Of a stretch of 64,000 nucleotides of DNA, positions 1 through 64,000 are shown one piece after another. Below the pieces are notes generated by a model. That model saw nothing but the letters and a program-made list of their open reading frames with translations. It did no database searches and was not told where the DNA came from. The DNA comes from Pseudomonadota bacterium (GTDB lineage Bacteria > Pseudomonadota > Gammaproteobacteria > Acidiferrobacterales > Acidiferrobacteraceae). The position numbers were made by a program, and so were the translations under genes. Numbering within the stretch: position 1 is the stretch's first letter; each line of letters begins with the position of its first letter. The DNA is taken from assembly GCA_021785035.1 (NCBI GenBank), contig JAJYGP010000025.1:124001-188000 (forward strand), read 5' to 3'.

Positions 1-83
1 CCTCTTACGTGGCCACCGATTGCTTTTGGCGCTTGCCGTAATAGTCATTATAAGTGGCGTGTGGGGAGTGACGACCTAAAGTT

Positions 84-773
84 TTAAGGGGCCGGCAGAT
101 CGATGGCGGGCATAAGAGCGCGGAGCTTTTGACGCAGTTGTGGGGTAAGCCAGGGTTCGTAATGGGTCTTGAGCTCGATATCCTGGCAGCCAGCGGGCCG
201 GAAGTCTTTGAGGGTCAAATGGTTCACGCCTAGCTCCCCGAGTTCTGCGACAAGGGCTATAAGGTCATGGCTTGAGAGCAGGGCGGGGTGGACCGTGGTT
301 CTCAATTCGTAAGGTTTGCCGCTTGCGAGCAGTATCTTGAGCGATTCGCGGGCCGCCGTCTGGCTGCGGCGACCTTGAGTAATCGCGGCGTAGCGTGAGA
401 ACGGTCCCTTCACGTCTAGGCCCACCCAATCGACCAGTGGCAGAACTTGTGCGAAGCGTCTTGGCGAGACCCCGGCAGTATGAATTGCGGTGCCAAATCC
501 CGCTCCCCGGACCTCGAGCAAAGCCGATCGTACCGCTGCCGATTGCGCCAAGGGCTCGCCGCCGCTGAAGACCACGGCGTCCAAAAGCCCCTGCCGCTTA
601 GCGAGGAAGCCCTCGACTTCGGGCCACGAGATCCGGGGCTCGCTTTCCCAGAGGTGACTGTTGTGACAGTAGCGACAGCGCCATGGGCAGCCAGCACAGA
701 ATAAGACGGCGGCCTGGTGCCCCGGGTAATCGATGCTGCTCCAGGGCACAAGACCGCCTAAGCGGAGCCTCAT
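84..773 (-). CDS. nrdG: Anaerobic ribonucleotide reductase activating enzyme NrdG
   Basis: Radical SAM enzyme (229 aa) that uses a 4Fe-4S cluster and S-adenosylmethionine to install the glycyl radical on class III ribonucleotide reductase. The cluster motif CPWRCRYCHN (C-x3-C-x2-C) is near residue 30 and is followed by FSGGEPL, the usual SAM-contact region. The start ATG overlaps the stop of the preceding 60-aa glycyl-radical gene (ATGA), which ties it to the nrdD operon. It is the last gene visible in that operon; the remaining 83 bases to the window edge show nothing. Residue pattern and context agree, so the call is firm. Confidence 0.93.
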   Translation of the reverse strand: MRLRLGGLVPWSSIDYPGHQAAVLFCAGCPWRCRYCHNSHLWESEPRISWPEVEGFLAKRQGLLDAVVFSGGEPLAQSAAVRSALLEVRGAGFGTAIHTAGVSPRRFAQVLPLVDWVGLDVKGPFSRYAAITQGRRSQTAARESLKILLASGKPYELRTTVHPALLSSHDLIALVAELGELGVNHLTLKDFRPAGCQDIELKTHYEPWLTPQLRQKLRALMPAIDLPAP

Positions 774-952
774 CCTCCAAGATGGTCTTCTTGAAAAAAG
801 ACCCGCTCCTCGTGTTCGCCCTTTTTGCCCTCGTTGAATGAGGCCACCGGGCGATGGTAGCCCATGACGCGGGTCCAGACTTCGCAGAGCTGGCGTTCGT
901 CCGCGCGTAACGCGGAGTTTTGTGACGTAAGTTCTGTTTCCCGGTTTTTCAT
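770..952 (-). CDS. Separately encoded glycyl-radical tail of anaerobic ribonucleotide reductase
   Basis: A 60-aa protein whose second half reads CEVWTRVMGYHRPVASFNEG and then a Lys/Glu/Arg-rich end. This matches the extreme C-terminus of single-chain NrdD (E. coli RVCGYLG...PFN.GK), including the RxxGY sequence that carries the radical glycine, here Gly31. The upstream nrdD chain stops just after its zinc-ribbon cysteines and lacks this loop, so the two products together cover one NrdD. The ATG at 952 has a good AGGAG Shine-Dalgarno six bases upstream; a longer in-frame start at 1015 would overlap nrdD and lacks this signal. Its stop overlaps the nrdG start. My recollection is that short proteins like this occur next to nrdD in other proteobacteria, but I cannot check. 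Confidence 0.8.
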   Translation of the reverse strand: MKNRETELTSQNSALRADERQLCEVWTRVMGYHRPVASFNEGKKGEHEERVFFQEDHLGG

Positions 953-971
953 AGACGACTCCTGATGTTGA

Positions 972-2969
972 CTAAGTGGCGGCTTGCGCGCGTCGGCGCG
1001 CCCAAGCCTCTTCATCGCATGTCGGACAATACTGATGCTCGCCCGCGATATAGCCGTGGTGCGGGCAGATCGAGAAGGTGGGGGTGATGGTAATGTAGGG
1101 CATGCGAAAACGGGTCAGCGCCCGGCGCACGAGATCGCGTGCCACGGTGGCACAAGATAGCCGCTCGTTCATATACAGATGCAGGACCGTGCCCCCGGTG
1201 TAACGTCTCTGTAGGTCCTCCTGGCGCTCCAGGGCCTCGAACGGGTCGTCGGTCAGACCTACGGGTAGCTGCGATGAGTTCGTATAGTAAGGCCGCTCGC
1301 GCGTACCGGCTTGAATGATGCCCGGGAAGCGCTGACGATCGGCGCGTGCGAAGCGATAGGTCGCGCCTTCGGCGGGTGAGGCCTCTAGATTATAAAGACA
1401 CCCGGTTTCTTCCTGGAAGCGCGCCAGTCGGGCGCGGATATGATCGAGTAAGCGGCACGCCAGAGCATGGCCATCGGGGTGGACGATATCGAAGGCATCA
1501 GCGGTGAAGTTGCGTATCATCTCGTTGATGCCATTCACTCCGATGGTCGAGAAATGGTTGCGCAAGGTCCCAAGATAACGCTTGGTGTAAGGAAAAAGCC
1601 CCTGGTCCATATAGCTCTGAATGGTCTTGCGTTTGATCTCGAGGCTTGTGCGAGCCATCTCCAAGAGCCGGTCTAGTGTCAGGAAAAGCTCGGCTTCTTG
1701 ACCTCTATGAATGTATCCGAGGCGTGCGCAATTGATAGTCACTACCCCTACCGAGCCTGTTTGCTCCGCCGATCCAAAAAGCCCGTTGCCGCGTTTTAGA
1801 AGCTCGGTCAGGTCCAACTGAAGCCGGCAACACATGGAGCGCACCATGTGCGGTTCGAGATCAGAGTTCAAGAAGTTCTGGAAATAGGGCAGGCCATATT
1901 TCGCGGTCAAGGCGAACAAGCGCTCGACGTTCTCGCCCTCCCAATCGAAGTCTTTGGTAATGTTATAGGTCGGGATTGGGAACGTGAAAACGCGGCCTTT
2001 GGCGTCACCCTTTTCCATGACCTCGAGGTAGGCCTTGTTGATGAGCGCCATTTCGGGTGCCAAGTCCCCATAGGTGAAGGGCATCTCTTCGCCGCCTATG
2101 ATCGGAACTTGGTCGCGCAAATCCTCGGGACACGTCCAGTCGAATGTCAGATTGGTGAACGGCGTCTGCGTACCCCAGCGGGAAGGGATATTGAGATTAT
2201 ATATCAGCTCTTGTATGCACTGCAGGACGTCTTCGTACGCCATCTTGTCTTTGCGGACAAAGGGCGCCAAGTAGGTGTCGAAGGAACTAAAGGCCTGGGC
2301 CCCTGCCCATTCGTTTTGGAGAGTACCTAGGAAGTTGACGATTTGTCCAACCGCGCTCGAAAGATGTTTCGGGGGGGCTGCCTCGACCTTGTGCGAAACC
2401 CCGTTTAGGCCTTCGTTGAGCAGCGTGCGGAGCGACCAACCGGCACAATAACCCGAAAGCATATCGAGGTCGTGGATATGAATCGCCCCGTCTCTATGGG
2501 CCGCTCCTATCTCTTGAGGGTAAACGTGGTTCAACCAGTAGTTGGCGACGACCTTGCCGGAGATGCTAAGAATAAGCCCGCCCAAGGAGTAACCCTGGTT
2601 CGCGTTGGCGCTCACCCGCCAGTCGCGCCGATCCAGATACTCTGTCACCGCCTCTTCGACCTCAACATGAACCTTGCCTTCTTCGCGCGTGAGTCGACGC
2701 TTTTCCCGATAAGCGATATAAAGATGGGCCGTGTGGCGAAAGCCGTGGGCGAGCAGTGTATCTTCCACGGCGTCTTGTATGGTCTCGACGTCAGGATGGC
2801 CGGTCGGTAGACGAGCCTCGATCTGTTCGGTGAGAATCGTCGCCTCTGCAGCCCCGAACTCGCCGCCGGCGCTCCCGGCTCGTAGAACCGCGTAATGAAT
2901 TTTGCGTGGGTCAAACGGGACTAGGCGGCCGTCGCGCTTACGTACCTTTCTGACACCCGTTTCCGTCAT
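972..2969 (-). CDS. nrdD: Anaerobic ribonucleoside-triphosphate reductase, main chain NrdD
   Basis: Class III ribonucleotide reductase large chain (about 665 aa) converting NTPs to dNTPs without oxygen. It has an N-terminal ATP-cone (VRKRDGRLVPFDPRKI, first 20-100 residues), the ten-stranded barrel with catalytic-type cysteines, and a C-terminal zinc ribbon (CPHHGY...CPTC). The chain ends there, without the RxxGY radical loop, which is encoded by the next gene. The frame is open to a GTG at 3038, but that codon lies inside an FNR box; an ATG at 2969 has GGGG six bases upstream and lies below the predicted transcription start near 2995, so I prefer it (ATGs at 2984 and 2996 remain possible). 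A perfect 6-bp palindrome (CCTACA-ACA-TGTAGG, 3004-3018) lies in the promoter. Confidence 0.92.
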   Translation of the reverse strand: MTETGVRKVRKRDGRLVPFDPRKIHYAVLRAGSAGGEFGAAEATILTEQIEARLPTGHPDVETIQDAVEDTLLAHGFRHTAHLYIAYREKRRLTREEGKVHVEVEEAVTEYLDRRDWRVSANANQGYSLGGLILSISGKVVANYWLNHVYPQEIGAAHRDGAIHIHDLDMLSGYCAGWSLRTLLNEGLNGVSHKVEAAPPKHLSSAVGQIVNFLGTLQNEWAGAQAFSSFDTYLAPFVRKDKMAYEDVLQCIQELIYNLNIPSRWGTQTPFTNLTFDWTCPEDLRDQVPIIGGEEMPFTYGDLAPEMALINKAYLEVMEKGDAKGRVFTFPIPTYNITKDFDWEGENVERLFALTAKYGLPYFQNFLNSDLEPHMVRSMCCRLQLDLTELLKRGNGLFGSAEQTGSVGVVTINCARLGYIHRGQEAELFLTLDRLLEMARTSLEIKRKTIQSYMDQGLFPYTKRYLGTLRNHFSTIGVNGINEMIRNFTADAFDIVHPDGHALACRLLDHIRARLARFQEETGCLYNLEASPAEGATYRFARADRQRFPGIIQAGTRERPYYTNSSQLPVGLTDDPFEALERQEDLQRRYTGGTVLHLYMNERLSCATVARDLVRRALTRFRMPYITITPTFSICPHHGYIAGEHQYCPTCDEEAWARRRAQAAT

Positions 2970-3029
2970 ATAAGCCCCATTCATTGTGATTTCCATAAAA
3001 AACCCTACAACATGTAGGAGCGGCGAGGT

Positions 3030-3043
3030 TTGATCCACATCAA
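3030..3043. promoter_or_regulatory. FNR/Anr box between nrdD and the radical SAM-ubiUV operon
   Basis: TTGATCCACATCAA is a perfect match to the FNR consensus TTGAT-N4-ATCAA. On the + strand a -10 element TACACT (3066-3071) is centred 32 bp from the box centre, exactly the class II (-41.5) geometry, giving a start near 3078 for the operon at 3103. On the - strand a weaker TAGGGT (3002-3007) sits at the same distance for nrdD. One box could therefore activate both directions. Confidence 0.85.
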
Positions 3044-3102
3044 CGGATTGGGTGGCATCAGTCCGTACACTTTAGCCATCCGTTCTTTGGGAAGTGAGGG
3101 CT

Positions 3103-3777
3103 ATGGCGATCGTGAATGCCGTTCGGCGTCCGGAGGTCTTTTTAAAGCCGATACGGGGAGTTGTAGCCTATCGAATAGGCCAGAGTGTCTATTTGAACCT
3201 CACCAGCCGCTGTACCTTGCGTTGCCGATTCTGTCCCAAATTTCATCGGACTTGGATTGTTGAGGATGCCTACCTTCGGTTGGCGTTGGCAGACGAGCCG
3301 AGGGTCGCAGATGTCGTTTCGGCGGCGCAGCTTCAGGGTGCCTGTGAGGAGTACGTGTTTTGCGGCCTGGGCGAGCCGACTACGCGCCTTGATACCTTGC
3401 TCGAGGTCGCCTCGATTCTAAAGAGAGGGGGTAACCGCCTCCGCCTTAATACCGACGGGCTCGCTCAGCTCATCCATGGCCCCGACGTTGCCCCGCGCCT
3501 GGCGGGCCTTATAGATCATGTGTCGATTTCCTTGAATGCTCACAATGAGGCCGTCTATCAGCGCTGGTGCCGGCCAAAGCTTTCCGGAAGCTTTGCCGCG
3601 GTTCTCGCCTTTGCCGAGCGCTGCCGGGGTTTTGTGCCCAGGGTGACCCTGACTGCGATCGACGGTCTAGACGGGGTGGATATTAAGGCGTGCGCCGGGC
3701 TAGCGCGCGATATCGGAGTCGGGTTTCGCGCCCGACCGTGGGGGGCCACAGGTGGTCGTGCTTTCCGAGTTCGTTGA
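3103..3777 (+). CDS. TatD-linked type radical SAM protein
   Basis: About 224 aa with a radical SAM motif CTLRCRFCPK near residue 40 and a GLGEPT motif typical of compact NrdG/QueE-sized radical SAM enzymes. Overall form and the leading YLNLTSRC resemble the TIGR04038 family (TatD-associated radical SAM protein), whose substrate is unknown. ATG at 3103 follows GTGAGG; a GTG at 3094 is an alternative. It is first in an operon with yhcC-like, ubiU, ubiV and the LplA-DUF116 gene, and its 3' end overlaps the next start by 26 bp. The promoter carries an FNR box, so expression should rise when oxygen is low. No TatD nuclease gene is nearby, so the role here may relate to the operon instead. Confidence 0.75.
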   Translation: MAIVNAVRRPEVFLKPIRGVVAYRIGQSVYLNLTSRCTLRCRFCPKFHRTWIVEDAYLRLALADEPRVADVVSAAQLQGACEEYVFCGLGEPTTRLDTLLEVASILKRGGNRLRLNTDGLAQLIHGPDVAPRLAGLIDHVSISLNAHNEAVYQRWCRPKLSGSFAAVLAFAERCRGFVPRVTLTAIDGLDGVDIKACAGLARDIGVGFRARPWGATGGRAFRVR

Positions 3778-4681
3778 CACGTTTGGCCAACACCTCCTGT
3801 CGCAATTCGGCGAACGAGTCCATAAGGTGGCCATAGACGCGGGCTTTACCTGCCCCAACCGCGATGGCCGCCGCGGCCGTGGCGGTTGCACGTTTTGCAA
3901 TAACAAATCGTTTCAGCCGGAGGCCCGGATGCCAACTATCGTTGATCAAGTCCGCGCAGGCATGGCTTGCGTAGTGCGCCGTACCGGCGCACGCAAGGTC
4001 TTGGCCTATTTTCAGACCTATACGAATACCTATGCGCCGCTTAACACGTTGGCCACGTGCTACGAACAGGCGCTTTCGGTGCCGGGCGTCGTTGGTTTGA
4101 GTGTCGGCACGAGACCCGATTGCCTATCGGACCCGATTGTGGGGCTGCTTGCCTCCTATCGCGACCGTGGTTATACGGTCTGGATTGAGCTGGGTTTGCA
4201 GTCGAGCTTCGACGACACTCTTTTGCGCGTCAATAGAGGCCACGGCTTCGCCGAATATCGCGAAGCTATTGCTTTGATAGGCCGCTACCAATTACCGGTG
4301 TGCACGCACCTTATCATCGGGCTGCCAGGTGAGGGGCGTCGCCATGCGCTAGAGACTCTGGCGCGGGTTTTATCTCTGGGCGTTGCCGGTCTCAAGGTGC
4401 ATCCCCTGCATGTAGTCCGCGGGAGCCGTCTGGCGCACGACTGGCGCAAGGGCGAATTGACACCAATATCTTTCGAGGACTATATCGCCATCGTAACCGA
4501 TCTTATCGAGCGCACACCGCGCCATGTCGTGTTTCATCGACTTACCGGGACTGCCCGCGCGGCCTTGCTGTTGGCGCCTGAGTGGTGCTCCGGCAAGTGG
4601 CGGGTCTTAAACGCGATTACCTCAGAACTCGCGAGAAGGGGAACGTCCCAAGGGGTCTTCGCACTAGCAGGGGTCTTATGA
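3752..4681 (+). CDS. YhcC-family (TIGR01212) radical SAM protein
   Basis: 309 aa, the same length as E. coli YhcC and alike from the N-terminus (FGERVHKVAIDAGFTCPNRD). The cluster cysteines are in TCPNRDGRRGRGGCTFCNN, the characteristic C-x(about 9)-C-x2-C spacing of this Elp3/MiaB-like family. The start is GTG at 3752 inside the previous gene, after a G-rich ribosome-binding stretch. The stop overlaps the ubiU start (ATGA). The family's reaction is not established to my knowledge. Its place in an FNR-controlled operon with the O2-independent ubiquinone hydroxylation genes suggests an anaerobic role, which is inference. Confidence 0.85.
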   Translation: MVVLSEFVDTFGQHLLSQFGERVHKVAIDAGFTCPNRDGRRGRGGCTFCNNKSFQPEARMPTIVDQVRAGMACVVRRTGARKVLAYFQTYTNTYAPLNTLATCYEQALSVPGVVGLSVGTRPDCLSDPIVGLLASYRDRGYTVWIELGLQSSFDDTLLRVNRGHGFAEYREAIALIGRYQLPVCTHLIIGLPGEGRRHALETLARVLSLGVAGLKVHPLHVVRGSRLAHDWRKGELTPISFEDYIAIVTDLIERTPRHVVFHRLTGTARAALLLAPEWCSGKWRVLNAITSELARRGTSQGVFALAGVL

Positions 4682-5682
4682 CGATACCAGAACTTGTGTG
4701 TCCGGCGGGCACCGGGGCCGCGCTCGAAGCGGCCGTCGATCATGGAGCGGATGTCGTCTATGTGGGGCTGCGCAACGAAACCAACGCCCGTAATTTCCCC
4801 GGTCTTAATCTGACGACCTCCGAGCTCATGGGTGGTGTCCGCTATGCCCATGCCCGGGGGTGCAAGGTCTATCTTGCGCTCAATACCTATCCTCAGCCCG
4901 GGCGATTGGCCATGTGGCAGCAGACCGCTGATCAGGCCGCGTCGGCCGGCGTGGATGCAGTTATAGCAGCTGATCCCGGGGTCTTGCGTTATTGTCAGCA
5001 GCGCTACCCGAATTTGCCGCGCCATTTATCGGTCCAGGGTTCGGCTACGAGCAACCAGGCTTTGAGCTTCTATGCCGAGCAATTGGGCGTAACGCGCGCG
5101 GTCCTTCCGCGCGTTCTGTCGCTGAATCAGGTTCAAAAGCTCGGGGAGAAGGCCCCGGTGGATCTCGAAGTCTTTGGTTTTGGTGGCTTATGCGTCATGG
5201 TCGAAGGGCGCTGCGCCCTCTCGTCTTACGCGACCGGGGTATCCCCCAACACCTGTGGCGCTTGTTCCCCGGCCTCGGCCGTCCGTTGGGAAGAGAAAGC
5301 AGGGAAACGCCATGTCCGCTTAAATGGCGTCCTGATAGACGTCTTCCAGAAGACCGAAAAAGCGGGATATCCCACCTTGTGCAAGGGCCGCTTCAAAATC
5401 GGTGAAAACGTAGGCTACGTCTTGGAGGAGCCGACCAGCCTCAACGTCTTGCCTATCCTGCAGGACTTGGCGCGGATTCCGGTACGCGCGATCAAGATCG
5501 AAGGCCGCCAGCGCTCACCATCTTATGTCGCCCGCGTAACCGCGATTTTTCGGGCGGCCCTGGACGCCTATTCGCGAGACCCTGAGGCCTACCGCGTGCA
5601 AGCCTCGTGGACCGAGGGACTGGCGTCTTTGTCTGAGGGCCACCACCAGACCCTCGGCGCCTTTGAAAGGCCCTGGCGATGA
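4678..5682 (+). CDS. ubiU: UbiU, O2-independent ubiquinone hydroxylation subunit (U32 family)
   Basis: 334 aa, closely matching E. coli YhbU/UbiU throughout (ELVCPAG at the start, NARNFPGLN, RHLSVQGSAT, VLPRVLSLNQV, IEGRQRSP). The four cysteines that bind a 4Fe-4S cluster in UbiU are present in GLCVM, EGRCALSS, GACSP and PTLCKGR. UbiU acts with UbiV as a heterodimer, with UbiT, to hydroxylate the ubiquinone ring without O2. An extra Cys in SPNTCGACSP is not in the E. coli protein. The ATG at 4678 overlaps the upstream stop; a longer frame exists but would lie inside yhcC. Older peptidase U32 labels are misleading for this subfamily. Confidence 0.95.
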   Translation: MTIPELVCPAGTGAALEAAVDHGADVVYVGLRNETNARNFPGLNLTTSELMGGVRYAHARGCKVYLALNTYPQPGRLAMWQQTADQAASAGVDAVIAADPGVLRYCQQRYPNLPRHLSVQGSATSNQALSFYAEQLGVTRAVLPRVLSLNQVQKLGEKAPVDLEVFGFGGLCVMVEGRCALSSYATGVSPNTCGACSPASAVRWEEKAGKRHVRLNGVLIDVFQKTEKAGYPTLCKGRFKIGENVGYVLEEPTSLNVLPILQDLARIPVRAIKIEGRQRSPSYVARVTAIFRAALDAYSRDPEAYRVQASWTEGLASLSEGHHQTLGAFERPWR

Positions 5683-6563
5683 GGCTCTCGCTGGCACCCA
5701 TCCCGTTTTTTTGGGAACCGAAGAGACTTCGGAGCTTCTACGCCGCTATTGCCGAAAGCCCGATCGATATCGTCTATCTCGGCGAGACCGTCTGCTACAA
5801 ACGCCGCGGCCTGCGGCTCCCGGATTGGCTCGCCATAGGCGATATGCTGACAGCGCACGGGAAGGAGGTCGTTTTGTCGAGCCTCGTCCTAGTCGACGGC
5901 GAGGCCGAGATCAGGGCGACGCGGAGATTGTGTCAAAACGGCCGTTTCCTTATCGAGGCCAACGATATGAGCGCTGTAAGCTTGGCGCACGGGACCGCGT
6001 TCGTGGCGGGCGCCACTCTCAATATTTACAACGAAGAGACGCTAAAGATCCTAATCGAGAGCGGGGCTACCCGGTTTGTGGCAGCTCTGGAGCTGGACCA
6101 TCGGGCCCTTGCGACCTTGCGCGCCGCGCACGCCCCATCCATCGAATGTGAGGTCCTGGCCTTCGGCAGGCCAGCCCTCGCCTATTCGGCGCGCTGTTTT
6201 AGCGCGCGCAGTATTGATCGCGGTAAGGACGCTTGCGAATGGGTTTGCGAGGGGCAGCCGGCTGGTATTCCGGTAGCGACCCAAGAGGATGTCCCGTTTC
6301 TGACGATAAACGGACCTCAGGTGCATTCCGCGCAGATCTTGAATTATCTTACCGACCTTTCCCAGCTTGACGCTGCGGGCGTCGATATCTTACGTATCAT
6401 GCCCGAAGCCGAACATTCACTGTCCGTTATCGAGATCTTCCGTGCGGTCCTCGATCGACGCCAGACAGTCGAGGCCGCGATCAGCGCCTTGACGTCCAAG
6501 GGCCTCACTCGCGGGACCAATGGCTACTGGCACGGGCAAGCGGGCCAGACGCTATGTCCATGA
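5679..6563 (+). CDS. ubiV: UbiV, O2-independent ubiquinone hydroxylation subunit (U32 family)
   Basis: 294 aa, matching E. coli YhbV/UbiV (SLAPIPFFW, DIVYLGETVCYKRRG, FLIEANDMSAV, LAYSARCFSARS, DACEWVC). The UbiV cluster cysteines are visible in ETVCYKR, SARCFSAR and the DACEWVC pair. It partners UbiU to hydroxylate the quinone precursor without O2. The start overlaps the ubiU stop (ATGA) and the end overlaps the LplA-DUF116 start by 10 bp, so translation is probably coupled. It is expected to follow the FNR control of the operon promoter. Confidence 0.95.
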   Translation: MRLSLAPIPFFWEPKRLRSFYAAIAESPIDIVYLGETVCYKRRGLRLPDWLAIGDMLTAHGKEVVLSSLVLVDGEAEIRATRRLCQNGRFLIEANDMSAVSLAHGTAFVAGATLNIYNEETLKILIESGATRFVAALELDHRALATLRAAHAPSIECEVLAFGRPALAYSARCFSARSIDRGKDACEWVCEGQPAGIPVATQEDVPFLTINGPQVHSAQILNYLTDLSQLDAAGVDILRIMPEAEHSLSVIEIFRAVLDRRQTVEAAISALTSKGLTRGTNGYWHGQAGQTLCP

Positions 6564-8104
6564 CCTTAGCGTGGCACGATATTCATACGCTCGATCCTCG
6601 GCAGTTCGAGGCCTATGAGGAAGCGCTGTGCGCCCGTGCCCAAGCCGGCGAGGCGGTGCTTGGGTTTTCGCGCTTGTCGCGTTGCGCGCTTATGGGAGCT
6701 TTCGAGGACCCTCGCAGGGCTTTACGTCTATCCTATATACGCGACCGCTTTCCCATCGTCCGTCGCCGCACGGGCGGCGGCAGCCTCTCGTTGGATCCGG
6801 GGACGCTTATTCTGGTGCTCGCATTTCCGAGCCCCAGAAATAACATTAAGCCCCTGGCTGAGCTCATGGCAAGCTTATGTGCCCCACTCTTGCAGGCCCT
6901 GAGCCAGTATGGCCTCTGCGCGCGCTTTGATGCTCCAAACGATATGACCGTCGAAGACCGCAAGATAGGAAGCGGCTTTTTGCTCCGCGACGGAGACGTT
7001 ATTGTGTTCGAGGCAGCGCTGGCCCTGTCTTTGGATATTGAAGAGCTGTTGAAGACCTTGAGGCTGCCGCTCGAAAAGCTCTCGGCGGCTGGAATTTTGG
7101 CTGCTCGTGATCGCTTCGCGCCCTTGAATGCCCACCTTCCCGATCTGCGGACCGCCGCTCTTCATTCCACCATTGCCCTACACCTAGCCCAAGCGCTCGG
7201 TCTTTCCCCGCAGCGCGAAAGGCCACCGTGCCCAAAGACGCGTAGCCCCATGGTTTTTACCGAAGACTGTGTGCCCGACGTCTCGGCCTTCCTAAAAACC
7301 CCAGGAGGTGTTGTGTATATCGATGTCTGCTTGGATGGGACCATGGTGCGCCGTGCCCGATTTACAGGCAGCATTCACTGCGCCAACCCAAAGACCTGGG
7401 CGCGTCTTTCCGACTCTTTACAGGGTTCTGATATCACAAGGCTTGGGCTGACCCTGGACCGCGTGTTAGAGGGATCCCCCGATATGATAGGCATAGATCG
7501 GGCTGACATCGTCTATCTCGGACACTTGTGTGCGTCTCGTCACGCCATAAGCCAACACCTGGATTTCTCCGCGGCCCGCCAGATCACGATTTTTAGTCTC
7601 GACCGGACCATTGCGGCGCAAGACATTCTAGCGGCCGCGGAGGTCGTTCTTCTCCCCTATTGTGCGAAACCGTCATGGTGCAAATGGCGCCATCGAGACG
7701 GCTGCCCTGAATGCGGATTCTGCGCGGTGGGTGAGGCCTATCACTTGGCGCGTCAGCGCGGCCTTCAGGTTGTGACCATTACCGCCTACGAACATCTTTG
7801 CACGGTGCTCGCGGATATGAAACGCCGTAAGGTGTCCGCGTTTCTCGGCGTCTGTTGTACAGACTTCTTTCTTAAGCGCGACTATGCCTTCGTAGACGCG
7901 GGGATACCCGCCCTCTTTATCGATATAGGGGGCGACACGTGCTACACCCTGCGTTTAGAGGAGGCCGCTTACGCGGGACGGTTCGAAGCAGAGGCGTCTT
8001 TGGACGCGCGCTTATTCGCGAACGTCCTGCAATGGCGAGATCGCTTGAAGGCCGACCGGGACGTGGAGGTTGGCCGGGCCTCTGGTCTCAATGGGGTCCT
8101 ATAA
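6554..8104 (+). CDS. Lipoate/octanoate ligase-like domain fused to DUF116
   Basis: 516 aa in three parts. Residues 1-220 form a lipoate-protein ligase A fold with RRRTGGGSLSLDPGTL (the usual RRxSGGGAVxHD-like loop) and NDMTVEDRKIGSGF, which keeps the catalytic-type lysine. Residues about 240-310 (GGVVYIDVCLDGTMVRRARF) resemble the LplA C-terminal accessory domain. Residues about 350-490 resemble DUF116: many cysteines in PYCAKPSWC, CPECGFC, HLCTV and GVCCTDF, suggesting a metal or Fe-S site. It is the last gene of the FNR-linked rSAM-ubiUV operon and its 3' end overlaps the convergent methyltransferase gene by 6 bp. The substrate is unknown; plain lipoate scavenging is possible, but endogenous lipA/lipB lie 10 kb away. 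Confidence 0.75.
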   Translation: MSMTLAWHDIHTLDPRQFEAYEEALCARAQAGEAVLGFSRLSRCALMGAFEDPRRALRLSYIRDRFPIVRRRTGGGSLSLDPGTLILVLAFPSPRNNIKPLAELMASLCAPLLQALSQYGLCARFDAPNDMTVEDRKIGSGFLLRDGDVIVFEAALALSLDIEELLKTLRLPLEKLSAAGILAARDRFAPLNAHLPDLRTAALHSTIALHLAQALGLSPQRERPPCPKTRSPMVFTEDCVPDVSAFLKTPGGVVYIDVCLDGTMVRRARFTGSIHCANPKTWARLSDSLQGSDITRLGLTLDRVLEGSPDMIGIDRADIVYLGHLCASRHAISQHLDFSAARQITIFSLDRTIAAQDILAAAEVVLLPYCAKPSWCKWRHRDGCPECGFCAVGEAYHLARQRGLQVVTITAYEHLCTVLADMKRRKVSAFLGVCCTDFFLKRDYAFVDAGIPALFIDIGGDTCYTLRLEEAAYAGRFEAEASLDARLFANVLQWRDRLKADRDVEVGRASGLNGVL

Positions 8105-8758
8105 GCCGCCCCAGGCAAAAACATTAACGCGCGCCGGAGGTACGTTCCGCCAAATCGTGCGTGAACGAAGACAGGTAAGGTCTTGGGCCCAATCGATGGC
8201 CTGGCATCGCAAACTGTACGTAAATTGAATGAAGGTGGCCCCTTTTGGCAGAATCGCCTCAAGCTCGTTCCCAATACGGTGGACGGTCACCTTAGGAAGA
8301 GATTTGAGCGGCAGGCTGGATACGACCGCCGAAATGCGCTCCGCACGCCGGCCGAGCAGGACGGCAAGTTGCGCGGCGTCGCCTTCCAAGACTGTCACTT
8401 GCGGAAACCGCGTACGAAGATGGGCCGATAGCAAGGCCGATTGTTCCACAACGATGAGCCGCTTCGGGTCCAGGCCATGCGCCAAAAGCGCCGCCGTGAC
8501 GACGCCCGTGCCGCCTCCCAGTTCCACGATGTAGCCATCGTCGCACAAGACTGCTTGGGCCGCCATGTAGTCCGCCAGATGGCGAGAGCTTGGGCATGCG
8601 GCCCCCACCGCTTGCGGACCCGAACGCAAAACCCTTATAAAAAGCCGCAGGTCGGCAGGTACGACCGAGACCCATAATCTGTTGATAAAGCCCCAACATT
8701 CTTTATGCCAGGGTGATCTTTCCGTTGGTTTTGTGGATTCTGTCATGGCTTGCCCCAT
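8099..8758 (-). CDS. Class I SAM methyltransferase, phospholipid N-methyltransferase-like
   Basis: About 219 aa. The SAM-binding motif VELGGGTGVVTAALL is near residue 75, preceded by FIRVLRSGPQAVGAACPSSR, an arrangement typical of PmtA-type phosphatidylethanolamine N-methyltransferases and often labelled rRNA-adenine-methylase-like. Later motifs (VVSSLPLKSLP, FIQFTYS) also fit PmtA. If so, it would help make phosphatidylcholine or its methylated precursors at the inner membrane. The frame is open to 8833, but ATG at 8758 follows a G-run at a good distance. It is convergent with the LplA-DUF116 gene and 77 bp downstream of ubiT on the same strand. Substrate assignment is tentative. Confidence 0.7.
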   Translation of the reverse strand: MGQAMTESTKPTERSPWHKECWGFINRLWVSVVPADLRLFIRVLRSGPQAVGAACPSSRHLADYMAAQAVLCDDGYIVELGGGTGVVTAALLAHGLDPKRLIVVEQSALLSAHLRTRFPQVTVLEGDAAQLAVLLGRRAERISAVVSSLPLKSLPKVTVHRIGNELEAILPKGATFIQFTYSLRCQAIDWAQDLTCLRSRTIWRNVPPARVNVFAWGGL

Positions 8759-8835
8759 AAGGCCCCCCGCCCTGAAAGACCGAGCGCAGCAACTCCTATG
8801 GGCTAAGGATATAGCATGAGGCGTTGAATGCAATG

Positions 8836-9318
8836 TTAACGCGATAGGCGGCCCTTATAGCCTTCTTTCTGATGGAGCGTAAAAGGCTTGCGAAAAGTCC
8901 TCAAGCGACGGTAGATCGCGCCTTCCAAGGCGTGGCGGATGTGAAGCGCAATATCGGTTTTGCCTTCCACGGCGAGCTGTCTGTCAAAAAAAAGTGCATC
9001 GGCATCGTCGGTTTGCCGTAATAAGGCCAAAAAAGACGCGATATCGCCGCGGATACATACATCGCAGCGCTCGGGTCGTACTGGCCATAGGAGGCCTTCG
9101 CGAACCACAAATCCGAGTTTTAATGTCGGCGCGGTGATCTCAAGACATATGTGGGCTCCCGACAAGGCGTCAAGCGAGCCGTCGGCTTCGTCCAGGCCAA
9201 GCAGGATGTTGGTCATGAGGGCGGCCAAGGCCGCTAATATCGGCGCCGGAATGATTCTCGCTGCAAGGCCCACGGCGCGAGGTAAGCTGTGTTCGGCAAG
9301 ATGTTTGGCAAGACTCAT
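8836..9318 (-). CDS. ubiT: UbiT, SCP2-domain accessory factor of O2-independent ubiquinone synthesis
   Basis: About 160 aa with an SCP2 lipid-binding domain. The stretch ALFFDRQLAVEGKTDIAL closely follows E. coli UbiT (YhbT). UbiT is thought to bind quinone intermediates and is required with UbiU/UbiV for ubiquinone synthesis under anoxia. I take ATG at 9318 (MSLAKHLAEHSL); an upstream start at 9399 would overlap an FNR box at 9352-9365 and the divergent ubiD promoter. Separated from ubiUV by the methyltransferase and transcribed oppositely, but under a box of the same type. Confidence 0.88.
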   Translation of the reverse strand: MSLAKHLAEHSLPRAVGLAARIIPAPILAALAALMTNILLGLDEADGSLDALSGAHICLEITAPTLKLGFVVREGLLWPVRPERCDVCIRGDIASFLALLRQTDDADALFFDRQLAVEGKTDIALHIRHALEGAIYRRLRTFRKPFTLHQKEGYKGRLSR

Positions 9319-9351
9319 GGTCGCATTGTGACCGGTTCCAGCGCGCGCATC

Positions 9352-9365
9352 TTGATCAGCATCAA
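9352..9365. promoter_or_regulatory. FNR/Anr box between ubiT and ubiD
   Basis: TTGATCAGCATCAA is a perfect FNR palindrome in the divergent ubiT-ubiD gap. For ubiD, a TATATT at 9407-9412 would place the box near -61, a class I position, with transcription starting almost at the GTG start codon. For ubiT, CACAAT (RC of 9325-9330) is about the class II distance away, which would put the transcript start close to the ATG. The exact promoters are less clear than for the other two boxes. Confidence 0.78.
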
Positions 9366-9420
9366 AGCGAGTTTGCGTTGGATCAAAAGTTCGAACCAAG
9401 AATTCTTATATTCTCTCGCC

Positions 9421-10884
9421 GTGCCGTTTTCCGATATTCGCCAATTCTTGACCCACCTCGAGCGCCAAAATCTCCTAAAGCGAGTGACGGCCGATGTGAG
9501 CGCACACCTTCAGATTACCGAGATCTGCCGCCGCGCGATCATGGCGCATGGGCCCGCGCTCTTGTTCGAGCGCGTCGATGGCCGCGCGACCCCGGTCCTC
9601 GGCAATCTCTTTGGGACGGTCGATCGTGTGCTTCAGGCGATCGATTGCCCGGATGTGGCCGGGCTCCGGGCCCTGGGCGAATTGCTGGTGCGCATCAAGG
9701 AACCGCGATGGCCCCAGACTATAGGTCAGGCGGCCCGCCACATTCCGACTCTTCATAGACTTTGGAGCGCCCACCCGCGTCTGCTTTCGACAGGCCCCGT
9801 TAAGGACTGCGTACAAGAAGGCCCGGACGTCGACCTCGAGACCCTACCGATCTCCTATTGCTGGCCGGACGATGCCGGTAAGCTCTTGACCTTCGGTCTG
9901 GTCGTGACCCAGGCGGAGCCGCAGGGCCGCCATAACGTGGCCATCTATCGTCAGCAACTGATCGGGCGTAATCGCCTCATTATGCGCTGGCTCGCCCATC
10001 GCGGTGGGGCGATGGACTACGCGCGTTGGCGGGAAACGCGCCCGCAGGAGCCGTTTCCCGTGGCGGTCGCGATTGGGGCTGATCCGGCCCTAACGGTCGC
10101 TGCAGTAGCGCCGATACCAGACAGTATTTCGGAATATCAGTTTGCCGGCATCTTGCGCGGCGCGCGCACCGAGCTTGTGGCGGCGGGCAACGGCCTGCTC
10201 GTGCCCGCGCGCGCCGAAATTGTGCTTGAGGGGGTGATCTTACCCGATGACGTGGCCCTCGAAGGGCCGTTTGGCGATCATACTGGCTACTATAACGAGC
10301 AAGCCCATTTCCCAGTCATGACTGTCCGGCGTATTACCCATCGCAGTGCCCCACTCTATCAGACGACCTATATGGGCCGGTCTCCGCACGATGAACCGTC
10401 GGTCCTGGCCATGGCCTTAAACGAGGTCTTCGTCCCGCTTCTCCAACAGCAGTTTCCCGAGATCGTCGACTTCTATTTACCGCCCGAGGCCTGCTCGTAC
10501 CGGGTCGCGGTGGTCAGTCTCCGTAAGCGCTACCCAGGGCATGCGCGCCGCATCATGATGGGGATCTGGTCCTATTTGCGTCAATTTACTTACACCAAGT
10601 TTGTGATTGTTACGGACAACGATATCAATATCCGCGATTGGTCGGATGTTATCTGGGCCGTCGTTACCCGTGCCGATCCCGCCCGAGATGCCCTGGTTCT
10701 CACGGGGACGCCCATAGACTATCTGGACTTCGCGAGCCCCGAGCCCGGGCTTGGCGGAAAAATGGGCATTGATGCGACCCTCAAGAGCCGCCCCGAGACC
10801 ACGCGCACTGCGGGCTGCCCAATTCGCCCCGATCCCGAGGCCGCGGCCGCAGTCGCCGATATTTGCCGGAGCCTCGGATTCTGA
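9421..10884 (+). CDS. ubiD: UbiD, 3-polyprenyl-4-hydroxybenzoate decarboxylase
   Basis: 487 aa; E. coli UbiD is 497 aa. Removes the ring carboxylate of polyprenyl-hydroxybenzoate using prenylated FMN made by UbiX (not in this window). The N-terminal SDIRQFLTHLERQNLLKRV, GPALLFERV, the NLFGTVDRVL block, and VTDNDINIRDWSDVIWA are family hallmarks. The start is GTG at 9421, where homology begins; the frame stays open to 9289, but that extension runs across the FNR box and antisense to ubiT. There is little Shine-Dalgarno. Placing ubiD under an FNR box beside ubiT groups it with the anaerobic ubiquinone genes. Confidence 0.93.
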   Translation: MPFSDIRQFLTHLERQNLLKRVTADVSAHLQITEICRRAIMAHGPALLFERVDGRATPVLGNLFGTVDRVLQAIDCPDVAGLRALGELLVRIKEPRWPQTIGQAARHIPTLHRLWSAHPRLLSTGPVKDCVQEGPDVDLETLPISYCWPDDAGKLLTFGLVVTQAEPQGRHNVAIYRQQLIGRNRLIMRWLAHRGGAMDYARWRETRPQEPFPVAVAIGADPALTVAAVAPIPDSISEYQFAGILRGARTELVAAGNGLLVPARAEIVLEGVILPDDVALEGPFGDHTGYYNEQAHFPVMTVRRITHRSAPLYQTTYMGRSPHDEPSVLAMALNEVFVPLLQQQFPEIVDFYLPPEACSYRVAVVSLRKRYPGHARRIMMGIWSYLRQFTYTKFVIVTDNDINIRDWSDVIWAVVTRADPARDALVLTGTPIDYLDFASPEPGLGGKMGIDATLKSRPETTRTAGCPIRPDPEAAAAVADICRSLGF

Positions 10885-10887
10885 CCT

Positions 10888-10901
10888 TTGATCTACATCA
10901 A
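10888..10901 (+). promoter_or_regulatory. FNR/Anr box of the hemN promoter
   Basis: TTGATCTACATCAA is a perfect FNR palindrome directly after the ubiD stop. A -10 element TATCTT (10924-10929) is centred 32 bp downstream, the exact class II spacing, giving a start near 10936 and a short leader containing the AGAGG ribosome-binding site of hemN (ATG at 10949). Confidence 0.88.
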
Positions 10902-10948
10902 GGTCGCAGGCTTAAGGCCCGCCTATCTTTAAGCTTTAGAGGTTGCTT

Positions 10949-12319
10949 ATGAACGACTTTATCGATCAGTCATTGGTCGCACGCTACGGGGAGTCGGCAC
11001 CGCGCTACACGTCCTACCCGCCCGCGACCCAGTTTCATGAACAGTTCAAGGCCAGGGATCTCATCGCCGCAATCGGCGCGCACCGCAAAGAAGACCCGTG
11101 GTCGCTTTACGTGCATATCCCGTTTTGTGAGTCCGTATGCTATTACTGCGCCTGCCACAAGGTCGTTACTAAGCATCACGAACGTGGCGGATCGTATGTG
11201 TCCTCTGTGGCCCGCGAGCTTGCGCTTCTAGCGCCTTTGCTGGGCCCTGCCCCGCGCCTTGACCAACTGCACTGGGGCGGCGGTACGCCCACGTTTTTGG
11301 GCCATGATGACATGCGCGCGTTGATGGTCGCGATTTCCGACCATTTTGTGCTTCGCCCAGACGACAGCGGCGAATATTCGATCGAGATTGACCCACGCCA
11401 CGCATCAGACCCTACGCTCGTGCTTTTGCGGGACATAGGGTTCAACAGGTTGAGTCTTGGTATCCAGGATTTTGATCCCGAGGTGCAACGCGCTATCAAT
11501 AGGAAACAGAGTTATTCTTTAGTCAATCGGGTCATATCGAGCGCCCGCGCGCTCGGATTTAAGTCAATCAGTGTCGATCTCATTTATGGCCTGCCTCACC
11601 AGAATCGCAGCCGATTCGCCCGCACGCTGGATCGAGTGCTTAGTTTCTCGCCTGACCGGATATCGCTCTTTCATTACGCGCATCTACCGGATCGCTTCAA
11701 GCCACAGCGCCGTATCGAGACCAATGACCTTCCAGACGGCCCGACGAAGCTCGCGATTCTGGGCGACGCGATCCGCGCCTTCCGGGAGGCGGGCTATGTG
11801 TACATTGGTCTTGATCACTTCGCCAAATCGCAGGATGAGTTGGCTCGTGCGCAACGCGACCGGACGCTCGGCCGCAACTTTCAGGGCTATTCGACGCATG
11901 GCGATCTTGATGTCCTCGGCATAGGGCCCTCGGCGGTGAGCCGTATAGGCTCCACCTACAGCCAAAATGCCTGGGAGTTACGGCAATACACGGACCTTAT
12001 CGATAGTCAAATCCTTCCCGTGCGCCGGGGGTTTGAATTGAGCGGCGACGATCAGATTAGACGCGACTTAATCAATAGTCTTTTATGCCATATGGAATGC
12101 GATATCGGCGCGTTCGAGGCGCGTCACTCGCTCCTTTTCGCACGCTATTTCGCCTCTGAGATCGAGCGGCTGGCACCGTTTGTCGACGACGGCCTGGTGA
12201 CCCTGGGCGATCGCATTATCGTGACCGAGCGTGGCCAGATGCTGGTGCGCGCCATCTGTGCCGTCTTTGATCGTTATCTGGCCGGCGAAAATCGTGTGCG
12301 ATTTTCGCGGGTGATCTGA
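10949..12319 (+). CDS. hemN: Oxygen-independent coproporphyrinogen III oxidase HemN
   Basis: 456 aa, matching E. coli HemN (457 aa). This radical SAM enzyme converts coproporphyrinogen III to protoporphyrinogen IX without O2. The cluster motif is in HIPFCESVCYYCACHK (C-x3-C-x2-C), followed by HWGGGTPTFL and YSIEIDPR, both HemN signatures, and LSLGIQDFDPEVQ. ATG at 10949 has AGAGG seven bases upstream; a TTG at 10943 is less likely. A perfect class II FNR promoter precedes the gene and a terminator follows at 12409, so it is probably monocistronic. Confidence 0.95.
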   Translation: MNDFIDQSLVARYGESAPRYTSYPPATQFHEQFKARDLIAAIGAHRKEDPWSLYVHIPFCESVCYYCACHKVVTKHHERGGSYVSSVARELALLAPLLGPAPRLDQLHWGGGTPTFLGHDDMRALMVAISDHFVLRPDDSGEYSIEIDPRHASDPTLVLLRDIGFNRLSLGIQDFDPEVQRAINRKQSYSLVNRVISSARALGFKSISVDLIYGLPHQNRSRFARTLDRVLSFSPDRISLFHYAHLPDRFKPQRRIETNDLPDGPTKLAILGDAIRAFREAGYVYIGLDHFAKSQDELARAQRDRTLGRNFQGYSTHGDLDVLGIGPSAVSRIGSTYSQNAWELRQYTDLIDSQILPVRRGFELSGDDQIRRDLINSLLCHMECDIGAFEARHSLLFARYFASEIERLAPFVDDGLVTLGDRIIVTERGQMLVRAICAVFDRYLAGENRVRFSRVI

Positions 12320-12408
12320 GGCACAAAATGATCTGTACGCGCCCGGCGGCGACTTGGTCAATGCCAGACGGGTCTTGTGCCAATAGGAAGGCCGCTTTGC
12401 GCGGGCGG

Positions 12409-12427
12409 CGGGTATTACCCGTTTTTT
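12409..12427 (+). terminator. Rho-independent terminator after hemN
   Basis: A short CGGG-TATTA-CCCG hairpin followed by six T (12422-12427), about 90 bp beyond the hemN stop and just upstream of the next promoter. Confidence 0.6.
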
Positions 12428-12452
12428 CATCCGCCATCGCTGCCTGTCTCCC

Positions 12453-12466
12453 TTGATGCACGTCAA
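12453..12466 (+). promoter_or_regulatory. Near-perfect FNR-like box upstream of the flavoprotein gene
   Basis: TTGATGCACGTCAA differs from TTGAT-N4-ATCAA at one position. No -10 at the class II distance is convincing (AAGCTT region), so it may be weak. It shows that upstream in-frame start codons for the next gene, which fall in this box, are unlikely. Confidence 0.5.
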
Positions 12467-12494
12467 TGCGCCAGTGACTCGCGAGACTAAGCTT

Positions 12495-13682
12495 ATGACC
12501 ATGACTATTCCGATCATGTCTTCTTTCCCGAAACTCACCATTCGCGGTCGGGAGCTATTACCCATCGTTCAGGGGGGCATGGGTGTTGCCATTTCGGCCC
12601 ATAGGCTGGCCTCGGCCGTCGCCCGAGAAGGCGCGATGGGGACCATTGCCAGCGTCGACTTGCGCCACTTGCATTCGGACATTATGGCGCGCCTTAAGCG
12701 CTGCCGAGATCCGCAGCGCCTTCTGCACGGCAATTTGGAGGCCTTAGACCGAGAGATCAAGGCCGCACGGGCCGCCGCCGGGCCATCGGCCTTTATTGCC
12801 GTGAATGTCATGAAGGCGCTCAACCACTACGCGGATTTCGTCCGCCAGGCCTGTCGCAGTGGCGCCCAGGCAATCGTAATGGGCGCGGGTTTGCCGCTTG
12901 ATTTGCCGGAGCTTACCCACGGGCACGATGTGGCGCTTATCCCGATCTTATCGGAGGAACGAGGGATCGAGTTGCTGCTCCGAAAATGGATGCGCAAAGG
13001 CCGATTACCGGACGCAATCGTCATCGAGCACCCAGGTCACGCTGGCGGACATCTCGGAGCTGCGAACCTAGCGGACGTCACCGATCATCGTTTCGATTTC
13101 GGACACGTGTTGAAACAGGCGCTCGCCGTGTTGAAGAAGCTCGGGCTTGCCGGCGAATCCATACCGTTGATTCCGGCCGGCGGCATCGGGTCGTTTGGTG
13201 CCATACGCGAACTTTTGGAAAAGGGTGCGGCGGGAGTTCAATTGGGAACGGCCTTTGCTGTGACCGAAGAATGCGATGCCCATCTCAATTTCAAAAAAGT
13301 GTTGGCGGACGCCAAAAGCGAAGATGTCGTAACCTTTATGAGCGCCGCGGGCTTACCGGCGCGCGCTGTTCTGACGCCTTGGCTCAAACGCTACTTGGCC
13401 CGCGAAGGTCTTCTTAAAGCCCGCGCCGAAAGTCGCTGCGGCAGCTGCGCAAGCGGGCTCGAATGCCTGAGTCATTGTGGTTTCAAGGACGGAAACCCGC
13501 AGGCCGGGCAGTTCTGCATCGAGACTCAGCTGGCCGCCGCCGCGCGCGGCAACGTCAATAGCGGCCTTTTTTTTCGCGGTGCCGCCGCCTTGCCGTTCGG
13601 TCATGAAATTCGCTCCGTCCGGGATCTCTTGGAATATTTACTTACCGGGATCCGCCCGGCGATGGCGAAAATGATCGCTTGA
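12495..13682 (+). CDS. Nitronate monooxygenase / 2-nitropropane dioxygenase-like flavoprotein
   Basis: About 395 aa FMN-dependent TIM barrel of the NMO/FabK superfamily: VQGGMGVAISAHRLASAVA near the N-terminus, HPGHAGGHLG and PAGGIGS phosphate-binding motifs, and GVQLGTAFAVTEEC. The C-terminal 80 residues hold a Cys cluster (SRCGSCASGLECLSHCGF) not typical of classic nitronate monooxygenases, which suggests a metal or Fe-S site. Start is uncertain: ATGs at 12495, 12501 and 12516 all lack a strong Shine-Dalgarno. The DUF2249-hemerythrin gene begins 9 bp after the stop, so they form an operon behind an FNR-like box. Possible jobs are nitro/nitrosative detoxification or an NAD(P)H:flavin reductase role; the specific reaction is not known. 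Confidence 0.75.
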   Translation: MTMTIPIMSSFPKLTIRGRELLPIVQGGMGVAISAHRLASAVAREGAMGTIASVDLRHLHSDIMARLKRCRDPQRLLHGNLEALDREIKAARAAAGPSAFIAVNVMKALNHYADFVRQACRSGAQAIVMGAGLPLDLPELTHGHDVALIPILSEERGIELLLRKWMRKGRLPDAIVIEHPGHAGGHLGAANLADVTDHRFDFGHVLKQALAVLKKLGLAGESIPLIPAGGIGSFGAIRELLEKGAAGVQLGTAFAVTEECDAHLNFKKVLADAKSEDVVTFMSAAGLPARAVLTPWLKRYLAREGLLKARAESRCGSCASGLECLSHCGFKDGNPQAGQFCIETQLAAAARGNVNSGLFFRGAAALPFGHEIRSVRDLLEYLLTGIRPAMAKMIA

Positions 13683-13691
13683 GGAAGTGCT

Positions 13692-14414
13692 ATGCCGTGT
13701 TGTTATGTCCTGGATTTGCGCCTCGTACCAGCCCACGTTTCTCCCCATAGCTACGTCTACTCTCTCCTTCGTGAATTGGGCCCAGACGAAAGTTTGCGCG
13801 CGTGGACTCCGGATGATCCAACGCTTCTGATGGCCCAAATTCAACACCAGATGCGTCACAAGCTCGTCTGGTCCAGCGTCTTCGATCAGACCGGGTGGTT
13901 GATTACCATGCGTATTCGCAACGCAGATGAACCTCTCCCGCTCGCCGACACTTTGCGCCGAAACCACGAACAGATGGATGGCCGCCTTGTTCAGGCCTTT
14001 ACCTATTTGGGTTGCCGCGATTGGCGAGCGGCTGTAGGCGAGGTGGCGAGCCTGGATGTGGCCCTGCGTACCCATATCGTGACTGAAAATGAACTGCTAG
14101 CGCCTCTCGGTGGTGCTTCCGTAGCTGAGGCCACGGCCATCATGCGTCGGGAGCACGATGACGTTTTGGTGCAGCTTGAGATGATAGCGGAGGTCTGTGC
14201 TTCATCCGTTGAAAATTGCCAGGAGCTTGAAACTTGGCTTGGTCTTCTTGCCGCAAGCCTCAATAAGCACGAACATCGCGAGGAGTCGCTGTTGTTTCCT
14301 CGCTGGATGCGGGTCCTCATGCAGCTCCCCTCTCGCAATGAACTCTTGACGGAAGTGCGATCGCGTCTTGATGAAGGCATGCTCCGGTCGCTGTCGGTGC
14401 CCCAAATCCACTAA
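13692..14414 (+). CDS. DUF2249 - hemerythrin-like di-iron protein
   Basis: 240 aa. Residues 1-75 form a DUF2249 domain (TusA-like fold; VLDLR and RIRNADE). Residues 90-225 form a hemerythrin-like four-helix bundle with metal-ligand candidates in RNHEQMD, HIVTENELL, REHDDV and NKHEHREESLLFPRW. Such proteins bind O2 or NO or repair Fe-S clusters under nitrosative stress. It is co-transcribed with the upstream flavoprotein, suggesting a paired role in O2/NO handling in the low-oxygen island. The pairing of function is inference. Confidence 0.8.
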   Translation: MPCCYVLDLRLVPAHVSPHSYVYSLLRELGPDESLRAWTPDDPTLLMAQIQHQMRHKLVWSSVFDQTGWLITMRIRNADEPLPLADTLRRNHEQMDGRLVQAFTYLGCRDWRAAVGEVASLDVALRTHIVTENELLAPLGGASVAEATAIMRREHDDVLVQLEMIAEVCASSVENCQELETWLGLLAASLNKHEHREESLLFPRWMRVLMQLPSRNELLTEVRSRLDEGMLRSLSVPQIH

Positions 14415-14437
14415 ACCGCCAAAAGGGCTTTCCCCGA

Positions 14438-14470
14438 CCGGCAGAAGTCGCAGGCCGGGTTTGGTCTTGC
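14438..14470 (+). terminator. Possible terminator after the DUF2249-hemerythrin gene
   Basis: A CCGGC/GCCGG stem (14438-14442 with 14454-14458) is followed by GTTTGGTCTT, a modest T-rich run, in the 70-bp convergent gap before trhA. Weak but correctly placed. Confidence 0.35.
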
Positions 14471-14484
14471 GCTTTCATCGACCC

Positions 14485-15120
14485 TCAGGGCAGACGAACT
14501 GGCGGTAGGGCTATATAGAGGAAGATGGCCCCGTACTGAGCGATGCTGCCAGCGAGCACAAAAAGATGCCACACCTCATGCCCAAAGCGCCACTTCTCAT
14601 CGAACACGAAAGATATCACGCCGATGCTATAGAAAAGCCCGCCGATCGTGAGCCATACAAGCCCTCCTGGCGCCAAGTTCTTCATAAGTGGGTTGATGGC
14701 TATGATGATGAGCCACCCCATCAAAATGTAAAAGATCATCGACATCCGGCGCGTGCGTTGGGGGATAAACTCTTGCACGATGCCAAGCACGGCCAGGCCC
14801 CACAGCACACCAAATAGCGACCAGCCCCACGGCCCGCGCAAAGGCCCAAGCGCAAACGGGGTATATGTCCCGGCGATCAAAAGATAGATCGCCGCGTGGT
14901 CGAGTCGTCGGAAGACCCGCCGCGATCGTCCGCTGAGCGCGTGGTAGAGGCCGGAAGAGGTATAGAGAAAGATCAGCGTGAGCCCGTAGACGCTAAAGCT
15001 CACGATCCGCCACGGATCGCCACGCTTGGCGGCGATCACAATCAGGACTATCGTTCCCACTGTCGCCAAAATGCCGCCTACGGCATGGCTTAGACTATTA
15101 AACCTTTCGTTTCTTTCCAT
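14485..15120 (-). CDS. trhA: TrhA/hemolysin III family (PAQR) membrane protein
   Basis: 211 aa with seven predicted membrane segments. It shows the family features: N-terminal SLSHAVGG, SSGLYH, the RRLDHAAIYLLIAGTYTP block and a late HEVWHLFV, which supply the conserved His/Asp/Ser metal site of PAQR-fold proteins. Bacterial members affect membrane-lipid energy homeostasis; a toxin role from the hemolysin III name is not supported. It is transcribed alone, convergent with the hemerythrin gene. Upstream lies an unusual pair of overlapping inverted repeats (15214-15260). Confidence 0.88.
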   Translation of the reverse strand: MERNERFNSLSHAVGGILATVGTIVLIVIAAKRGDPWRIVSFSVYGLTLIFLYTSSGLYHALSGRSRRVFRRLDHAAIYLLIAGTYTPFALGPLRGPWGWSLFGVLWGLAVLGIVQEFIPQRTRRMSMIFYILMGWLIIIAINPLMKNLAPGGLVWLTIGGLFYSIGVISFVFDEKWRFGHEVWHLFVLAGSIAQYGAIFLYIALPPVRLP

Positions 15121-15213
15121 CGGATCCCAAGCGTCGCGTCACCCGCTGTGTTTAGCGTACTGTACCGCGTCAGGGCGCAGAGTTCACGCCTTAGGACCTT
15201 GGAATAATGTTAA

Positions 15214-15260
15214 CGTAGACCACAACAAAGCCGTTTCCGATCTGGTCTACGCAAACGGCT
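15214..15260 (-). terminator. Overlapping inverted repeats / probable terminator of the small membrane-protein operon
   Basis: Two perfect inverted repeats interleave: CGTAGACCA (15214-15222) with TGGTCTACG (15243-15251), and AGCCGTTT (15229-15236) with AAACGGCT (15253-15260). Read on the minus strand, the second gives an 8-bp hairpin followed by TTTGTTGT, a terminator-like tail after the gene ending at 15293. The interleaved order means the two stems compete or form a pseudoknot. Confidence 0.45.
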
Positions 15261-15292
15261 GTGCAGAGGGACGGTAGCGGCCGAAATTTGGC

Positions 15293-15763
15293 TCAGCTGC
15301 GCCCGGTATTTTGGAAGCTGTCGATCAAAACACTCGTAAGTCGGGCGAGAAGCGGTTTTGCGGCCTCAAGAATGAGGGCCCCCATGTGTGGGTCCGTCGG
15401 CGCCCATTTGATGCCCGCCCAATAGTCCGGCTCCCGCGGTGGCCGTTGCTCGGCCTCATCCCGCCGACCCTGGAGGTAGGCCCCTTCAAGTTCGCGCGCC
15501 AAGGCGCTTGAGCGCTGTGCTTGAGACTGTCCCAAGCGCGCGCCGAACAGAATCCCCGCCGCCAGGCTCAAACCGAGCGTTGGCAGTGGGTGTTCGGCCG
15601 CCCAGCGCACCGGGAACGTCACCTGCCGCTCCAGGCTCTCCACCGCACCCGCTACCCGTTCACTGAGCGCGTCCAAGGTGTCGGCTAGGTCGCGGCGATG
15701 ACGTTCCGCCTCTTCGCGGGCATCCTCTGACGAAAAGACTTCGACAAATTCATGGCGCATCAT
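15293..15763 (-). CDS. Small membrane-anchored protein with coiled N-terminus (DUF3618-like)
   Basis: 156 aa. A charged, probably helical N-terminus (RREEA-type; RRDLADTLDALSERV) leads to one hydrophobic segment near residues 60-78 (LPTLGLSLAAGILFGARLG), then a polar tail. The pattern resembles DUF3618-type proteins that accompany DUF883/DUF1469 genes in stress-linked envelope operons. It is the last gene of a three-gene operon, its start overlapping the holin-like gene by 4 bp. Exact function unknown. Confidence 0.6.
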   Translation of the reverse strand: MMRHEFVEVFSSEDAREEAERHRRDLADTLDALSERVAGAVESLERQVTFPVRWAAEHPLPTLGLSLAAGILFGARLGQSQAQRSSALARELEGAYLQGRRDEAEQRPPREPDYWAGIKWAPTDPHMGALILEAAKPLLARLTSVLIDSFQNTGRS

Positions 15764-16230
15764 GATCCTTTGTTTCCGACCTTATTTTTCCATTCGTTTT
15801 TAATGAATGGCGTGTCGGTTGCAATATCGGTACGCGATTTCTTCATCTGGGCGTCATGGCCCATGCGCCTGGCGTGTCGCATTGCCATGAGGCCGCCGGC
15901 GGTGGTAAAGACGACGCCGATAATGAGGGCGCTGGCCCAAAAGCTTGTGATCGCCGTTCCGTGTCCCACGATAAGAGCAGCCAGCCCTATGATAAGAAAC
16001 GCAAGCAGGCTCAAGACTCCCAGAAGGGCTATAGCGCTATATAAGGTTGCCTTAAGGGCATCGGCGATGATCGCGCGGATGCCTTCCTCGAGTTCAAGTT
16101 TGACGAGACTCGCTTCGCTGCGGACGAGTTCAGAAGCTTCATTCACGGCGTGACGAAAAAGCGCCACGAGAGAGCTTTGGGTGCCAGTCGGTCTTGGATT
16201 TAACGATTCCGTGTTCCATTGAGTTGCCAT
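15760..16230 (-). CDS. DUF1469 (holin superfamily III-like) membrane protein
   Basis: 156 aa. The N-terminal helix (LFRHAVNEASELVRSEASLV) and two adjacent membrane segments at about residues 60-115 match DUF1469/Phage_holin_3_6 proteins (YqjE-like). In E. coli the comparable yqjCDEK set consists of inner-membrane proteins linked to stationary-phase ribosome association. It sits in the middle of the three-gene operon. The holin name comes from remote similarity; there is no phage context. Confidence 0.7.
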   Translation of the reverse strand: MATQWNTESLNPRPTGTQSSLVALFRHAVNEASELVRSEASLVKLELEEGIRAIIADALKATLYSAIALLGVLSLLAFLIIGLAALIVGHGTAITSFWASALIIGVVFTTAGGLMAMRHARRMGHDAQMKKSRTDIATDTPFIKNEWKNKVGNKGS

Positions 16231-16238
16231 GACAGCAC

Positions 16239-16499
16239 CTACCGCTTTATGAGCTTACCGATGATGAGGCCGACACCAAAGCCGATAGCGATGCTGGCCC
16301 CTGGGTGTTCGCGGATGCGTTTTTCGAGATCGTGGCGCATGGTCGCGACATCGCGATCGGATAGGTAGGCGCTGATGCGGCGCAAGACGTTTAGGGTCTC
16401 TTCTACGAAGTAGGGAGTTTCGGGTGTCGGTCGTGGTGCCGAGCCTCCTTCATAGGCGAATTTCTCTGATGCGCTCATGGGAATCTCCACGGAGGACAA
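16239..16499 (-). CDS. DUF883/ElaB-YqjD-like inner membrane protein
   Basis: 86 aa ending in HPGASIAIGFGVGLIIGKLI, the short C-terminal anchor with a conserved preceding Pro-Gly that marks ElaB/YqjD/DUF883 proteins. YqjD in E. coli anchors ribosomes to the membrane in stationary phase. It is the first gene of the operon, 8 bp ahead of the DUF1469 gene. Confidence 0.7.
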   Translation of the reverse strand: MSSVEIPMSASEKFAYEGGSAPRPTPETPYFVEETLNVLRRISAYLSDRDVATMRHDLEKRIREHPGASIAIGFGVGLIIGKLIKR

Positions 16500-16552
16500 G
16501 ACCCTATCCTAGCTCATCGCCTGTTTGGGGAAATCGGACCTAAGGATGCTGT

Positions 16553-17344
16553 CTAGGCAGTGGTGATGGTATGGGCCAAAGAACGTGGTAGGAGTGGTCG
16601 AAGGCGTGCCCAGAGCACGCCTATCAATTCATGGATGATCTTGGCCGATAACGCTATCGCATGGGCGCTGGGCAAATAAGCGAGGATCGTCTCGCTTCGC
16701 CGACTTTTTGTCACAAAGTCGGTTGGGGCCGGGACCACGGTGAAGCCGGCTTGTCGAAACAGCAGGACCGCGCGCCTCATATGCCAGGCTTGGGTCACAA
16801 GAAAGATATCGCGAATCCCGAGAGGCAAGAGGATGGTGGCCGAGTCGCGGGCGTTTTGGGCGGTGGTTTGGGAATGGCTCTCCACCCACTTTACAGGCGT
16901 TTTAAAGGCGCGACGCAGGACCCTACGCATAAGGACCGCCGCGGGCGGACCGCCGAGTGGGGCGCCTCCTGAGGTAAGGATGGGCAGCCGGCTTTCGCGA
17001 AAGAGGCGCGCCGCGTAGCGCAGGCGCACCAGGGTATCGGTCCCGACCGTGTCATGTCCTCCGTATTCCGGGGCCTTACGGTAGCGCCCGGCGGCTAGCA
17101 CGACGATGGCGCGCGGACCCTTAGGTAGCGGTTTTGTAAGCGCGGGATAGATCTCCCATGCCCTGGCAAGAGAGGTCGCAACAACGGGAAGACTCAAGAG
17201 CATCAGCCCGGCCCAGGACACGGCGATGATCGCGATCCCCGAACGGGGCTTCAGTCCCGTTAAAGCGAGCCCGAAGCCAAGCGGAACAAGAAGCAGCCCC
17301 GGTGGCGTGACCAGTGCATTGACGAGCCCATGCCAAACTATCAC
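16553..17344 (-). CDS. ElyC/SanA/YdcF family (DUF218) membrane protein
   Basis: 263 aa with two N-terminal membrane segments (residues 10-60) and a DUF218 domain: [10 protein letters not shown], then ILTSGG near residue 120, [14 protein letters not shown] and [20 protein letters not shown]. coli ElyC acts in envelope and peptidoglycan precursor homeostasis. The start overlaps the lipA stop (ATGA), placing it at the end of the dat-ybeD-lipB-lipA run. Function in this organism is inferred only from the family. Confidence 0.8.
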
Positions 17345-18300
17345 ATGCCGACCTGCTCACCGGCTGCTTGGCGATCCGCGTGGTAAGAGGAGCGCACGAG
17401 AGGCCCGCTTGCCACATTGGTAAACCCGAGATGACGTGCGATGTCCGCGAGTTCCGCGAATTCCTCAGGGCTTACGTAACGATCGACCGGCAAGTGTGCG
17501 AGGCTCGGTCGCAGGTATTGGCCTAAAGTGAGCCATTCGCAACCGTGGGCGCGCAAGTCGGAAAGGGTCGCCTCGATCTCACTGCGGGCTTCCCCCAGGC
17601 CCACCATCAAGCCCGACTTGGTGGGAATGTGCGGGTATCGGTCCTTGAAGGTCTTCAATAACGACAGCGAGCCTTGGTAGTCCGCGCCCGGGCGCACGGG
17701 CTTATAGAGGCGCGGTACGGTCTCCATGTTGTGGTTAAAGATATCGGGCGGCGAGTCGGCCATCGCTGCGAGCGCGACATCGACTCGGCCTCTGAAGTCC
17801 GGGACCAACGCCTCTATCGTGACTTTGGGGGCATGTTGGCGTATTGCACGGATACAGGCGGAAAAATGGGCCCCACCCCCGTCGCGGAGATCGTCGCGGT
17901 CGACCGATGTGACCACAACAAATCGCAAACCCATGGCGGCGATCGCCTGGGCAAGGTGTTGCGGCTCGTCTCCGTCGAGCGGGTCAGGGCGCCCATGGGC
18001 GACATCGCAGAAAGGGCAGCGCCGAGTACAAAGACGCCCCATGATCATAAAGGTCGCGGTCCCATGGGTAAAACATTCGCCGATATTGGGGCAGGACGCC
18101 TCTTCACAGACACTATGAAGGTCATGGTCCCGCAGTATGGTCTTGAGGCGTCCGACCTCTGGGGCTAAGGGCGAGCGCACGCGCAGCCAGACAGGCTTTG
18201 GTGCCGGCCGTTCCGCCGTTTGCGCTGTGACCACCTTAATCTTTTGAATGCCTTTAAGGGCGCGCGAGGAGGTGTTGTTCGGATCCGTCGTACGGTTCAT
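17341..18300 (-). CDS. lipA: Lipoyl synthase LipA
   Basis: 319 aa radical SAM enzyme inserting two sulfurs into protein-bound octanoate. Both cluster motifs are present: the auxiliary C-x4-C-x5-C in [12 protein letters not shown], and the SAM cluster CTRRCPFC. The C-terminal region ends with the conserved SSYHAD around the RSSY serine ligand. The ATG at 18300 overlaps lipB by 47 bp; a shorter GTG start near 18240 is possible since the first 20 residues are not conserved. It follows lipB and ybeD in one operon. Confidence 0.95.
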
Positions 18301-18925
18301 GCCTATCCTCTTTGGGTGCGAACCCGAAGTGTGCCAAAAATTTCTCAGTCAAGACCTCCGCGACTACGGTGAGGTCAGAGGGGCCGCCGCAGTCCGCTAG
18401 CTGCGTGACCTTGAGTCCGTGGTAGCCACAAGGCGCAATCGATGCGAAGGGATTGAGGTCCATTGCGACGTTAAGGGCGAGGCCATGATAGCTACGGCCG
18501 GCGCGGATGCGCAATCCCAGGGCCGCAATCTTTGCTGCTCCGACATACACGCCGGGCGCCCCGACTTGTCTTCGACCCTCGATCCCAAAGCGCTCGAGGG
18601 TCGCTAGGACCACGGCCTCGAGACCGGATACAAGGTGCCGCACCCCGATTCCAAGACGTGTCAGATCGAAGAGGCTGTAGGCCATCAGTTGGCCCGGCCC
18701 GTGATAGGTCAGATCGCCCCCGCGGTCGGTGTCGATGGTCGGAATCGCGCCGCCGGGGGCCTGTTCGCGCGCGTTCCGCCCACGGGTGTATACCGGGGCG
18801 TGCTCGAGCAGCCAAAGCTCGTCACAGCTCGTTTCGGTACGGTTGGCGCTGAAGTCCTGCATGGCGCGCCAAGTCTGCCGGTAATCGACTAGCCCCGGCC
18901 ATCTGTGGATCCGCAGTTCGTTCAT
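18254..18925 (-). CDS. lipB: Octanoyltransferase LipB
   Basis: 223 aa. Transfers octanoate from acyl-carrier protein to lipoyl domains, the substrate step before LipA. Signature regions [20 protein letters not shown] and [14 protein letters not shown] carry the catalytic lysine/cysteine dyad region (Cys in APCG). The start overlaps the ybeD stop by 4 bp. Confidence 0.95.
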
Positions 18926-19212
18926 AGCGCCATTAAGACGTCTTTACAGTCGGATAAGGCCTGGTAGATCGCGTCGAGCTGGGCTCGGCTGCGGCTCTGA
19001 ATGGTGACTGTTACCGCAACGTACTTACCGCCACGGCTTTCTCGTCGCGATATGGCCAGCAAGTCGCCCGGCTCTGTGTGGCGAGATACGATTTCGTGCA
19101 CCAGCGCCTCGAAGCGCGATGATTGGTGCCCCAAAGCCTTGATGTCGATTTTGCACGGAAAGGTGAGAAGTTCCGGGTCGTGGCCGTTATTTTTTCCGTT
19201 CGTGCTCGCCAT
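18922..19212 (-). CDS. ybeD: YbeD/DUF493 family protein
   Basis: 96 aa with the DUF493 ferredoxin-like ACT-type fold pattern: LTFPCKIDIKALGHQ, SRRESRGGKYVAVTVTI and the C-terminal [18 protein letters not shown]. It is almost always next to lipB in gammaproteobacteria; a regulatory role in lipoate metabolism is suspected but not proven. It begins one base before the dat stop. Confidence 0.9.
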   Translation of the reverse strand: MASTNGKNNGHDPELLTFPCKIDIKALGHQSSRFEALVHEIVSRHTEPGDLLAISRRESRGGKYVAVTVTIQSRSRAQLDAIYQALSDCKDVLMAL

Positions 19213-20070
19213 TTAGCGGTCTATACCTTGGCGGACATCGTCTTTAAGCGCCTGAAAGGCGTTGTACAGTTGCCAGAAAATCGGGCCTGGGCTGCCGGAG
19301 CCTACGGGCCGCGCATCGATCTTGGTGACTGCCGTGACCTCCCGTGTTGAGCTAGTGACCAGGACCTCTTCTGCCGCCAGCAATTCCGAACGCGTCGGGG
19401 CCTGTTCGTCCAAGGGGATCGCGCAGAGACTGGCAAGCTCTAAAACCACGTCTCGCGTGATACCTCCCAGAATGTTATGACCGCGGGGGGCGGTCATAAG
19501 GCGGCTCGATCGGACGACAAAAACATTGCTGACGGCCCCTTCGTTGACATGACCATCACGTACGAGAAGCGCCTCGTCTGCGCCGCGCGCCAAGGCCTCT
19601 TGGACCAGCAGGACGTTAGCGATGAGTGAGGTGCTTTTAATGTCGCAGCGCGACCAGCGAATATCGTCCAGCAGGACCGCCTTGATACCGATAGTCAGGC
19701 GCTCGGAGGACTCTGCAATCTGGGGTCTGGCGTAGGCGAACACCGTCAGTGGTGCGTTGGCCGGAAATGCATGCTGGCGGGGAGCGGCTCCCCGACTGAT
19801 CTGCAGATACATGCTCCCATCTCCGGAAGGCAGGGTGTCGGCTAGCTGTCTGAAGAAGATCGGCCAATCAAGGCTCAGGCGATGCGGATCCATACCGACG
19901 GCAATTAGGCTTGCCTCAAGTCGTCGGACGTGCGCCGTGACCCGAAATGGCTTGTACCCGTATACCGGAATGACTTCGTAGACGCTGTCACCGAAGACAA
20001 AGCCGCGGTCGAACACCGACACGCGGGCTTGCTCGGCCGGTATCCATTCTCCGTTGAGATAGACGATCAT
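19213..20070 (-). CDS. dat: D-amino-acid (D-alanine) aminotransferase, class IV PLP enzyme
   Basis: 285 aa, the length of bacterial D-alanine transaminases. It starts MIVYLNGEWIPAEQARVSVFDRGF with the GDSVYEVIPVY block; the PLP lysine is in CDIKSTSLIANVLL, followed by ADEALLVRDGHVNEGAVSNVF and GGITRDVVLELA. It supplies D-amino acids, for example D-Glu or D-Ala for peptidoglycan, which fits its place between elongasome and lipoate genes. Branched-chain aminotransferase or aminodeoxychorismate lyase are alternatives in the same fold; the RxH loop region (SRGAAPRQHAF) favours Dat. Confidence 0.85.
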   Translation of the reverse strand: MIVYLNGEWIPAEQARVSVFDRGFVFGDSVYEVIPVYGYKPFRVTAHVRRLEASLIAVGMDPHRLSLDWPIFFRQLADTLPSGDGSMYLQISRGAAPRQHAFPANAPLTVFAYARPQIAESSERLTIGIKAVLLDDIRWSRCDIKSTSLIANVLLVQEALARGADEALLVRDGHVNEGAVSNVFVVRSSRLMTAPRGHNILGGITRDVVLELASLCAIPLDEQAPTRSELLAAEEVLVTSSTREVTAVTKIDARPVGSGSPGPIFWQLYNAFQALKDDVRQGIDR

Positions 20071-20075
20071 AAGCG

Positions 20076-20939
20076 TTAGGGGTCCACGATGACGGCCGGC
20101 CCCAGCCCTTCTCGGGCGAGCCGCGACGAAAGTGCTTGGGCCTCGCGTGTGCTACTTTCGGGGCCCATGCGTACGAGAAAGAGTCTACGCCCATCGACCC
20201 TTTGCGGGAATATGTGAATATGATCGAGACCCTTGTGGCGAAGGTGAGATTTGAGACGTCGAGCATCCCGATGCCGAGAAAAGGCGCCGAATTGAAGGAA
20301 GATGCCGCCGTGCGCGCTGGCCGCGCGGCGGGGCCCGAAGACATCGGAGCGGTGTCTATGGACGCCGGAACGGGCCGCCCATACCCCGCTTTGACCAGGC
20401 GCTAGGCCCTCGACCTCGACGGGTGCTGTGCCGGTAGCCAGGATGCCTAGGCGCGCGGCCGCCGCGTACGATAGGTCGATAATGCGATGAGGATAAAAGG
20501 GCCCGCGATCGTTTACCCGAACGATCACCGTGCGATTGTTGTCGAGGTTGCGCACCAGCGCATAGCATGGCAGGGGCAGGACCTTATTGGCGGCGGTCAT
20601 CGCGTACATATTGTAGGTTTCGCCATCGGAGGTCTTTTGGCCGTTGAACGGCCGTCCATACCAAGAGGCAATGCCGCGTTGTCGATACCCAGCCGCGGAT
20701 TTGAGTGGGTAATAGGTCCGGCCATTTACAGTATAGGGGCTATTACCGTAGGGGCTTAAGGGAAGGGCGCGCGGGACGACAGTCTGAGATCTCAGATCCG
20801 CCGGGTTGCGATACCCGACGCTCGGCAAAAATCCGCAGCCGGTGAGCACCACGGCAAGGCTCAGGGCAGTAAGCCCGCGCGCACACAGACGCAAGCCGCG
20901 CCAATTCGGTTTTTTAGAGTGTATCGTTCTCTGGGTCAT
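20076..20939 (-). CDS. rlpA: RlpA septal-ring lipoprotein / lytic transglycosylase
   Basis: About 287 aa from the ATG at 20939. A lipoprotein signal ends in LTGCG; the double-psi beta-barrel domain follows at residues about 75-180 (GIASWYGRPFNGQKTSDGE and VRVNDRGPFYPHRIIDLS with the catalytic-type Asp/His), and a C-terminal SPOR domain (residues about 210-287, FLQFGAFSRHRDARRL) binds denuded glycan. Its gene lies downstream of rodA as in other gammaproteobacteria. An earlier start at 20981 would add 14 residues before the signal and is unlikely. Confidence 0.9.
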   Translation of the reverse strand: MTQRTIHSKKPNWRGLRLCARGLTALSLAVVLTGCGFLPSVGYRNPADLRSQTVVPRALPLSPYGNSPYTVNGRTYYPLKSAAGYRQRGIASWYGRPFNGQKTSDGETYNMYAMTAANKVLPLPCYALVRNLDNNRTVIVRVNDRGPFYPHRIIDLSYAAAARLGILATGTAPVEVEGLAPGQSGVWAARSGVHRHRSDVFGPRRAASAHGGIFLQFGAFSRHRDARRLKSHLRHKGLDHIHIFPQRVDGRRLFLVRMGPESSTREAQALSSRLAREGLGPAVIVDP

Positions 20940-21033
20940 ACTCCGAAGAGTAACAGCATTTCCTGGTCCCAGTGCACCCAAAACGCCGCATTCGTCAGCC
21001 CGCCTACAAACCTGGAAGGCAGCGCTACGCGTA

Positions 21034-22113
21034 TCAGTTTACGAGCCGTCTGTGACCGTGAATGCTCATCAGGACGCCCAGGCCAGCCATGACGACAATA
21101 AGCGAGGTGCCCCCATAACTCAGGAGCGGTAACGGTACACCTACTACCGGCAGAATCCCCGCTACCATGCCCATATTGATGAAGACGTCAAAGAAAAATA
21201 GGGTGGAGAGTGAGCCGGCCAGAAGCCGAGAGTAACTATCCTGGGCCGCGAACGCGATACGTAGGCCTCGGTAAACGATAAAGAGATAAAGCCCCAGCAA
21301 GGCGATGTTCCCAAAGAGCCCAAATTCTTGGCAAAAGACCGCGAAAGCGAAGTCAGTGGTGCTGTCGGGCAGGAAGTGGAGGTGGGCTTGGCTGCTGTGT
21401 AGCCAGCCTTGCCCAAAAATCCCCCCGGACCCGACCGCGATCATTGCCTGGATCGCATGGTATCCGGCACCCAAGGGATCGGCTTCGGGGTGAAAGAGTA
21501 TGAAAATGCGTTGCCGCTGGTAGTGGTGCATATGGGCCCACAAAATGGGCGCTGCCGCGAGCCCGAGGAGTGCCACCCCGAGGATCGTCTGCCAACTCAT
21601 GCCGGCCAAAAATAAGACGATAATCCCCGACAATAGAACAATGAGCGCGGTCCCGAGGTCGGGTTCTTTGGCAATCAAGAGTACCGGCACCAACAAAAGC
21701 AGGGTGGCGCCTGCGATATGCCAGATTCGCGGCGGGAGGCTGTAGCGTGAAAAAAACCACGCCAACATCATGGGGACGGACAGCTTCATGAACTCCGAGG
21801 GCTGTATCGACATCGGCCCCAGGGCAATCCACCGCCGCGCGCCGAAACGAACGACGCCTACGGCGAGCACACCGATGAGCCCAAGCACGCCGGCCGCGAA
21901 TAAAGGCACGGACCAGCGCCGATACGTATCGGGCGAGATTTGCGCAACGCCGACCATGACCCCAAAGCCGATCGCAAGCCGGACTGCGTCACTGAGGGCA
22001 AAGCCCAGCTTATCGCCGCTCGCGCTGTAAAGTACGACCAAGCTGACGGCGGCGAGAATGAGGAGCGCCGTCATTAAGGGTTTGTCGAGATGCCAGCGCT
22101 CGAAAATAGTCAT
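21034..22113 (-). CDS. rodA: RodA, SEDS peptidoglycan glycosyltransferase
   Basis: 359 aa polytopic membrane protein. It polymerises lipid II for lateral wall growth with PBP2. SEDS hallmarks include the RWIALGPMSIQPSEFMK block, KEPDLGTALIVLLSG, the GQGWLHSSQAHLHFLPDSTTDFAFA region (signature in two parts) and PLLSYGG near the C-terminus. The start overlaps mrdA by 4 bp. Confidence 0.95.
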   Translation of the reverse strand: MTIFERWHLDKPLMTALLILAAVSLVVLYSASGDKLGFALSDAVRLAIGFGVMVGVAQISPDTYRRWSVPLFAAGVLGLIGVLAVGVVRFGARRWIALGPMSIQPSEFMKLSVPMMLAWFFSRYSLPPRIWHIAGATLLLLVPVLLIAKEPDLGTALIVLLSGIIVLFLAGMSWQTILGVALLGLAAAPILWAHMHHYQRQRIFILFHPEADPLGAGYHAIQAMIAVGSGGIFGQGWLHSSQAHLHFLPDSTTDFAFAVFCQEFGLFGNIALLGLYLFIVYRGLRIAFAAQDSYSRLLAGSLSTLFFFDVFINMGMVAGILPVVGVPLPLLSYGGTSLIVVMAGLGVLMSIHGHRRLVN

Positions 22114-23990
22114 GGGTGGGTCCTTGCCAGGGCGACCCGGGTCTGTGCTTGGTTCTGGGGGAGCACGTGCACATGACCCAGGAGATAGAAATTCATGAGG
22201 GCGCGCGCGATGGGGGCGGCCGCGAGCGCCCCAAATCCTGCGTGTTCGACGATGACGGCAATTGCGATCCGCGGATTGGGTATCGGCGCCATGGCGATAA
22301 ACAGGGCGTCAGAACGTAAATGCTTTCCTTTAAAGCCCGGAGAGACATTCCACAGCTGCGCGGTCCCGGTTTTGCCCGCGACTTTGTACGGCAGGTGGTA
22401 GGCGATGCCGCGCGCCGTTCCGTGCGGACCCTCCACCACTTGGGTCATGTCGCGAATCAGCACTCTCAGGCTATTTTTGCGGTGTCGCGGGAGAGGAGGA
22501 AAAGCATATGGTTTGACGTAGCGCACGTGGTGCGTGACCGGGTTCACGATCCCGTGGACGACCTCGGGGCGCATCCGCACTCCGTGGTTGGCAAGGGCCG
22601 CGACCGCGTCGGCGAGTTGTAGCGGCGTCACGAGCAAAGGGCCTTGCCCGATGCCGGTGATGACCGTTTGGCCAGGGTACCAGGGCTGCTTGGTAGCCTT
22701 GATCCAGGCCGAGGTCGGGACGAGACCGCGGTACTCGCCCGGAAGGTCGATGCCGGTCCGGTGCCCAAAACCGAAATAAGTGAGGTAGCGGGCCATGCGC
22801 TCTATGCCCTGTTTGAAGGCTAGGCGGTAAAAGAAGACGTCGCACGACTCCTCGATCGCCATTTTGAGGTCCACGCGCCCCATCCCCAGGGGCTTCCAAC
22901 AGTGAAACAAGTGCGTACTGTGCGGTAAATGATAGTAGCCGGGACAGGTAATGTGCTTATGCGGATGGAACCACTTCGTCTGGAGGGCGGCATAGGCATA
23001 GAACGGTTTAATCGTGGAGCCTGGGGGATAAAGGCCGTTCAACGCTCGATCGTCTAGCGGGCCGTCCGGGTTTGTAGCGAGCGCTTTGTAGGCTTTCTCG
23101 CGGATCCCCTCAACGAACGGGTTTGGGTCATATATGGGGCTGCTGATCAGGGCCAGCACGGCACCGGTGCGGGGGTTTAAGGCCACCACGCTGCCCGGTC
23201 GATTGTCGAGCATTTGCTCGCCGATCGCTTGCATCTGGGCGTCGATGTTGAGGTAGAGATTGTGTCCGGCGTGCGGCAAGATGCGCTTTAGCACCTTGAC
23301 CGCGCGCCCCTCCGCGTTCATCTCGACGTCCTTAAACCCGATTCGACCCATCAGCTCTTTTTGGTAACTGCGCTCGACGCCGAACTGGCCTATGTGCCGA
23401 TACCCAAAGTAACGGGCCGCGCGCGAACCTTGCTCCTCACCTGGCGTGATGCGGCTCACATAGCCGATTGCGTCCACCGCAAGGCCGCCTAGGGGGTAAT
23501 CACGCCGGAGTCGGGCGTGTAGGGCGATGCCTTTGAGGCGAGTCAGGTTGACGGCAATGCGTGCCGCTTCGGCCTCACTCAAGTGGGTGCGCAGGGTGAC
23601 GCTTTGGAAGGGTTTATGTTGCGCAAGTCGCCGGCGAAAGTCGTGAAGGTCGCGTTTATTGAGGGCGATCAGGGTTTTGAGTTTTCCCAGCAACCGCGCC
23701 ATGTTCGGAACATGATCGGGCACGACCTGTAAGGTAAAGACCGGAAAGTCCTCGGCCAGCACGACGCCGTTGCGGTCCAAGATCATCCCGCGCGCAGGTT
23801 GGATCGGAATGGGGCTGATCCGGTTGTTTTCGGCGAGTGTGGCGTAGTAGCGGTGCCGGACCACCTCGAGATAACCCAGGCGCGCGATGAGGGCGGTTAT
23901 GAGTACTGCCCCTAAGATCATGGCGACCAGTATTCGGGTTTCGAATAGTTGGATCTCTTTCGTGTCGTTCTTGAGCGGGATGCGATGCAT
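22110..23990 (-). CDS. mrdA: Penicillin-binding protein 2 (MrdA), elongation transpeptidase
   Basis: 626 aa. One N-terminal membrane helix (residues 18-40) is followed by a dimerisation domain (ARGMILDRNGVVLAED) and the transpeptidase domain with SxxK in PPGSTIKPFYAY, SCD in EESCDVFFYRLA and KTGTAQ. It cross-links the wall made by RodA and sits between rodA and mreD in the elongasome operon. Length is typical. Confidence 0.95.
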   Translation of the reverse strand: MHRIPLKNDTKEIQLFETRILVAMILGAVLITALIARLGYLEVVRHRYYATLAENNRISPIPIQPARGMILDRNGVVLAEDFPVFTLQVVPDHVPNMARLLGKLKTLIALNKRDLHDFRRRLAQHKPFQSVTLRTHLSEAEAARIAVNLTRLKGIALHARLRRDYPLGGLAVDAIGYVSRITPGEEQGSRAARYFGYRHIGQFGVERSYQKELMGRIGFKDVEMNAEGRAVKVLKRILPHAGHNLYLNIDAQMQAIGEQMLDNRPGSVVALNPRTGAVLALISSPIYDPNPFVEGIREKAYKALATNPDGPLDDRALNGLYPPGSTIKPFYAYAALQTKWFHPHKHITCPGYYHLPHSTHLFHCWKPLGMGRVDLKMAIEESCDVFFYRLAFKQGIERMARYLTYFGFGHRTGIDLPGEYRGLVPTSAWIKATKQPWYPGQTVITGIGQGPLLVTPLQLADAVAALANHGVRMRPEVVHGIVNPVTHHVRYVKPYAFPPLPRHRKNSLRVLIRDMTQVVEGPHGTARGIAYHLPYKVAGKTGTAQLWNVSPGFKGKHLRSDALFIAMAPIPNPRIAIAVIVEHAGFGALAAAPIARALMNFYLLGHVHVLPQNQAQTRVALARTHP

Positions 23991-23993
23991 GGG

Positions 23994-24485
23994 TTAGCTA
24001 ATCTTGGCGCGTCGGCGCACCTCCCGCAGTACGGTGAACAAGAACGGCCACAGAATCACGTTTGCGATCATAGGCGCGGTGTCGCTCCAAATCGGCGCGG
24101 TTCCTTGCACAAGGGATTTTACGATAAGGATCAATAGGTCGCTGAGCGCGATCAGGATGCCCACGGCCAGGGATTGCTGCCAGCGCGGGAATACGCGGAG
24201 GCGAAGCGTAAAGCGCAGCGTAAGAAAGGCCAAAAGCGCTTTGGCCAACGCTTGTTCGCCGAGAAGCGAGCCGTAGAGTCCGTCTAGGACGAGGCCCAAT
24301 ATCCAAGCGCTGCCCACGCCGATCCGGTCCGGGATAGCCAAACACCAGTACACCAAAATCAGAGCCACCCAGTCCGGTCGTAGGATGCCGATGGAGCGCG
24401 GGAGCGGGGCTAGGGTGAGCAGTATCCCTATGGCAAACGTTGCCACGATGGTGGCGCGTTGGCTCAACGTGAACGAACTATCCAC
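23994..24485 (-). CDS. mreD: Rod shape-determining protein MreD
   Basis: 163 aa with five hydrophobic segments. RPDWVALILVYWCLAIPDRIG and WILGLVLDGLYGSLLGEQAL are the MreD signature. The inner-membrane partner of MreC; its start overlaps the mreC stop by 8 bp. Confidence 0.93.
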   Translation of the reverse strand: MDSSFTLSQRATIVATFAIGILLTLAPLPRSIGILRPDWVALILVYWCLAIPDRIGVGSAWILGLVLDGLYGSLLGEQALAKALLAFLTLRFTLRLRVFPRWQQSLAVGILIALSDLLILIVKSLVQGTAPIWSDTAPMIANVILWPFLFTVLREVRRRAKIS

Positions 24486-25341
24486 CTACATGCCCTCTTT
24501 TCGGTTGCGATTTTTTGGGCCACAGCAGCAGTACATGTGTGTGGTAGTTTAGCCGGGCGAGCGCCACGGCTCGAACCTTGAGAAAGGCGAGATTGGGGTT
24601 ACTGGTTACTGCTGTCACGCGGGCCACGGGGTAGCCAGGCGGATAGACGCCGCCGAGCCCCGAACTCACCAGAATGTCGCCCGGGCGAATGTCGGCGGTG
24701 ACCGTAAGATAGGGGACCTTGAGACCATCGGTTGAGCCCGTTCCGAAGACGATGGCGCGCAAGCCGTTACGCTGGGAAACGACCGGGACGCCGCTATTGG
24801 GGTCGGTTATGAGCATGACGTCGCTCGTATCGGGGCCCACGGACACGACTTGCCCCACGATCCCGTGCGCGTCGATGATAGCCTGGCCTACGTAAATATG
24901 GCTGCGGCGCCCCTCGTTCAGGATAAGTCGTTGGGTAAACGGGCCGGAGCTTACCGCGAGCACTCGGGCCAATGTTTCCCGGTAGCCCGGTAAGCGCACG
25001 CCGTGTAGGAGTGTCGTGAGATGGGCGACTTCCCGGCGCAAGGCATCAAACCGCGTGAGGCGGGCCTCAAGCTTCAGGTCGCGTAGGCGCAGGCGGTGGA
25101 TTCCACGGCGCAGCTCGGCATTCGTTCGCAAGTCTTGATCGAGGTGCTTGGTCACGGAAAAGGGAAGCGTTGCGAGGGTTTGAACCGGGTATGTGGCTCG
25201 GTTCATAAGGGATCGGAAGGTGTGGGTCTCGTGCTCATGGTGGGCATCAAGAACGATAAGGACTATCGATACGCCGGTAAGCAGTATCAGTTTGGTGAGT
25301 GAAGAGGGTTGCTTGATAGACCAGCCGAGAAAGGTGCCCAT
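24478..25341 (-). CDS. mreC: Rod shape-determining protein MreC
   Basis: 287 aa: an N-terminal membrane anchor (residues 17-32), a coiled coil about residues 70-105 (RRGIHRLRLRDLKLEARL) and a periplasmic beta domain with VARVLAVSSGPFTQRLILNEG, IVGQVV and LITDPNSGVPV. It scaffolds MreB, MreD and PBP2. A GC-rich hairpin in the 65-bp gap to mreB may lower its expression relative to mreB. Confidence 0.93.
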   Translation of the reverse strand: MGTFLGWSIKQPSSLTKLILLTGVSIVLIVLDAHHEHETHTFRSLMNRATYPVQTLATLPFSVTKHLDQDLRTNAELRRGIHRLRLRDLKLEARLTRFDALRREVAHLTTLLHGVRLPGYRETLARVLAVSSGPFTQRLILNEGRRSHIYVGQAIIDAHGIVGQVVSVGPDTSDVMLITDPNSGVPVVSQRNGLRAIVFGTGSTDGLKVPYLTVTADIRPGDILVSSGLGGVYPPGYPVARVTAVTSNPNLAFLKVRAVALARLNYHTHVLLLWPKKSQPKRGHVGG

Positions 25342-25370
25342 GCATTTACCACATATGTCGCGCGCCAGGA

Positions 25371-25396
25371 GGCGGGGGGGTCTAAGGCCCCCCGCC
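25371..25396 (-). promoter_or_regulatory. Strong hairpin between mreB and mreC
   Basis: GGCGGGGGG (25371-25379) pairs perfectly with CCCCCCGCC (25388-25396) around an 8-nt loop. No T-run follows on the minus strand, so it is more likely an attenuating or mRNA-stabilising stem after mreB than a full terminator. Confidence 0.5.
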
Positions 25397-25406
25397 CCGG
25401 ATTACG

Positions 25407-26471
<1,065 letters not shown>

Positions 26472-26586
26472 TTAGGGTAGGGGTTTAAGATTTCCCTACT
26501 GTATCAATCGGCCCCTATGGGTTCAACCAGGGGCCGAAATGTGGTAGCGTGCAACGGATTAACGTTGCGACCGAAGATGGCGCCTT

Positions 26587-26868
26587 GTGAATAAAGAAGA
26601 TATCGAAAAGATAGCGCATCTTGCGCGCTTGGGGATGACTGAGCAAGAGCGGGATACCTACGCCGAGGATCTGTCTCGGATACTCGGTCTTGTTTCCCAG
26701 ATGGACGCCGTTGCGACGAATGGGGTAGAGCCCATGACTCATCCGGACGAGGCGATATTGCGCTTGCGGCCTGATGTCGTAAGTCTAGAGGCCGATCGGG
26801 ATCGTTTGTTGGCCTTGGCGCCGGACAGCCGCGACGGGCTTTACTTGGTTCCCAAGGTCATCGAGTAA
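26587..26868 (+). CDS. gatC: Asp/Glu-tRNA amidotransferase subunit C
   Basis: 93 aa. Stabilises GatA in the GatCAB complex that converts misacylated Asp-tRNA(Asn) and Glu-tRNA(Gln) to the amide forms. Typical start IEKIAHLARLGMTEQE, a central DLSRILGLVSQMD and C-terminal RDGLYLVPKVIE. GTG start. It leads the gatCAB operon. Confidence 0.95.
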   Translation: MNKEDIEKIAHLARLGMTEQERDTYAEDLSRILGLVSQMDAVATNGVEPMTHPDEAILRLRPDVVSLEADRDRLLALAPDSRDGLYLVPKVIE

Positions 26869-26898
26869 CGAGGCTGACCGCCACCCGGCGGGTGCAGC

Positions 26899-28365
26899 AT
26901 GCGATTTTCTGGGGAATTTCCGTTGACTTTGACAATTGCCGAATTGGTTCAAGGCTTAACCGCAGGCCAGTACTCTAGTGCGGAGATCGTTCAGGACGTT
27001 TTGCGTCGTATAGAGGCCCAGCCAGGACTCAACGCCTTTATCACGGTCGATCGTGACGGGGCGGAAGCGGCCGCGAGGATGGCCGACGCCGCGCGCGCGC
27101 GTGGGCAAAACGCCCCCTTGCTGGGCGTGCCTATCGCTCACAAAGACATCTTCTGTACGGCCGGGATCCGGACGACCTGTGGTTCGCGCATGTTGACGGA
27201 TTTTGTCGCCCCCTATGATGCCACCGTCGTTGCGAGGCTGAACGCCGCGGGCTGTGTGCCGGTCGGCAAGACCAATATGGACGAATTCGCTATGGGTTCG
27301 TCCAACGAGACCTCGTTTTTTGGTCCGGTCCGCAACCCCTGGGACGCCCAGCGGGTCCCGGGCGGGAGCTCGGGTGGCTCGGCCGCGGCAGTGGCGGCGC
27401 GCCTTGTCCCGGCCGCAACTGGTACTGACACCGGCGGCTCGATACGCCAACCGGCGGCGCTGTGCGGCATCACAGGCCTTAAGCCGAGCTACGGGCGAGT
27501 GTCCCGTTACGGCATGATCGCCTTTGCGTCCTCTCTCGATCAGGCCGGTCCCATGGCTCAGACCGCCGAGGATTGCGCGTTATTGTTGGCGGCGATGGCC
27601 GGTTTCGACGAGCGGGACGCAACCGCCCTGACCGCCGCCGTACCCGACTACCAAGCCGCTTTGCGATCCCCTATACAAGGTCTGCGGATCGGCGTGGTGC
27701 GGGAGCATTTCGGCGAAGGCCTCGACGCCACGGTCGGAGATGCGATGCAGGCCGCGCTTCGCGAGTATGAGCGCTTAGGCGCGAAGCTCGTTGATATCAG
27801 TTTGCCCAATAGTGGGCATGCGCTCCCCTGTTATTACGTGCTGGCGCCCGCCGAGGCGTCTTCCAATCTCGCCCGCTACGATGGGGTGCGTTATGGCTAC
27901 CGAGCCGCCGAGTATCGGGATCTTGAGGATATGTATAAGAAGACGCGCAGCCAAGGTTTTGGGCCTGAGGTGAAGCGGCGGATCATGATTGGCACCTATG
28001 CTTTGTCCGCCGGTTATTACGATGCCTATTATCTGAAGGCCCAAAGATTGAGACGCCTTATCGCCCAGGACTTTGGACAGGCCTTCGAGAGTTGCGATGT
28101 GATTGCGGGGCCCACCGCTCCCTCTCCGGCTTTCGCCATCGGCGCCAAGAGCGATCCCGTCTCCATGTACCTGAACGATATTTATACTATCCCCGTGAAC
28201 CTCGCTGGGCTTCCGGCGATCTCTTTGCCGGCTGGCTTCGTGGAGGGCCTGCCGGTGGGCCTCCAGCTTATCGGGCGCTATTTGGACGAAGCGCGGTTAT
28301 TGAATGTGGCGCATAAGTTCCAGGAGGCGACCGATTGGCACAGGCGGGCGCCGGCCGGCTTTTAA
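26899..28365 (+). CDS. gatA: Asp/Glu-tRNA amidotransferase subunit A
   Basis: About 488 aa amidase-signature enzyme generating ammonia from glutamine. The Lys-Ser-Ser triad regions are [23 protein letters not shown] and [12 protein letters not shown]. From the alignment with other GatA proteins, a TTG at 26923 (with GGGGAA seven bases ahead) may be the real start, dropping eight residues; the ATG at 26899 has no comparable site. It lies between gatC and gatB. Confidence 0.95.
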
Positions 28366-28378
28366 TTCAGGGGGGCAG

Positions 28379-29812
28379 ATGGAGTGGGAAACGGTTATCG
28401 GTCTTGAGGTGCATGCGCAGCTTAAGACCGTCAGTAAGATCTTTTCGGGCGCCCCGACGGCTTATGGCGCCCCACCCAATACCCAGGCCAATGTGGTCGA
28501 TGTCGCCCTCCCGGGGGTGTTGCCGGTTTTGAACGCGGAAGCGGTACGCATGGCCGTCCGGCTCGGTTTGGCGATCGGGGCTACTGTCCACGTCCGCTCA
28601 ATATTTGCGCGCAAGAACTACTTTTATCCTGACCTTCCCAAGGGTTACCAGATCAGCCAGTACGAGCACCCGATCGTCGAGCGCGGGCAGCTGTCGATTA
28701 TGACCGAGGCCGGAGAAAAGCGGGTTGGCATTACCCGTGCTCATCTAGAAGAAGACGCGGGCAAGTCCCTCCATGAGGCTTGGGAGGGTTTAACGGGCGT
28801 GGATCTCAATCGCGCCGGGACGCCTCTGCTGGAGATCGTCTCTGAGCCCGATATGCGTTCGCCGGCCGAAGCAGTGGCGTATTTAAAGGCTCTACACACT
28901 CTCGTGCGCTATCTCGAGATCTGCGACGGCAATATGCAGGAAGGCTCATTTCGCTGCGATGCCAACGTCTCGGTTCGACCGCTGGGTGAAAGCCGTTACG
29001 GCACGCGTGCCGAGCTTAAGAATATTAATTCCTTCCGATTCGTGGAGCGCGCCATCGACTACGAGGTCCGGCGCCAGATCGCCTTATTGTCGTCGGGGGG
29101 GCAGGTGCGTCAGGAGACCCGGCTCTACGACTCGGTGCGCGACGAAACACGGTCTATGCGCAGTAAGGAGGAGGCCAACGATTACCGCTATTTCCCGGAC
29201 CCGGACCTTCCGCCGCTTGTCGTTTCCCCGGAGCTTTTGGCCGAGGTCAAGGCCACAATGCCGGAACTCCCCGAGGCCAAGAGACAGCGTTTTTGCGAGC
29301 ACTACGGCTTATCGGCCTACGATGCGGCGGTCCTGACCGGAAGTCGGGAGCTGGCGGATTATTATGAGGAAGCGGTGCAGTCTTCCGCCGGGGAACCGAA
29401 GCTTGCCGCCAACTGGGTCGCCGGCGAGTTTTTGGCGCGCCTCAACAGCGCTAACCTCGATATCGCCGACGCCCGGGTAAGCGCCCGCGCCCTAGGCGGG
29501 CTTTTGCGGCGTATCGCAGACAGCACGGTTTCCGGTAAGACCGCGAAGGATATCTTTGAGGCGATGTGGGAGGAGGGGGGCGACGCCGATAGCATTATCG
29601 CAGCCCGCGGTTTACAGCAGATCACCGACGATTCGGCCATTGAACAGATCGTGGCCCAAGTGATCGCGGCTAACCCAAAGCAGGTCGCCCAATACCGGGC
29701 GGGCGAAGAGAAGGTGCTGACGTTCTTTGTCGGCCAGGTCATGAAGGCGAGCCGGGGCAAGGCGAACCCCGGTAAGGTTAATGTGATATTAAAGCGCGTC
29801 CTGGCGTCCTAA
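28379..29812 (+). CDS. gatB: Asp/Glu-tRNA amidotransferase subunit B
   Basis: 477 aa from ATG 28379 ([15 protein letters not shown]), which follows a GGGGGG ribosome-binding run directly after the gatA stop. It binds the tRNA and performs the kinase/transamidation step. Visible features include [23 protein letters not shown]-type EEDAGKS, and [16 protein letters not shown]. The C-terminal YqeY-like tail ends in [15 protein letters not shown]. Upstream in-frame starts would lie within gatA. Confidence 0.96.
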
Positions 29813-29890
29813 GGATCGAGGGAGCCCCTGACAGGGCGCAAGGAGACCGCGAGGCAGTCGTTTCGCAGTTTTCCGACTACACTCTTTCGT

Positions 29891-31051
29891 GTGGCAACGG
29901 AACCTAAACTGGCATTAGTGATGTCGGGCGGCGGCGCCCATGCAGCCTATCAAGTGGGCGCCTTACGGGCGATCGTGCGGATTTTGCCGAGACACGCCCA
30001 AAACCCGTTTCATATCTTCTGCGGTACATCGGCGGGCGCTATCAATTGCACGACGCTTGCCGCCCACGCGGACGATCTGCGACTGGGGGTCCAGCGGCTC
30101 ACACAGATTTGGGGCCATTTCCGGGTGGAGCAGGTGTTTGCGGCCGACTGGCTTCACCTTATGGCGACCGCCGGGCGCTGGCTTTCGGCGCTGTTTCTGG
30201 GGCGATTCGGCGCGCCGCTGCCTCTGGCCTTGCTGGATCGTGCCCCGCTCGAAGATCTTTTGGCCACCCACCTGTCGTTGGCGGATATGAGCGCCCACAT
30301 TAATACGGGGCTCGTGCACGCCGTGAGTGTGACGGCCTCGTCCTACACTTCAGGGCAGTCGGTCACTTTTTTTCAGGGGGCCCCGGAGTTGTCTTCCTGG
30401 CGTCGCGCCGATCGCGTAGGCCTTCCCACCGAGATCACTTTGGCGCACCTCTTGGCGTCGTCGGCGATTCCCTTCGTTTTTGCCCCCGTAGCCCTGGGAG
30501 ACGGGTATTTCGGGGACGGGTCCATGCGCCAAACGGCGCCCTTGAGCGCCGCCCTTCATTTGGGGGCTAAACGGCTGTTTGTGATCGGTGTCCAAAGCCC
30601 CGACATGGCCGTGACAGCTCCGCTTGGGCCGCCTTCGGTCGCGCAAATGGCCGGCCACGTTCTGAACAGCATCTTCCTTGAGAGCCTCGATGCCGACCTG
30701 GAGCGGTTGGAGCGTATTAATCAGACGGTTCGCGCACTACGGCGGGGTAACCAGGGGGGCGGTTCCGTGGGGCTGTCCGAGGTCGCCTGCTTTGCCTTGC
30801 ACCCTAGTCAAAATCTCGCCGCTATCGCCAATTTGTACCATGACGCCCTCCCCGCTTCCCTCCGCTTCTTCCTGGGGGCGCTTGCTCGGCATGGGCGTCC
30901 CGATAGCGCCTTGTCGAGCTACTTGTTATTTGAGCGCGGCTATTGTCGACATCTCATGGCGTTAGGGTACGCGGATGCCATGCGTAACGCGGGCGCCATT
31001 CGCGCCTTTCTGCGGCCTCACCACGAGGAGGCGGGCCTTGCCGCCGGCTAA
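29891..31051 (+). CDS. Patatin-like phospholipase (RssA-type)
   Basis: 386 aa acyl hydrolase. It has an oxyanion loop SGGGAHAAYQVGALRAI at residues 11-28, the nucleophile serine in GTSAGAIN (residues about 45-52) and the DG dyad in YFGDGSMRQTAPLS near residue 215. The C-terminal third is less conserved and has no signal peptide. Start GTG at 29891. It is alone after gatB; likely acts on membrane lipids, but its substrate is unknown. Confidence 0.85.
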   Translation: MATEPKLALVMSGGGAHAAYQVGALRAIVRILPRHAQNPFHIFCGTSAGAINCTTLAAHADDLRLGVQRLTQIWGHFRVEQVFAADWLHLMATAGRWLSALFLGRFGAPLPLALLDRAPLEDLLATHLSLADMSAHINTGLVHAVSVTASSYTSGQSVTFFQGAPELSSWRRADRVGLPTEITLAHLLASSAIPFVFAPVALGDGYFGDGSMRQTAPLSAALHLGAKRLFVIGVQSPDMAVTAPLGPPSVAQMAGHVLNSIFLESLDADLERLERINQTVRALRRGNQGGGSVGLSEVACFALHPSQNLAAIANLYHDALPASLRFFLGALARHGRPDSALSSYLLFERGYCRHLMALGYADAMRNAGAIRAFLRPHHEEAGLAAG

Positions 31052-31293
31052 GCGCGCCCGCCTTGATCGATGTAGCAGGATGGACTCAGGAGCGGCTCTC
31101 CAGATCGGGATGTCGGTTTACGGTCTGATCACCTCATCGCGCGCCAATGCCAGATGGCATTTTGGGCCGGGGGCAGCAATTGTCAGCGGGGGCGCACCTA
31201 TGCTTGGTATGGGGATATTCATATAGCCGGTTTACCTCAATTGCCGAACATGGCTTGTGTCGCTAAGGCCGCGGCCGCCATGGACGGGAAGTG

Positions 31294-31473
31294 TCAGCGA
31301 CCGATCGACGCAGATCGCCAGGCATGGGAAAGACCTTCGTGCACCTCTTGAGACTTGTTCGACCCATCATTTTTTTGCAAATCCATAACCAAAAACCGCG
31401 CCGTTTTGCCGCTGAAGCTTTTGGAGCACTCCCCCTGTCTTGAAAACCCGAGTCGTTCGTACAGCCGGATGGC
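31294..31473 (-). pseudogene. Remnant of a GNAT (RimI-like) acetyltransferase
   Basis: On the minus strand one frame encodes AIRLYERLGFSRQGECSKSF and a following conserved-looking FLVMDLQK, the typical last helix and strands of a GNAT acetyltransferase (AIRLYExxGF is the acetyl-CoA-side signature). A TAG sits immediately before it and no N-terminal half is recognisable upstream, so this is a C-terminal scrap of about 60 codons. It lies in a roughly 700-bp stretch (31052-31747) that otherwise shows only non-conserved short frames. Confidence 0.6.
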
Positions 31474-31696
31474 CTAAGAACGGGCACCACTCCGATCGGC
31501 TTACGGATCACTCAAAATTCTCATCTTGCCGCTCCGTTTAGCCCCAAACCTCTTCGATGCTAGGCCTCATGGAAAGTCGCGCCTCAGGGGGAGCGAGTTG
31601 CGAGGCCTCTCAAGTGCTATTGGCATCGGCCCATTGCAGGGGCAAAACGTCCGTTCTATGGTTCTCGTTTCGCCCCGCCATGTGCTGGCGACCTGC

Positions 31697-31725
31697 TTGT
31701 TTTGGCGTGCGAACCCGAGCACAAT
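31697..31725 (+). promoter_or_regulatory. Predicted promoter of the ilvB leader
   Basis: TTGTTT (31697-31702) and CACAAT (31720-31725) are separated by 17 bp, placing a transcription start near 31732, a few bases ahead of the leader ORF ribosome-binding site (AAAGGGA). Confidence 0.55.
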
Positions 31726-31747
31726 AAGACTCACGAAAGGGAAAAAC

Positions 31748-31855
31748 ATGGCCACTCGGATTCTTATGCATAAAGACGGTAACGCGAGCCCTAAGGCTGC
31801 TGGCGTACTGGTCGTACGCGTACGGAGCGCCGGCGGCCAGAGCGACCTTTTGTAA
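31748..31855 (+). CDS. Val/Leu-rich leader peptide upstream of ilvB (ivbL-like)
   Basis: 35-aa ORF with an AAAGGG ribosome-binding site. It contains KAAGVLVVRVRSAGG: codons GTA CTG GTC GTA CGC GTA (31805-31822) give Val-Leu-Val-Val-Arg-Val. The E. coli ilvBN leader IvbL has the same type of Val/Leu run near an Ala-Ala pair. The ORF ends 83 bp before ilvB, and the RNA around it can form competing hairpins (see the attenuator). Translation would sense charged Val/Leu tRNA rather than make a functional protein. Confidence 0.65.
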   Translation: MATRILMHKDGNASPKAAGVLVVRVRSAGGQSDLL

Positions 31856-31891
31856 ACGTCTTCTCAATCCGCCGGCAGTCTGCCGGCGGAT
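31795..31891 (+). promoter_or_regulatory. Transcription attenuator of ilvB
   Basis: Four segments can be read. 1: GGCTGCTGGC (31795-31804). 2: GCCGGCGGCC (31829-31838). 3: CCGCCGGC within ATCCGCCGGCA (31867-31877). 4: TGCCGGCGGAT (31881-31891). 1 pairs with 2 over ten pairs (two G-U), 2 pairs with 3 over eight G-C pairs (antiterminator), and 3 pairs with 4 over a perfect 11-bp stem (terminator). The Val/Leu codons lie just after segment 1, so a stalled ribosome would mask 1 and free 2. The weak point is the tail after segment 4 (ATCTCTATC), which is only moderately U-rich. Confidence 0.6.
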
Positions 31892-31911
31892 ATCTCTATC
31901 ATCAGTCGGCG

Positions 31912-31933
31912 GACTCCGGCCATTTTCGGAGTC
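31912..31933 (+). promoter_or_regulatory. Hairpin covering the ilvB ribosome-binding site
   Basis: GACTCCG (31912-31918) pairs with CGGAGTC (31927-31933). The 3' arm contains the GGAG Shine-Dalgarno seven bases before the ilvB ATG, so the stem could limit initiation. Confidence 0.4.
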
Positions 31934-31938
31934 AGACA

Positions 31939-33597
31939 ATGACCGTGACTGGTGCCCAACTCCTCGTGGATATTCTCGAACGTCAAGGCGTGCGCCTTGT
32001 GGCCGGGATTCCAGGAGGAGCGATATTGCCGATCTACGACGCGCTTGCGCATTCACGATGTATTCGCCACGTTCTCGTGCGCCACGAGCAAGGCGCGGGT
32101 TTTGTCGCCCAGGGCTTTGCGCGAGTCACCGGCGAAGCGGGGGTGTGTTTGGCGTCCTCCGGACCGGGAGTCACGAATCTTTTGACCGCGGTCGCAGATG
32201 CGATGCACGACTCTATCCCGCTTGTCGTCATAACCGGCCAAGTGCCCCGTTCTTTGATGGGCACGAATGCCTTTCAGGAAGTAGATACGCACGGTCTTTC
32301 CAAGCTTGTCACGAAGTATAGTGTCACCGTGCGCACGGCAAACGAGCTGGCAGCGGTCATTCCCCGCGCTTTCCGGATAGCGACTTCCGGGCGCCCTGGG
32401 CCCGTGTGGATCGATATCCCCAAAGATGTGCAGACCGAAACCGTCTCTCTGTCTCGAGCGGACATGGGTGCTGATGACAAGGAGGCCCGTTTTGCTGTTT
32501 CCGAGGCCCTGGTATCGCAAGCCGCGGACTGGATTGATGGGGCGCTGCGACCCGTCCTTTATCTCGGTGGGGGCTTAGTCCATGCCGAGGCCACGGCCGC
32601 TGCGCGCGAATTGGCCGAAAGACAGGATATTCCCGCTGTTATGACCCTTATGGCCCTGGGGACTCTGGCCTGCGACCACCCCTTGTCGCTCGGCATGTTG
32701 GGTATGCACGGAGCGTATGCGACCCATAAGGCGCTTCAAGAAGCGGATCTGTTGATTACCTTGGGCGCACGTTTCGATGATCGAGCGACGGGAAAGTTGA
32801 GCGCTTTCTGCCCGCAAGCGAAGGTCATTCATGTGGATATCGATCCTCGGGAACTTGGCAAGCTACGGGTGGCGAATTTGGCGATTGAAGGCCACCTTAA
32901 GACCGTCCTTGACGGGCTCCTGGCGTCCTTGCCGAGCAAACATCGACCGATTTGGCGACAGCGTCTACAGCTTTTGCGGGAGGCTCATCCTGTGCGGACT
33001 GATCACGCGCGGGCGCCGCGCGCCCTGATTACCCAAGTGGCAAAGAGCGCGCCCTTAGATGCCATAGTCGTGACTGACGTGGGGCAACATCAAATGTGGG
33101 TTGCGCAATATTACCCCTTACGCGGCCCTCGACTCTGGCTTACCTCTGGCGGTCTGGGCACTATGGGCTTTGGCTTGCCGGCGGCCCTAGGCGCGGCTTT
33201 GGCTTATCCCGACCGCACCGTCATCTGTTTTACGGGTGACGGAAGCCTGCTCATGAATATCCAAGAGCTGGCGACGATTTGCGAACAGGATGTCAATGTC
33301 AAAGTGGTCGTTATGGACAATCAATCGCTTGGTCTAGTCGCTCAGCAGCAGGCGTTATTTTATGAAAAGCGCGCGTTTGCCTCAACCTTCGTGCGGGCCA
33401 CCGATTATGTGGCGATCGCTCGGAGTTTTGGGATACCGGCATTCGATGTGCGAGACAAGGCGGGTAACACCTCCTTCTGGCGCGATATCTTAACGACCCG
33501 CGGCCCTTGCCTGATTCGGGCGGCCATTGATGTGGGCGACCACGTGTTGCCCATAGTGCCTCCCGGGGCTGCGAATTGCGAGGCTATCGGGGGCTAA
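31939..33597 (+). CDS. ilvB: Acetolactate synthase large subunit, IlvB type
   Basis: 552 aa ThDP enzyme making acetolactate for valine and leucine, or acetohydroxybutyrate for isoleucine. GIPGGAILPIYDAL, RHEQGAGFVAQGFAR (catalytic Glu), GQVPRSLMGTNAFQEVD and GRPGPVWIDIPKDVQT follow E. coli IlvB closely; the ThDP motif is GDGSLLMNIQELATICEQDV to about VMDNQSLG. ATG at 31939 follows GGAGTCAGACA. The gene is preceded by an ivbL-like leader and attenuator, and no intact ilvN regulatory subunit follows. Confidence 0.92.
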   Translation: MTVTGAQLLVDILERQGVRLVAGIPGGAILPIYDALAHSRCIRHVLVRHEQGAGFVAQGFARVTGEAGVCLASSGPGVTNLLTAVADAMHDSIPLVVITGQVPRSLMGTNAFQEVDTHGLSKLVTKYSVTVRTANELAAVIPRAFRIATSGRPGPVWIDIPKDVQTETVSLSRADMGADDKEARFAVSEALVSQAADWIDGALRPVLYLGGGLVHAEATAAARELAERQDIPAVMTLMALGTLACDHPLSLGMLGMHGAYATHKALQEADLLITLGARFDDRATGKLSAFCPQAKVIHVDIDPRELGKLRVANLAIEGHLKTVLDGLLASLPSKHRPIWRQRLQLLREAHPVRTDHARAPRALITQVAKSAPLDAIVVTDVGQHQMWVAQYYPLRGPRLWLTSGGLGTMGFGLPAALGAALAYPDRTVICFTGDGSLLMNIQELATICEQDVNVKVVVMDNQSLGLVAQQQALFYEKRAFASTFVRATDYVAIARSFGIPAFDVRDKAGNTSFWRDILTTRGPCLIRAAIDVGDHVLPIVPPGAANCEAIGG

Positions 33598-33604
33598 AGG
33601 GAGA

Positions 33605-33892
33605 TTTCCTCGGTTTTGGTGACGGCCGTGCTGTTGCGTATTTCGGACCATCGCGACCACCTGTTTTATTGTTCATGGCCAAAGTGGTCGCCGGCGAGCG
33701 AAGCAGGTGATCGCGATCAGCGAAATATGCAGCGGTCAGGCCACCCGTTTTTACAAACACGAATTGTCGTGCATCTTGGATAGGGAGAATGACGGGATGT
33801 GGATGCGCGTCTCAGAAGATGGAGGCCCCCGTTTGGAAATATCTTTTTCCCAAAAGATCTGCGCGACTCATTCGAGTCAAGATGACGTTTGA
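33605..33892 (+). pseudogene. Possible decayed ilvN-like regulatory subunit
   Basis: The 288 bp after ilvB match the length of an IlvN gene (96 codons) but hold no single frame. One frame gives TAVLLRISDHRDHL, reminiscent of the ACT-domain opening of IlvN; the +1 frame ends in WMRVSEDGGPRLEISFSQKI, which can be aligned to the IlvN W-L-V-N-D-D-Q-R-L-E...SQ-I region. A single frameshift near 33670-33700 would join them. The similarity is thin and could be chance. Confidence 0.25.
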
Positions 33893-34055
33893 GCGAGTCT
33901 CCCTTTTTCCCTGAGGCATCTGTAAACGTCTTTTGGTCCTCTGCAGTAGCGAACGCCATGAATGGGCGCTCAAGGCCGATGCCCTTACCAAGTTGGTATG
34001 AGTTTAAAACCCGAGCCGAGAATGTCTGGATTGAAACCCCAAGATCGACGATCGC

Positions 34056-34087
34056 CCCGGGCGGTTTACTAAGCCCGAGGTGTTTTT
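34056..34087 (+). terminator. Probable terminator before the cbbO 3' end
   Basis: CGGGC (34058-34062) pairs with GCCCG (34073-34077), flanked by partly pairing C and G runs, then GTGTTTTTG on the + strand. It would end transcripts from the ilvB side against the convergent cbbO gene. Confidence 0.45.
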
Positions 34088-34088
34088 G

Positions 34089-36185
34089 TCAGCTCGTCAA
34101 GTGGCGGTAAATGTCGGAGATCTTGAGCGGTAGCTTGCGTACGTCATCGATCAACGCATAATTGGCGGCGCCATACATATGCGGGAGGTAGTCCCGGGCG
34201 TCGGTATCGATGGTAATGCAAAAGGCATGAATGCCGTCGCGCTTAGCCTCGAGCAATGCCTGGCGCGTGTCTTCGATGCCATATTCCCCGCGGTAGCCAT
34301 CATAGTCATCGGGTTTTCCATCGGATAGCGTGATCAGAAGCTTGGTCCGCGCCTCCACATCGTTCAGCAGGCGACAGAGGTGGCGAATGGCCACGCCCAT
34401 GCGGGTGTAGTCCTGCGGCTTGATACCGGTAATGCGCCCCCGCACCGTTTCATTGTACGGTTCATCGAACTGTTTCACGCGGTACATCTCGCAGCGTTGA
34501 CGGGTGATGCCGGAAAAGCCGTAGATCGCGTAACGGTCGCCGAGGATCTCCAGGGCTTCGCACAGAAGGACGAGGGACTCCCTTTCGGCATCGTTGATCC
34601 AACCCTTGGTCGAGCCGCTCATGTCGACCATGAACATAACCGCGATATTGCGCGCGAACCGGCGGTTGCGCGTAAACAGCCGATCCGACAGCTCGTGACC
34701 GCAGTGAAGATCGGCGAAGGCGTCGATCAGTGCGTCGAAATCGATCTCGTCCCCATGCTTTTGGCGGCGCTGAACGGCGTTCTCGCCTCTTAAGGCCTCA
34801 AAAGTTTTTCGCAAGCGCGCGGCGAGCCCTTTGTATTTACGCAAGGTATCGGCAACAAAGGGTTCGTGGACGGGGTGAACGTCGAGCTCCCGTAACACGC
34901 ACCACTCTTTTCGGTAGTGCTGACGACGGTGATCCCATTCGTTATACAGATAGGCGCCGTCCTCATGATAAGCGCCTTTCCAGGCGTCCTCAGGTTTTTT
35001 GTCGACCTCAGGGACATAAGCCTCGTCGCCTGCGGCTACTAGGTACTCATCCGGGATCCCCCCGAAGTCTTGGGCAATGGAGTGCATGAGGGTGCGGACA
35101 TCGGGAGGTGGGACGAGCGGATGGCCATCCAGCATCAGCACCATCGCGCGTTCGCTCTCTTGCCCAGCTTGCAGGCTAAAACGGTGTCCACCCTCGGGCG
35201 GCGCTTTCGACTCTTTGTCGGTCAAAAGGTGCTTTAAGGCCGCCTGCAAGGCGGCGCGCTCCTGATCTAGGCGCTCGCTTATGGCAACGGCCACGGCCTC
35301 CCCGTTGAGAGCGCCTTGGTAGATGTGTGGCTTTGGCAGCGGTTCGCCGTACAGTGCATCCAAGGTCTCATAGGTATCGTCGACAGTCGCGTCCCGGGTC
35401 TCCAGACGCGCGGCGTAGAGCGCCCATCGGGAGGATTTTTGCGAGGCGGTTTGCAGGGCTCGGAGTTCCCGGTATAGCCCAGGCAGTTCGCGCGCAAGGC
35501 AGGCATCGAGCCGGATGGTTTCCAGGGCATAAAACAGGCCCCGCGCGTATTCGGGATCTGGGAATTTCTGGCAGTGGCGTACTAAGCGCTGAGGATCGGT
35601 TCCCTGGAACGTCCCAAACCAGGTTTGAGCCCACAAATGGGCGGCCATAATTTTGTAAAGTCGGATGTTGTCTACGCGGCTCGGAAGCGAGCCTAGTGTC
35701 GCCGGCAGGTAGACGGTGGTCGTATCCGTGTAGGCCCGTTCGTTGGGCTCGAGCTTCAGCTTGCGCCCCGACAGGGCCTGCAAAAAAAGCTCAAGAACCG
35801 GACCAATCTCTTTGAGGGCTGCGGATCGGGACTTGTTTTCGCTCCCCTTTGCAAACGTGGCAATGTCGGTAAGTATGGCGACCGCCGGGTAAAGCCCCAT
35901 TTTGTCGTAGACATCCATGGCTTGGATGATCCAGGTCTTTGTGTCCTCAGTCGGCATCTGCTGTAACGCGTTTGTGACGTGGCTTGCAAAATGGAAGGCG
36001 AGCTCGGGATTGGTTTTGGCGATGACCTCGATCCAGTGTCGGGCGAAGTCCTGTTTGGCTCGCGTAAGCGATGCCAAGGCGAGCGCTGGCGCGCGTGTCG
36101 TTCGGTGGCTAGAGGGCGCGGCATCCAGTTCTTTGTCAAGCCATTCCTCAAGCTCGGCGGCGGTCAGCGGGGCTAATGAAGTCAT
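34089..36185 (-). CDS. cbbO: CbbO, VWA-domain partner of the Rubisco activase CbbQ
   Basis: About 698 aa. The C-terminal 200 residues are a von Willebrand A domain with the MIDAS motif DMSGS (in VMFMVDMSGSTKGW), later T and D ligands (DYTRMGVAIRHL; TLSDGKPDDYDG). The long N-terminal region and size match CbbO rather than the similar NorD. CbbQO complexes remove inhibitory sugar phosphates from Rubisco; the VWA domain contacts Rubisco. ATG at 36185 (MTSLAPLTAAELEEWL) is preferred; a GTG at 36197 overlaps a 13-bp direct repeat. No Rubisco genes are in the window. The opposing glutaredoxin gene separates it from cbbQ. Confidence 0.85.
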   Translation of the reverse strand: MTSLAPLTAAELEEWLDKELDAAPSSHRTTRAPALALASLTRAKQDFARHWIEVIAKTNPELAFHFASHVTNALQQMPTEDTKTWIIQAMDVYDKMGLYPAVAILTDIATFAKGSENKSRSAALKEIGPVLELFLQALSGRKLKLEPNERAYTDTTTVYLPATLGSLPSRVDNIRLYKIMAAHLWAQTWFGTFQGTDPQRLVRHCQKFPDPEYARGLFYALETIRLDACLARELPGLYRELRALQTASQKSSRWALYAARLETRDATVDDTYETLDALYGEPLPKPHIYQGALNGEAVAVAISERLDQERAALQAALKHLLTDKESKAPPEGGHRFSLQAGQESERAMVLMLDGHPLVPPPDVRTLMHSIAQDFGGIPDEYLVAAGDEAYVPEVDKKPEDAWKGAYHEDGAYLYNEWDHRRQHYRKEWCVLRELDVHPVHEPFVADTLRKYKGLAARLRKTFEALRGENAVQRRQKHGDEIDFDALIDAFADLHCGHELSDRLFTRNRRFARNIAVMFMVDMSGSTKGWINDAERESLVLLCEALEILGDRYAIYGFSGITRQRCEMYRVKQFDEPYNETVRGRITGIKPQDYTRMGVAIRHLCRLLNDVEARTKLLITLSDGKPDDYDGYRGEYGIEDTRQALLEAKRDGIHAFCITIDTDARDYLPHMYGAANYALIDDVRKLPLKISDIYRHLTS

Positions 36186-36196
36186 ATAGTTTTCCA

Positions 36197-36226
36197 CGTT
36201 ATCGTTTGCCCCGCGTTATCGTTTGC
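36197..36226. repeat. 13-bp tandem direct repeat in the cbbO-glutaredoxin gap
   Basis: CGTTATCGTTTGC occurs exactly twice (36197-36209 and 36214-36226), 17 bp apart start to start. It fills most of the gap between the divergent starts and ends against a TACACT -10-like element (36227-36232) of the glutaredoxin gene. It could be an operator for either gene. Confidence 0.6.
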
Positions 36227-36239
36227 TACACTGACGCCC

Positions 36240-36497
36240 ATGAACCTGACCCTCTACCACCGACCCTACTGTCACCTCTGCGAGGAGATGAGCGTGGCCC
36301 TGGCACCGATCGCAAGCGAGCTCGACTTGACTGTGACCGAGATTGATATTGAGACCGACGCCGAACTCGAGGCGCGCTACGGCCTTTTGATACCGGTGCT
36401 TGTGTGCGACGGCTCCGAGCTATGTCACTACCGACTGGATGAGCCTGCCGTGAGACAGTTTGTGGCCGCTAAAAGAGCGACGCGCTCAGCTCGGTGA
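36240..36497 (+). CDS. Glutaredoxin-like protein (DUF836/YruB-type)
   Basis: 85 aa thioredoxin-fold protein with the redox motif CHLC in [12 protein letters not shown] and the cis-Pro in [10 protein letters not shown]. Proteins of this kind (PF05768) are small disulfide reductases or Fe-S carriers. The ATG is 8 bp from a TACACT element, so the mRNA may be leaderless. Its 3' end overlaps the convergent cbbQ gene by 29 bp, and it splits the usual cbbQ-cbbO pair. Confidence 0.8.
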
Positions 36498-37314
36498 TCA
36501 CCGCCAGCATTTCCGGATCGTCCGTTAAGGCTTGGGCAATGGCGCCCCGACAGGCGGCTTGCGGGCTGACCCCTGAGGCCATCAGCTTGGCCGCGTGAAC
36601 CAATAACCGGGTGCTCGCGCCTTCTTCCAGGCCGCTGCCTTTGAGATTGCGCGTCATGTCCGCGAACCGGACCAGCTTTTCGGCCCGCTCATCGCCGACA
36701 CCACTCTCGTGGTCGACGATGCGTTTTTCGAGGTCGTGGGCGGGATAGTTGAACTCGAGGGCCACGAAGCGCTGCCGCGTGCTTTGTTTTAGATCCTTCA
36801 GGACGCTTTGATAGCCAGGGTTGTAGGAGATCGCCAAGGCAAATTCCGGTGTCGCGCTCAAAACCTCGCCGGTCTTTTCGATGGGAAGTACTCGCCTATC
36901 GTCGGCCAGGGGGTGGATGACGACGGTCGTATCCTTTCTGGCCTCGACGACTTCATCCAAATAGCAAATGCCGCCGACCCGTACGGCATGGGCGAGCGGG
37001 CCGTCCACCCAGACGGTCTCGCCGGCGGTGATGAGATAGCGCCCAACGAGATCGGAGGCCGTCAGGTCGTCGTGGCAGGAGACTGTGATGAGCGGACGTT
37101 TCAGGCGCCATGCCATATGCTCCATGAATCGCGTCTTGCCGCACCCCGTCGGTCCTTTTAGCAAGACCGGGATCTGATTGCGATAGGCGCTTTCGAACAA
37201 GATGATTTCATCGCCCTGCGATTCGTAGTAGGGCTCCTTCGTGATAAGAAAGCCATCGGGTTCCACAGCTCTTGCTTTCACGCTCGCTCTTTCTGCTTTC
37301 GGTGGGGGCTTCAC
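36469..37314 (-). CDS. cbbQ: CbbQ, MoxR-family AAA+ Rubisco activase
   Basis: 281 aa. Walker A is [17 protein letters not shown], followed by [20 protein letters not shown], Walker [11 protein letters not shown] and the sensor region [21 protein letters not shown], all CbbQ hallmarks; NorQ is close but differs in these blocks. With CbbO it forms the ATP-driven activase for Rubisco. The GTG at 37314 lacks a good ribosome-binding site; a GTG at 37281 after AGAAAGAGCGAG is also possible. A 37-bp palindrome lies upstream. Confidence 0.88.
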
Positions 37315-37387
37315 AGTATGCCAAAAAAGCCCGCCGAACCAAAAAGTTATTGGCGGGAGTCCGATCCGCCTTACACAATGTCCCGGT

Positions 37388-37424
37388 CTTGTCCGCGCAG
37401 GGATGACATCCCTGCGCGGACAAG
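37388..37424. repeat. 37-bp near-perfect palindrome upstream of cbbQ
   Basis: An 18-bp arm CTTGTCCGCGCAGGGATG is followed by a single A and its exact reverse complement (37407-37424). As RNA it would form a roughly 17-bp stem with a 3-nt loop. It lies in the 173-bp gap between cbbQ (minus) and the hdrB fragment (plus), with no T-run on either side. It may be an operator, a REP-like element or the scar of a lost element. Confidence 0.85.
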
Positions 37425-37487
37425 AAAGCTTACCGCCTCACTCTTGATAAGATCCGCTTTATGTAGTGCGACGGAAAAGACGCTGTC

Positions 37488-37790
37488 ATGGCGAACGTAG
37501 ACCTTGTGGGGTTGGCCACCGGTCAGGTCCCCAACTCGGGTATCCATATCGAGATTAAGCCGGGCGCCGATATGATCGTGACCTCCTGTCCGGTCTACCA
37601 AATGAACAGGGAAGTCTACCAGGGCCAGATCAATAAGCGTTACCGGAGCAAGTTCAATATCCCGGTGACATACGATAACCAGCTCATGGCCGTTGCCTAG
37701 AGCGGGACCGCCAAGGAGGCGGGGCTAGACCGGCAGGTCATCCGTGCTCACAAACTCGAAGAAATTGCGGCAAAGCCCGTCAACCGTTAA
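37488..37790 (+). pseudogene. Truncated hdrB (sHdr heterodisulfide reductase-like subunit B) with internal stop
   Basis: One frame encodes GADMIVTSCPVYQMN, then INKRYRSKFNIPVTYDNQLM, an amber codon (37698-37700), and continues in frame with AGLDRQVIRAHKLEEIAAK to TAA. This is the C-terminal third of HdrB of the sulfur-oxidising sHdr system (usually GADMIVTACPxCxMN...INKKYGTKF.IPV.Y..QL). The second cysteine of the CPxC motif is Tyr here, and the N-terminal CCG domain is absent. It points to a sulfur-oxidising lineage in which this copy has died. Confidence 0.75.
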
Positions 37791-37809
37791 GGCGGAAGCT
37801 GCAGGGCCA

Positions 37810-40443
37810 CTAAGACGGGTGCGGGATCGGCCCGAAAAGACCCTCTAAGTCCTCGGCCTGAAGGGTGGTTCCGGGCTCTGCGCTATCAGACAACAAGGCC
37901 GACGTCATGGCGAGTTTTTTCGCTTGAAGCGCCAATATCTTTTCTTCCACGGTCCCTTCTGCGATCAACTTGTAGACGAAAACCGGGTTCACTTGTCCGA
38001 GCCTATGGGCGCGGTCCGTGGCTTGGCGCTCCACCGCCGGGTTCCACCACGGGTCGTAATGAATGACGGCATCTGCGGTCGTGAGATTGAGGCCCGCTCC
38101 CCCTGCTTTCAGGCTCACCAAAAAGACCGGTACGCGCCCCTCTTGGAAGGCGTCCACTGGGGTACTGCGGTCACGCGTATCCCCGGTCAGGACCGCGTAC
38201 GGAACGCCGAGCTCCGTGAACGACTCGGCTATTAGTGCCAGCATGCTTGTGAATTGCGAAAATATGAGGATGTGACGACCCTCCTCGATTAAGGCCGGCA
38301 CCATCTCCCGCAATAGAGTGAGCTTGGCCGATGGCCGGGCCTTGCCGGCCCCCCGTGTTTTCACAAGCCGCGGGTCGCAACACACCTGACGGAGCTTCAG
38401 TAAAGCATCCAAGATAATGATGCGACTGCCGCTAAGCCCGCGCTTGACAATGGCTCTCCGGACCTTGTCGTGCAAGGCAAGGCGCAGGGCCTCATAAAGA
38501 TCACGTTGGCTCCCGGTTAAGGCCACCGTTTCGATAATCTCGGTCTTTGGCGGCAACTCGGGGGCCACCTTTTCTTTGGTGCGTCTTAGTAAGAACGGCC
38601 CGATCCGTTTGCGGAGCATCTCGCGGCGGCCGGCGTCCTGGTGCCGCTCGATCGGTGTCCGAAAGCGCTGGGTAAAGCCACGCAACTCGCCCAAGAGCCC
38701 GGGCATGAGGAGGTCGAACAAGGCCCAGAGCTCGCCTAGGTGGTTTTCGAGAGGCGTGCCGGTCAAGGCGAGCTTATGGCGGCTCTGAAGCTGCCGCGCC
38801 GCGAACGCGGCCGCAGTCCGGGGGTTTTTGAGGAGGTGGGCCTCATCGAAGACCAAGTAGTGGAAGGGAATTGCCCGTAAGGTCTCCTCGTCGCGCACGA
38901 GCAGCGGATAGGTCGTGACCACGATGTCGTGGGCGGGGATGTCCTGAAAGCGCCTCTTGCGTCCGGGTCCTTGGAGGATCAAGACTTTGAGCTCCGGCGT
39001 GAAACGGGCGGCCTCCCGGCGCCAATTCTCCATAAGGCTTGTAGGCGCCACGATAAGACAGGGCCGATCTAGTCGCCCGGCCTCCTTGTCGTGCTGAAAA
39101 AGCGCCAAGGTCTGAAGGGTCTTGCCAAGGCCCATATCGTCTGCCAGTACCCCGTTCAGGTCATGGCGCCCTAGGTAGGCTAGCCAATCAAGCCCCGCCT
39201 TTTGATAGGGCCGTAGTGTGGCCTTGAGGCCTAAGGGGCAGTCCACCTGAGGGAGTCCTTGGTGTCCTGCTAGGGCGTCCGCCAAGGCCCGGAGCTTGCT
39301 GGCCCCGCGCCATTCGACTGGCGCGCCATTGATCATGAGGTCCTCGGGAATGAAGGGCAGCGGCCCCGGTATGCGCGTGTTCACAGGATCGCCCGCCCGG
39401 CCCTCGTACAACTCGGCAAAGGCGGCTAATATCTCCGCCACCTTGGCGGCCGGTATTGGAACGATGCCGCCTTTTTCCAAAGGCACGGCGAGGAGCTCCG
39501 ACGGGGGCTTTTTTTGCAAGGCGGTCAGGCTCATGCCCTCAGGGAAGTTCTCTATCATGCGCAAAAGCGCGGGCAAGAGATTGATCCGCTCGCCATTGAT
39601 GAGTATGCCCAATTCGCAGTCGAACCAACCCGACTCGGGGGCATCTCGTATTTCCCCATACCAGGCCTTCGTGTAGGAAATAGGTCGATAGGGGTAATCG
39701 TCAGCATAGGTGACGCGCCATCCGTCCTTTTCGAGGGCCGGCGCGCCGTAGAGCGTGAAATCTGCCAGCCGCCGCGAAGAATCGTTCCCCCACAGCACAA
39801 GATCCTGCTGATGCTCGTCGGGTACCACCACCGCATCGTCGCCCACGAGTGGACCGAACCCAAGTTTTTGGAGACGCATCAACGCCTGCCAGGTGGCCCG
39901 CTGATCAGGCACGACCTCGACCACAGCCGAGGTCGTGCCTTTCCCCACCCAAGGCCGTTTTTCAGACCAGGAGATTTCGACTTCGCCATAATCAAGCGAC
40001 AGTCGCGCGACGGCCGTGACGAGCTGCCCCGCGCCCGCCTGTCTACGGTAGCGTGGGCGTACCAACAATGCTGCGGTGGCTAGGTGGAGATGCGGTACCG
40101 GTGTGATACGCGGTCTTCGGGCGGGGGCCTCGGGTGGGGAAGGGCGATTGCCCATGGTCTTTTTCGGTGCCGTTACCCCTAAGATTTTCAAAGGGCGTAG
40201 GGGCGCAGTTGGTGCTTCGCCCAAGGCCGCCAAAAGGGTCGCTACGACGTGCTTGCAATTGTATCCAACCGGACAGTCGCATGTGCCGTGAAGCGGCAGT
40301 CGTGCGCCTACCCGGACTGTGTAAGATTGCCCGCGGCTTCCCCGGACCGTGGACCGAATAGTGTCCCCCTCCGTTCGTGCCCAGCTTATGACGCGTTCTT
40401 CCGCGTAGTAGGTCTCGCCCCGCTGAAAAGTTGCCGCGGACAC
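37810..40443 (-). CDS. SNF2-family DEAD-like helicase with SWIM zinc finger
   Basis: 877 aa. An N-terminal SWIM zinc finger (CDCPVGYNCKHVVATLL, near residue 55) precedes a SNF2 helicase core: motif I ADDMGLGKTLQTLALF, motif II DEAHLLKN, motif III LTGTPLENHLGELWALF, and the C-terminal lobe with FSQFTSMLALI, GGAGLNLTTADAVIHYDPWW and QATDRAHRLGQ. It is a double-stranded DNA translocase of unknown target, common in bacteria as HepA-like proteins. It is downstream of nothing on its strand for 135 bp; no methylase or nuclease accompanies it, so a defence role is not supported here. Confidence 0.9.
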   Translation of the reverse strand: MSAATFQRGETYYAEERVISWARTEGDTIRSTVRGSRGQSYTVRVGARLPLHGTCDCPVGYNCKHVVATLLAALGEAPTAPLRPLKILGVTAPKKTMGNRPSPPEAPARRPRITPVPHLHLATAALLVRPRYRRQAGAGQLVTAVARLSLDYGEVEISWSEKRPWVGKGTTSAVVEVVPDQRATWQALMRLQKLGFGPLVGDDAVVVPDEHQQDLVLWGNDSSRRLADFTLYGAPALEKDGWRVTYADDYPYRPISYTKAWYGEIRDAPESGWFDCELGILINGERINLLPALLRMIENFPEGMSLTALQKKPPSELLAVPLEKGGIVPIPAAKVAEILAAFAELYEGRAGDPVNTRIPGPLPFIPEDLMINGAPVEWRGASKLRALADALAGHQGLPQVDCPLGLKATLRPYQKAGLDWLAYLGRHDLNGVLADDMGLGKTLQTLALFQHDKEAGRLDRPCLIVAPTSLMENWRREAARFTPELKVLILQGPGRKRRFQDIPAHDIVVTTYPLLVRDEETLRAIPFHYLVFDEAHLLKNPRTAAAFAARQLQSRHKLALTGTPLENHLGELWALFDLLMPGLLGELRGFTQRFRTPIERHQDAGRREMLRKRIGPFLLRRTKEKVAPELPPKTEIIETVALTGSQRDLYEALRLALHDKVRRAIVKRGLSGSRIIILDALLKLRQVCCDPRLVKTRGAGKARPSAKLTLLREMVPALIEEGRHILIFSQFTSMLALIAESFTELGVPYAVLTGDTRDRSTPVDAFQEGRVPVFLVSLKAGGAGLNLTTADAVIHYDPWWNPAVERQATDRAHRLGQVNPVFVYKLIAEGTVEEKILALQAKKLAMTSALLSDSAEPGTTLQAEDLEGLFGPIPHPS

Positions 40444-40578
40444 TGCCCGCGCTATATCAGTCCGTGTATAGATGGAAAGTCCTCACCCGAGTCGGATCAC
40501 TGTTTTTGGGGAGTGTACTGAAGCTTCTTTACGTAACCAAGGGCTGCCAGAGCGCCCAAGGCTCGCATGACGCGGGGT

Positions 40579-40833
40579 CTACGCGAGGCGGTTGCGCGGG
40601 GTGAAGAGGATGGGGCCCGCCGAGGCAGCCGGTGCCAGGCTCGCGTCATCCTGGGCGTACAGGAGGGACGCCGCCGGTATATTCAAGGCGGCGGCAAGCC
40701 GGCCTAGGCAGTCGATGCCGATATTGCGCTTACCGTGTTCGAGGTCGCTCACATAGGCCCGGTTCACGCCGCTTAAAGCGGCCACATCGTCTTGCGTGAG
40801 GCCCCGGGCGATCCGGGCCTGCCTTAAGTTCAT
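40579..40833 (-). CDS. Xre-family HTH regulator
   Basis: 84 aa from ATG at 40833 (MNLRQARIARGLTQDDVAAL). A single Xre/Cro helix-turn-helix fills residues 1-60, with recognition helix SGVNRAYVSDLEHGKRN. The remaining tail is Ala-rich. Longer starts (up to 41058) run across the divergent regulator and have no conserved content. It is back to back with a second Xre gene; the 105-bp gap between them must hold both promoters. Confidence 0.8.
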   Translation of the reverse strand: MNLRQARIARGLTQDDVAALSGVNRAYVSDLEHGKRNIGIDCLGRLAAALNIPAASLLYAQDDASLAPAASAGPILFTPRNRLA

Positions 40834-40938
40834 CGCGAGATAATGGCGTTCGACGGCCGTCCCCATGTACCAGATTTTATGGTAGCCACAAGTGTATTGG
40901 CAAGGCTCAGCTGCGCGCATTTTTGTAGACTGCAAGCC

Positions 40939-41298
40939 ATGGATACCCTCGCCAAGCGCTTGCGTTATGCCAGAGAGCGAGCGGGATTTTCGCAATCGGA
41001 GCTCGCGAGGCGCGTTAAGCTTAGGCCGCAAGCCATCCAATTTATCGAGGCCGGCCAAGTGCGTCGGCCGCGCACCTTGGTCGAAATCGCCAAAGCGCTC
41101 GCGGTCAACCCCGCCTGGTTACTGTTAGGGGAGGGTTCGGTGGAGGTCGGTGTGCGCGAGGCGCAGCCGTCCTACCAGGCCGAGCCGACCTTGAGCGAAG
41201 AGGCGGTCGTGGTCGCCAGGCTTTGGATGGGTTTGCCGAAAAGTCAGCGCGTGGCCTTAAAAGAGGTCCTGCTGGCTCTCCTCAAGGCCCGTTCCTGA
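40939..41298 (+). CDS. Xre-family HTH regulator, divergent partner
   Basis: 119 aa from ATG at 40939 (MDTLAKRLRYARERAGFSQS). The N-terminal HTH (SELARRVKLRPQAIQFIEAG) is followed by LVEIAKALAVNPAWLLLGEG, the phage-repressor-like Xre continuation, and a C-terminal helix (LPKSQRVALKEVLLALL). It might control itself and the divergent gene. Downstream lies the decayed glycogen gene region. Confidence 0.8.
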   Translation: MDTLAKRLRYARERAGFSQSELARRVKLRPQAIQFIEAGQVRRPRTLVEIAKALAVNPAWLLLGEGSVEVGVREAQPSYQAEPTLSEEAVVVARLWMGLPKSQRVALKEVLLALLKARS

Positions 41299-41339
41299 CA
41301 AGACAAGTTCCTTGGAAGGCGAGCAGGTGCCTCCTAGGC

Positions 41340-41540
41340 CTTCAACAAAGCCCGTCCTTAAAGGCCCGCCTCTTTGCTTCTACCGGGGGCCCGATTTGTT
41401 TGCGGTCATGGCCTGCTGCGCTTTCTACCTATTCCACGCGAGTCCTGACATGGCTGCGTTCGCCTGCGGTTTCGTCGTTCGACACCCTTCTTGTCCGCTG
41501 TCCTAGCACCCTGCGCAAAGATCCCCTGGTGCCTTTGGCG
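41340..41540 (+). pseudogene. Weak trace of a GT4 glycosyltransferase gene
   Basis: Fragments in two frames (LCFYRGPDLFAV..., then LVRCPSTLRKDPL) loosely follow the start of the GT4 glycosyltransferases that often precede glycogen-debranching genes (LYGGTERVV... LFASGDS ... CCP.ALR.DP). There is no continuous frame. Similarity is poor; I list it only because the next region is clearly a dead debranching gene. Confidence 0.2.
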
Positions 41541-41678
41541 TAAGGCTTTGCCCCTTAGGTCTTTCCGCCTTCGCCGCAAGCGCCGCCTGGGCTTTTCGTG
41601 GACTGAGACGCAAACCGTCCGGCCAAGCCGCTCATACATCCCTCGGGAAACCCGGTTTCGCCCGACGTCCGCTTTGCC

Positions 41679-43435
41679 ATGAATGCCCCGACTCGCAGGA
41701 GTTCATTTGCCATCGAGGCCGTGATTCCGGTTTTTGAGTCGGTGCGCACGCTTAAGAACAATGAGTCTTCCGGGATCATGGATCCGAACGGTGATATCGT
41801 TCCGGATCCGATTTCATGAGCGCAATGGAGGCTAGGAGCATTTGAAGATTGTGAATTACGGTGCCACGGTCACGACGCTCGGGCTTTCCTTCGCCTATTC
41901 GGCGGACTAGCACGACATTTTCGAGCTTTGGGACTCGGTACGTTCGATGTGCGACCGATATTAAGGGGCAGTGCATGACCTGAGCTATGTCAGCCTCGAT
42001 CGGGTGATGTGCCTCCATTCACCACAAGTGCCTTCTCGGAGAGAAATGACGAGCCGGTGGCTCTCGATTACGATACGGCCTACTCGGAACAGACCGTCGC
42101 TCTTCTGGGCGTCTAGGACAAAACCCGGGTGACGGAATCGAATCCCCAATTTCCCTTCAGGCTCGATCGCTTGGCCGCGGACATTGCGCTGTTGATGACC
42201 GAGACCGCTCCGTACGCCGGCATAGCGCGTCGGTTGGACGCGATGGCCTCCTTACGGCGCTTCAGACCGTCTGGTTCGATCCCTCCATCGCCCCCGCGGC
42301 GTCCCCGCGTCTTTGGCGACGTCGCAAACGGATCATGTCGATAGTAACCGTAAAGCCTAGCCAGGCAAGATTTTGCACGCGACCCGCCGCTGGGACATGG
42401 CGGCGCTTTACTACGAGCATACCGCCGACAGCACCGTCCTCGAGCGGCTGTGGCCGCATGTAGAGCGCGCACGGCACGGGGTGCAGGTCTACGGTGATCG
42501 TGATGGCGATGGCTTCATCGAGTACCAGCAGGAACCGGGCACCGCCCGGCGCCATGAGGACTGATGAGGTTCACCAAAGGCCATTTTCGACGAGCGCGGT
42601 CAGCCGGCCCTAGGGCTGGTTGCACCCTGTGAGGTCCAGGCCTATGTCTACGCCGCGAAATCGGTCTTGGCTCCGGTCGTCCGGGCCTAGGGTATGACAT
42701 GGGCGCCAAGCCATTGCAAAGCGAGGCGCAGGTCTTAAAGACCCACTTTCATCGCGCGTTCTGGCGCCCCGATAAGCGGTTTTTCGCCCTGGCTTTAGAC
42801 GGCGACAAGCGCCCGTTGGGAATCTTCGGCTCTCACGCCGGGCATGCGCTTTTCGCCGGCATAGCCTCCAAGGCCGCCGCCGAAGTGATGGCCGCAGTCA
42901 TCGATGAGGTTTTTTCGGGGTGAGAAGTACGGACTCTGGCCCGCGGCCAGTCTCGACACAACCCGCTTTCCTGTCATCACGAGGCGGTCTGGCCGCAGGA
43001 TAATGCCATGCACGCTGCGGGCCTTGCCCGTTATGGATACAAGGATGCCGTTGTGCGTATGCCTGAAGGACGGTTCTATGTCACCAGATTTATGGATTTG
43101 CCTCATATGCCGGCTGTGTTGTTGGGCCGGCACCATGATGAGGCGCCCGCCCTTTATGTGAGGGCCTGTAGATCGAGCGCTCTAGCTTCAGGTTCGGTTT
43201 CTGTTATTGCGGTCCTTTCTTGGTCTGACGATCAAGGCCGTAGGGCCTCCCGGCATTCACTTTGCCTACCCCAGGTTACCGACGTGTTTGAGCGAGTTGC
43301 GCATTGAGGGCTTACGGGTGAACGCTGCCACGGTCGACCTCATCGTGCGGCGCTAACGCAAGGATGTGGGTGTGAATGTGTTCTTTCGCCGTGGTGAACT
43401 AGATGTCATTGTTGTCCAGTGTGGCCGGCGTTGGT
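41679..43435 (+). pseudogene. Decayed glycogen debranching enzyme (amylo-alpha-1,6-glucosidase type)
   Basis: Pieces of one protein occur in order across frames: ESVRTLKNNESSGIMDPNGD (41740s), HLKIVNYGATVTTLGLSFAY (41840s), a TALQTVWFDPSIA block (42255 on), MAALYYEHTADSTVLERLWP with VYGDRDGDGFIEYQ (42400-42530), EVQAYVYAAKS (42630s), FFALALDGDKRP with HAGHALFAGIA (42780-42870), and AGLARYGYKDAVV (43015 on), then LSELRIEGLRV and KDVGVNVFFRRGELDVIVV. These are the landmarks of the debranching-N/GH15-like C-terminal family. At least six stops and several frameshifts and small deletions interrupt it. It implies former glycogen metabolism at this site. Confidence 0.8.
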
Positions 43436-43592
43436 CGGATAGAATGGGCCCCGCGAGCTTTGTCATCGCCCAGTGGCGGCCCGGACCCCACCGTTTGCGC
43501 ATTGCCCTAGTGCCGAACCCCATCCTGATATAGACTTTTATGAGGTGGCGATGAAAGTCGCCGTGTCGCTAAGCTCCGGGAGGAAATACACC

Positions 43593-43703
43593 ATGCATAT
43601 GCTTATTCGTCTGCCCATGTTTTGGTATTACATGGATTGTGTCGCCATCCTGGGTCCCATGTGGTCGATTTTAGAGGCCTTGCTCAATCAAAAAGAGGAT
43701 TGA
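43593..43703 (+). CDS. Possible 36-aa hydrophobic peptide
   Basis: ATG at 43593 preceded by GGAGG nine bases upstream. The product (MHMLIRLPMFWYYMDCVAIL...) has one hydrophobic, aromatic-rich segment over about 25 residues and an acidic end. No family is recognised. It lies between the debranching pseudogene and the His-rich protein gene, so it might also be part of the eroded stretch. Confidence 0.3.
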   Translation: MHMLIRLPMFWYYMDCVAILGPMWSILEALLNQKED

Positions 43704-43872
43704 AGCGAAGTTTTCGGGCTCGCTCCAAAAAATGGAGCTTGGGTTCCGAAGGTCGGTGCGGCGGTACTTGGCTAACAGCTTGTTTTAACGCCACTCTTTC
43801 CTGTCATGGGAGTGTGGTACGGCGATTGCATTAAGGGCCATGCGGGAACATCCCCGTATTGGAGAAATAATT

Positions 43873-44217
43873 ATGTCCCTGAGAATTCTCGCCTCGGCTG
43901 TTCTTATGAGCCTGACAATAGCCCCTGCCTTTGCCGCGCATTCCTCCGTCCAGGCGGATCGCGTAGCCCTGTCCGCGGCCCGTGTGGCCCTGCACAAGGA
44001 TTACGTCAGTCGTGGTCGCGATCGCCATAGTTTTTATCTGGCCGAGCACCACCACAATGCCAAGTTAGAAATGATGGCGCGCCATAAAATCGCCATGGAC
44101 AACGCCGCCATTCGCCGTGATGCCGGCGCTTTGCACCGTGCTCAAATCGCTCTGCATCGCGATAGCGTAGCTCTTCATCACCCGGTCTTGCATTCCACGC
44201 GCCAGACTCGTAGCTAG
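43873..44217 (+). CDS. Small His-rich exported protein, unknown family
   Basis: 114 aa from ATG 43873 (GGAG eleven bases upstream). A clear Sec signal (SLRILASAVLMSLTIAPAFA, cleavage after AFA-A) leads to a mature chain of about 92 residues with 14 His, many in repeated VALH/IALH units (RVALHKD, IALHRDSVALHH) plus a HHH. It is rich in Arg/Lys and has no Cys, so metal binding or an amphipathic helical role in the periplasm is possible. A strong terminator follows, so it is a stand-alone gene. Not assigned to a family. Confidence 0.7.
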   Translation: MSLRILASAVLMSLTIAPAFAAHSSVQADRVALSAARVALHKDYVSRGRDRHSFYLAEHHHNAKLEMMARHKIAMDNAAIRRDAGALHRAQIALHRDSVALHHPVLHSTRQTRS

Positions 44218-44223
44218 GTCTTC

Positions 44224-44258
44224 CAGGGCGGCCCCGGTTCGGGTCCGCCCTGTCTTTA
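44224..44258 (+). terminator. Rho-independent terminator after the His-rich gene
   Basis: CAGGGCGG (44224-44231) pairs with CCGCCCTG (44245-44252), with an inner CCCG-GTT-CGGG helix, followed by TCTTT. Confidence 0.75.
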
Positions 44259-44312
44259 GCCAACCGAACAACCCGTCTAGCCTTGTCGGCTAATCGTGGG
44301 CACAATGGCCAC

Positions 44313-45686
44313 ATGCCGATTTGTGACCCCGAGCTTTCCGCCAACCGCGTATCCTTCGTCGAGATCCTAGGTCATACGGTCGCCAACATCACGCCCTCGG
44401 CTATGGCTACGGTGACCCTGTCTCTGGTTGTGGCCGAGGGGGGGTTGCTCACATGGGCGGTCTACCTGGTCGTGGGGTTTTTGATGTTGCTGGTTGCAGC
44501 GCAGGTTGCGACCTTGGCAAAAGAGGTGCCGGCCGCCGGATCGTTGTTCGTGTCTCTGAGCCGAGCTCTGCACCCCATGGTCGGCATCCTGAGCGGGTGG
44601 TGCATGACCGGCGGCTATCTTGGCGCGTTGTTAGCGGCCCCGGTCATTGGTGGCCTGTTTGTGGCCAAGGCCTTTCCTATCGTCGGCATGGCTGTGCCCT
44701 GGCCTTTTGTCGCGGTGGTGTTTTCGCTGACATCCTGGGCGCTTACGGTCCGAGATGTCGAGCTTGCGACTCGCTACAGTCTTTTGATAGAGGCAGTTTC
44801 GCTGGTAATTATCGCGTTGATAGGTGTGGTGACGCTCGCTCATGTCGGGGTTTTTGACCGTGTGCAATGGCGTGCGCCGTTTGCTGCCTCACCGTTCTTT
44901 CATGCCATTACTTTGAGCATCTTAGCCTATGGTGGCTTCGAGACGGCCGCCAACTTCGGTCGCGAAGGCCGGTCCCCTACGCGCTCCGTTCCGGCGGCGA
45001 TCCTCGCCGCCGTTGTGTTCAGTATGGGGTTCTACGTTTTCATGGCCTACGCCGAAATGGCTGGCTTTGCCAATCATCCCTCTTTTTTGGCGGGTACCGA
45101 GGCGCCTCTTAGCGCCTTGGCCGTGGGCGAAGGCCTTCCGGTGTTGGCCTTCTTGTCGGATCTCGCGATGGCGATAGCGGCCTTAAGTGCCACCATCGCG
45201 ACCTTAAATAGCCTCAGCCGTCTTTGGTACTCGATGGGACGCCACCGGGTCCTGCCCGCCATTTTCGGTGGGGTGGGGTCGCGGAAGACCCCGAGCTACG
45301 CCCTCCATATTTTGGGTGCGCTTACGACCATGTTTGCCGTGGCGGCGGGGGTACTGAGATGGTCGCCGCTTGCGATCGTGAATCTGTTTGGGGTCTTTAC
45401 CGCCCTCGGATTCATCTTTATTTACCTTTTTGCGATGGTCGCGGTCCCGGTGATGAGGCGGCGACGCGGCCGGCCGGTGTCCTGGATCGCAAGTTTGGCG
45501 CTTCTGACCGTCGGTCCCTTGTTACTCTATGTTTTCTTGCAAAATTTCCAGGGGGCAAGTGGGATCACGCTTGTCGCGGCCTACGGCTTCCTGGCGTACT
45601 TATCGGTGGGCATCTGCATCTATTTTGTGTGGCGGCGCGGCGCTCCGGAAGGGCGGGATTTTGCCCAAAGTCGTGACGATGATTAG
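44313..45686 (+). CDS. APC-superfamily amino acid permease
   Basis: About 457 aa with roughly 12 membrane segments. The first helix region (EILGHTVANITPSAMATVTL), the conserved YGGFETAANFGRE stretch of TM6, and the SPLAIVN/TALGF end fit the amino acid-polyamine-organocation superfamily. It imports or exchanges amino acids or amines; the substrate cannot be told. Its last 8 bp overlap the ogt start. ATG at 44313 gives the standard length; an earlier start at 44283 is possible. Confidence 0.8.
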   Translation: MPICDPELSANRVSFVEILGHTVANITPSAMATVTLSLVVAEGGLLTWAVYLVVGFLMLLVAAQVATLAKEVPAAGSLFVSLSRALHPMVGILSGWCMTGGYLGALLAAPVIGGLFVAKAFPIVGMAVPWPFVAVVFSLTSWALTVRDVELATRYSLLIEAVSLVIIALIGVVTLAHVGVFDRVQWRAPFAASPFFHAITLSILAYGGFETAANFGREGRSPTRSVPAAILAAVVFSMGFYVFMAYAEMAGFANHPSFLAGTEAPLSALAVGEGLPVLAFLSDLAMAIAALSATIATLNSLSRLWYSMGRHRVLPAIFGGVGSRKTPSYALHILGALTTMFAVAAGVLRWSPLAIVNLFGVFTALGFIFIYLFAMVAVPVMRRRRGRPVSWIASLALLTVGPLLLYVFLQNFQGASGITLVAAYGFLAYLSVGICIYFVWRRGAPEGRDFAQSRDDD

Positions 45687-46233
45687 CGTCATGGATACGC
45701 GTCGGCCTGAAAGGTCATCCCTGGCCCTTGCTTGGAGTTCGGTCGAAACTCGGTTCGGGCCCGTCCATATTGCCTATAGTGACTCGTGCCCCTACTTCGT
45801 ATCCCTGGGGTCCGCCGATGTTTTTTGTGATTGGGTGCAGAGCGCCCGCAAGAGGTGTGTTCTGCGCTGGGAGCTTGCACCGCCCCAGGATCTGCAGAAA
45901 GCCCTGCGTTGCTTGCGCGACCCGCGGCGATCTTACGATGGTCCTCTTGCGCTCGCGGCCCAGACCCCCTTTCAGCGCCAGGTCTTGGCCGCCACTCGTG
46001 CCATTCCCTGTGGACAGACCCGCACCTACGGAGAATTGGCGGCCCAGATCGGGCGTCCTCGGGCGGTGCGCGCCGTCGGCACGGCCTTGGGCCACAATCC
46101 TTTACCGCTTCTAATCCCGTGCCACCGGGTCGTGGCCGCAGGGTCCCGTCTCGGCCAGTATTCGGACGGCGGCCAGGAGATGAAGCGGCGTCTTTTGGCC
46201 CATGAGGGCGTGGACGTGGCGTCGCTGCGCTAA
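45679..46233 (+). CDS. ogt: Methylated-DNA--protein-cysteine methyltransferase (Ogt)
   Basis: 184 aa. Removes alkyl groups from O6-alkylguanine by transfer to its own cysteine. The active site is PCHRVVAAG with the preceding GTALGHNPLPLLI; the DNA-binding HTH is PCGQTRTYGELAAQIGRPRA. An N-terminal RNase H-like domain of about 85 residues is present. The ATG at 45679 overlaps the permease stop, so it is probably translated from the same mRNA. Confidence 0.92.
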   Translation: MISVMDTRRPERSSLALAWSSVETRFGPVHIAYSDSCPYFVSLGSADVFCDWVQSARKRCVLRWELAPPQDLQKALRCLRDPRRSYDGPLALAAQTPFQRQVLAATRAIPCGQTRTYGELAAQIGRPRAVRAVGTALGHNPLPLLIPCHRVVAAGSRLGQYSDGGQEMKRRLLAHEGVDVASLR

Positions 46234-46469
46234 TGCTCTGGGGAGGGGCGTAAGCCCGGGTCACTGGCGCCCCAAGGCCCTAAGAGCGGCGCTTAAGGGT
46301 CTTTGAAGGCTTAAGCGGGACGCCGGTCCCCCGGCGCCCCATCCGGCCTATTCGGCAAGCGCCCGCCAGCGGGCCGCGGTGCAGGCTCATTCCTTGGAAG
46401 AGCGCTGCTTGCCCTATTGGCGCCTCGTGTGACTGCCCCGCGCGGCGGCTAGGAGCGCCCTTGGTCGGA
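46234..46469. other. Intergenic gap with GC-rich hairpins
   Basis: This 236-bp convergent gap between ogt and the transporter holds a GCCGG/CCGGC hairpin near 46322-46340 and other GC-rich self-complementary stretches but no T-run. I see no gene. Confidence 0.5.
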
Positions 46470-47723
46470 TCATCCGAGCGCGATTCCGTTTAAGGCCGCA
46501 AACAGGCCAAAGCCTGCTGTGATCGTGATAACGGTCAGCACAAAGGCGGCATACCAGCCTTGGAGACGTAATGCCCCGGGCAGGGCGTGGCGCGCCAGAA
46601 GATAGAGGAAGCCCAACACGATCGGGAGCAGGATCGCGTTCATGACCTCCATGGCTACCCCCAAGGACACAAGGTTCACGTTTGACGCGACCAGGGCCCC
46701 GCCCAAGACCAGAAGCACTGTATAAATCCCGTAGAACCAAGGCGCTTCGCGCGGATGGTGCTCGAGGGAGTGCTTGAATCCCATCACTTCTCCTACCCCG
46801 CGCGCGGCCGTGAGCGACACGACGATGGTGGCGACGATGGCCGCCCCGCTCATGCCAAGCGCAAATAAAAGGCGGCCGGTCTTCGGACCAAGAAACGGGG
46901 TGAGCGCACCTGCGATTTGCTGAACAGTATTCAGCGGCGTGTGTGGATTGCTGCGCCCTATGGTGGCCGCCGTGACTACCAATACCGCGGCCATGATCAA
47001 CTGGGTGACTACGGCGCCGACCGCGGTATCGATCCGGGCCATTTTGAGATGATCAAGCCTTAGCTTTTTATCGACGACCGCGGACTGCTGGTAGAAGACC
47101 ATCCACGGCATGATCACAGCGCCCACGTTGGCAGCGGCAAGGTAAAGATAGCCTGGATCATGAAACGGAATTTGCAAGCTGTGTCGGAGGAGATAGCCTA
47201 AGTTTTGATGGGTTCGAAAGGCCACTCCTAGGAACGCGAGCTCGAAGGCCCCGACCGCTAGCGCCACGCGCTCGACCGCGGCATAGGAGGCGGTCCACAC
47301 CATGACGATAAGACCGCCTACCAGGATCAGCATAGTAATCCACCGGGGGACCCCAAAGAGCAGTCCCACGCCCGCCATGCCACTGAGTTCTGTTAAAAGC
47401 GCGCCCAGGCACGACAAGGCCAATGTTGCCACTGACAACCATGCCCAGCCGTAACCGAAACGCTTCGCGATAAGCTGGCCATGGCCTTCACCGGTCACCA
47501 CGCCAAGCCGAACGGTCAATTCTTGGACGATATAGAGGATGGGGATCAGAATAACCTGTAGTAGGAGCAGCCTGTAGCCCCATTGGGCCCCGCTCTGGGC
47601 GGCGGTGATGACGCTCCCGGCATCGGTATCAGCGAGCATCACCACAAGGCCTGGGCCCACAACGGCCAAGGCCGCGGCCCACGGGCCGGACCATCTGTCC
47701 GAGAAGCGGCGAGAACGAGACAT
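46470..47723 (-). CDS. NRAMP-family divalent metal transporter, variant motif
   Basis: 417 aa with 11 membrane segments. The family layout is clear, but the TM1 metal motif is DTDAGS where classic Mn/Fe NRAMPs have DPGN, and TM6 reads MPWMVFYQQSA instead of MPHNLYLHSA. This variant resembles the NRAMP-related branch without the ion-binding methionine. The cargo (Mn, Mg or another cation) is uncertain. A 7-bp inverted repeat (TAACAAT..ATTGTTA) lies about 26-50 bp upstream of the start and may be the operator of a metal regulator. Confidence 0.8.
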   Translation of the reverse strand: MSRSRRFSDRWSGPWAAALAVVGPGLVVMLADTDAGSVITAAQSGAQWGYRLLLLQVILIPILYIVQELTVRLGVVTGEGHGQLIAKRFGYGWAWLSVATLALSCLGALLTELSGMAGVGLLFGVPRWITMLILVGGLIVMVWTASYAAVERVALAVGAFELAFLGVAFRTHQNLGYLLRHSLQIPFHDPGYLYLAAANVGAVIMPWMVFYQQSAVVDKKLRLDHLKMARIDTAVGAVVTQLIMAAVLVVTAATIGRSNPHTPLNTVQQIAGALTPFLGPKTGRLLFALGMSGAAIVATIVVSLTAARGVGEVMGFKHSLEHHPREAPWFYGIYTVLLVLGGALVASNVNLVSLGVAMEVMNAILLPIVLGFLYLLARHALPGALRLQGWYAAFVLTVITITAGFGLFAALNGIALG

Positions 47724-47748
47724 AAGGGGGTCTTCTCTTGATAATTCG

Positions 47749-47772
47749 TAACAATAATAAGATTGATTGTTA
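47749..47772 (-). promoter_or_regulatory. Inverted repeat in the transporter promoter
   Basis: TAACAAT (47749-47755) and ATTGTTA (47766-47772) form a 24-bp AT-rich palindrome with a 10-bp spacer in the divergent gap of NRAMP-like and ntrB genes. Its composition is similar to MntR/Fur-class operators, but it does not match a specific consensus. Confidence 0.45.
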
Positions 47773-47921
47773 TTTACTGCAAGGCCTAGTCCCCTTAATG
47801 TCCGGTCCGCTCATGCCTTATTATGGTGCATGCGCCCCGTTTTGCGCCAGCCGGGGGTGCTAAGATAGGCCTAAGTGGCCGCTTCGGGTTTTGGCCCGGA
47901 TCTTGCCTGGATGACACCGTG

Positions 47922-48986
47922 GTGAATGACGCCGAACGTATCGTGGAGAACCTCAGCACCGCCGTTTTGTTAACGGACGCGGGGCTGCGCGTGCTTGCTG
48001 TGAATCCGGCCGGGGAAATGCTGTTTGAGCTGAGTGCAAAGCAGGTGCTGGGCCAGCGTTTGCCGCGGATATGGCCGGAGACCGCGACCCTTGCCTCCGC
48101 GTTTGCGGAGACCTTGCGCGCCGCCCATTCTTTTACCCGGCGCGGTTTGCCGCTCCCGCTTGCGGGACGCGAGGTGACCGTTGATATGACTGTGACCGCA
48201 GTCCTTGCCGAGGGCGCGGCCCACTTTGGGACTGCAGCACTCTTGCTCGAACTGAACCAAGTCGATCGACTGCGTCGCTTGGTTCAGGAAGAGGATCTGG
48301 TCGACCGCCACGATGCGCAAAGGGCCGTGGTTCGGGGTCTTGCCCACGAGATCAAAAATCCTTTGGGCGGGCTACGGGGTGCGGCCCAATTGTTGGAGCG
48401 CAAGCTGTCCGAAAGTGAACGCGAATACACGCGCATCATTATTCGCGAGGCCGACCGCTTGCAGGCCTTGGTTGATCGGCTCACCGGTCCGAATCGGCCT
48501 TACCTTCAGACCCAGGTCAACATCCATCAGGTGTTCGAGCATGTGCGTTCGCTCATTCAAGCCGAGGTGGGCGCGGGGGTCTCCTTCCAGCGGGATTACG
48601 ACCCGAGTCTACCCGAATTCGAAGGTGACCCGGATCAGCTCGTGCAGGCGGTTTTGAACCTTGTGCGCAACTCCGTACAAGCCCCAAGTACGCGTGTCTG
48701 TCTGCGGTCTCGTGTCGAGCGGCAATTGACTATAGGCCAGCGCCGTTATCGTCTTGTACTGCGCGCTGAGGTAGAGGATGACGGGCCTGGTGTGCCGACT
48801 AAGCTACGGGAGACCCTCTTTTATCCCATGGTCACAAGCCGCGCGGAAGGGACCGGTTTGGGGCTGTCCATCGCCCAGGACATCGCGCGCCGCCACGGCG
48901 GGTTGATTGAGTACGCAAGCCGCCCGGGGCGCACGGTTTTTACCTTATTTCTACCGTTGAGGCAGGGACATGACGCGACAGGATAG
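47922..48986 (+). CDS. glnL: Nitrogen-regulation sensor kinase NtrB (GlnL)
   Basis: 354 aa from a GTG at 47922; E. coli NtrB has 349. PAS domain residues 5-110, H-box RGLAHEIKNPLGGLRGAAQLLE, and a HATPase domain with N-box LVRNSVQAP, G1 DDGPGVP and G2 TGLGLSIAQDIA. PII-regulated; phosphorylates NtrC when nitrogen is limiting. Frame extends to 47823, but the added 33 residues are not conserved. Stop overlaps ntrC by 17 bp. No glnA directly upstream. Confidence 0.9.
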   Translation: MNDAERIVENLSTAVLLTDAGLRVLAVNPAGEMLFELSAKQVLGQRLPRIWPETATLASAFAETLRAAHSFTRRGLPLPLAGREVTVDMTVTAVLAEGAAHFGTAALLLELNQVDRLRRLVQEEDLVDRHDAQRAVVRGLAHEIKNPLGGLRGAAQLLERKLSESEREYTRIIIREADRLQALVDRLTGPNRPYLQTQVNIHQVFEHVRSLIQAEVGAGVSFQRDYDPSLPEFEGDPDQLVQAVLNLVRNSVQAPSTRVCLRSRVERQLTIGQRRYRLVLRAEVEDDGPGVPTKLRETLFYPMVTSRAEGTGLGLSIAQDIARRHGGLIEYASRPGRTVFTLFLPLRQGHDATG

Positions 48987-50364
48987 CGTTTGGATAGTCG
49001 ACGACGACGAGTCGATCCGGTGGGTACTGGAAAAAGCCTTTCAGCAGGCCGGCATGGCGCCCCGATGTTTCGCCAGCGCGAACGCCGTTTTAGACGAGCT
49101 TCGCACCCAGGCGCCCGATGTCGTGATCACCGATATCCGCATGAGCGGCCTCTCCGGACTCAAGCTCCTGGAAAATATCGGTCATAGTATTCCCTCGCTC
49201 CCCGTCATCGTCATGACCGCGCATTCCGATCTCGATAGCGCCGTGGCGGCCTATCAAGGGGGCGCGTTCGAGTATTTGCCTAAACCTTTTGATGTCGACC
49301 ATGCCGTGGGCTTGGCGCGTTATGCCATAGAGCATAGGCGCCAAGGGCAGGCATCGGACATTGAAGGCACGGAGAAGGCCCCGGAAATCCTGGGCGCAGC
49401 CCCGGCCATGCAGGAGGTCTTTCGGGCTATAGGGCGTCTCGCCGGCTCCCACATCACGGTCTTGATCAACGGCGAATCGGGGACTGGCAAAGAACTTGTG
49501 GCGCGGGCCCTGCATAATCATAGCCCTCGGGCCCGCAATGCCTTTATCCCACTCAATATCGCCGCCATTCCCGCAGGACTCCTGGAGTCCGAGTTGTTTG
49601 GGCATGAACGCGGCGCCTTTACCGGGGCCTTGACTCAAAGGCGCGGTCGTTTCGAGCAGGCCGATGGAGGCACCCTGTTTCTCGACGAAATTGGCGACAT
49701 GCCATCCGAGCTCCAGACCCGCCTCTTGCGGGTCTTGTCCGATGGCCAGTTTTACCGCGTGGGCGGTTGCGAGAAGATCACCACCAACGTGCGCGTGATT
49801 GCGGCCACCCATCAGAATCTTGAGCAGCGGGTGGCTGACGGTCTCTTTCGGGAAGATCTTTTCCATCGTTTGAATGTGATTCGCATCCAGGTCCCGCCGC
49901 TACGGGATCGTCGCCAAGATATCCCGATGCTGGTGCGTCATTTTTTGGCTATGGCCGCCACGGAACTGAAGGTCGAGCCCAAACGATTGGCACCAGAGGC
50001 TGAGCAATATCTCTGTAAATTGGCCTGGCCTGGGAATGTGCGGCAGCTCGAGAACACCTGCCGTTGGCTTACGGTGATGGCCCCTGGACGCACGATCCGG
50101 GTCGCCGACCTGGCTCCGGAATTGAAGGAAGCGGGTCCGGCGCCGTCGGCAGGGGGCGATTGGTTGTCAAGTTTGAGAACCGTCGTCGAGCAGCGCTTGA
50201 CGCTGGGCGAACACGCGGTTTATACCGATCTTAACTTGGCGTTCGAGCGGACCTTGATCGAGGCTGCCTTGCGGCACACGGGCGGCCGCAAGCAAGATGC
50301 CGCCAAGCGTCTGGGGCTGGGACGCAATACGTTAACGCGTAAGCTCAAGGAGTTGAATCTTTAG
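48970..50364 (+). CDS. glnG: Nitrogen-regulation response regulator NtrC (GlnG)
   Basis: 464 aa. Receiver domain with phospho-Asp in DVVITDIRMSG; sigma-54 AAA+ domain with Walker A NGESGTGKELVARALH, GAFTGA in HERGAFTGALTQ, and Walker B GTLFLDEIGDMP; a C-terminal Fis-like HTH (GGRKQDAAKRLGLGRNTLTR). Activates sigma-54 promoters of nitrogen assimilation. ATG overlaps ntrB. The 3' end overlaps the convergent lipoprotein gene by 20 bp. Confidence 0.95.
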   Translation: MTRQDSVWIVDDDESIRWVLEKAFQQAGMAPRCFASANAVLDELRTQAPDVVITDIRMSGLSGLKLLENIGHSIPSLPVIVMTAHSDLDSAVAAYQGGAFEYLPKPFDVDHAVGLARYAIEHRRQGQASDIEGTEKAPEILGAAPAMQEVFRAIGRLAGSHITVLINGESGTGKELVARALHNHSPRARNAFIPLNIAAIPAGLLESELFGHERGAFTGALTQRRGRFEQADGGTLFLDEIGDMPSELQTRLLRVLSDGQFYRVGGCEKITTNVRVIAATHQNLEQRVADGLFREDLFHRLNVIRIQVPPLRDRRQDIPMLVRHFLAMAATELKVEPKRLAPEAEQYLCKLAWPGNVRQLENTCRWLTVMAPGRTIRVADLAPELKEAGPAPSAGGDWLSSLRTVVEQRLTLGEHAVYTDLNLAFERTLIEAALRHTGGRKQDAAKRLGLGRNTLTRKLKELNL

Positions 50365-50962
50365 GTTCCGGCAGTGTATGACGGCGCACGAGTTGCACAA
50401 AAATGCGGTCGGCGCGTCGAGCCAAGGCGCCAAGACCCTCGACTGCGCCGGTTACGCTGGGTGCGCAGGCACGCTTCAGATTGACGGTCTTGGTGGCGAG
50501 GAGTCGACCGGTCGTCACGTTATAGAGCCGACCTTGGATCGCCAAGCGCACAAAGGCTTTATGAGGCGTAGAGAAGTTTTGGTCGAAGCGCGATAGGACC
50601 AATACGAGCCGCTCGACCTCGGGCGGCGGCCCGGCCGTCACGCTGGTCCCTAGTCCGAGACGCGCCCGCAGACGGGCCTTGAGGAGGGCCGCCGGTGGCG
50701 CGATCCAGCGATTGTCCGCATAGGCGTAGACGGCCGTCGGATCCCGGTACAGGAGCCGGTAGTGGATGCTCGTCCCTGCGAGCCAAGAGAGGCCCTTGAC
50801 ATGAATCAGTACGGGCACTCCTGGCTTTTCAAAGGCCCGTGTCTGGATCGGGCCAAAGTCGTGATCGACCAGCAGTTCGGGTGGTCGTGAGGGAAACAGA
50901 CTGCAGCCCCCGAGGACGATCAGAGACAAGCCTACGACAAACCCCTTTATCAATTTGGACAT
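50345..50962 (-). CDS. ABC-type transport auxiliary lipoprotein (PqiC/YmbA-like)
   Basis: 205 aa lipoprotein: signal ending LGGCS, then a PF03886-like domain (LIHVKGLSWLAGTSIHYRLLY, ADNRWIAPPAALLKARL). These proteins are the outer-membrane partners of MCE/MlaD-type lipid transporters. It is the last gene of the mlaE-mlaF-mlaD operon and replaces MlaC/MlaB, which are not encoded here. Confidence 0.85.
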   Translation of the reverse strand: MSKLIKGFVVGLSLIVLGGCSLFPSRPPELLVDHDFGPIQTRAFEKPGVPVLIHVKGLSWLAGTSIHYRLLYRDPTAVYAYADNRWIAPPAALLKARLRARLGLGTSVTAGPPPEVERLVLVLSRFDQNFSTPHKAFVRLAIQGRLYNVTTGRLLATKTVNLKRACAPSVTGAVEGLGALARRADRIFVQLVRRHTLPEPKDSTP

Positions 50963-50963
50963 A

Positions 50964-51854
50964 TCAGCGTGACTCCTGGTATCCGGGCTCGCCAGGACCG
51001 GGGGCCATCGGTCGGGCTCCCAGCAGGAGTTCGCGAGGATGGTGGCGTAATGAACGGCTGAGTTTTAAGACATCATCCGAAGTTGCCGTCAGATGGGTTA
51101 TGGCGCGATCAATCTGAGGCAGGGTGCGAGTGAGGATGACGGTGCTTGCCCCCTGGGCGGTATCGCTTAGGGCCTGGAGATGGCGCCCGAGAATTCGCAT
51201 CTGCCTTGTTAATCGATCGATGTGGGCGAGGGTCAGATCGGCGTGTTGCTCGATCTGAGGCAGCCCCGCTACGGCATCGTTCAGGCGCTCGCTCAAAATC
51301 GCCCATTTCCGGCTGGCTTTCGCCGCGTTGGCCAAGATGGTCTGCAGGTGCGCCCTATTGGTGGCGTTGAGCGTCTGATGCAGCGCATCGCTCAGCTCGG
51401 CCAATTGTTTCATGGTATGAGTGCCGGCCTTTGTGAGGCGACTGAGCAGCGAGGGGCGCATTGGAATCACCCCTGGATGGGCGCGTGACGTCGCAAGCGG
51501 CGTCAGGTTGGCCGTGGTGTTGAGCTCCAGTGCCGAAAGTCCGGTGACCCCCTGGAGTTTAAGTAAGGCGTAGGTGCCACGGGTCACGGGGATGCGTTTA
51601 TCGACCGAAATGGCGATCCGAATCATGCGCGGGTTGTGCGGGTCCACGTGGATACCGCGCACGATACCCGCCGTTATGCCCCGGAAAAACACCGTAGACT
51701 GGGGCTTCAGACCAAATACGCTGCCATGTGTGATCACCACATAGCGGGCCCGCGGTTCATGGTTGCCGCCTATCCAGAAAGCGGCCGCCAAAATGGCGAC
51801 GGCAAAAATCAGCACAAAAAGGCCGGCGCGCAAGGCATAGGAGCGATTATTCAT
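50964..51854 (-). CDS. MCE/MlaD-family lipid-transport protein
   Basis: 296 aa. One N-terminal membrane anchor (residues 8-28) is followed by the MCE domain at residues about 38-115 (GSVFGLKPQSTVFFRGITAG, LKLQGVTGLSALEL) and a long helical C-terminal part (residues 140-280). It is expected to form a hexameric periplasmic channel on the MlaEF complex. It starts inside the mlaF end by 4 bp. Confidence 0.88.
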   Translation of the reverse strand: MNNRSYALRAGLFVLIFAVAILAAAFWIGGNHEPRARYVVITHGSVFGLKPQSTVFFRGITAGIVRGIHVDPHNPRMIRIAISVDKRIPVTRGTYALLKLQGVTGLSALELNTTANLTPLATSRAHPGVIPMRPSLLSRLTKAGTHTMKQLAELSDALHQTLNATNRAHLQTILANAAKASRKWAILSERLNDAVAGLPQIEQHADLTLAHIDRLTRQMRILGRHLQALSDTAQGASTVILTRTLPQIDRAITHLTATSDDVLKLSRSLRHHPRELLLGARPMAPGPGEPGYQESR

Positions 51855-52621
51855 GAGTGGGGGCCTTTAAAGACCCGCTGGCCGCGGGTGCCGGTGAAAA
51901 GGGTGGCAACAAAGGGGTGCGGGACGTCAGCGACCTGCTGAGGCGTTCCGAGCGCCACGATCCTATGGTCGGCGAGAATGGCGAGTTGTGTGCACAGGTC
52001 ATGCATAAGGTCTAGGTCGTGGGTAATCACGACCGCGGTGAACCCCAATTCCTTATGGAGACCTTGCAGGTGGTCGACGAAGGCCTGGGCCGTGACCGGG
52101 TCGAGTCCCGATGTGGGCTCGTCAAGAAACAGAAGCTCGGGTTCGAGCGCAAGCGCCCGCGCCAAGGCGACACGTTTGACCATACCGCCCGAAAGTTCGG
52201 CCGGCAGCCGGCTTGCGACCTCAGGCCCGAGGCCGACCATGGCCAGTTTCATATAGACAAGGTCTCTGATGAGGCTGCGGTCCATCCCCTGATACTCCTG
52301 AAGAGGGAAGGCGATGTTCTCGAAAACGGTGAAGGCGCTAAAAAGTGCACCTCCTTGAAATAGGATGCCACACCTCTGGCGCAAGCGCGCAAGATCCTCG
52401 CCCTGGGTTTGCAGCAAGGGACGCCCAAATAAGGTGACGGTGCCACCGTTTGGTTGGTCTAAGCCAATCATTTCGCGCACCAGCGTCGTTTTGCCGCTGC
52501 CGGAACCGCCCACAAGCCCTAGGATTTGTCCTTCGCGGATCTCAAGGTTGATGTCCTCGTGCACGACTTGGCGCCCAAACGCTGTCGAGACATGGCGCAT
52601 TTCGATAATCGGGTCTGACAT
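51851..52621 (-). CDS. MlaF-like ABC transporter ATP-binding protein
   Basis: 256 aa. Walker A GGSGSGKTTLVRE, signature LSGGMVKRVALARAL, Walker B ELLFLDEPTSGLDP, and the MlaF-type extra TRGQRVF C-terminal end. It powers retrograde or anterograde phospholipid transport between membranes with the MlaE permease. One-base overlap with the mlaE stop. Confidence 0.9.
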   Translation of the reverse strand: MSDPIIEMRHVSTAFGRQVVHEDINLEIREGQILGLVGGSGSGKTTLVREMIGLDQPNGGTVTLFGRPLLQTQGEDLARLRQRCGILFQGGALFSAFTVFENIAFPLQEYQGMDRSLIRDLVYMKLAMVGLGPEVASRLPAELSGGMVKRVALARALALEPELLFLDEPTSGLDPVTAQAFVDHLQGLHKELGFTAVVITHDLDLMHDLCTQLAILADHRIVALGTPQQVADVPHPFVATLFTGTRGQRVFKGPHS

Positions 52622-53751
52622 CAGGGCAGACCCAGGCCCCGAAAGGCAATAGCAAACACGGCATCGACAAAGATCACCGCGGTGATGGCGCTGACGACCG
52701 CGTTGGTGGTTTCCTTGGCTAGGCTCTGGGTGTTGGGTTGGATGCGTAGTCCAAAATGGCAGGCTATAAGCGCTATGACAATACCGAATACCACGCCTTT
52801 GACAAGCCCGAGAATCAAGTTGACGACGGGTACCGCGGCCGGGATGCTATGAATGAAGCTCGCCACATTGATACCAAGCTCAATGTGGGCGGTGATCATG
52901 CCGCCTAAAAGCGCGATCGCATCGGTCCAGATGACAAGAAGCGGCAGACCAATTCCCAAGGCCACGATCTTTGGGAGCACAAGCCGGAGTGTGCGCGAGA
53001 CTCCCATGGCCGATAACGCGTCCAATTCTTCGGTCAAACGCATGACGCCGAGTTCCGCGGCCATGGCCGACCCCGAACGTCCCGCCACCAGGATGGCCGC
53101 CAAAAGCGGGCCAAGCTCGCGCAAGATGCTAAGCCCGAGGACATTCACGATATAGGACTGAGCGCCGAAGGTTCGCAGTTCGAGGGCCGAGAGGTAGCTC
53201 ATGACTACGCCCACCAACGCCCCGACTAAGGCGGTAATGCCCAAGGCCCTGACGCCGACTTCATAGATAGTCGCGGAAATGTCTTTCCACGGCGTGCGGG
53301 CGGGATGGCGCAAGAGCGCTCCAGTATCCAGGAGCACTTCCCCAAGGAGTGTGGCAAAGCCAAAAAAGTGAGAGACGAAGGCCCGTTCGGCTGACAACAC
53401 GGTTTCGACCCAGTCGCGTTTCTTCTTACGCTCGGCCGGGGGCGGCGTTTCCCGTTCAGCCCAATGCCGGAACAAGGCCTGATGCTCGGCCCGCACCTGG
53501 AAATCGGCGGGTTGGTTAAAGCCATGAATGCGCCATAAGATCAGGGCACCCACGTTATCTAGCTTTTGGATCGATCGGCAATCCCAGGAGACCTTGACCT
53601 CGCCCGCCGCATACGGTCGCAAGGTGGCGCTCAGTGCCTGATGGCGGCGCCCTATACCCCTCAAGGTCCAGTTCCCAGTCAGTACCACGGTAGTACGGCC
53701 CGCTTCGTCCCGGGCGGTGTGGAAGGCGGCGTCCTCAAAGCGGCCGCTCAT
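52621..53751 (-). CDS. MlaE-like permease with N-terminal STAS domain
   Basis: 376 aa from ATG 53751. Residues 1-95 form a STAS-like domain (VVLTGNWTLRGIG, VKVSWDCRSIQKLDNVGALIL), so MlaB function may be fused to the permease. The MlaE permease domain follows with ALVGVVMSYLSALELRTFGA, ELGPLLAAILVAGRSGSAMAAELG and LDALSAMG. The frame is open back to 53940 without conservation. It is the first gene of the operon. Confidence 0.88.
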   Translation of the reverse strand: MSGRFEDAAFHTARDEAGRTTVVLTGNWTLRGIGRRHQALSATLRPYAAGEVKVSWDCRSIQKLDNVGALILWRIHGFNQPADFQVRAEHQALFRHWAERETPPPAERKKKRDWVETVLSAERAFVSHFFGFATLLGEVLLDTGALLRHPARTPWKDISATIYEVGVRALGITALVGALVGVVMSYLSALELRTFGAQSYIVNVLGLSILRELGPLLAAILVAGRSGSAMAAELGVMRLTEELDALSAMGVSRTLRLVLPKIVALGIGLPLLVIWTDAIALLGGMITAHIELGINVASFIHSIPAAVPVVNLILGLVKGVVFGIVIALIACHFGLRIQPNTQSLAKETTNAVVSAITAVIFVDAVFAIAFRGLGLP

Positions 53752-53997
53752 GGCGATGGCCCTTCTGTCCTCGCCGATTGTGCTCTCCGCGTCCGTGGCA
53801 GATTCCTCATGAAGCCTTGGGTTCGGTTTGATTCTCGATGAATCATAACAAGAAGCCGCCGAGCACGTCATGGGCGCTTTGTATCGCCGCTCGGTCTCTT
53901 GACCCACGACCCCGCGGTGGCGACCCTTGAGGTTCCACACGGCATAAGCCCGTCGGCCGCGAGCGCACCCGGAGCGCCTCGTCCGAGGTCTTGCCCG

Positions 53998-55185
53998 TTA
54001 GGGCAGGGACACAGGCGGTTTGGCGCCCGCTTGCTTCATAAAAAACGCCTTGAGCGGGCCCAGAGTATCAGTGACATTGAGGCCGACTGTCAGAATCTGT
54101 CCGAGCCAACTGGCCTCGTTGCAAAACAGGCGGTTTAGGGCATCGGTCGCGAGCAACATACTGAGGTTCGCCGCTTTACGGGCCCGCTCGTACTGCCGCA
54201 ACAGACGCCGGTTTCCGATGTCGCTGTCCCGATCGCGATGGAGCAGGGTTTCGGTGAGGACCTGGGCGTCGGCGAACCCGAGATTGACGCCTTGTCCGGC
54301 CAAGGGATGGACGCGATGGGCCGCGTCTCCCACCAGCACGAAGCGCGATCCCACATAGTGCTCGGCGTGGCTTGCGATAAGCGGGAAATGCGCCCGGGCG
54401 CTTAGCGATTGAAGCGCGCCGAGCTCGGGCCCGAAGGCCGTGTTGAGGGCCGCGTTGAACTGTGGGTCTGACAAGCCACGGAGGTGTTCCGCGGCGCTCG
54501 TGGTCGTAGACCAAATAAGCGAGGATTGGCTGGGATTTGGCAGTGGCAACAGGGCGATCGGTCCGGTTGGCAAAAACCGTTGCCACGCGACATCCTGATG
54601 GGTTGTACCCAATTGGATGTTCGCGCAGATCGCGGTTTGTCCGTAGTGATGCTGCCAAACAGGTACGCCTAGCTGCTCTCGCAGTTGCGACTGAGCGCCG
54701 TCTGCGGCGATAAGTAAAGACCCGTGGAGTACCGCGCCGCCAGCTAGGGCGACCTCTGCGACGTGTTCGCGGATAGTCACCCGTTGGGCGCTGTCGTCGT
54801 GCCATGTGACACCGGGTGCCGCGCGTGCTCGGGTGCGCAGGACGGTCTCCAAACCGCCGTGGTTTACGATGACACCGAGGTTTTCAAGGCCCAGGTCTTG
54901 ACTCTCGAATCGCACCCGCCCGTGGCCGCTACTATTCACGACCTGTAAAGCTCGCAGGGGCGCGGTTTGGGTCTCGCCCAAGGGCCACAGCCCTTGGGTT
55001 CCCAACCAGTGGCAAGAGGCTTGGGTGAGCGCGCTGGTCCGAACCCCGGACTTTTCCACTGCCCCACGTTCCGCGTCGACCACGGCGACTGTCAGGCCGC
55101 GCAAGGCGAGTGCGTGGCAGAGGGCGGACCCGACGGCGCCAGCCCCTACGATAATCACATCGCTTTGGCTGCGGACGGCCATCAC
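53998..55185 (-). CDS. ubiI: UbiI/VisC-type FAD-dependent ubiquinone hydroxylase
   Basis: 395 aa flavin monooxygenase. N-terminal FAD motif VIIVGAGAVGSALCHALALRG and the second motif GDAAHRVHPLAGQGVNLGFADA are the UbiH/UbiI/Coq6 hallmarks. Member of the pepP-ubiH-ubiI cluster, where this position encodes UbiI (C5 hydroxylation of the ring). An alternative is another Coq6-family hydroxylase such as UbiM. Start overlaps the ubiH stop by 4 bp. Confidence 0.85.
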   Translation of the reverse strand: MMAVRSQSDVIIVGAGAVGSALCHALALRGLTVAVVDAERGAVEKSGVRTSALTQASCHWLGTQGLWPLGETQTAPLRALQVVNSSGHGRVRFESQDLGLENLGVIVNHGGLETVLRTRARAAPGVTWHDDSAQRVTIREHVAEVALAGGAVLHGSLLIAADGAQSQLREQLGVPVWQHHYGQTAICANIQLGTTHQDVAWQRFLPTGPIALLPLPNPSQSSLIWSTTTSAAEHLRGLSDPQFNAALNTAFGPELGALQSLSARAHFPLIASHAEHYVGSRFVLVGDAAHRVHPLAGQGVNLGFADAQVLTETLLHRDRDSDIGNRRLLRQYERARKAANLSMLLATDALNRLFCNEASWLGQILTVGLNVTDTLGPLKAFFMKQAGAKPPVSLP

Positions 55186-56393
55186 GGTCTCAGTCCTCGT
55201 AGGAGACTCGGCAAGGGTGCCTTAAGCCCCATGGTGCGCACGGCCAGGGCGCGTTTTACCGAGGGGAGGCAGTCGACTAGGGTCAGGGCCAGGTTGCGGG
55301 CCACCACCAGCGGACCGATCTTGTTGCTAAAGATCCGCACAAGCCCGTCGGTAAATTCGGTGGTGCTGGCTACGTCGTGGGCGCGTCCAGCGAGGTAGCG
55401 ATCAAGGACGGTTCGGCTACCGAAGTCTTCCTGTCGTCGGCAGGTCTCGGCGATGGTATCCGCGAGCGAGGCTATGTCGCGTAATCCTAAATTAAAGCCT
55501 TGCCCCGCGACCGGGTGCAGGGTGTGGGCGGCGTTCCCGACAAGCACCGCGCGCACCGCCGCCGGATGAGGGGCCTTTTGCCGAATGAGCGGAAAGCGGA
55601 GGCGGCGCCCGCAGGCTCGGAAGTGGCCTAGGCGTTGCCCGAAGGCCTGCTCCAATCGGGCCAGAAACTGTGGTTCCGGAAGATCTTGCCAGTCCTGGGC
55701 ATGGGTAGAGCTCATGACGAAAGTATAGCGGTCATCACCCAAAGGAAGGGCCGCAAGTGGCCCTTCCGGCGTAAATCGTTCGAAGGCGGTCTGCGGTTTG
55801 GGCGCGGTGACTTGGCAGTTCACAACCAAGGCTTCGCGGCCGTAGGCGTGGCGGGTCACGGGGATGGCGAGCGCCGCACGCACCGCCGAGTCGGTGCCGT
55901 CGGCTCCGACCAGCAAACGGCCAGATAGCTGTGTCGGGCCATCGGTTCCCGACATCGTCACGACGGCGGCATTGGCGCGGACTTCAAGACTCGCGAACCG
56001 ACCCGCCCGAATGACAACCGACGTTTCTTTAAGGGCGCCGTACAAGGCGGCTAGCAGCGCTGCGTTTTCGGTCACAAATCCTAGGGCATCGAGCCCCAGT
56101 TCGTGGGCACGAATGTGGGTAAGACCGAACCCCCCGGTGCGATCCGACACCTCGATCTCGTTGATTGGATGGAAGCTGTTTTCCGGCAGCCGGGACCAGA
56201 CGCCAAGGCTTGTCAACGCGCGTTTCGATCCTTGCGCTAAGGTAAACGTCCGGTCATCTTTGTGTCGTGGCGGCGGCGCAGCCACGGGGTCTATGAGGCA
56301 GATGGTGAGCGGAAGATGGGCGAGGCTCAAGGCGAGGCTTGTTCCCACGAGACCGCCTCCGCATATGACGATATCGTAGGTTTCCATGCTCAC
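55182..56393 (-). CDS. ubiH: UbiH, 2-octaprenyl-6-methoxyphenol hydroxylase
   Basis: 403 aa. FAD motif DIVICGGGLVGTSLALSLA, family block GSKRALTSLGVWSRLPE, GFGLTHIRA, LGFVTENAALLAALY, and GNAAHTLHPVAGQGFNLGLRD. It performs an O2-dependent ring hydroxylation in ubiquinone synthesis, so this route complements UbiU/UbiV used without O2. The ATG overlaps the pepP stop. Confidence 0.92.
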   Translation of the reverse strand: MSMETYDIVICGGGLVGTSLALSLAHLPLTICLIDPVAAPPPRHKDDRTFTLAQGSKRALTSLGVWSRLPENSFHPINEIEVSDRTGGFGLTHIRAHELGLDALGFVTENAALLAALYGALKETSVVIRAGRFASLEVRANAAVVTMSGTDGPTQLSGRLLVGADGTDSAVRAALAIPVTRHAYGREALVVNCQVTAPKPQTAFERFTPEGPLAALPLGDDRYTFVMSSTHAQDWQDLPEPQFLARLEQAFGQRLGHFRACGRRLRFPLIRQKAPHPAAVRAVLVGNAAHTLHPVAGQGFNLGLRDIASLADTIAETCRRQEDFGSRTVLDRYLAGRAHDVASTTEFTDGLVRIFSNKIGPLVVARNLALTLVDCLPSVKRALAVRTMGLKAPLPSLLRGLRP

Positions 56394-57706
56394 AGACCTT
56401 CCGCGCGCAGGGCTTCGATGTCAGAGGCGCTCCTGGGGACTGAGTGGCTTAAGATCTCGTAGCCGGCTTTGGTTATGAGCACATCGTCTTCGATGCGGAT
56501 CCCGATATCGTGAAAGCCTTTCGGGATGTCGTCTCCGGCCGTGACATACAGTCCAGGCTCCACCGTCGTGACCATTCCGGGTTCCAGAATCCGTGGCTTA
56601 TCGCCTACCCGATAGTCGCCCACGTCATGGACATCGAGGCCAAGCCAGTGGCCGGTCCTATGCATGTAAAAGCGTTTGTAGCCCCCGCTTTCGATGAGTC
56701 CATCGACCGTACCCTGAAGAAGCTTTAGGTCGACCAAGCCTTGGGTCAAGACCCGGACGGCGGCGTTATGGGCGCTCGGCCATTCCACGCCCGGACCCAC
56801 TGCGTCCAAAGCCGCGCCGTGGGCGGCCAAGACGAGATTGTAGAGTTCGCGCTGTTCGGGGCTAAAACGTGGGCCTACGGGGAAGGTTCTGGTGATATCC
56901 GAGGCGTAACCGTCAATCTCGCAGCCCGCGTCGATAAGCACGAGCGCCCCGTTTTTGAGTACAGCGTTGTTTTCCGTGTAGTGCAGGATGCAGGCGTTGG
57001 CGCCGCCCGCCACAATCGGGGGATAAGCCGGGTATTCGGAACCGCCCTTACGGAAGGCGTAGAGAAGTTCGGCCTCCAATTCGTACTCGTGGAGCCCGGG
57101 CGCGCAGGCCCGGATGGCGCGCAGATGTCCCTCGCCGCCGACGGCCGCCGCGCGCCGCATAAGTGTGATCTCCTCCGGCCGTTTGATGAGGCGCATTTCG
57201 TGCAGCAGGTGATTCGGGTCTACGAATTCCCCGGGAGCCACTACCCCCGAGCGGGCCTTCCCCCGGACCTCGTTGATCCACTCTAGTACCACCCCATCGA
57301 ACTCAGCGTGGCGACCCATGCTGTAGAAAACACGGTGTTTGTTTTCCAAAAGGCCCGGAAGGATGTCGTCGATATCGTCGATCGGAAAGGCGTCGTCGGC
57401 GCCATAGGTCGCGACCGCGCCCTCTTGGCCCGCGCGTCGTCCCTGCCATTGTTCCTTCTCCGGGCAGCGCTCCCGGCAAAACAGCAGAAATTCCCCTTGG
57501 GCGCGACCCGGAACGAAAACGGCAACGGCCTCGGGTTCGGGGAAATGGGTGAGGTAGTAGAAGTCGCTGTCGGGCCTAAAAATAAAGTCGACGTCGCTAT
57601 TGCGGTTGCGGATCGGCGCCGTGGGGATAATCGCCACGCCCTCGCCCATGAGCGCCATGAATTCCGTCCGCCGTCGCTTGAAATAATTCTTGTCCATAGT
57701 CCTCAT
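56390..57706 (-). CDS. pepP: Xaa-Pro aminopeptidase PepP
   Basis: 438 aa. N-terminal domain starting with RRTEFMALMGEGVAII and the di-metal pita-bread domain with LIDAGCEIDGYASDITRTFP, YMHRTGHWLGLDVHD and MVTTVEPGLY, which hold the Asp/Asp/His/Glu/Glu ligands. Removes N-terminal residues before proline in the cytoplasm. The gene order ygfB-pepP-ubiH-ubiI is conserved in gammaproteobacteria. Confidence 0.94.
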   Translation of the reverse strand: MRTMDKNYFKRRRTEFMALMGEGVAIIPTAPIRNRNSDVDFIFRPDSDFYYLTHFPEPEAVAVFVPGRAQGEFLLFCRERCPEKEQWQGRRAGQEGAVATYGADDAFPIDDIDDILPGLLENKHRVFYSMGRHAEFDGVVLEWINEVRGKARSGVVAPGEFVDPNHLLHEMRLIKRPEEITLMRRAAAVGGEGHLRAIRACAPGLHEYELEAELLYAFRKGGSEYPAYPPIVAGGANACILHYTENNAVLKNGALVLIDAGCEIDGYASDITRTFPVGPRFSPEQRELYNLVLAAHGAALDAVGPGVEWPSAHNAAVRVLTQGLVDLKLLQGTVDGLIESGGYKRFYMHRTGHWLGLDVHDVGDYRVGDKPRILEPGMVTTVEPGLYVTAGDDIPKGFHDIGIRIEDDVLITKAGYEILSHSVPRSASDIEALRAEGL

Positions 57707-57745
57707 TATGCCCGATATCGGAGGTCAGGCGCGCTCATCGGCCCG

Positions 57746-58249
57746 TTAAACGGCATCGCTGGTCTCTTCGTAGATCAATTGGACGGCTACACGCAGGTAC
57801 TCCACAAGTTCGCTCAAGTCCGCCTCGCCTACGGTCCCGCTCGCGTCCGCTAGGGCGGCCATATCGTCCAGGGCCTCGCCCACGGCCTCCGAGCACCCTT
57901 GCCGCCGATTCTCGCCGCGGAAATAGTAGCCCGCGATAAAGCCGCTGCACCATTGGGTCAAGGCCCGACTCTGTTGCGGTGCCGATTGCTCCTCGCCGGG
58001 CAAGAGCGGCGCGAAATCAAGTTCGCCGCCTGCGAGGCCCTGCGTCAATTGCGTACGCAACGCGTCGACATAGCGGCCAAGTTCGGGAAAGTCGCCAGGA
58101 TCGCCGAGCGCCGAGAAAACCTCCTCATCATCGACATGACCCGCGCACACAAGCCCGGTCAGTAGCCCATGGGCCTCCGACGGACTCAGAGCGATCCCCG
58201 CGACGTCCAAGGTTGAGGCTGTGGCCCGAAAAGAAAGGTCGTAGGTCAT
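57746..58249 (-). CDS. ygfB: YgfB-family (UPF0149) protein
   Basis: 167 aa. LSPSEAHGLLTGLVCAGH near the N-terminus and QWCSGFIAGYYFRG / ELVEYLRVAVQLIYEE later match UPF0149. Function poorly known; it is the normal first gene of the pepP-ubiH-ubiI run. The start follows no strong ribosome-binding site. It is divergent from the zapB-like gene. Confidence 0.88.
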   Translation of the reverse strand: MTYDLSFRATASTLDVAGIALSPSEAHGLLTGLVCAGHVDDEEVFSALGDPGDFPELGRYVDALRTQLTQGLAGGELDFAPLLPGEEQSAPQQSRALTQWCSGFIAGYYFRGENRRQGCSEAVGEALDDMAALADASGTVGEADLSELVEYLRVAVQLIYEETSDAV

Positions 58250-58353
58250 AGCCTATTGTACCTGAGTGCTTAATGAGGGCTAGGGTAGGGCCTCTAAACA
58301 AGCCCCGGAGGGCGGACGTTGACCACGACGCTCCCGAGTTCTATAGTGGTTCC

Positions 58354-58584
58354 ATGAGCGGCGAACCACCTTTTGACACGGATGCGCTAGCGAGATTGGA
58401 GCGTCGCGTCGAGGATTTAGTCGCACTGTGCCGACGGCTTCGGGAAGATAACGCGATGTGGCGTGCGCGTCATCAGGCCCTGTCTGCGGAGTATGTGCAA
58501 CTGAGCGAACGAACGCGGGTCGCGCGTACGCGAGTCGAAGAGATGATTGGCCGCGTCACCGCCATGGCCCGTGAGAGCCGGTGA
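58354..58584 (+). CDS. TIGR02449/ZapB-like small coiled-coil protein
   Basis: About 76 aa from ATG 58354 (MSGEPPFDTDALARLERRVE). It is helical over almost its entire length (LVALCRRLREDNAMWRARHQ) and ends ERTRVARTRVEEMIGRV, the TIGR02449 pattern. It overlaps zapA by 4 bp and probably modulates FtsZ assembly with it. An earlier start at 58273 is unlikely. Confidence 0.8.
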   Translation: MSGEPPFDTDALARLERRVEDLVALCRRLREDNAMWRARHQALSAEYVQLSERTRVARTRVEEMIGRVTAMARESR

Positions 58585-58895
58585 TGGCCGTCAACAAGCA
58601 AACCATCCATATCTCGGTACTGGGTAAGGAATTTGCGGTCTCCTGTCCCGAGGATGAATGCGCAGCTTTGAGCGAGGCGGCCCGCTACGTTGATGCCCGG
58701 ATGCAAGAGGGGCATCGTGCGGGGAAGCCCGTGGCAGTTGAGCGTAACGCCGTCATGGCGGCGTTGAATATGGCCTACGAGCTTTTGCGCTTGCGCGAGC
58801 AATCGACGAGTGTTTCGGAAGATTGGAGTAAGCGGATTCACGTGCTCGCGGACCGGGTCGATTCGGTTTTGCGAGAGGAATTCGAGAAGAGTTAA
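58581..58895 (+). CDS. zapA: Cell division protein ZapA
   Basis: 104 aa. TIHISVLGKEFAVSCPEDE begins the ZapA beta hairpin; the helical bundle follows (EAARYVDARMQEG, NMAYELLRLREQ). Stabilises FtsZ bundles. Followed directly by the 6S RNA, a gene order seen widely in gammaproteobacteria. Confidence 0.92.
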   Translation: MMAVNKQTIHISVLGKEFAVSCPEDECAALSEAARYVDARMQEGHRAGKPVAVERNAVMAALNMAYELLRLREQSTSVSEDWSKRIHVLADRVDSVLREEFEKS

Positions 58896-58932
58896 GGAGC
58901 GATCGTCATTGCGACGGGTCGTTTGCGGGTTT

Positions 58933-59118
58933 GGCGCCCCCTGCGGTGTTGGTAACCGTTCCGTGTCCCTTGAACCTATAACTCTTGCCTCGGGAACCGC
59001 GATCATGGGTGCTGTTGTGCATGTCCGTCTTGAACGGAAAGCCTGATGCGCCTGGACGTGTCCCACTTGAACCTTTGGTTCGAGGCAAAGAATGGTTACG
59101 GCACAGGTGGAGGGCGCC
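58933..59118 (+). ncRNA. ssrS: 6S RNA (SsrS)
   Basis: The 246-bp zapA-fau gap contains a ~186-nt candidate. Its ends can pair (GGCGCC at 58933-58938 with GGCGCC at 59113-59118, and GGTAACC near 58951 with GGTTACG near 59096). The 3' half has ACTTGAACCTTTGGTTCGAG followed by GGTTACGGC, close to the E. coli 6S segment CCTTGAACC..GGTTCAAGGGTTAC. 6S RNA mimics an open promoter and sequesters the sigma-70 RNA polymerase in stationary phase. Position is the usual one; exact ends are estimated. Confidence 0.85.
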
Positions 59119-59140
59119 TCTATCTTCGTTTGTTATCCCC

Positions 59141-59722
59141 ATGGTTTGTGAGAAGCACAGCTTTCGGCGGGAGTTGCGTGGGCGGCGTAGAGATCTTCGT
59201 CCGGACCTCCGTCGGCGGGGGGCTGTGCGCATCGCCCATCGTGGGCGCCTTTTGTTGCGCCGGGCCGCGCGCGTTGGCGCCTACTTTCCGCACGGTTCCG
59301 AACTTGATCCCCGACCGCTGATGTCGGCGCTGGCGCGCGCCGGTTGCGCGCTCTATCTGCCGGTCGTGAATCGGCGTCCTCACTCTCCTCTCGCGTTTCT
59401 TCGCTGGCGCGCGTCCCTGACCACTAATCGTTATGGCATAATGGAGCCGCGGTGGGGACGCAGGTTCCAGGGCTCACAGCTCGATGCGGTCCTGGTGCCG
59501 GTGGTGGGATTCGACGCGCGCGGCCTGAGGCTCGGCCAAGGGGGCGGCCACTATGACCGGACCTTTGCGTTTTTATCCCGAAAAAAGCACTGTAAACCGC
59601 TCCTCATCGGGCTGGCTTTCGAATGTCAGCGGGTCGGGAAATTGCCCAATGACGCGCACGATGTGCGCTTACACGCGGTTTTGACGGAAAAACGGCTGTA
59701 TGGCCCCCGGAGAATGCTATGA
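59141..59722 (+). CDS. fau: 5-formyltetrahydrofolate cyclo-ligase
   Basis: 193 aa from ATG 59141. It opens with a basic helix (SFRRELRGRRRDLRPDL), then VGAYFPHGSELDPRPLM, LDAVLVPVVGFDARG, and the ATP/phosphate motif RLGQGGGHYDRTFA. It converts 5-formyl-THF to methenyl-THF. Upstream starts would lie inside the 6S RNA. The last 4 bp overlap the ymdB start. Confidence 0.9.
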   Translation: MVCEKHSFRRELRGRRRDLRPDLRRRGAVRIAHRGRLLLRRAARVGAYFPHGSELDPRPLMSALARAGCALYLPVVNRRPHSPLAFLRWRASLTTNRYGIMEPRWGRRFQGSQLDAVLVPVVGFDARGLRLGQGGGHYDRTFAFLSRKKHCKPLLIGLAFECQRVGKLPNDAHDVRLHAVLTEKRLYGPRRML

Positions 59723-60504
59723 ATCTGTTGTTTGTGGGGGATGTGGTCGGGGACGCAGGGCGCCGGGTGCTGCTAGAGCGCCTACCCATATTGCGTGAAC
59801 GCTATAAGATTGATGTGGTCGTGGTGAATATCGAAAACGCCGCCGGCGGGTTTGGGGTAACGGATAAGATTTTGCGTGAGTGTCTGGCCCACAAGATCGA
59901 TGTTTTGAGCACCGGCAATCATGTCTTTGATAAACGCGAGGCGCTTGATCTCGTAGCTCGCGAGCCCCGCCTCTTGCGGCCGCATAACTACCCGCTGGGA
60001 ACGCCGGGAAGCGGTTGGTATATGGGGCAGAGCGCACGTGGCGAGCCGTTTGCGGTCTTGAACGTGATGGGCACAGCCTTCATGCACCCGGTCCTCGATT
60101 GCCCCTTTGCGTGCGCCAAGGCGACTTTGACTACCAAGCCCGAGTCCATCAAGGCGGTCTTGGTGGACTGTCATGCCGAGACCACCAGCGAAAAGATGGC
60201 CATGGGCTGGTTCTTGGATGGTCAGGTGAGCGCAGTCGTAGGGACCCACACCCATGTCCCGACGGCGGACGAGCGCGTCTTGCCAGGAGGCACCGCTTAT
60301 ATATCGGATGTCGGTATGACCGGGTGCTACGACTCCGTCATTGGTATGAATAAAGAGAAGGTCTTAAAGCGCATGGTGCTGAAGTTGCCCGAGCGGCTGG
60401 AAGCGGCGGAAGGGCCGGCCACCTTTTGCGGGGTGGTCATTGATATTGACAGCAAGACCGGTCGTAGCCGCGGGATTCAGCGCGTGAGCGTACGGGAAGG
60501 CTAA
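59719..60504 (+). CDS. YmdB-family (TIGR00282) metallophosphoesterase
   Basis: 261 aa. Conserved motifs FVGDVVGDAGRR, VVNIENAAGGFG, LSTGNHVFDKRE, VGTHTHVPTADERVLPGG and SDVGMTG are those of YmdB (a 2',3'-cyclic-nucleotide phosphodiesterase in Bacillus). Two metal ions are bound by the D/E/N/H residues in these. Role in gammaproteobacteria is not defined. Confidence 0.9.
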   Translation: MNLLFVGDVVGDAGRRVLLERLPILRERYKIDVVVVNIENAAGGFGVTDKILRECLAHKIDVLSTGNHVFDKREALDLVAREPRLLRPHNYPLGTPGSGWYMGQSARGEPFAVLNVMGTAFMHPVLDCPFACAKATLTTKPESIKAVLVDCHAETTSEKMAMGWFLDGQVSAVVGTHTHVPTADERVLPGGTAYISDVGMTGCYDSVIGMNKEKVLKRMVLKLPERLEAAEGPATFCGVVIDIDSKTGRSRGIQRVSVREG

Positions 60505-60965
60505 TGCGCTACTGGCTTTTTAAGAGCGAACCCGCCTCTTTCTCTCTTGACGATCTCGTCAAAAAAGGTCGTCCGGAACCCTGGGACGGAGTGCGCAACT
60601 TTCAAGCCCGCAATTTTATGCGGGCGATGGCTTGCGGCGACCGGGCGTTTTTTTACCATTCGAGCTGCCCCGTGCCGGCCGTGGTCGGGGAGGTCGAGAT
60701 CGTGCGCGAGCATTATCCCGATCTCACGGCGCTTGATCCCGATAACCACCACTACGATAGTCGGGCGACCGCCGATAAGCCGATCTGGTCTATGGTCGAC
60801 GTGGCGTTTCGCGAACGCTACGAGAAGCCCATCACCTTGGCGGAGCTTAAGGCCTGCCCCGCGCTCGCTGGTATGCCGCTTCTCGCGCGCGGCAATCGGC
60901 TGTCGGTGCTGCCGGTTACGAGCGACGAGTGGAGTATCATCCGCGGCCTCGCCGGTACCCCATGA
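60504..60965 (+). CDS. EVE-domain protein (thymocyte nuclear protein 1-like)
   Basis: 153 aa single-domain protein: YWLFKSEPASFSLDDLVKKG, WDGVRNFQARNFMRAM, GDRAFFYHSSC and VVGEVEIVREHYPDLTA match the EVE family (PUA-like fold) that may recognise modified bases. It lies between ymdB and the GST gene with one-base and 4-bp overlaps, so it is part of a run from fau to the GST gene. Confidence 0.88.
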   Translation: MRYWLFKSEPASFSLDDLVKKGRPEPWDGVRNFQARNFMRAMACGDRAFFYHSSCPVPAVVGEVEIVREHYPDLTALDPDNHHYDSRATADKPIWSMVDVAFRERYEKPITLAELKACPALAGMPLLARGNRLSVLPVTSDEWSIIRGLAGTP

Positions 60966-61630
60966 GGTTGTATCATTTTTGGTTCGAGGCGGCCTCCGAG
61001 CGCGCCCGACTGGCCTTATCGTTCAAGTCCCTTTCTTACGAACTCGTGGTCCCAGACTATGACGATGACGAGACGTTTTTTGAGTTGGGCGTGGCGCGTT
61101 CGGTCCCTGTGGTTACGTGGGACGATGGCCACTTGGATGTCGGCGCGGCTGGGCTCTTGGAGGAAATCGATCGCCGCTATCCAGCGCCGAGTCTCTTTGC
61201 CCCCTTGGCGCCCGAGCAATGGCGGGCGTTGGGCGACTGGCGCGTCGCGGTCGACAATATCCTCGAGCGGCTCTATGCCCCGATTCGTCCGGCCTATGTC
61301 GGGATCGGCGACGACGAGGCCCATCTCGCGTCCTATAAGGCCTCCGTGCAGGCTCGGTTTGGCACAAGCCTCGAGGATTTGGCCAATGATAGGTACGCAG
61401 TCTATGGCCAGCTGGAATCCTTGACGCGCCTCAAGGATTTGGGCACCTACATCGCGAAGCATAGGTTTTATGCGGGCGAGTTTTCAGCGGCGGACGTGTT
61501 GCTGACGGCGGATCTTTTCCCGCTTCAACTCTTAGACGGTGTCACGCTCCCTATCGATCTTATGTATTATTTTGAAAGAGTCCAGGAGATCTGTCGCGTC
61601 AATCTGCGCGATGGGCTCATAACAGCTTAA
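60962..61630 (+). CDS. Glutathione S-transferase family protein
   Basis: 222 aa. An N-terminal thioredoxin-like domain (MRLYHFWFEAASERARLALS, RSVPVVTWDDG with cis-Pro) and an all-helical C-terminal domain (residues 85-215). Similar to maleylacetoacetate isomerase/GST-zeta in its first helix, but the normal active Ser motif is not obvious. ATG at 60962 overlaps the EVE gene. Confidence 0.75.
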   Translation: MRLYHFWFEAASERARLALSFKSLSYELVVPDYDDDETFFELGVARSVPVVTWDDGHLDVGAAGLLEEIDRRYPAPSLFAPLAPEQWRALGDWRVAVDNILERLYAPIRPAYVGIGDDEAHLASYKASVQARFGTSLEDLANDRYAVYGQLESLTRLKDLGTYIAKHRFYAGEFSAADVLLTADLFPLQLLDGVTLPIDLMYYFERVQEICRVNLRDGLITA

Positions 61631-61647
61631 CCTGTCGAGAGGCGTTT

Positions 61648-61983
61648 ATGACCTTAAACGAGCTATTCACGTACCTAAACGAGAATTCGGGTTATGAGAT
61701 ATGGGATGGAACGTGCGAGGAGACAATAAAGAAGGCCCTGGCGAAGACCCACAAGGACGCGCTGTCAGGCGAGATCGTCGCAGCCATTGCCGGTCATGCA
61801 AGCGCCGTCTCCCCCGAAGCCACGATTACCCGGGCCGAGGCCACAACGTCCTTGGGCCCGCTCCGCCTTCGCGCCATGCGTGACGATGCGCCGGTCTCGG
61901 ATCTTCGGCGTATGGAGCGCACCGTACACGCCATAGATGGCGCGTTTAACGAAGAGGCCTTGGTTTTGCGGCAGCGTTCCTAA
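61648..61983 (+). CDS. Orphan small protein
   Basis: 111 aa, no family recognised. N-terminal MTLNELFTYLNENSGYEIWDG and a middle Ala/Thr-rich stretch (EIVAAIAGHASAVSP...ATITRAEATTSLGPLRL) give a mixed alpha/beta look without cysteines or membrane segments. It starts 17 bp after the GST gene with GAGAGG upstream and is convergent with ilvA, so it is probably the last gene of the fau-ymdB-EVE-GST run. Confidence 0.55.
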   Translation: MTLNELFTYLNENSGYEIWDGTCEETIKKALAKTHKDALSGEIVAAIAGHASAVSPEATITRAEATTSLGPLRLRAMRDDAPVSDLRRMERTVHAIDGAFNEEALVLRQRS

Positions 61984-62037
61984 GGAGTCTGAGCGCCGGC
62001 CGGTTCGCTCGCGATCGCCGGTGGCTTGCGCCATCGT

Positions 62038-63543
62038 TTAGCGCAAAAAGAGCCGGTAGGCGGCGTTGTCGGTCTCTTCCTGGTAGTCGAACCCAAGCGC
62101 CTCGAGAAATGCCGGAAGTCGTACCCGTTCGGCCAGCGGCACCTGCATACCGACCAATACCCGGCCGTAATCGGCCCCGTGGTTGCGATAATGAAAGAGA
62201 CTGATGTTCCAGGTTTCTCCCATAGCGTTGAGGAAGTTCATCAGCGCGCCCGGCCGGTCCGGAAATTCGAAACGGTAGATGATCTCGTCGTCGACCGGGC
62301 AGCGACCACCGACCAGATGGCGAATATGGAGCTTGGCCATCTCGTTGTCGGTCAGGTCGAGCACCTCGATCCCTTGGGCCGCGAGCGACGCGAGAAGGTC
62401 GTGCGCACCTTCGCCCCTTGGCACTTGAATGCCTACAAATACGTGCGCTATGTGCTTATCGGCGAACCGATAGTTGAATTCGGTTATGTTCCGTTGTCCT
62501 ATGAGGCCGCAAAACTTGCGGAAGCTTCCGGGCGTCTCCGGGATCGTGGCGGCAAATAGGAATTCGCGGCGCTCGCCAATTTCAGCGCGTTCCGCGACGT
62601 GTCTTAGCCGGTCGAAATTCATATTGGCGCCCGAGGCGATAGCCACCAGCGTCCCGGACGTCTCGCTACGTGCAGCGTAGGCTTTGAGACCGGCGACGGC
62701 CAGAGCGCCCGAGGGTTCAACGATCGACCGCGTGTCTTCAAATATGTCTTTTATCGCCGCGCAAATGGCATCGTTGCTCACCACCAGGGCCTCGTCGACC
62801 AGTCGGCGGGCGATGCGAAACGGCTCCTGTCCGACTTGGCGCACGGCGACTCCGTCGGCAAATGTCCCGACCTTATCGAGCATGACCCGGGTGCCCAGCT
62901 TGAGCGACCGAGCGAAGGCATCGGCATCCATCGGTTCGACGGCGATGATCCGGGTTTGCGGTCGTAGCGCTTTGATGTAGGCGGCTATACCGGCGATGAG
63001 CCCGCCACCGCCTACCGGAACGAAGATTGCCTCGATGTCCGAGGGGTGTTGTTTGAGGATCTCCATCCCGATCGTGCCCTGGCCTGCGATGACGTCAGGG
63101 TCGTCGTAGGGATGGATAAAGGGCAGCTTGTGTTCCGCGCTTAAGTGGCGGGCATGGGCATAGGCGGCATCGTAGTTTTCGCCGTATAGCACGACTTCGG
63201 CCCCGAATCCCCGCACCGCATCGACTTTGATCTGGGGGGCCATGGTGGGCATCACGATGACGGCACGGATCGCAAGCCGGCGCGCGGCGAGCGCCACGCC
63301 CTGGGCGTGATTTCCGGCGGATGCGGTGATGACCCCAAGTGATCGCTCTTCGGGGCTAAGATGGGCGATTTTGTTGTATGCGCCGCGGAGCTTAAACGAG
63401 AACACGGGCTGCATGTCCTCGCGCTTTAAGAGCACCGGGCGGCCTAGGCGGCGCGACAGGCCGGCCGCCACCGTAAGCGGGCTTTCGACGGCTACGTCAT
63501 AGACGCGGGAACCCAGGATACGTTTGAGATAGTTGCGTGTCAT
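62038..63543 (-). CDS. ilvA: Threonine ammonia-lyase IlvA (biosynthetic)
   Basis: 501 aa. PLP enzyme making 2-oxobutanoate for isoleucine. N-terminal catalytic domain has the PLP lysine in FSFKLRGAYNKI, TASAGNHAQGVALAA and GGGGLIAGIAAYIKA; two ACT-like regulatory modules at the C-terminus (ETPGSFRKFCGLIG, DRPGALMNFLNAMG) give isoleucine feedback control, as in E. coli IlvA. ATG at 63543 (MTRNYLKRILGSRVYDVAV) begins the homology; the frame extends to 63744 without conserved content. Confidence 0.94.
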   Translation of the reverse strand: MTRNYLKRILGSRVYDVAVESPLTVAAGLSRRLGRPVLLKREDMQPVFSFKLRGAYNKIAHLSPEERSLGVITASAGNHAQGVALAARRLAIRAVIVMPTMAPQIKVDAVRGFGAEVVLYGENYDAAYAHARHLSAEHKLPFIHPYDDPDVIAGQGTIGMEILKQHPSDIEAIFVPVGGGGLIAGIAAYIKALRPQTRIIAVEPMDADAFARSLKLGTRVMLDKVGTFADGVAVRQVGQEPFRIARRLVDEALVVSNDAICAAIKDIFEDTRSIVEPSGALAVAGLKAYAARSETSGTLVAIASGANMNFDRLRHVAERAEIGERREFLFAATIPETPGSFRKFCGLIGQRNITEFNYRFADKHIAHVFVGIQVPRGEGAHDLLASLAAQGIEVLDLTDNEMAKLHIRHLVGGRCPVDDEIIYRFEFPDRPGALMNFLNAMGETWNISLFHYRNHGADYGRVLVGMQVPLAERVRLPAFLEALGFDYQEETDNAAYRLFLR

Positions 63544-63661
63544 GCAATCGGCCTGAATGTTTGAGTCTACCAGACCGTTTAGAGCGCGACCACAGATAGC
63601 CTTGTCCAATATGAAATGAGACGCCATTTCGCAAATTCCATCAGGGACAGAGGCGTAAGCC

Positions 63662-63940
63662 TCACCAAAAGTCCAGATGTCTGGCGGCATAACGTACCTT
63701 CCTGACCTCGTAAAATAAGGGCTTGGCAAGCTGGGGGCGCCCATGTATGAGCCTGAATGACAGTCTGTGTTTCTCAGAGAAGAGGACTGTGAAGCTGGAT
63801 CTGACCTTGTGCATGATGAGGAGATATAGATTTTTATGAATCTTGATAAGCCGGCCTTCCTTGATCAGCGGGTAGACTTCTTGTCCGGCACACAGACGGT
63901 GCCTTAAAGGCTCTCGTTTGCGCGGTCTTTTCTTCGTCAA
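63662..63940 (-). CDS. Doubtful basic ORF between ilvA and rpiA
   Basis: 92 aa, strongly basic (KKRPRKREPLRHR), with YPLIKEGRLIKIHKNLYLLI in the middle. No family is recognised. It occupies most of the 420-bp divergent gap between ilvA and rpiA, where promoters must also lie, and partly overlaps the frame upstream of ilvA. It could be real or chance; I cannot tell from sequence alone. Confidence 0.2.
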   Translation of the reverse strand: MTKKRPRKREPLRHRLCAGQEVYPLIKEGRLIKIHKNLYLLIMHKVRSSFTVLFSEKHRLSFRLIHGRPQLAKPLFYEVRKVRYAARHLDFW

Positions 63941-63963
63941 AGACCCCAGGTATCCTGCGAGCC

Positions 63964-64000
63964 ATGACCCAAGACGACATGAAGAAAGCGGTAGCCCTTG
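63964..64000 (+). CDS. rpiA: Ribose-5-phosphate isomerase A, first codons
   Basis: The ATG at 63964 begins MTQDDMKKAVAL, nearly the same as the start of E. coli RpiA (MTQDELKKAVG). rpiA next to ilvA (and near fau) is a common gammaproteobacterial order. The gene runs off the window edge. Confidence 0.7.
   Translation, partial: MTQDDMKKAVAL

Follow-up and report, generated by a model that had tools for sequence, protein, structure and literature searches.

An LplA–DUF116 fusion encoded with ubiUV tracks both UbiU and the lipoate assembly system of sulfur-oxidising bacteria

A ubiUV operon encoding a three-part fusion protein

Analysis of a 64,000-nt stretch of DNA (the window) uncovered an operon in which successive genes overlap. 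It opens with a radical-SAM gene of the TatD-linked TIGR04038 type (3094–3777, + strand; 214.7 bits, cut-off 129.7), followed by a radical-SAM gene of the MnmL/YtqA type that overlaps ubiU (TIGR01212; 3752–4681, +; 348 bits, cut-off 180), ubiU (4678–5682, +; NF047963, 512.8 bits, cut-off 440), ubiV (5679–6563, +; NF047965, 343.6 bits, cut-off 275), and a single open frame of 516 aa (6554–8104, +) encoding an LplA-like two-domain ligase with a C-terminal DUF116 domain. Downstream lie ubiT (8836–9399, −; NF047962, 76.3 bits, cut-off 46.9), a ubiD-family decarboxylase gene recognised from profile matches (9289–10884, +), and hemN for O2-independent coproporphyrinogen III oxidase (10943–12319, +; TIGR00538, 530.7 bits). 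The ubiUV neighbourhood proposed in the initial annotation of this DNA therefore stands, as UbiU, UbiV and UbiT all pass their NCBIfam cut-offs. The window also encodes lipA (17350–18312, −) and lipB (18332–18904, −).

Exact copies of the FNR-type motif TTGAT-N4-ATCAA occur exactly three times in the 64 kb, all within the first 11 kb: at 3030–3043 (+; TTGATCCACATCAA), upstream of the operon and divergent to nrdD, at 9352–9365 (+) between ubiT and ubiD, and at 10888–10901 (+) before hemN. Together with nrdDG, ubiUVT, ubiD, hemN, and the radical-SAM genes, these sites make up a gene island. Of 22 ubi-linked loci, about 16 have an FNR-type site with at most one mismatch ahead of the operon, and inspection by eye found no equally placed upstream site at unlinked copies of the fusion. 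Because such sites lie upstream here, and because ubiTUV genes are already known to carry upstream FNR sites (PMC11707229), anaerobic expression of the ubiUV–fusion operon is a well-based prediction.

Several neighbouring genes deserve mention in their own right. The TIGR01212-type radical-SAM gene adjoins ubiU/ubiV in most loci examined, with or without the fusion (L055, L057–L061, L091, L093–L095), which suggests a role in anaerobic ubiquinone synthesis that extends beyond fusion genomes, or else co-regulation. A PmtA-like methyltransferase gene (8099–8833; 102 bits, cut-off 250) is convergent to the fusion gene and retained beside ubiT in Acidiferrobacter-like loci, and possibly serves lipid N-methylation. 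A nitronate monooxygenase/FabK-like gene (12453–13682) has a one-mismatch FNR-type site at its start and is a further member of the island.

The fusion protein consists of an LplA catalytic domain (residues 16–206, 6599–7171, +; Pfam PF21948, E = 1.1e-19, 71.7 bits, cut-off 27) with RRRTGGG and ND...DRK motifs, an LplB-like accessory domain (residues 243–336, 7280–7561, +) recognised from the AlphaFold model and a Foldseek alignment to two-domain LplA, and a DUF116 domain (PF01976; residues 359–464, E = 1.7e-7, 31.3 bits, gathering cut-off 25) whose conserved span covers residues 355–492 (7616–8029, +). The AlphaFold model has a mean pLDDT of 87 overall and a confident beta-beta-beta-alpha-alpha unit at residues 243–304, and the N-terminal two thirds align with the two-domain E. 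coli LplA (1x2g) over ~330 columns (E = 2e-20). Motif alignment indicates that the window protein keeps the catalytic lysine, K137 (in ‘EDRK’), and the RRxTGGG motif. A three-part protein with an LplA catalytic lysine and a Cys-rich DUF116, as originally described, is thus borne out by Pfam, K137, and AlphaFold, its ‘accessory-like’ part being a second, LplB-like LplA domain. The overlap with ubiV is 10 nt when counted from the ATG at 6554 (the ubiV stop lies at 6561–6563). The true start is probably the ATG at 6560, which would leave a 4-nt ATGA overlap, because homologues of the fusion begin with M-x-L-x-W-H. Against the curated equivalog TIGR00545 (cut-off 280 bits), the fusion scores 61.5 bits; the sLpl(AB) ligase of the same genome, at 160 bits, is also below.

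DUF116 is the most constrained part of the fusion. Among 20 homologues, mean pairwise identity is 63% in DUF116, 39% in LplA, and 31% in the middle part, and dN/dS values computed for the window fusion against its nearest relative are lowest in DUF116 (0.06), followed by LplA (0.14) and the accessory domain (0.20). The homologue alignment contains eight invariant DUF116 cysteines (C370, C376, C384, C387, C390, C434, C435, and C463), which make a metal or Fe-S domain plausible. Those of the Cys loop CAKPSWCKWRHRDGCPECGFC (C370, C376, C384, C387, and C390; 7661–7723, +) show no substitution in homologue alignment A1 or in any of the aligned ubi-linked fusions. Model confidence is low across this loop, as is common for metal loops. 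Modelled alone, DUF116 is Rossmann-like (pLDDT 88). A search for a known fold returned as its best Foldseek match a designed protein (E = 0.011), along with type II dehydroquinase (Z ~7.8). Such matches are generic and therefore do not speak to function. To our knowledge, no function is recorded for the DUF116 family.

Two cases of extra copies were observed. In the nearest relative of the window locus (L004), the C-terminal part of the fusion is repeated ~2.3 kb downstream at 11811–12248 with 88% identity, as if after duplication or insertion, and three Acidiferrobacter-like genomes (L015, L016, and L017) carry a second fusion copy, 49% identical, off the ubi genes and near GTPase- and roadblock-like genes.

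Distribution with UbiUV and with the sulfur-oxidation lipoate system

In order to place the fusion among related genomes, 369 genomes of the class were searched with DUF116, UbiU, and LipS2 profiles. DUF116 matches 13 of them, in every case as this fusion, so within the sampled class the domain occurs solely fused to LplA. All 13 encode UbiU (p = 8.5e-9), and in ten the fusion is linked to ubi genes. The three unlinked fusions belong to one family (f123) and are diverged (27–32% identical), with part of the motifs lost; these (L051–L053) lie away from ubiUV in genomes without LipS2, and the EKL motif and the first Cys of the CC motif are gone. A separate collection scan recovered 31 fusion loci in 27 genomes from Acidiferrobacter-like bacteria, Thioalkalivibrio, Acidithiobacillus sulfuriphilus, Muproteobacteria, and betaproteobacteria. 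The gene lies within a ubi cluster in 23 of the 27; ubiV is directly upstream in 21 of these 23, and in the other two (L018 and L023) the contig begins inside the fusion gene, with ubiT and neighbours downstream. Three genomes carry the fusion elsewhere and ubiUV alone (L024/L088, L031/L089, and L033/L090), and L027 was counted with neither group. The two sets are not fully independent because some genomes are common to both: L007 apparently lies in G207 and L026 in G267, with identical coordinates. A chance neighbour of ubiUV was considered and is ruled out by co-occurrence and linkage far beyond chance, and the possibility, raised at the outset, that the fusion sits mostly away from ubiUV does not hold. 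Nor is it present wherever UbiUV is, since only 13 of the 93 UbiU-positive class genomes carry it.

The two other fusion matches in the phylum, G369 and G727, both lie in sulfur-oxidation gene clusters and not beside ubiUV. In sHdr sulfur oxidation, the LipS1/S2–sLpl(AB) lipoate pathway modifies LbpA, and sLpl(AB) lipoate:protein ligases are specific for LbpA (Cao 2018, PMC6067878; Tanabe 2023, PMC10332631). The gene order in G369 is sHdrC1-B1-A...B2-lbpA-lbpA-lipS1-[sLpl(AB)-DUF116]-lipT-lipS2, such that the fusion occupies the slpl(AB) slot, and its ligase part is 51% identical to the sLpl(AB) of the window genome; UbiU was not detected in this genome, which is 98% complete. The G727 fusion gene lies immediately next to lbpA. 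The two group together inside the fusion family in the DUF116 tree. G369 is the sole sampled member of its class, and G727 is the sole match among 142 genomes of its class. The junction of DUF116 with an sLpl-type ligase thus exists in two forms, one of them within the lipoate operon itself. Although known from one genome, the G369 arrangement argues more strongly than any other observation that the module is tied to the LbpA lipoate system and not to UbiUV alone.

Because of these two locations, LipS2 was tested as a marker of the LipS1/S2–sLpl(AB) system. Matches were counted at E ≤ 1e-40; none reaches the NCBIfam cut-off, and nearly all of those examined sit in lipS1-slpl-lipT-lipS2 clusters. 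Across the 369 genomes, UbiU is found in 93, LipS2 in 27, and both in 11. A ubi-linked fusion is present in 10 of the 11 genomes with both, in none of the 16 with LipS2 only, and in none of the 82 with UbiU only (Fisher p = 1.3e-6 and 1.4e-12, shared ancestry ignored), and the one genome with both markers that lacks it is G035. UbiU and LipS2 are themselves only weakly associated across the class (p = 0.07, shared ancestry ignored). Although these p-values ignore shared ancestry, contrasts within genera or families agree with a double dependence: G322, G147, and G311 have UbiU, LipS2, and the fusion, and their respective counterparts G106, G259 and G355, and G082 have UbiU only, while G236, with all three, is matched by G121 with LipS2 only. 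Among the 27 genomes of the collection scan, UbiU is found in 26 and LipS2 in 24. The fusion family thus follows the lipoate system of sulfur oxidation no less closely than it follows UbiUV. The initial proposal of a dedicated UbiUV partner does not survive in that form, given 82 UbiU-positive, LipS2-negative genomes without a ubi-linked fusion and a G369 fusion in a lipoate operon with UbiU not detected.

The window genome itself carries a full sHdr cluster on contig C22 (dsrE, sHdrC1, B1, A, B2, two lbpA, lipS1, slpl(AB), lipT, and lipS2) and, on C44, a further LplA-like gene near a third LbpA gene. Its fusion gene lies in the ubiUV operon and not in or beside the lipS1-lipT-lipS2 and shdr-lbpA genes, the setting by which an sLpl(AB) is recognised. 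All ten linked class genomes likewise retain an ordinary sLpl(AB) beside lipS1/S2. The early suggestion that simple lipoate scavenging is less needed here fits both lipA and lipB in the window and the complete sHdr-LbpA-LipS1-sLpl(AB)-LipT-LipS2 cluster elsewhere in the genome. An extra LbpA specific to fusion genomes was sought and not found: LipS2-positive genomes that carry the fusion do not clearly differ in LbpA gene number from those that lack it. Several LipS2-positive genomes have a third LbpA-like gene near a CRP/FNR-type regulator, fusion or not (L087, 7396–7728; L116–L122).

Ancestry of the ligase part and candidate roles

In the LplA tree, the fusions form a clade (support 99/98) that is sister to sLpl(AB) (95/97), a sister relation to be read with caution given only two long-branched outgroups. 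The G369 fusion alone falls within the sLpl(AB) clade, and the window fusion falls outside it, in the sister clade. One sLpl(AB) row (L105, misframed) and one fusion row (L027, frameshifted start) were left out of the trees. The ND...(R/K)K motif is kept in all cleanly aligned sLpl(AB)s and in most ubi-linked fusions. The catalytic lysine is lost in two lineages, one represented by G311 (HE...GRR) and the other by the g158 genomes G156 (GR...GRT) and G267 (HH...GRT), and the ND motif is lost also in G236. Loss of this lysine in LplA should end ligation. The fusions of all four genomes nevertheless remain after ubiV and keep all eight DUF116 cysteines, making it unlikely that ligation by itself is the shared function of the family. 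Ordinary lipoate scavenging was therefore set aside as the whole story in view of lipA/lipB, sLpl(AB), the lost catalytic residues, and the conserved DUF116.

The restriction of ubi-linked fusions, among the sampled genomes, to those in which UbiU and LipS2 co-occur suggests an anaerobic connection between the two pathways that has so far gone unstudied. We tentatively favour, at a probability of about 0.45, an anaerobically expressed factor of sulfur oxidisers that targets lipoyl-LbpA or the maturation of this protein and is co-transcribed with ubiUV. The fusion would be a paralogue of the sLpl(AB) ligases that carries a C-terminal Cys-rich DUF116 and is expressed, together with ubiUV, from an FNR-type operon under anoxia. 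The LplA fold would probably recognise lipoate, LbpA (the lipoyl acceptor in the sHdr pathway), or both. DUF116, probably metal- or Fe-S-bearing, would carry out the reaction that every family member retains; under anoxia this would most likely be the handling of redox equivalents or sulfur on the lipoyl-LbpA system, or regulation of its lipoylation. Co-transcription with ubiUV would follow if the fusion and ubiUV contribute to one and the same respiratory process in sulfur oxidisers, run anaerobically and dependent on ubiquinone. We infer LbpA as the target, the metal cluster, its chemistry, and the anaerobic role alike. Several points count against this reading: ligation of LbpA is already served by the ordinary sLpl(AB) in all ten linked genomes, LbpA counts do not follow the fusion, ligase residues are lost in two lineages, and the three f123 fusions occur without LipS2. 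Moreover, anaerobic expression by itself leaves the frequent place directly after ubiV unexplained.

That place, mostly overlapping or near ubiV in the linked class and scan genomes, counts in favour of a direct UbiUV partner, in which a DUF116 Fe-S cluster would pass electrons to the UbiUV hydroxylase or help assemble it and the LplA fold would serve as a docking domain. The presence of UbiU in every DUF116-positive class genome and the invariant cysteines fit this idea, as UbiU and UbiV are themselves [4Fe-4S] proteins (PMC6747719). We consider it unlikely, however, since the fusion is missing from 79 of the 82 UbiU-positive, LipS2-negative genomes, a control search for DUF116 found no match in E. 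coli, which has UbiUVT, G369 has the fusion with UbiU not detected, and ubiUV occurs without an adjoining fusion in G764, G771, G773, and G727. A bolder version, in which the fusion would physically couple lipoyl-LbpA sulfur oxidation to O2-independent ubiquinone synthesis, for example with lipoyl-LbpA-derived electrons driving or tuning UbiUV via a DUF116 metal centre, is quite doubtful. If true, the cell would match its anaerobic ubiquinone production to sulfur oxidation, and a first function could be assigned to DUF116.

The losses of catalytic lysine in G311 and G156/G267, and of ND there and in G236, with operon position and DUF116 kept, weigh against the idea of a protein ligase that works anaerobically with lipoate (or octanoate), as an additional enzyme for LbpA or a different lipoyl domain, and that DUF116 would only stabilise or regulate. 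Most members do keep the RRxxGGG and GRK motifs, both LplA domains are present, and the LplA part is under purifying selection, but an ordinary sLpl(AB) coexists and DUF116 is the more constrained part, which leaves such a ligase improbable. To be equally doubted is a passenger whose function is unrelated to ubiquinone and LbpA, carried in an anaerobic gene island assembled under FNR control; nrdDG, ubiUVT, ubiD, hemN, and the radical-SAM genes with their three exact sites would suit it, but the dependence on both UbiU and LipS2 and the location within sHdr clusters in G369 and G727 would not.

Relation to known systems

No prior description of an LplA–DUF116 fusion was found in the literature searched, and no paper there pairs ‘DUF116’ with ‘lipoate’. 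The fusion provides a clue to what DUF116 does. It also connects, at the level of genes and in a way open to testing, two pathways that have been investigated apart from each other: sulfur oxidation by sHdr and LbpA, which has dedicated lipoate assembly, and the anaerobic synthesis of ubiquinone by UbiUVT. For lipoate, it would add one more context, that of sulfur oxidisers living in the absence of oxygen.

With the O2-independent hydroxylases UbiU and UbiV (PMC6747719), the fusion shares an operon and the possession of several conserved cysteines, but it has no U32 domain and is missing from most organisms with UbiUV. The window protein shares with E. coli LplA (1x2g) the fold over both domains, the catalytic Lys, and the GGG motif, and differs in its ~20% identity, the extra DUF116, and its operon context. 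The closest known counterparts are the sLpl(AB) ligases, which are the nearest relatives in the LplA tree, have the same two-domain LplA architecture, occur in the same genomes, and are replaced in their slot by the fusion in G369. The fusion is set apart from them by DUF116, its seat in the ubiUV operon, and diverged LplA motifs that are lost in two lineages, and the window fusion is only ~28–31% identical to the sLpl(AB) of its own genome. The kind of ligase is known; what is new is its combination with DUF116, the operon in which it lies, and the dependence on both UbiU and LipS2.
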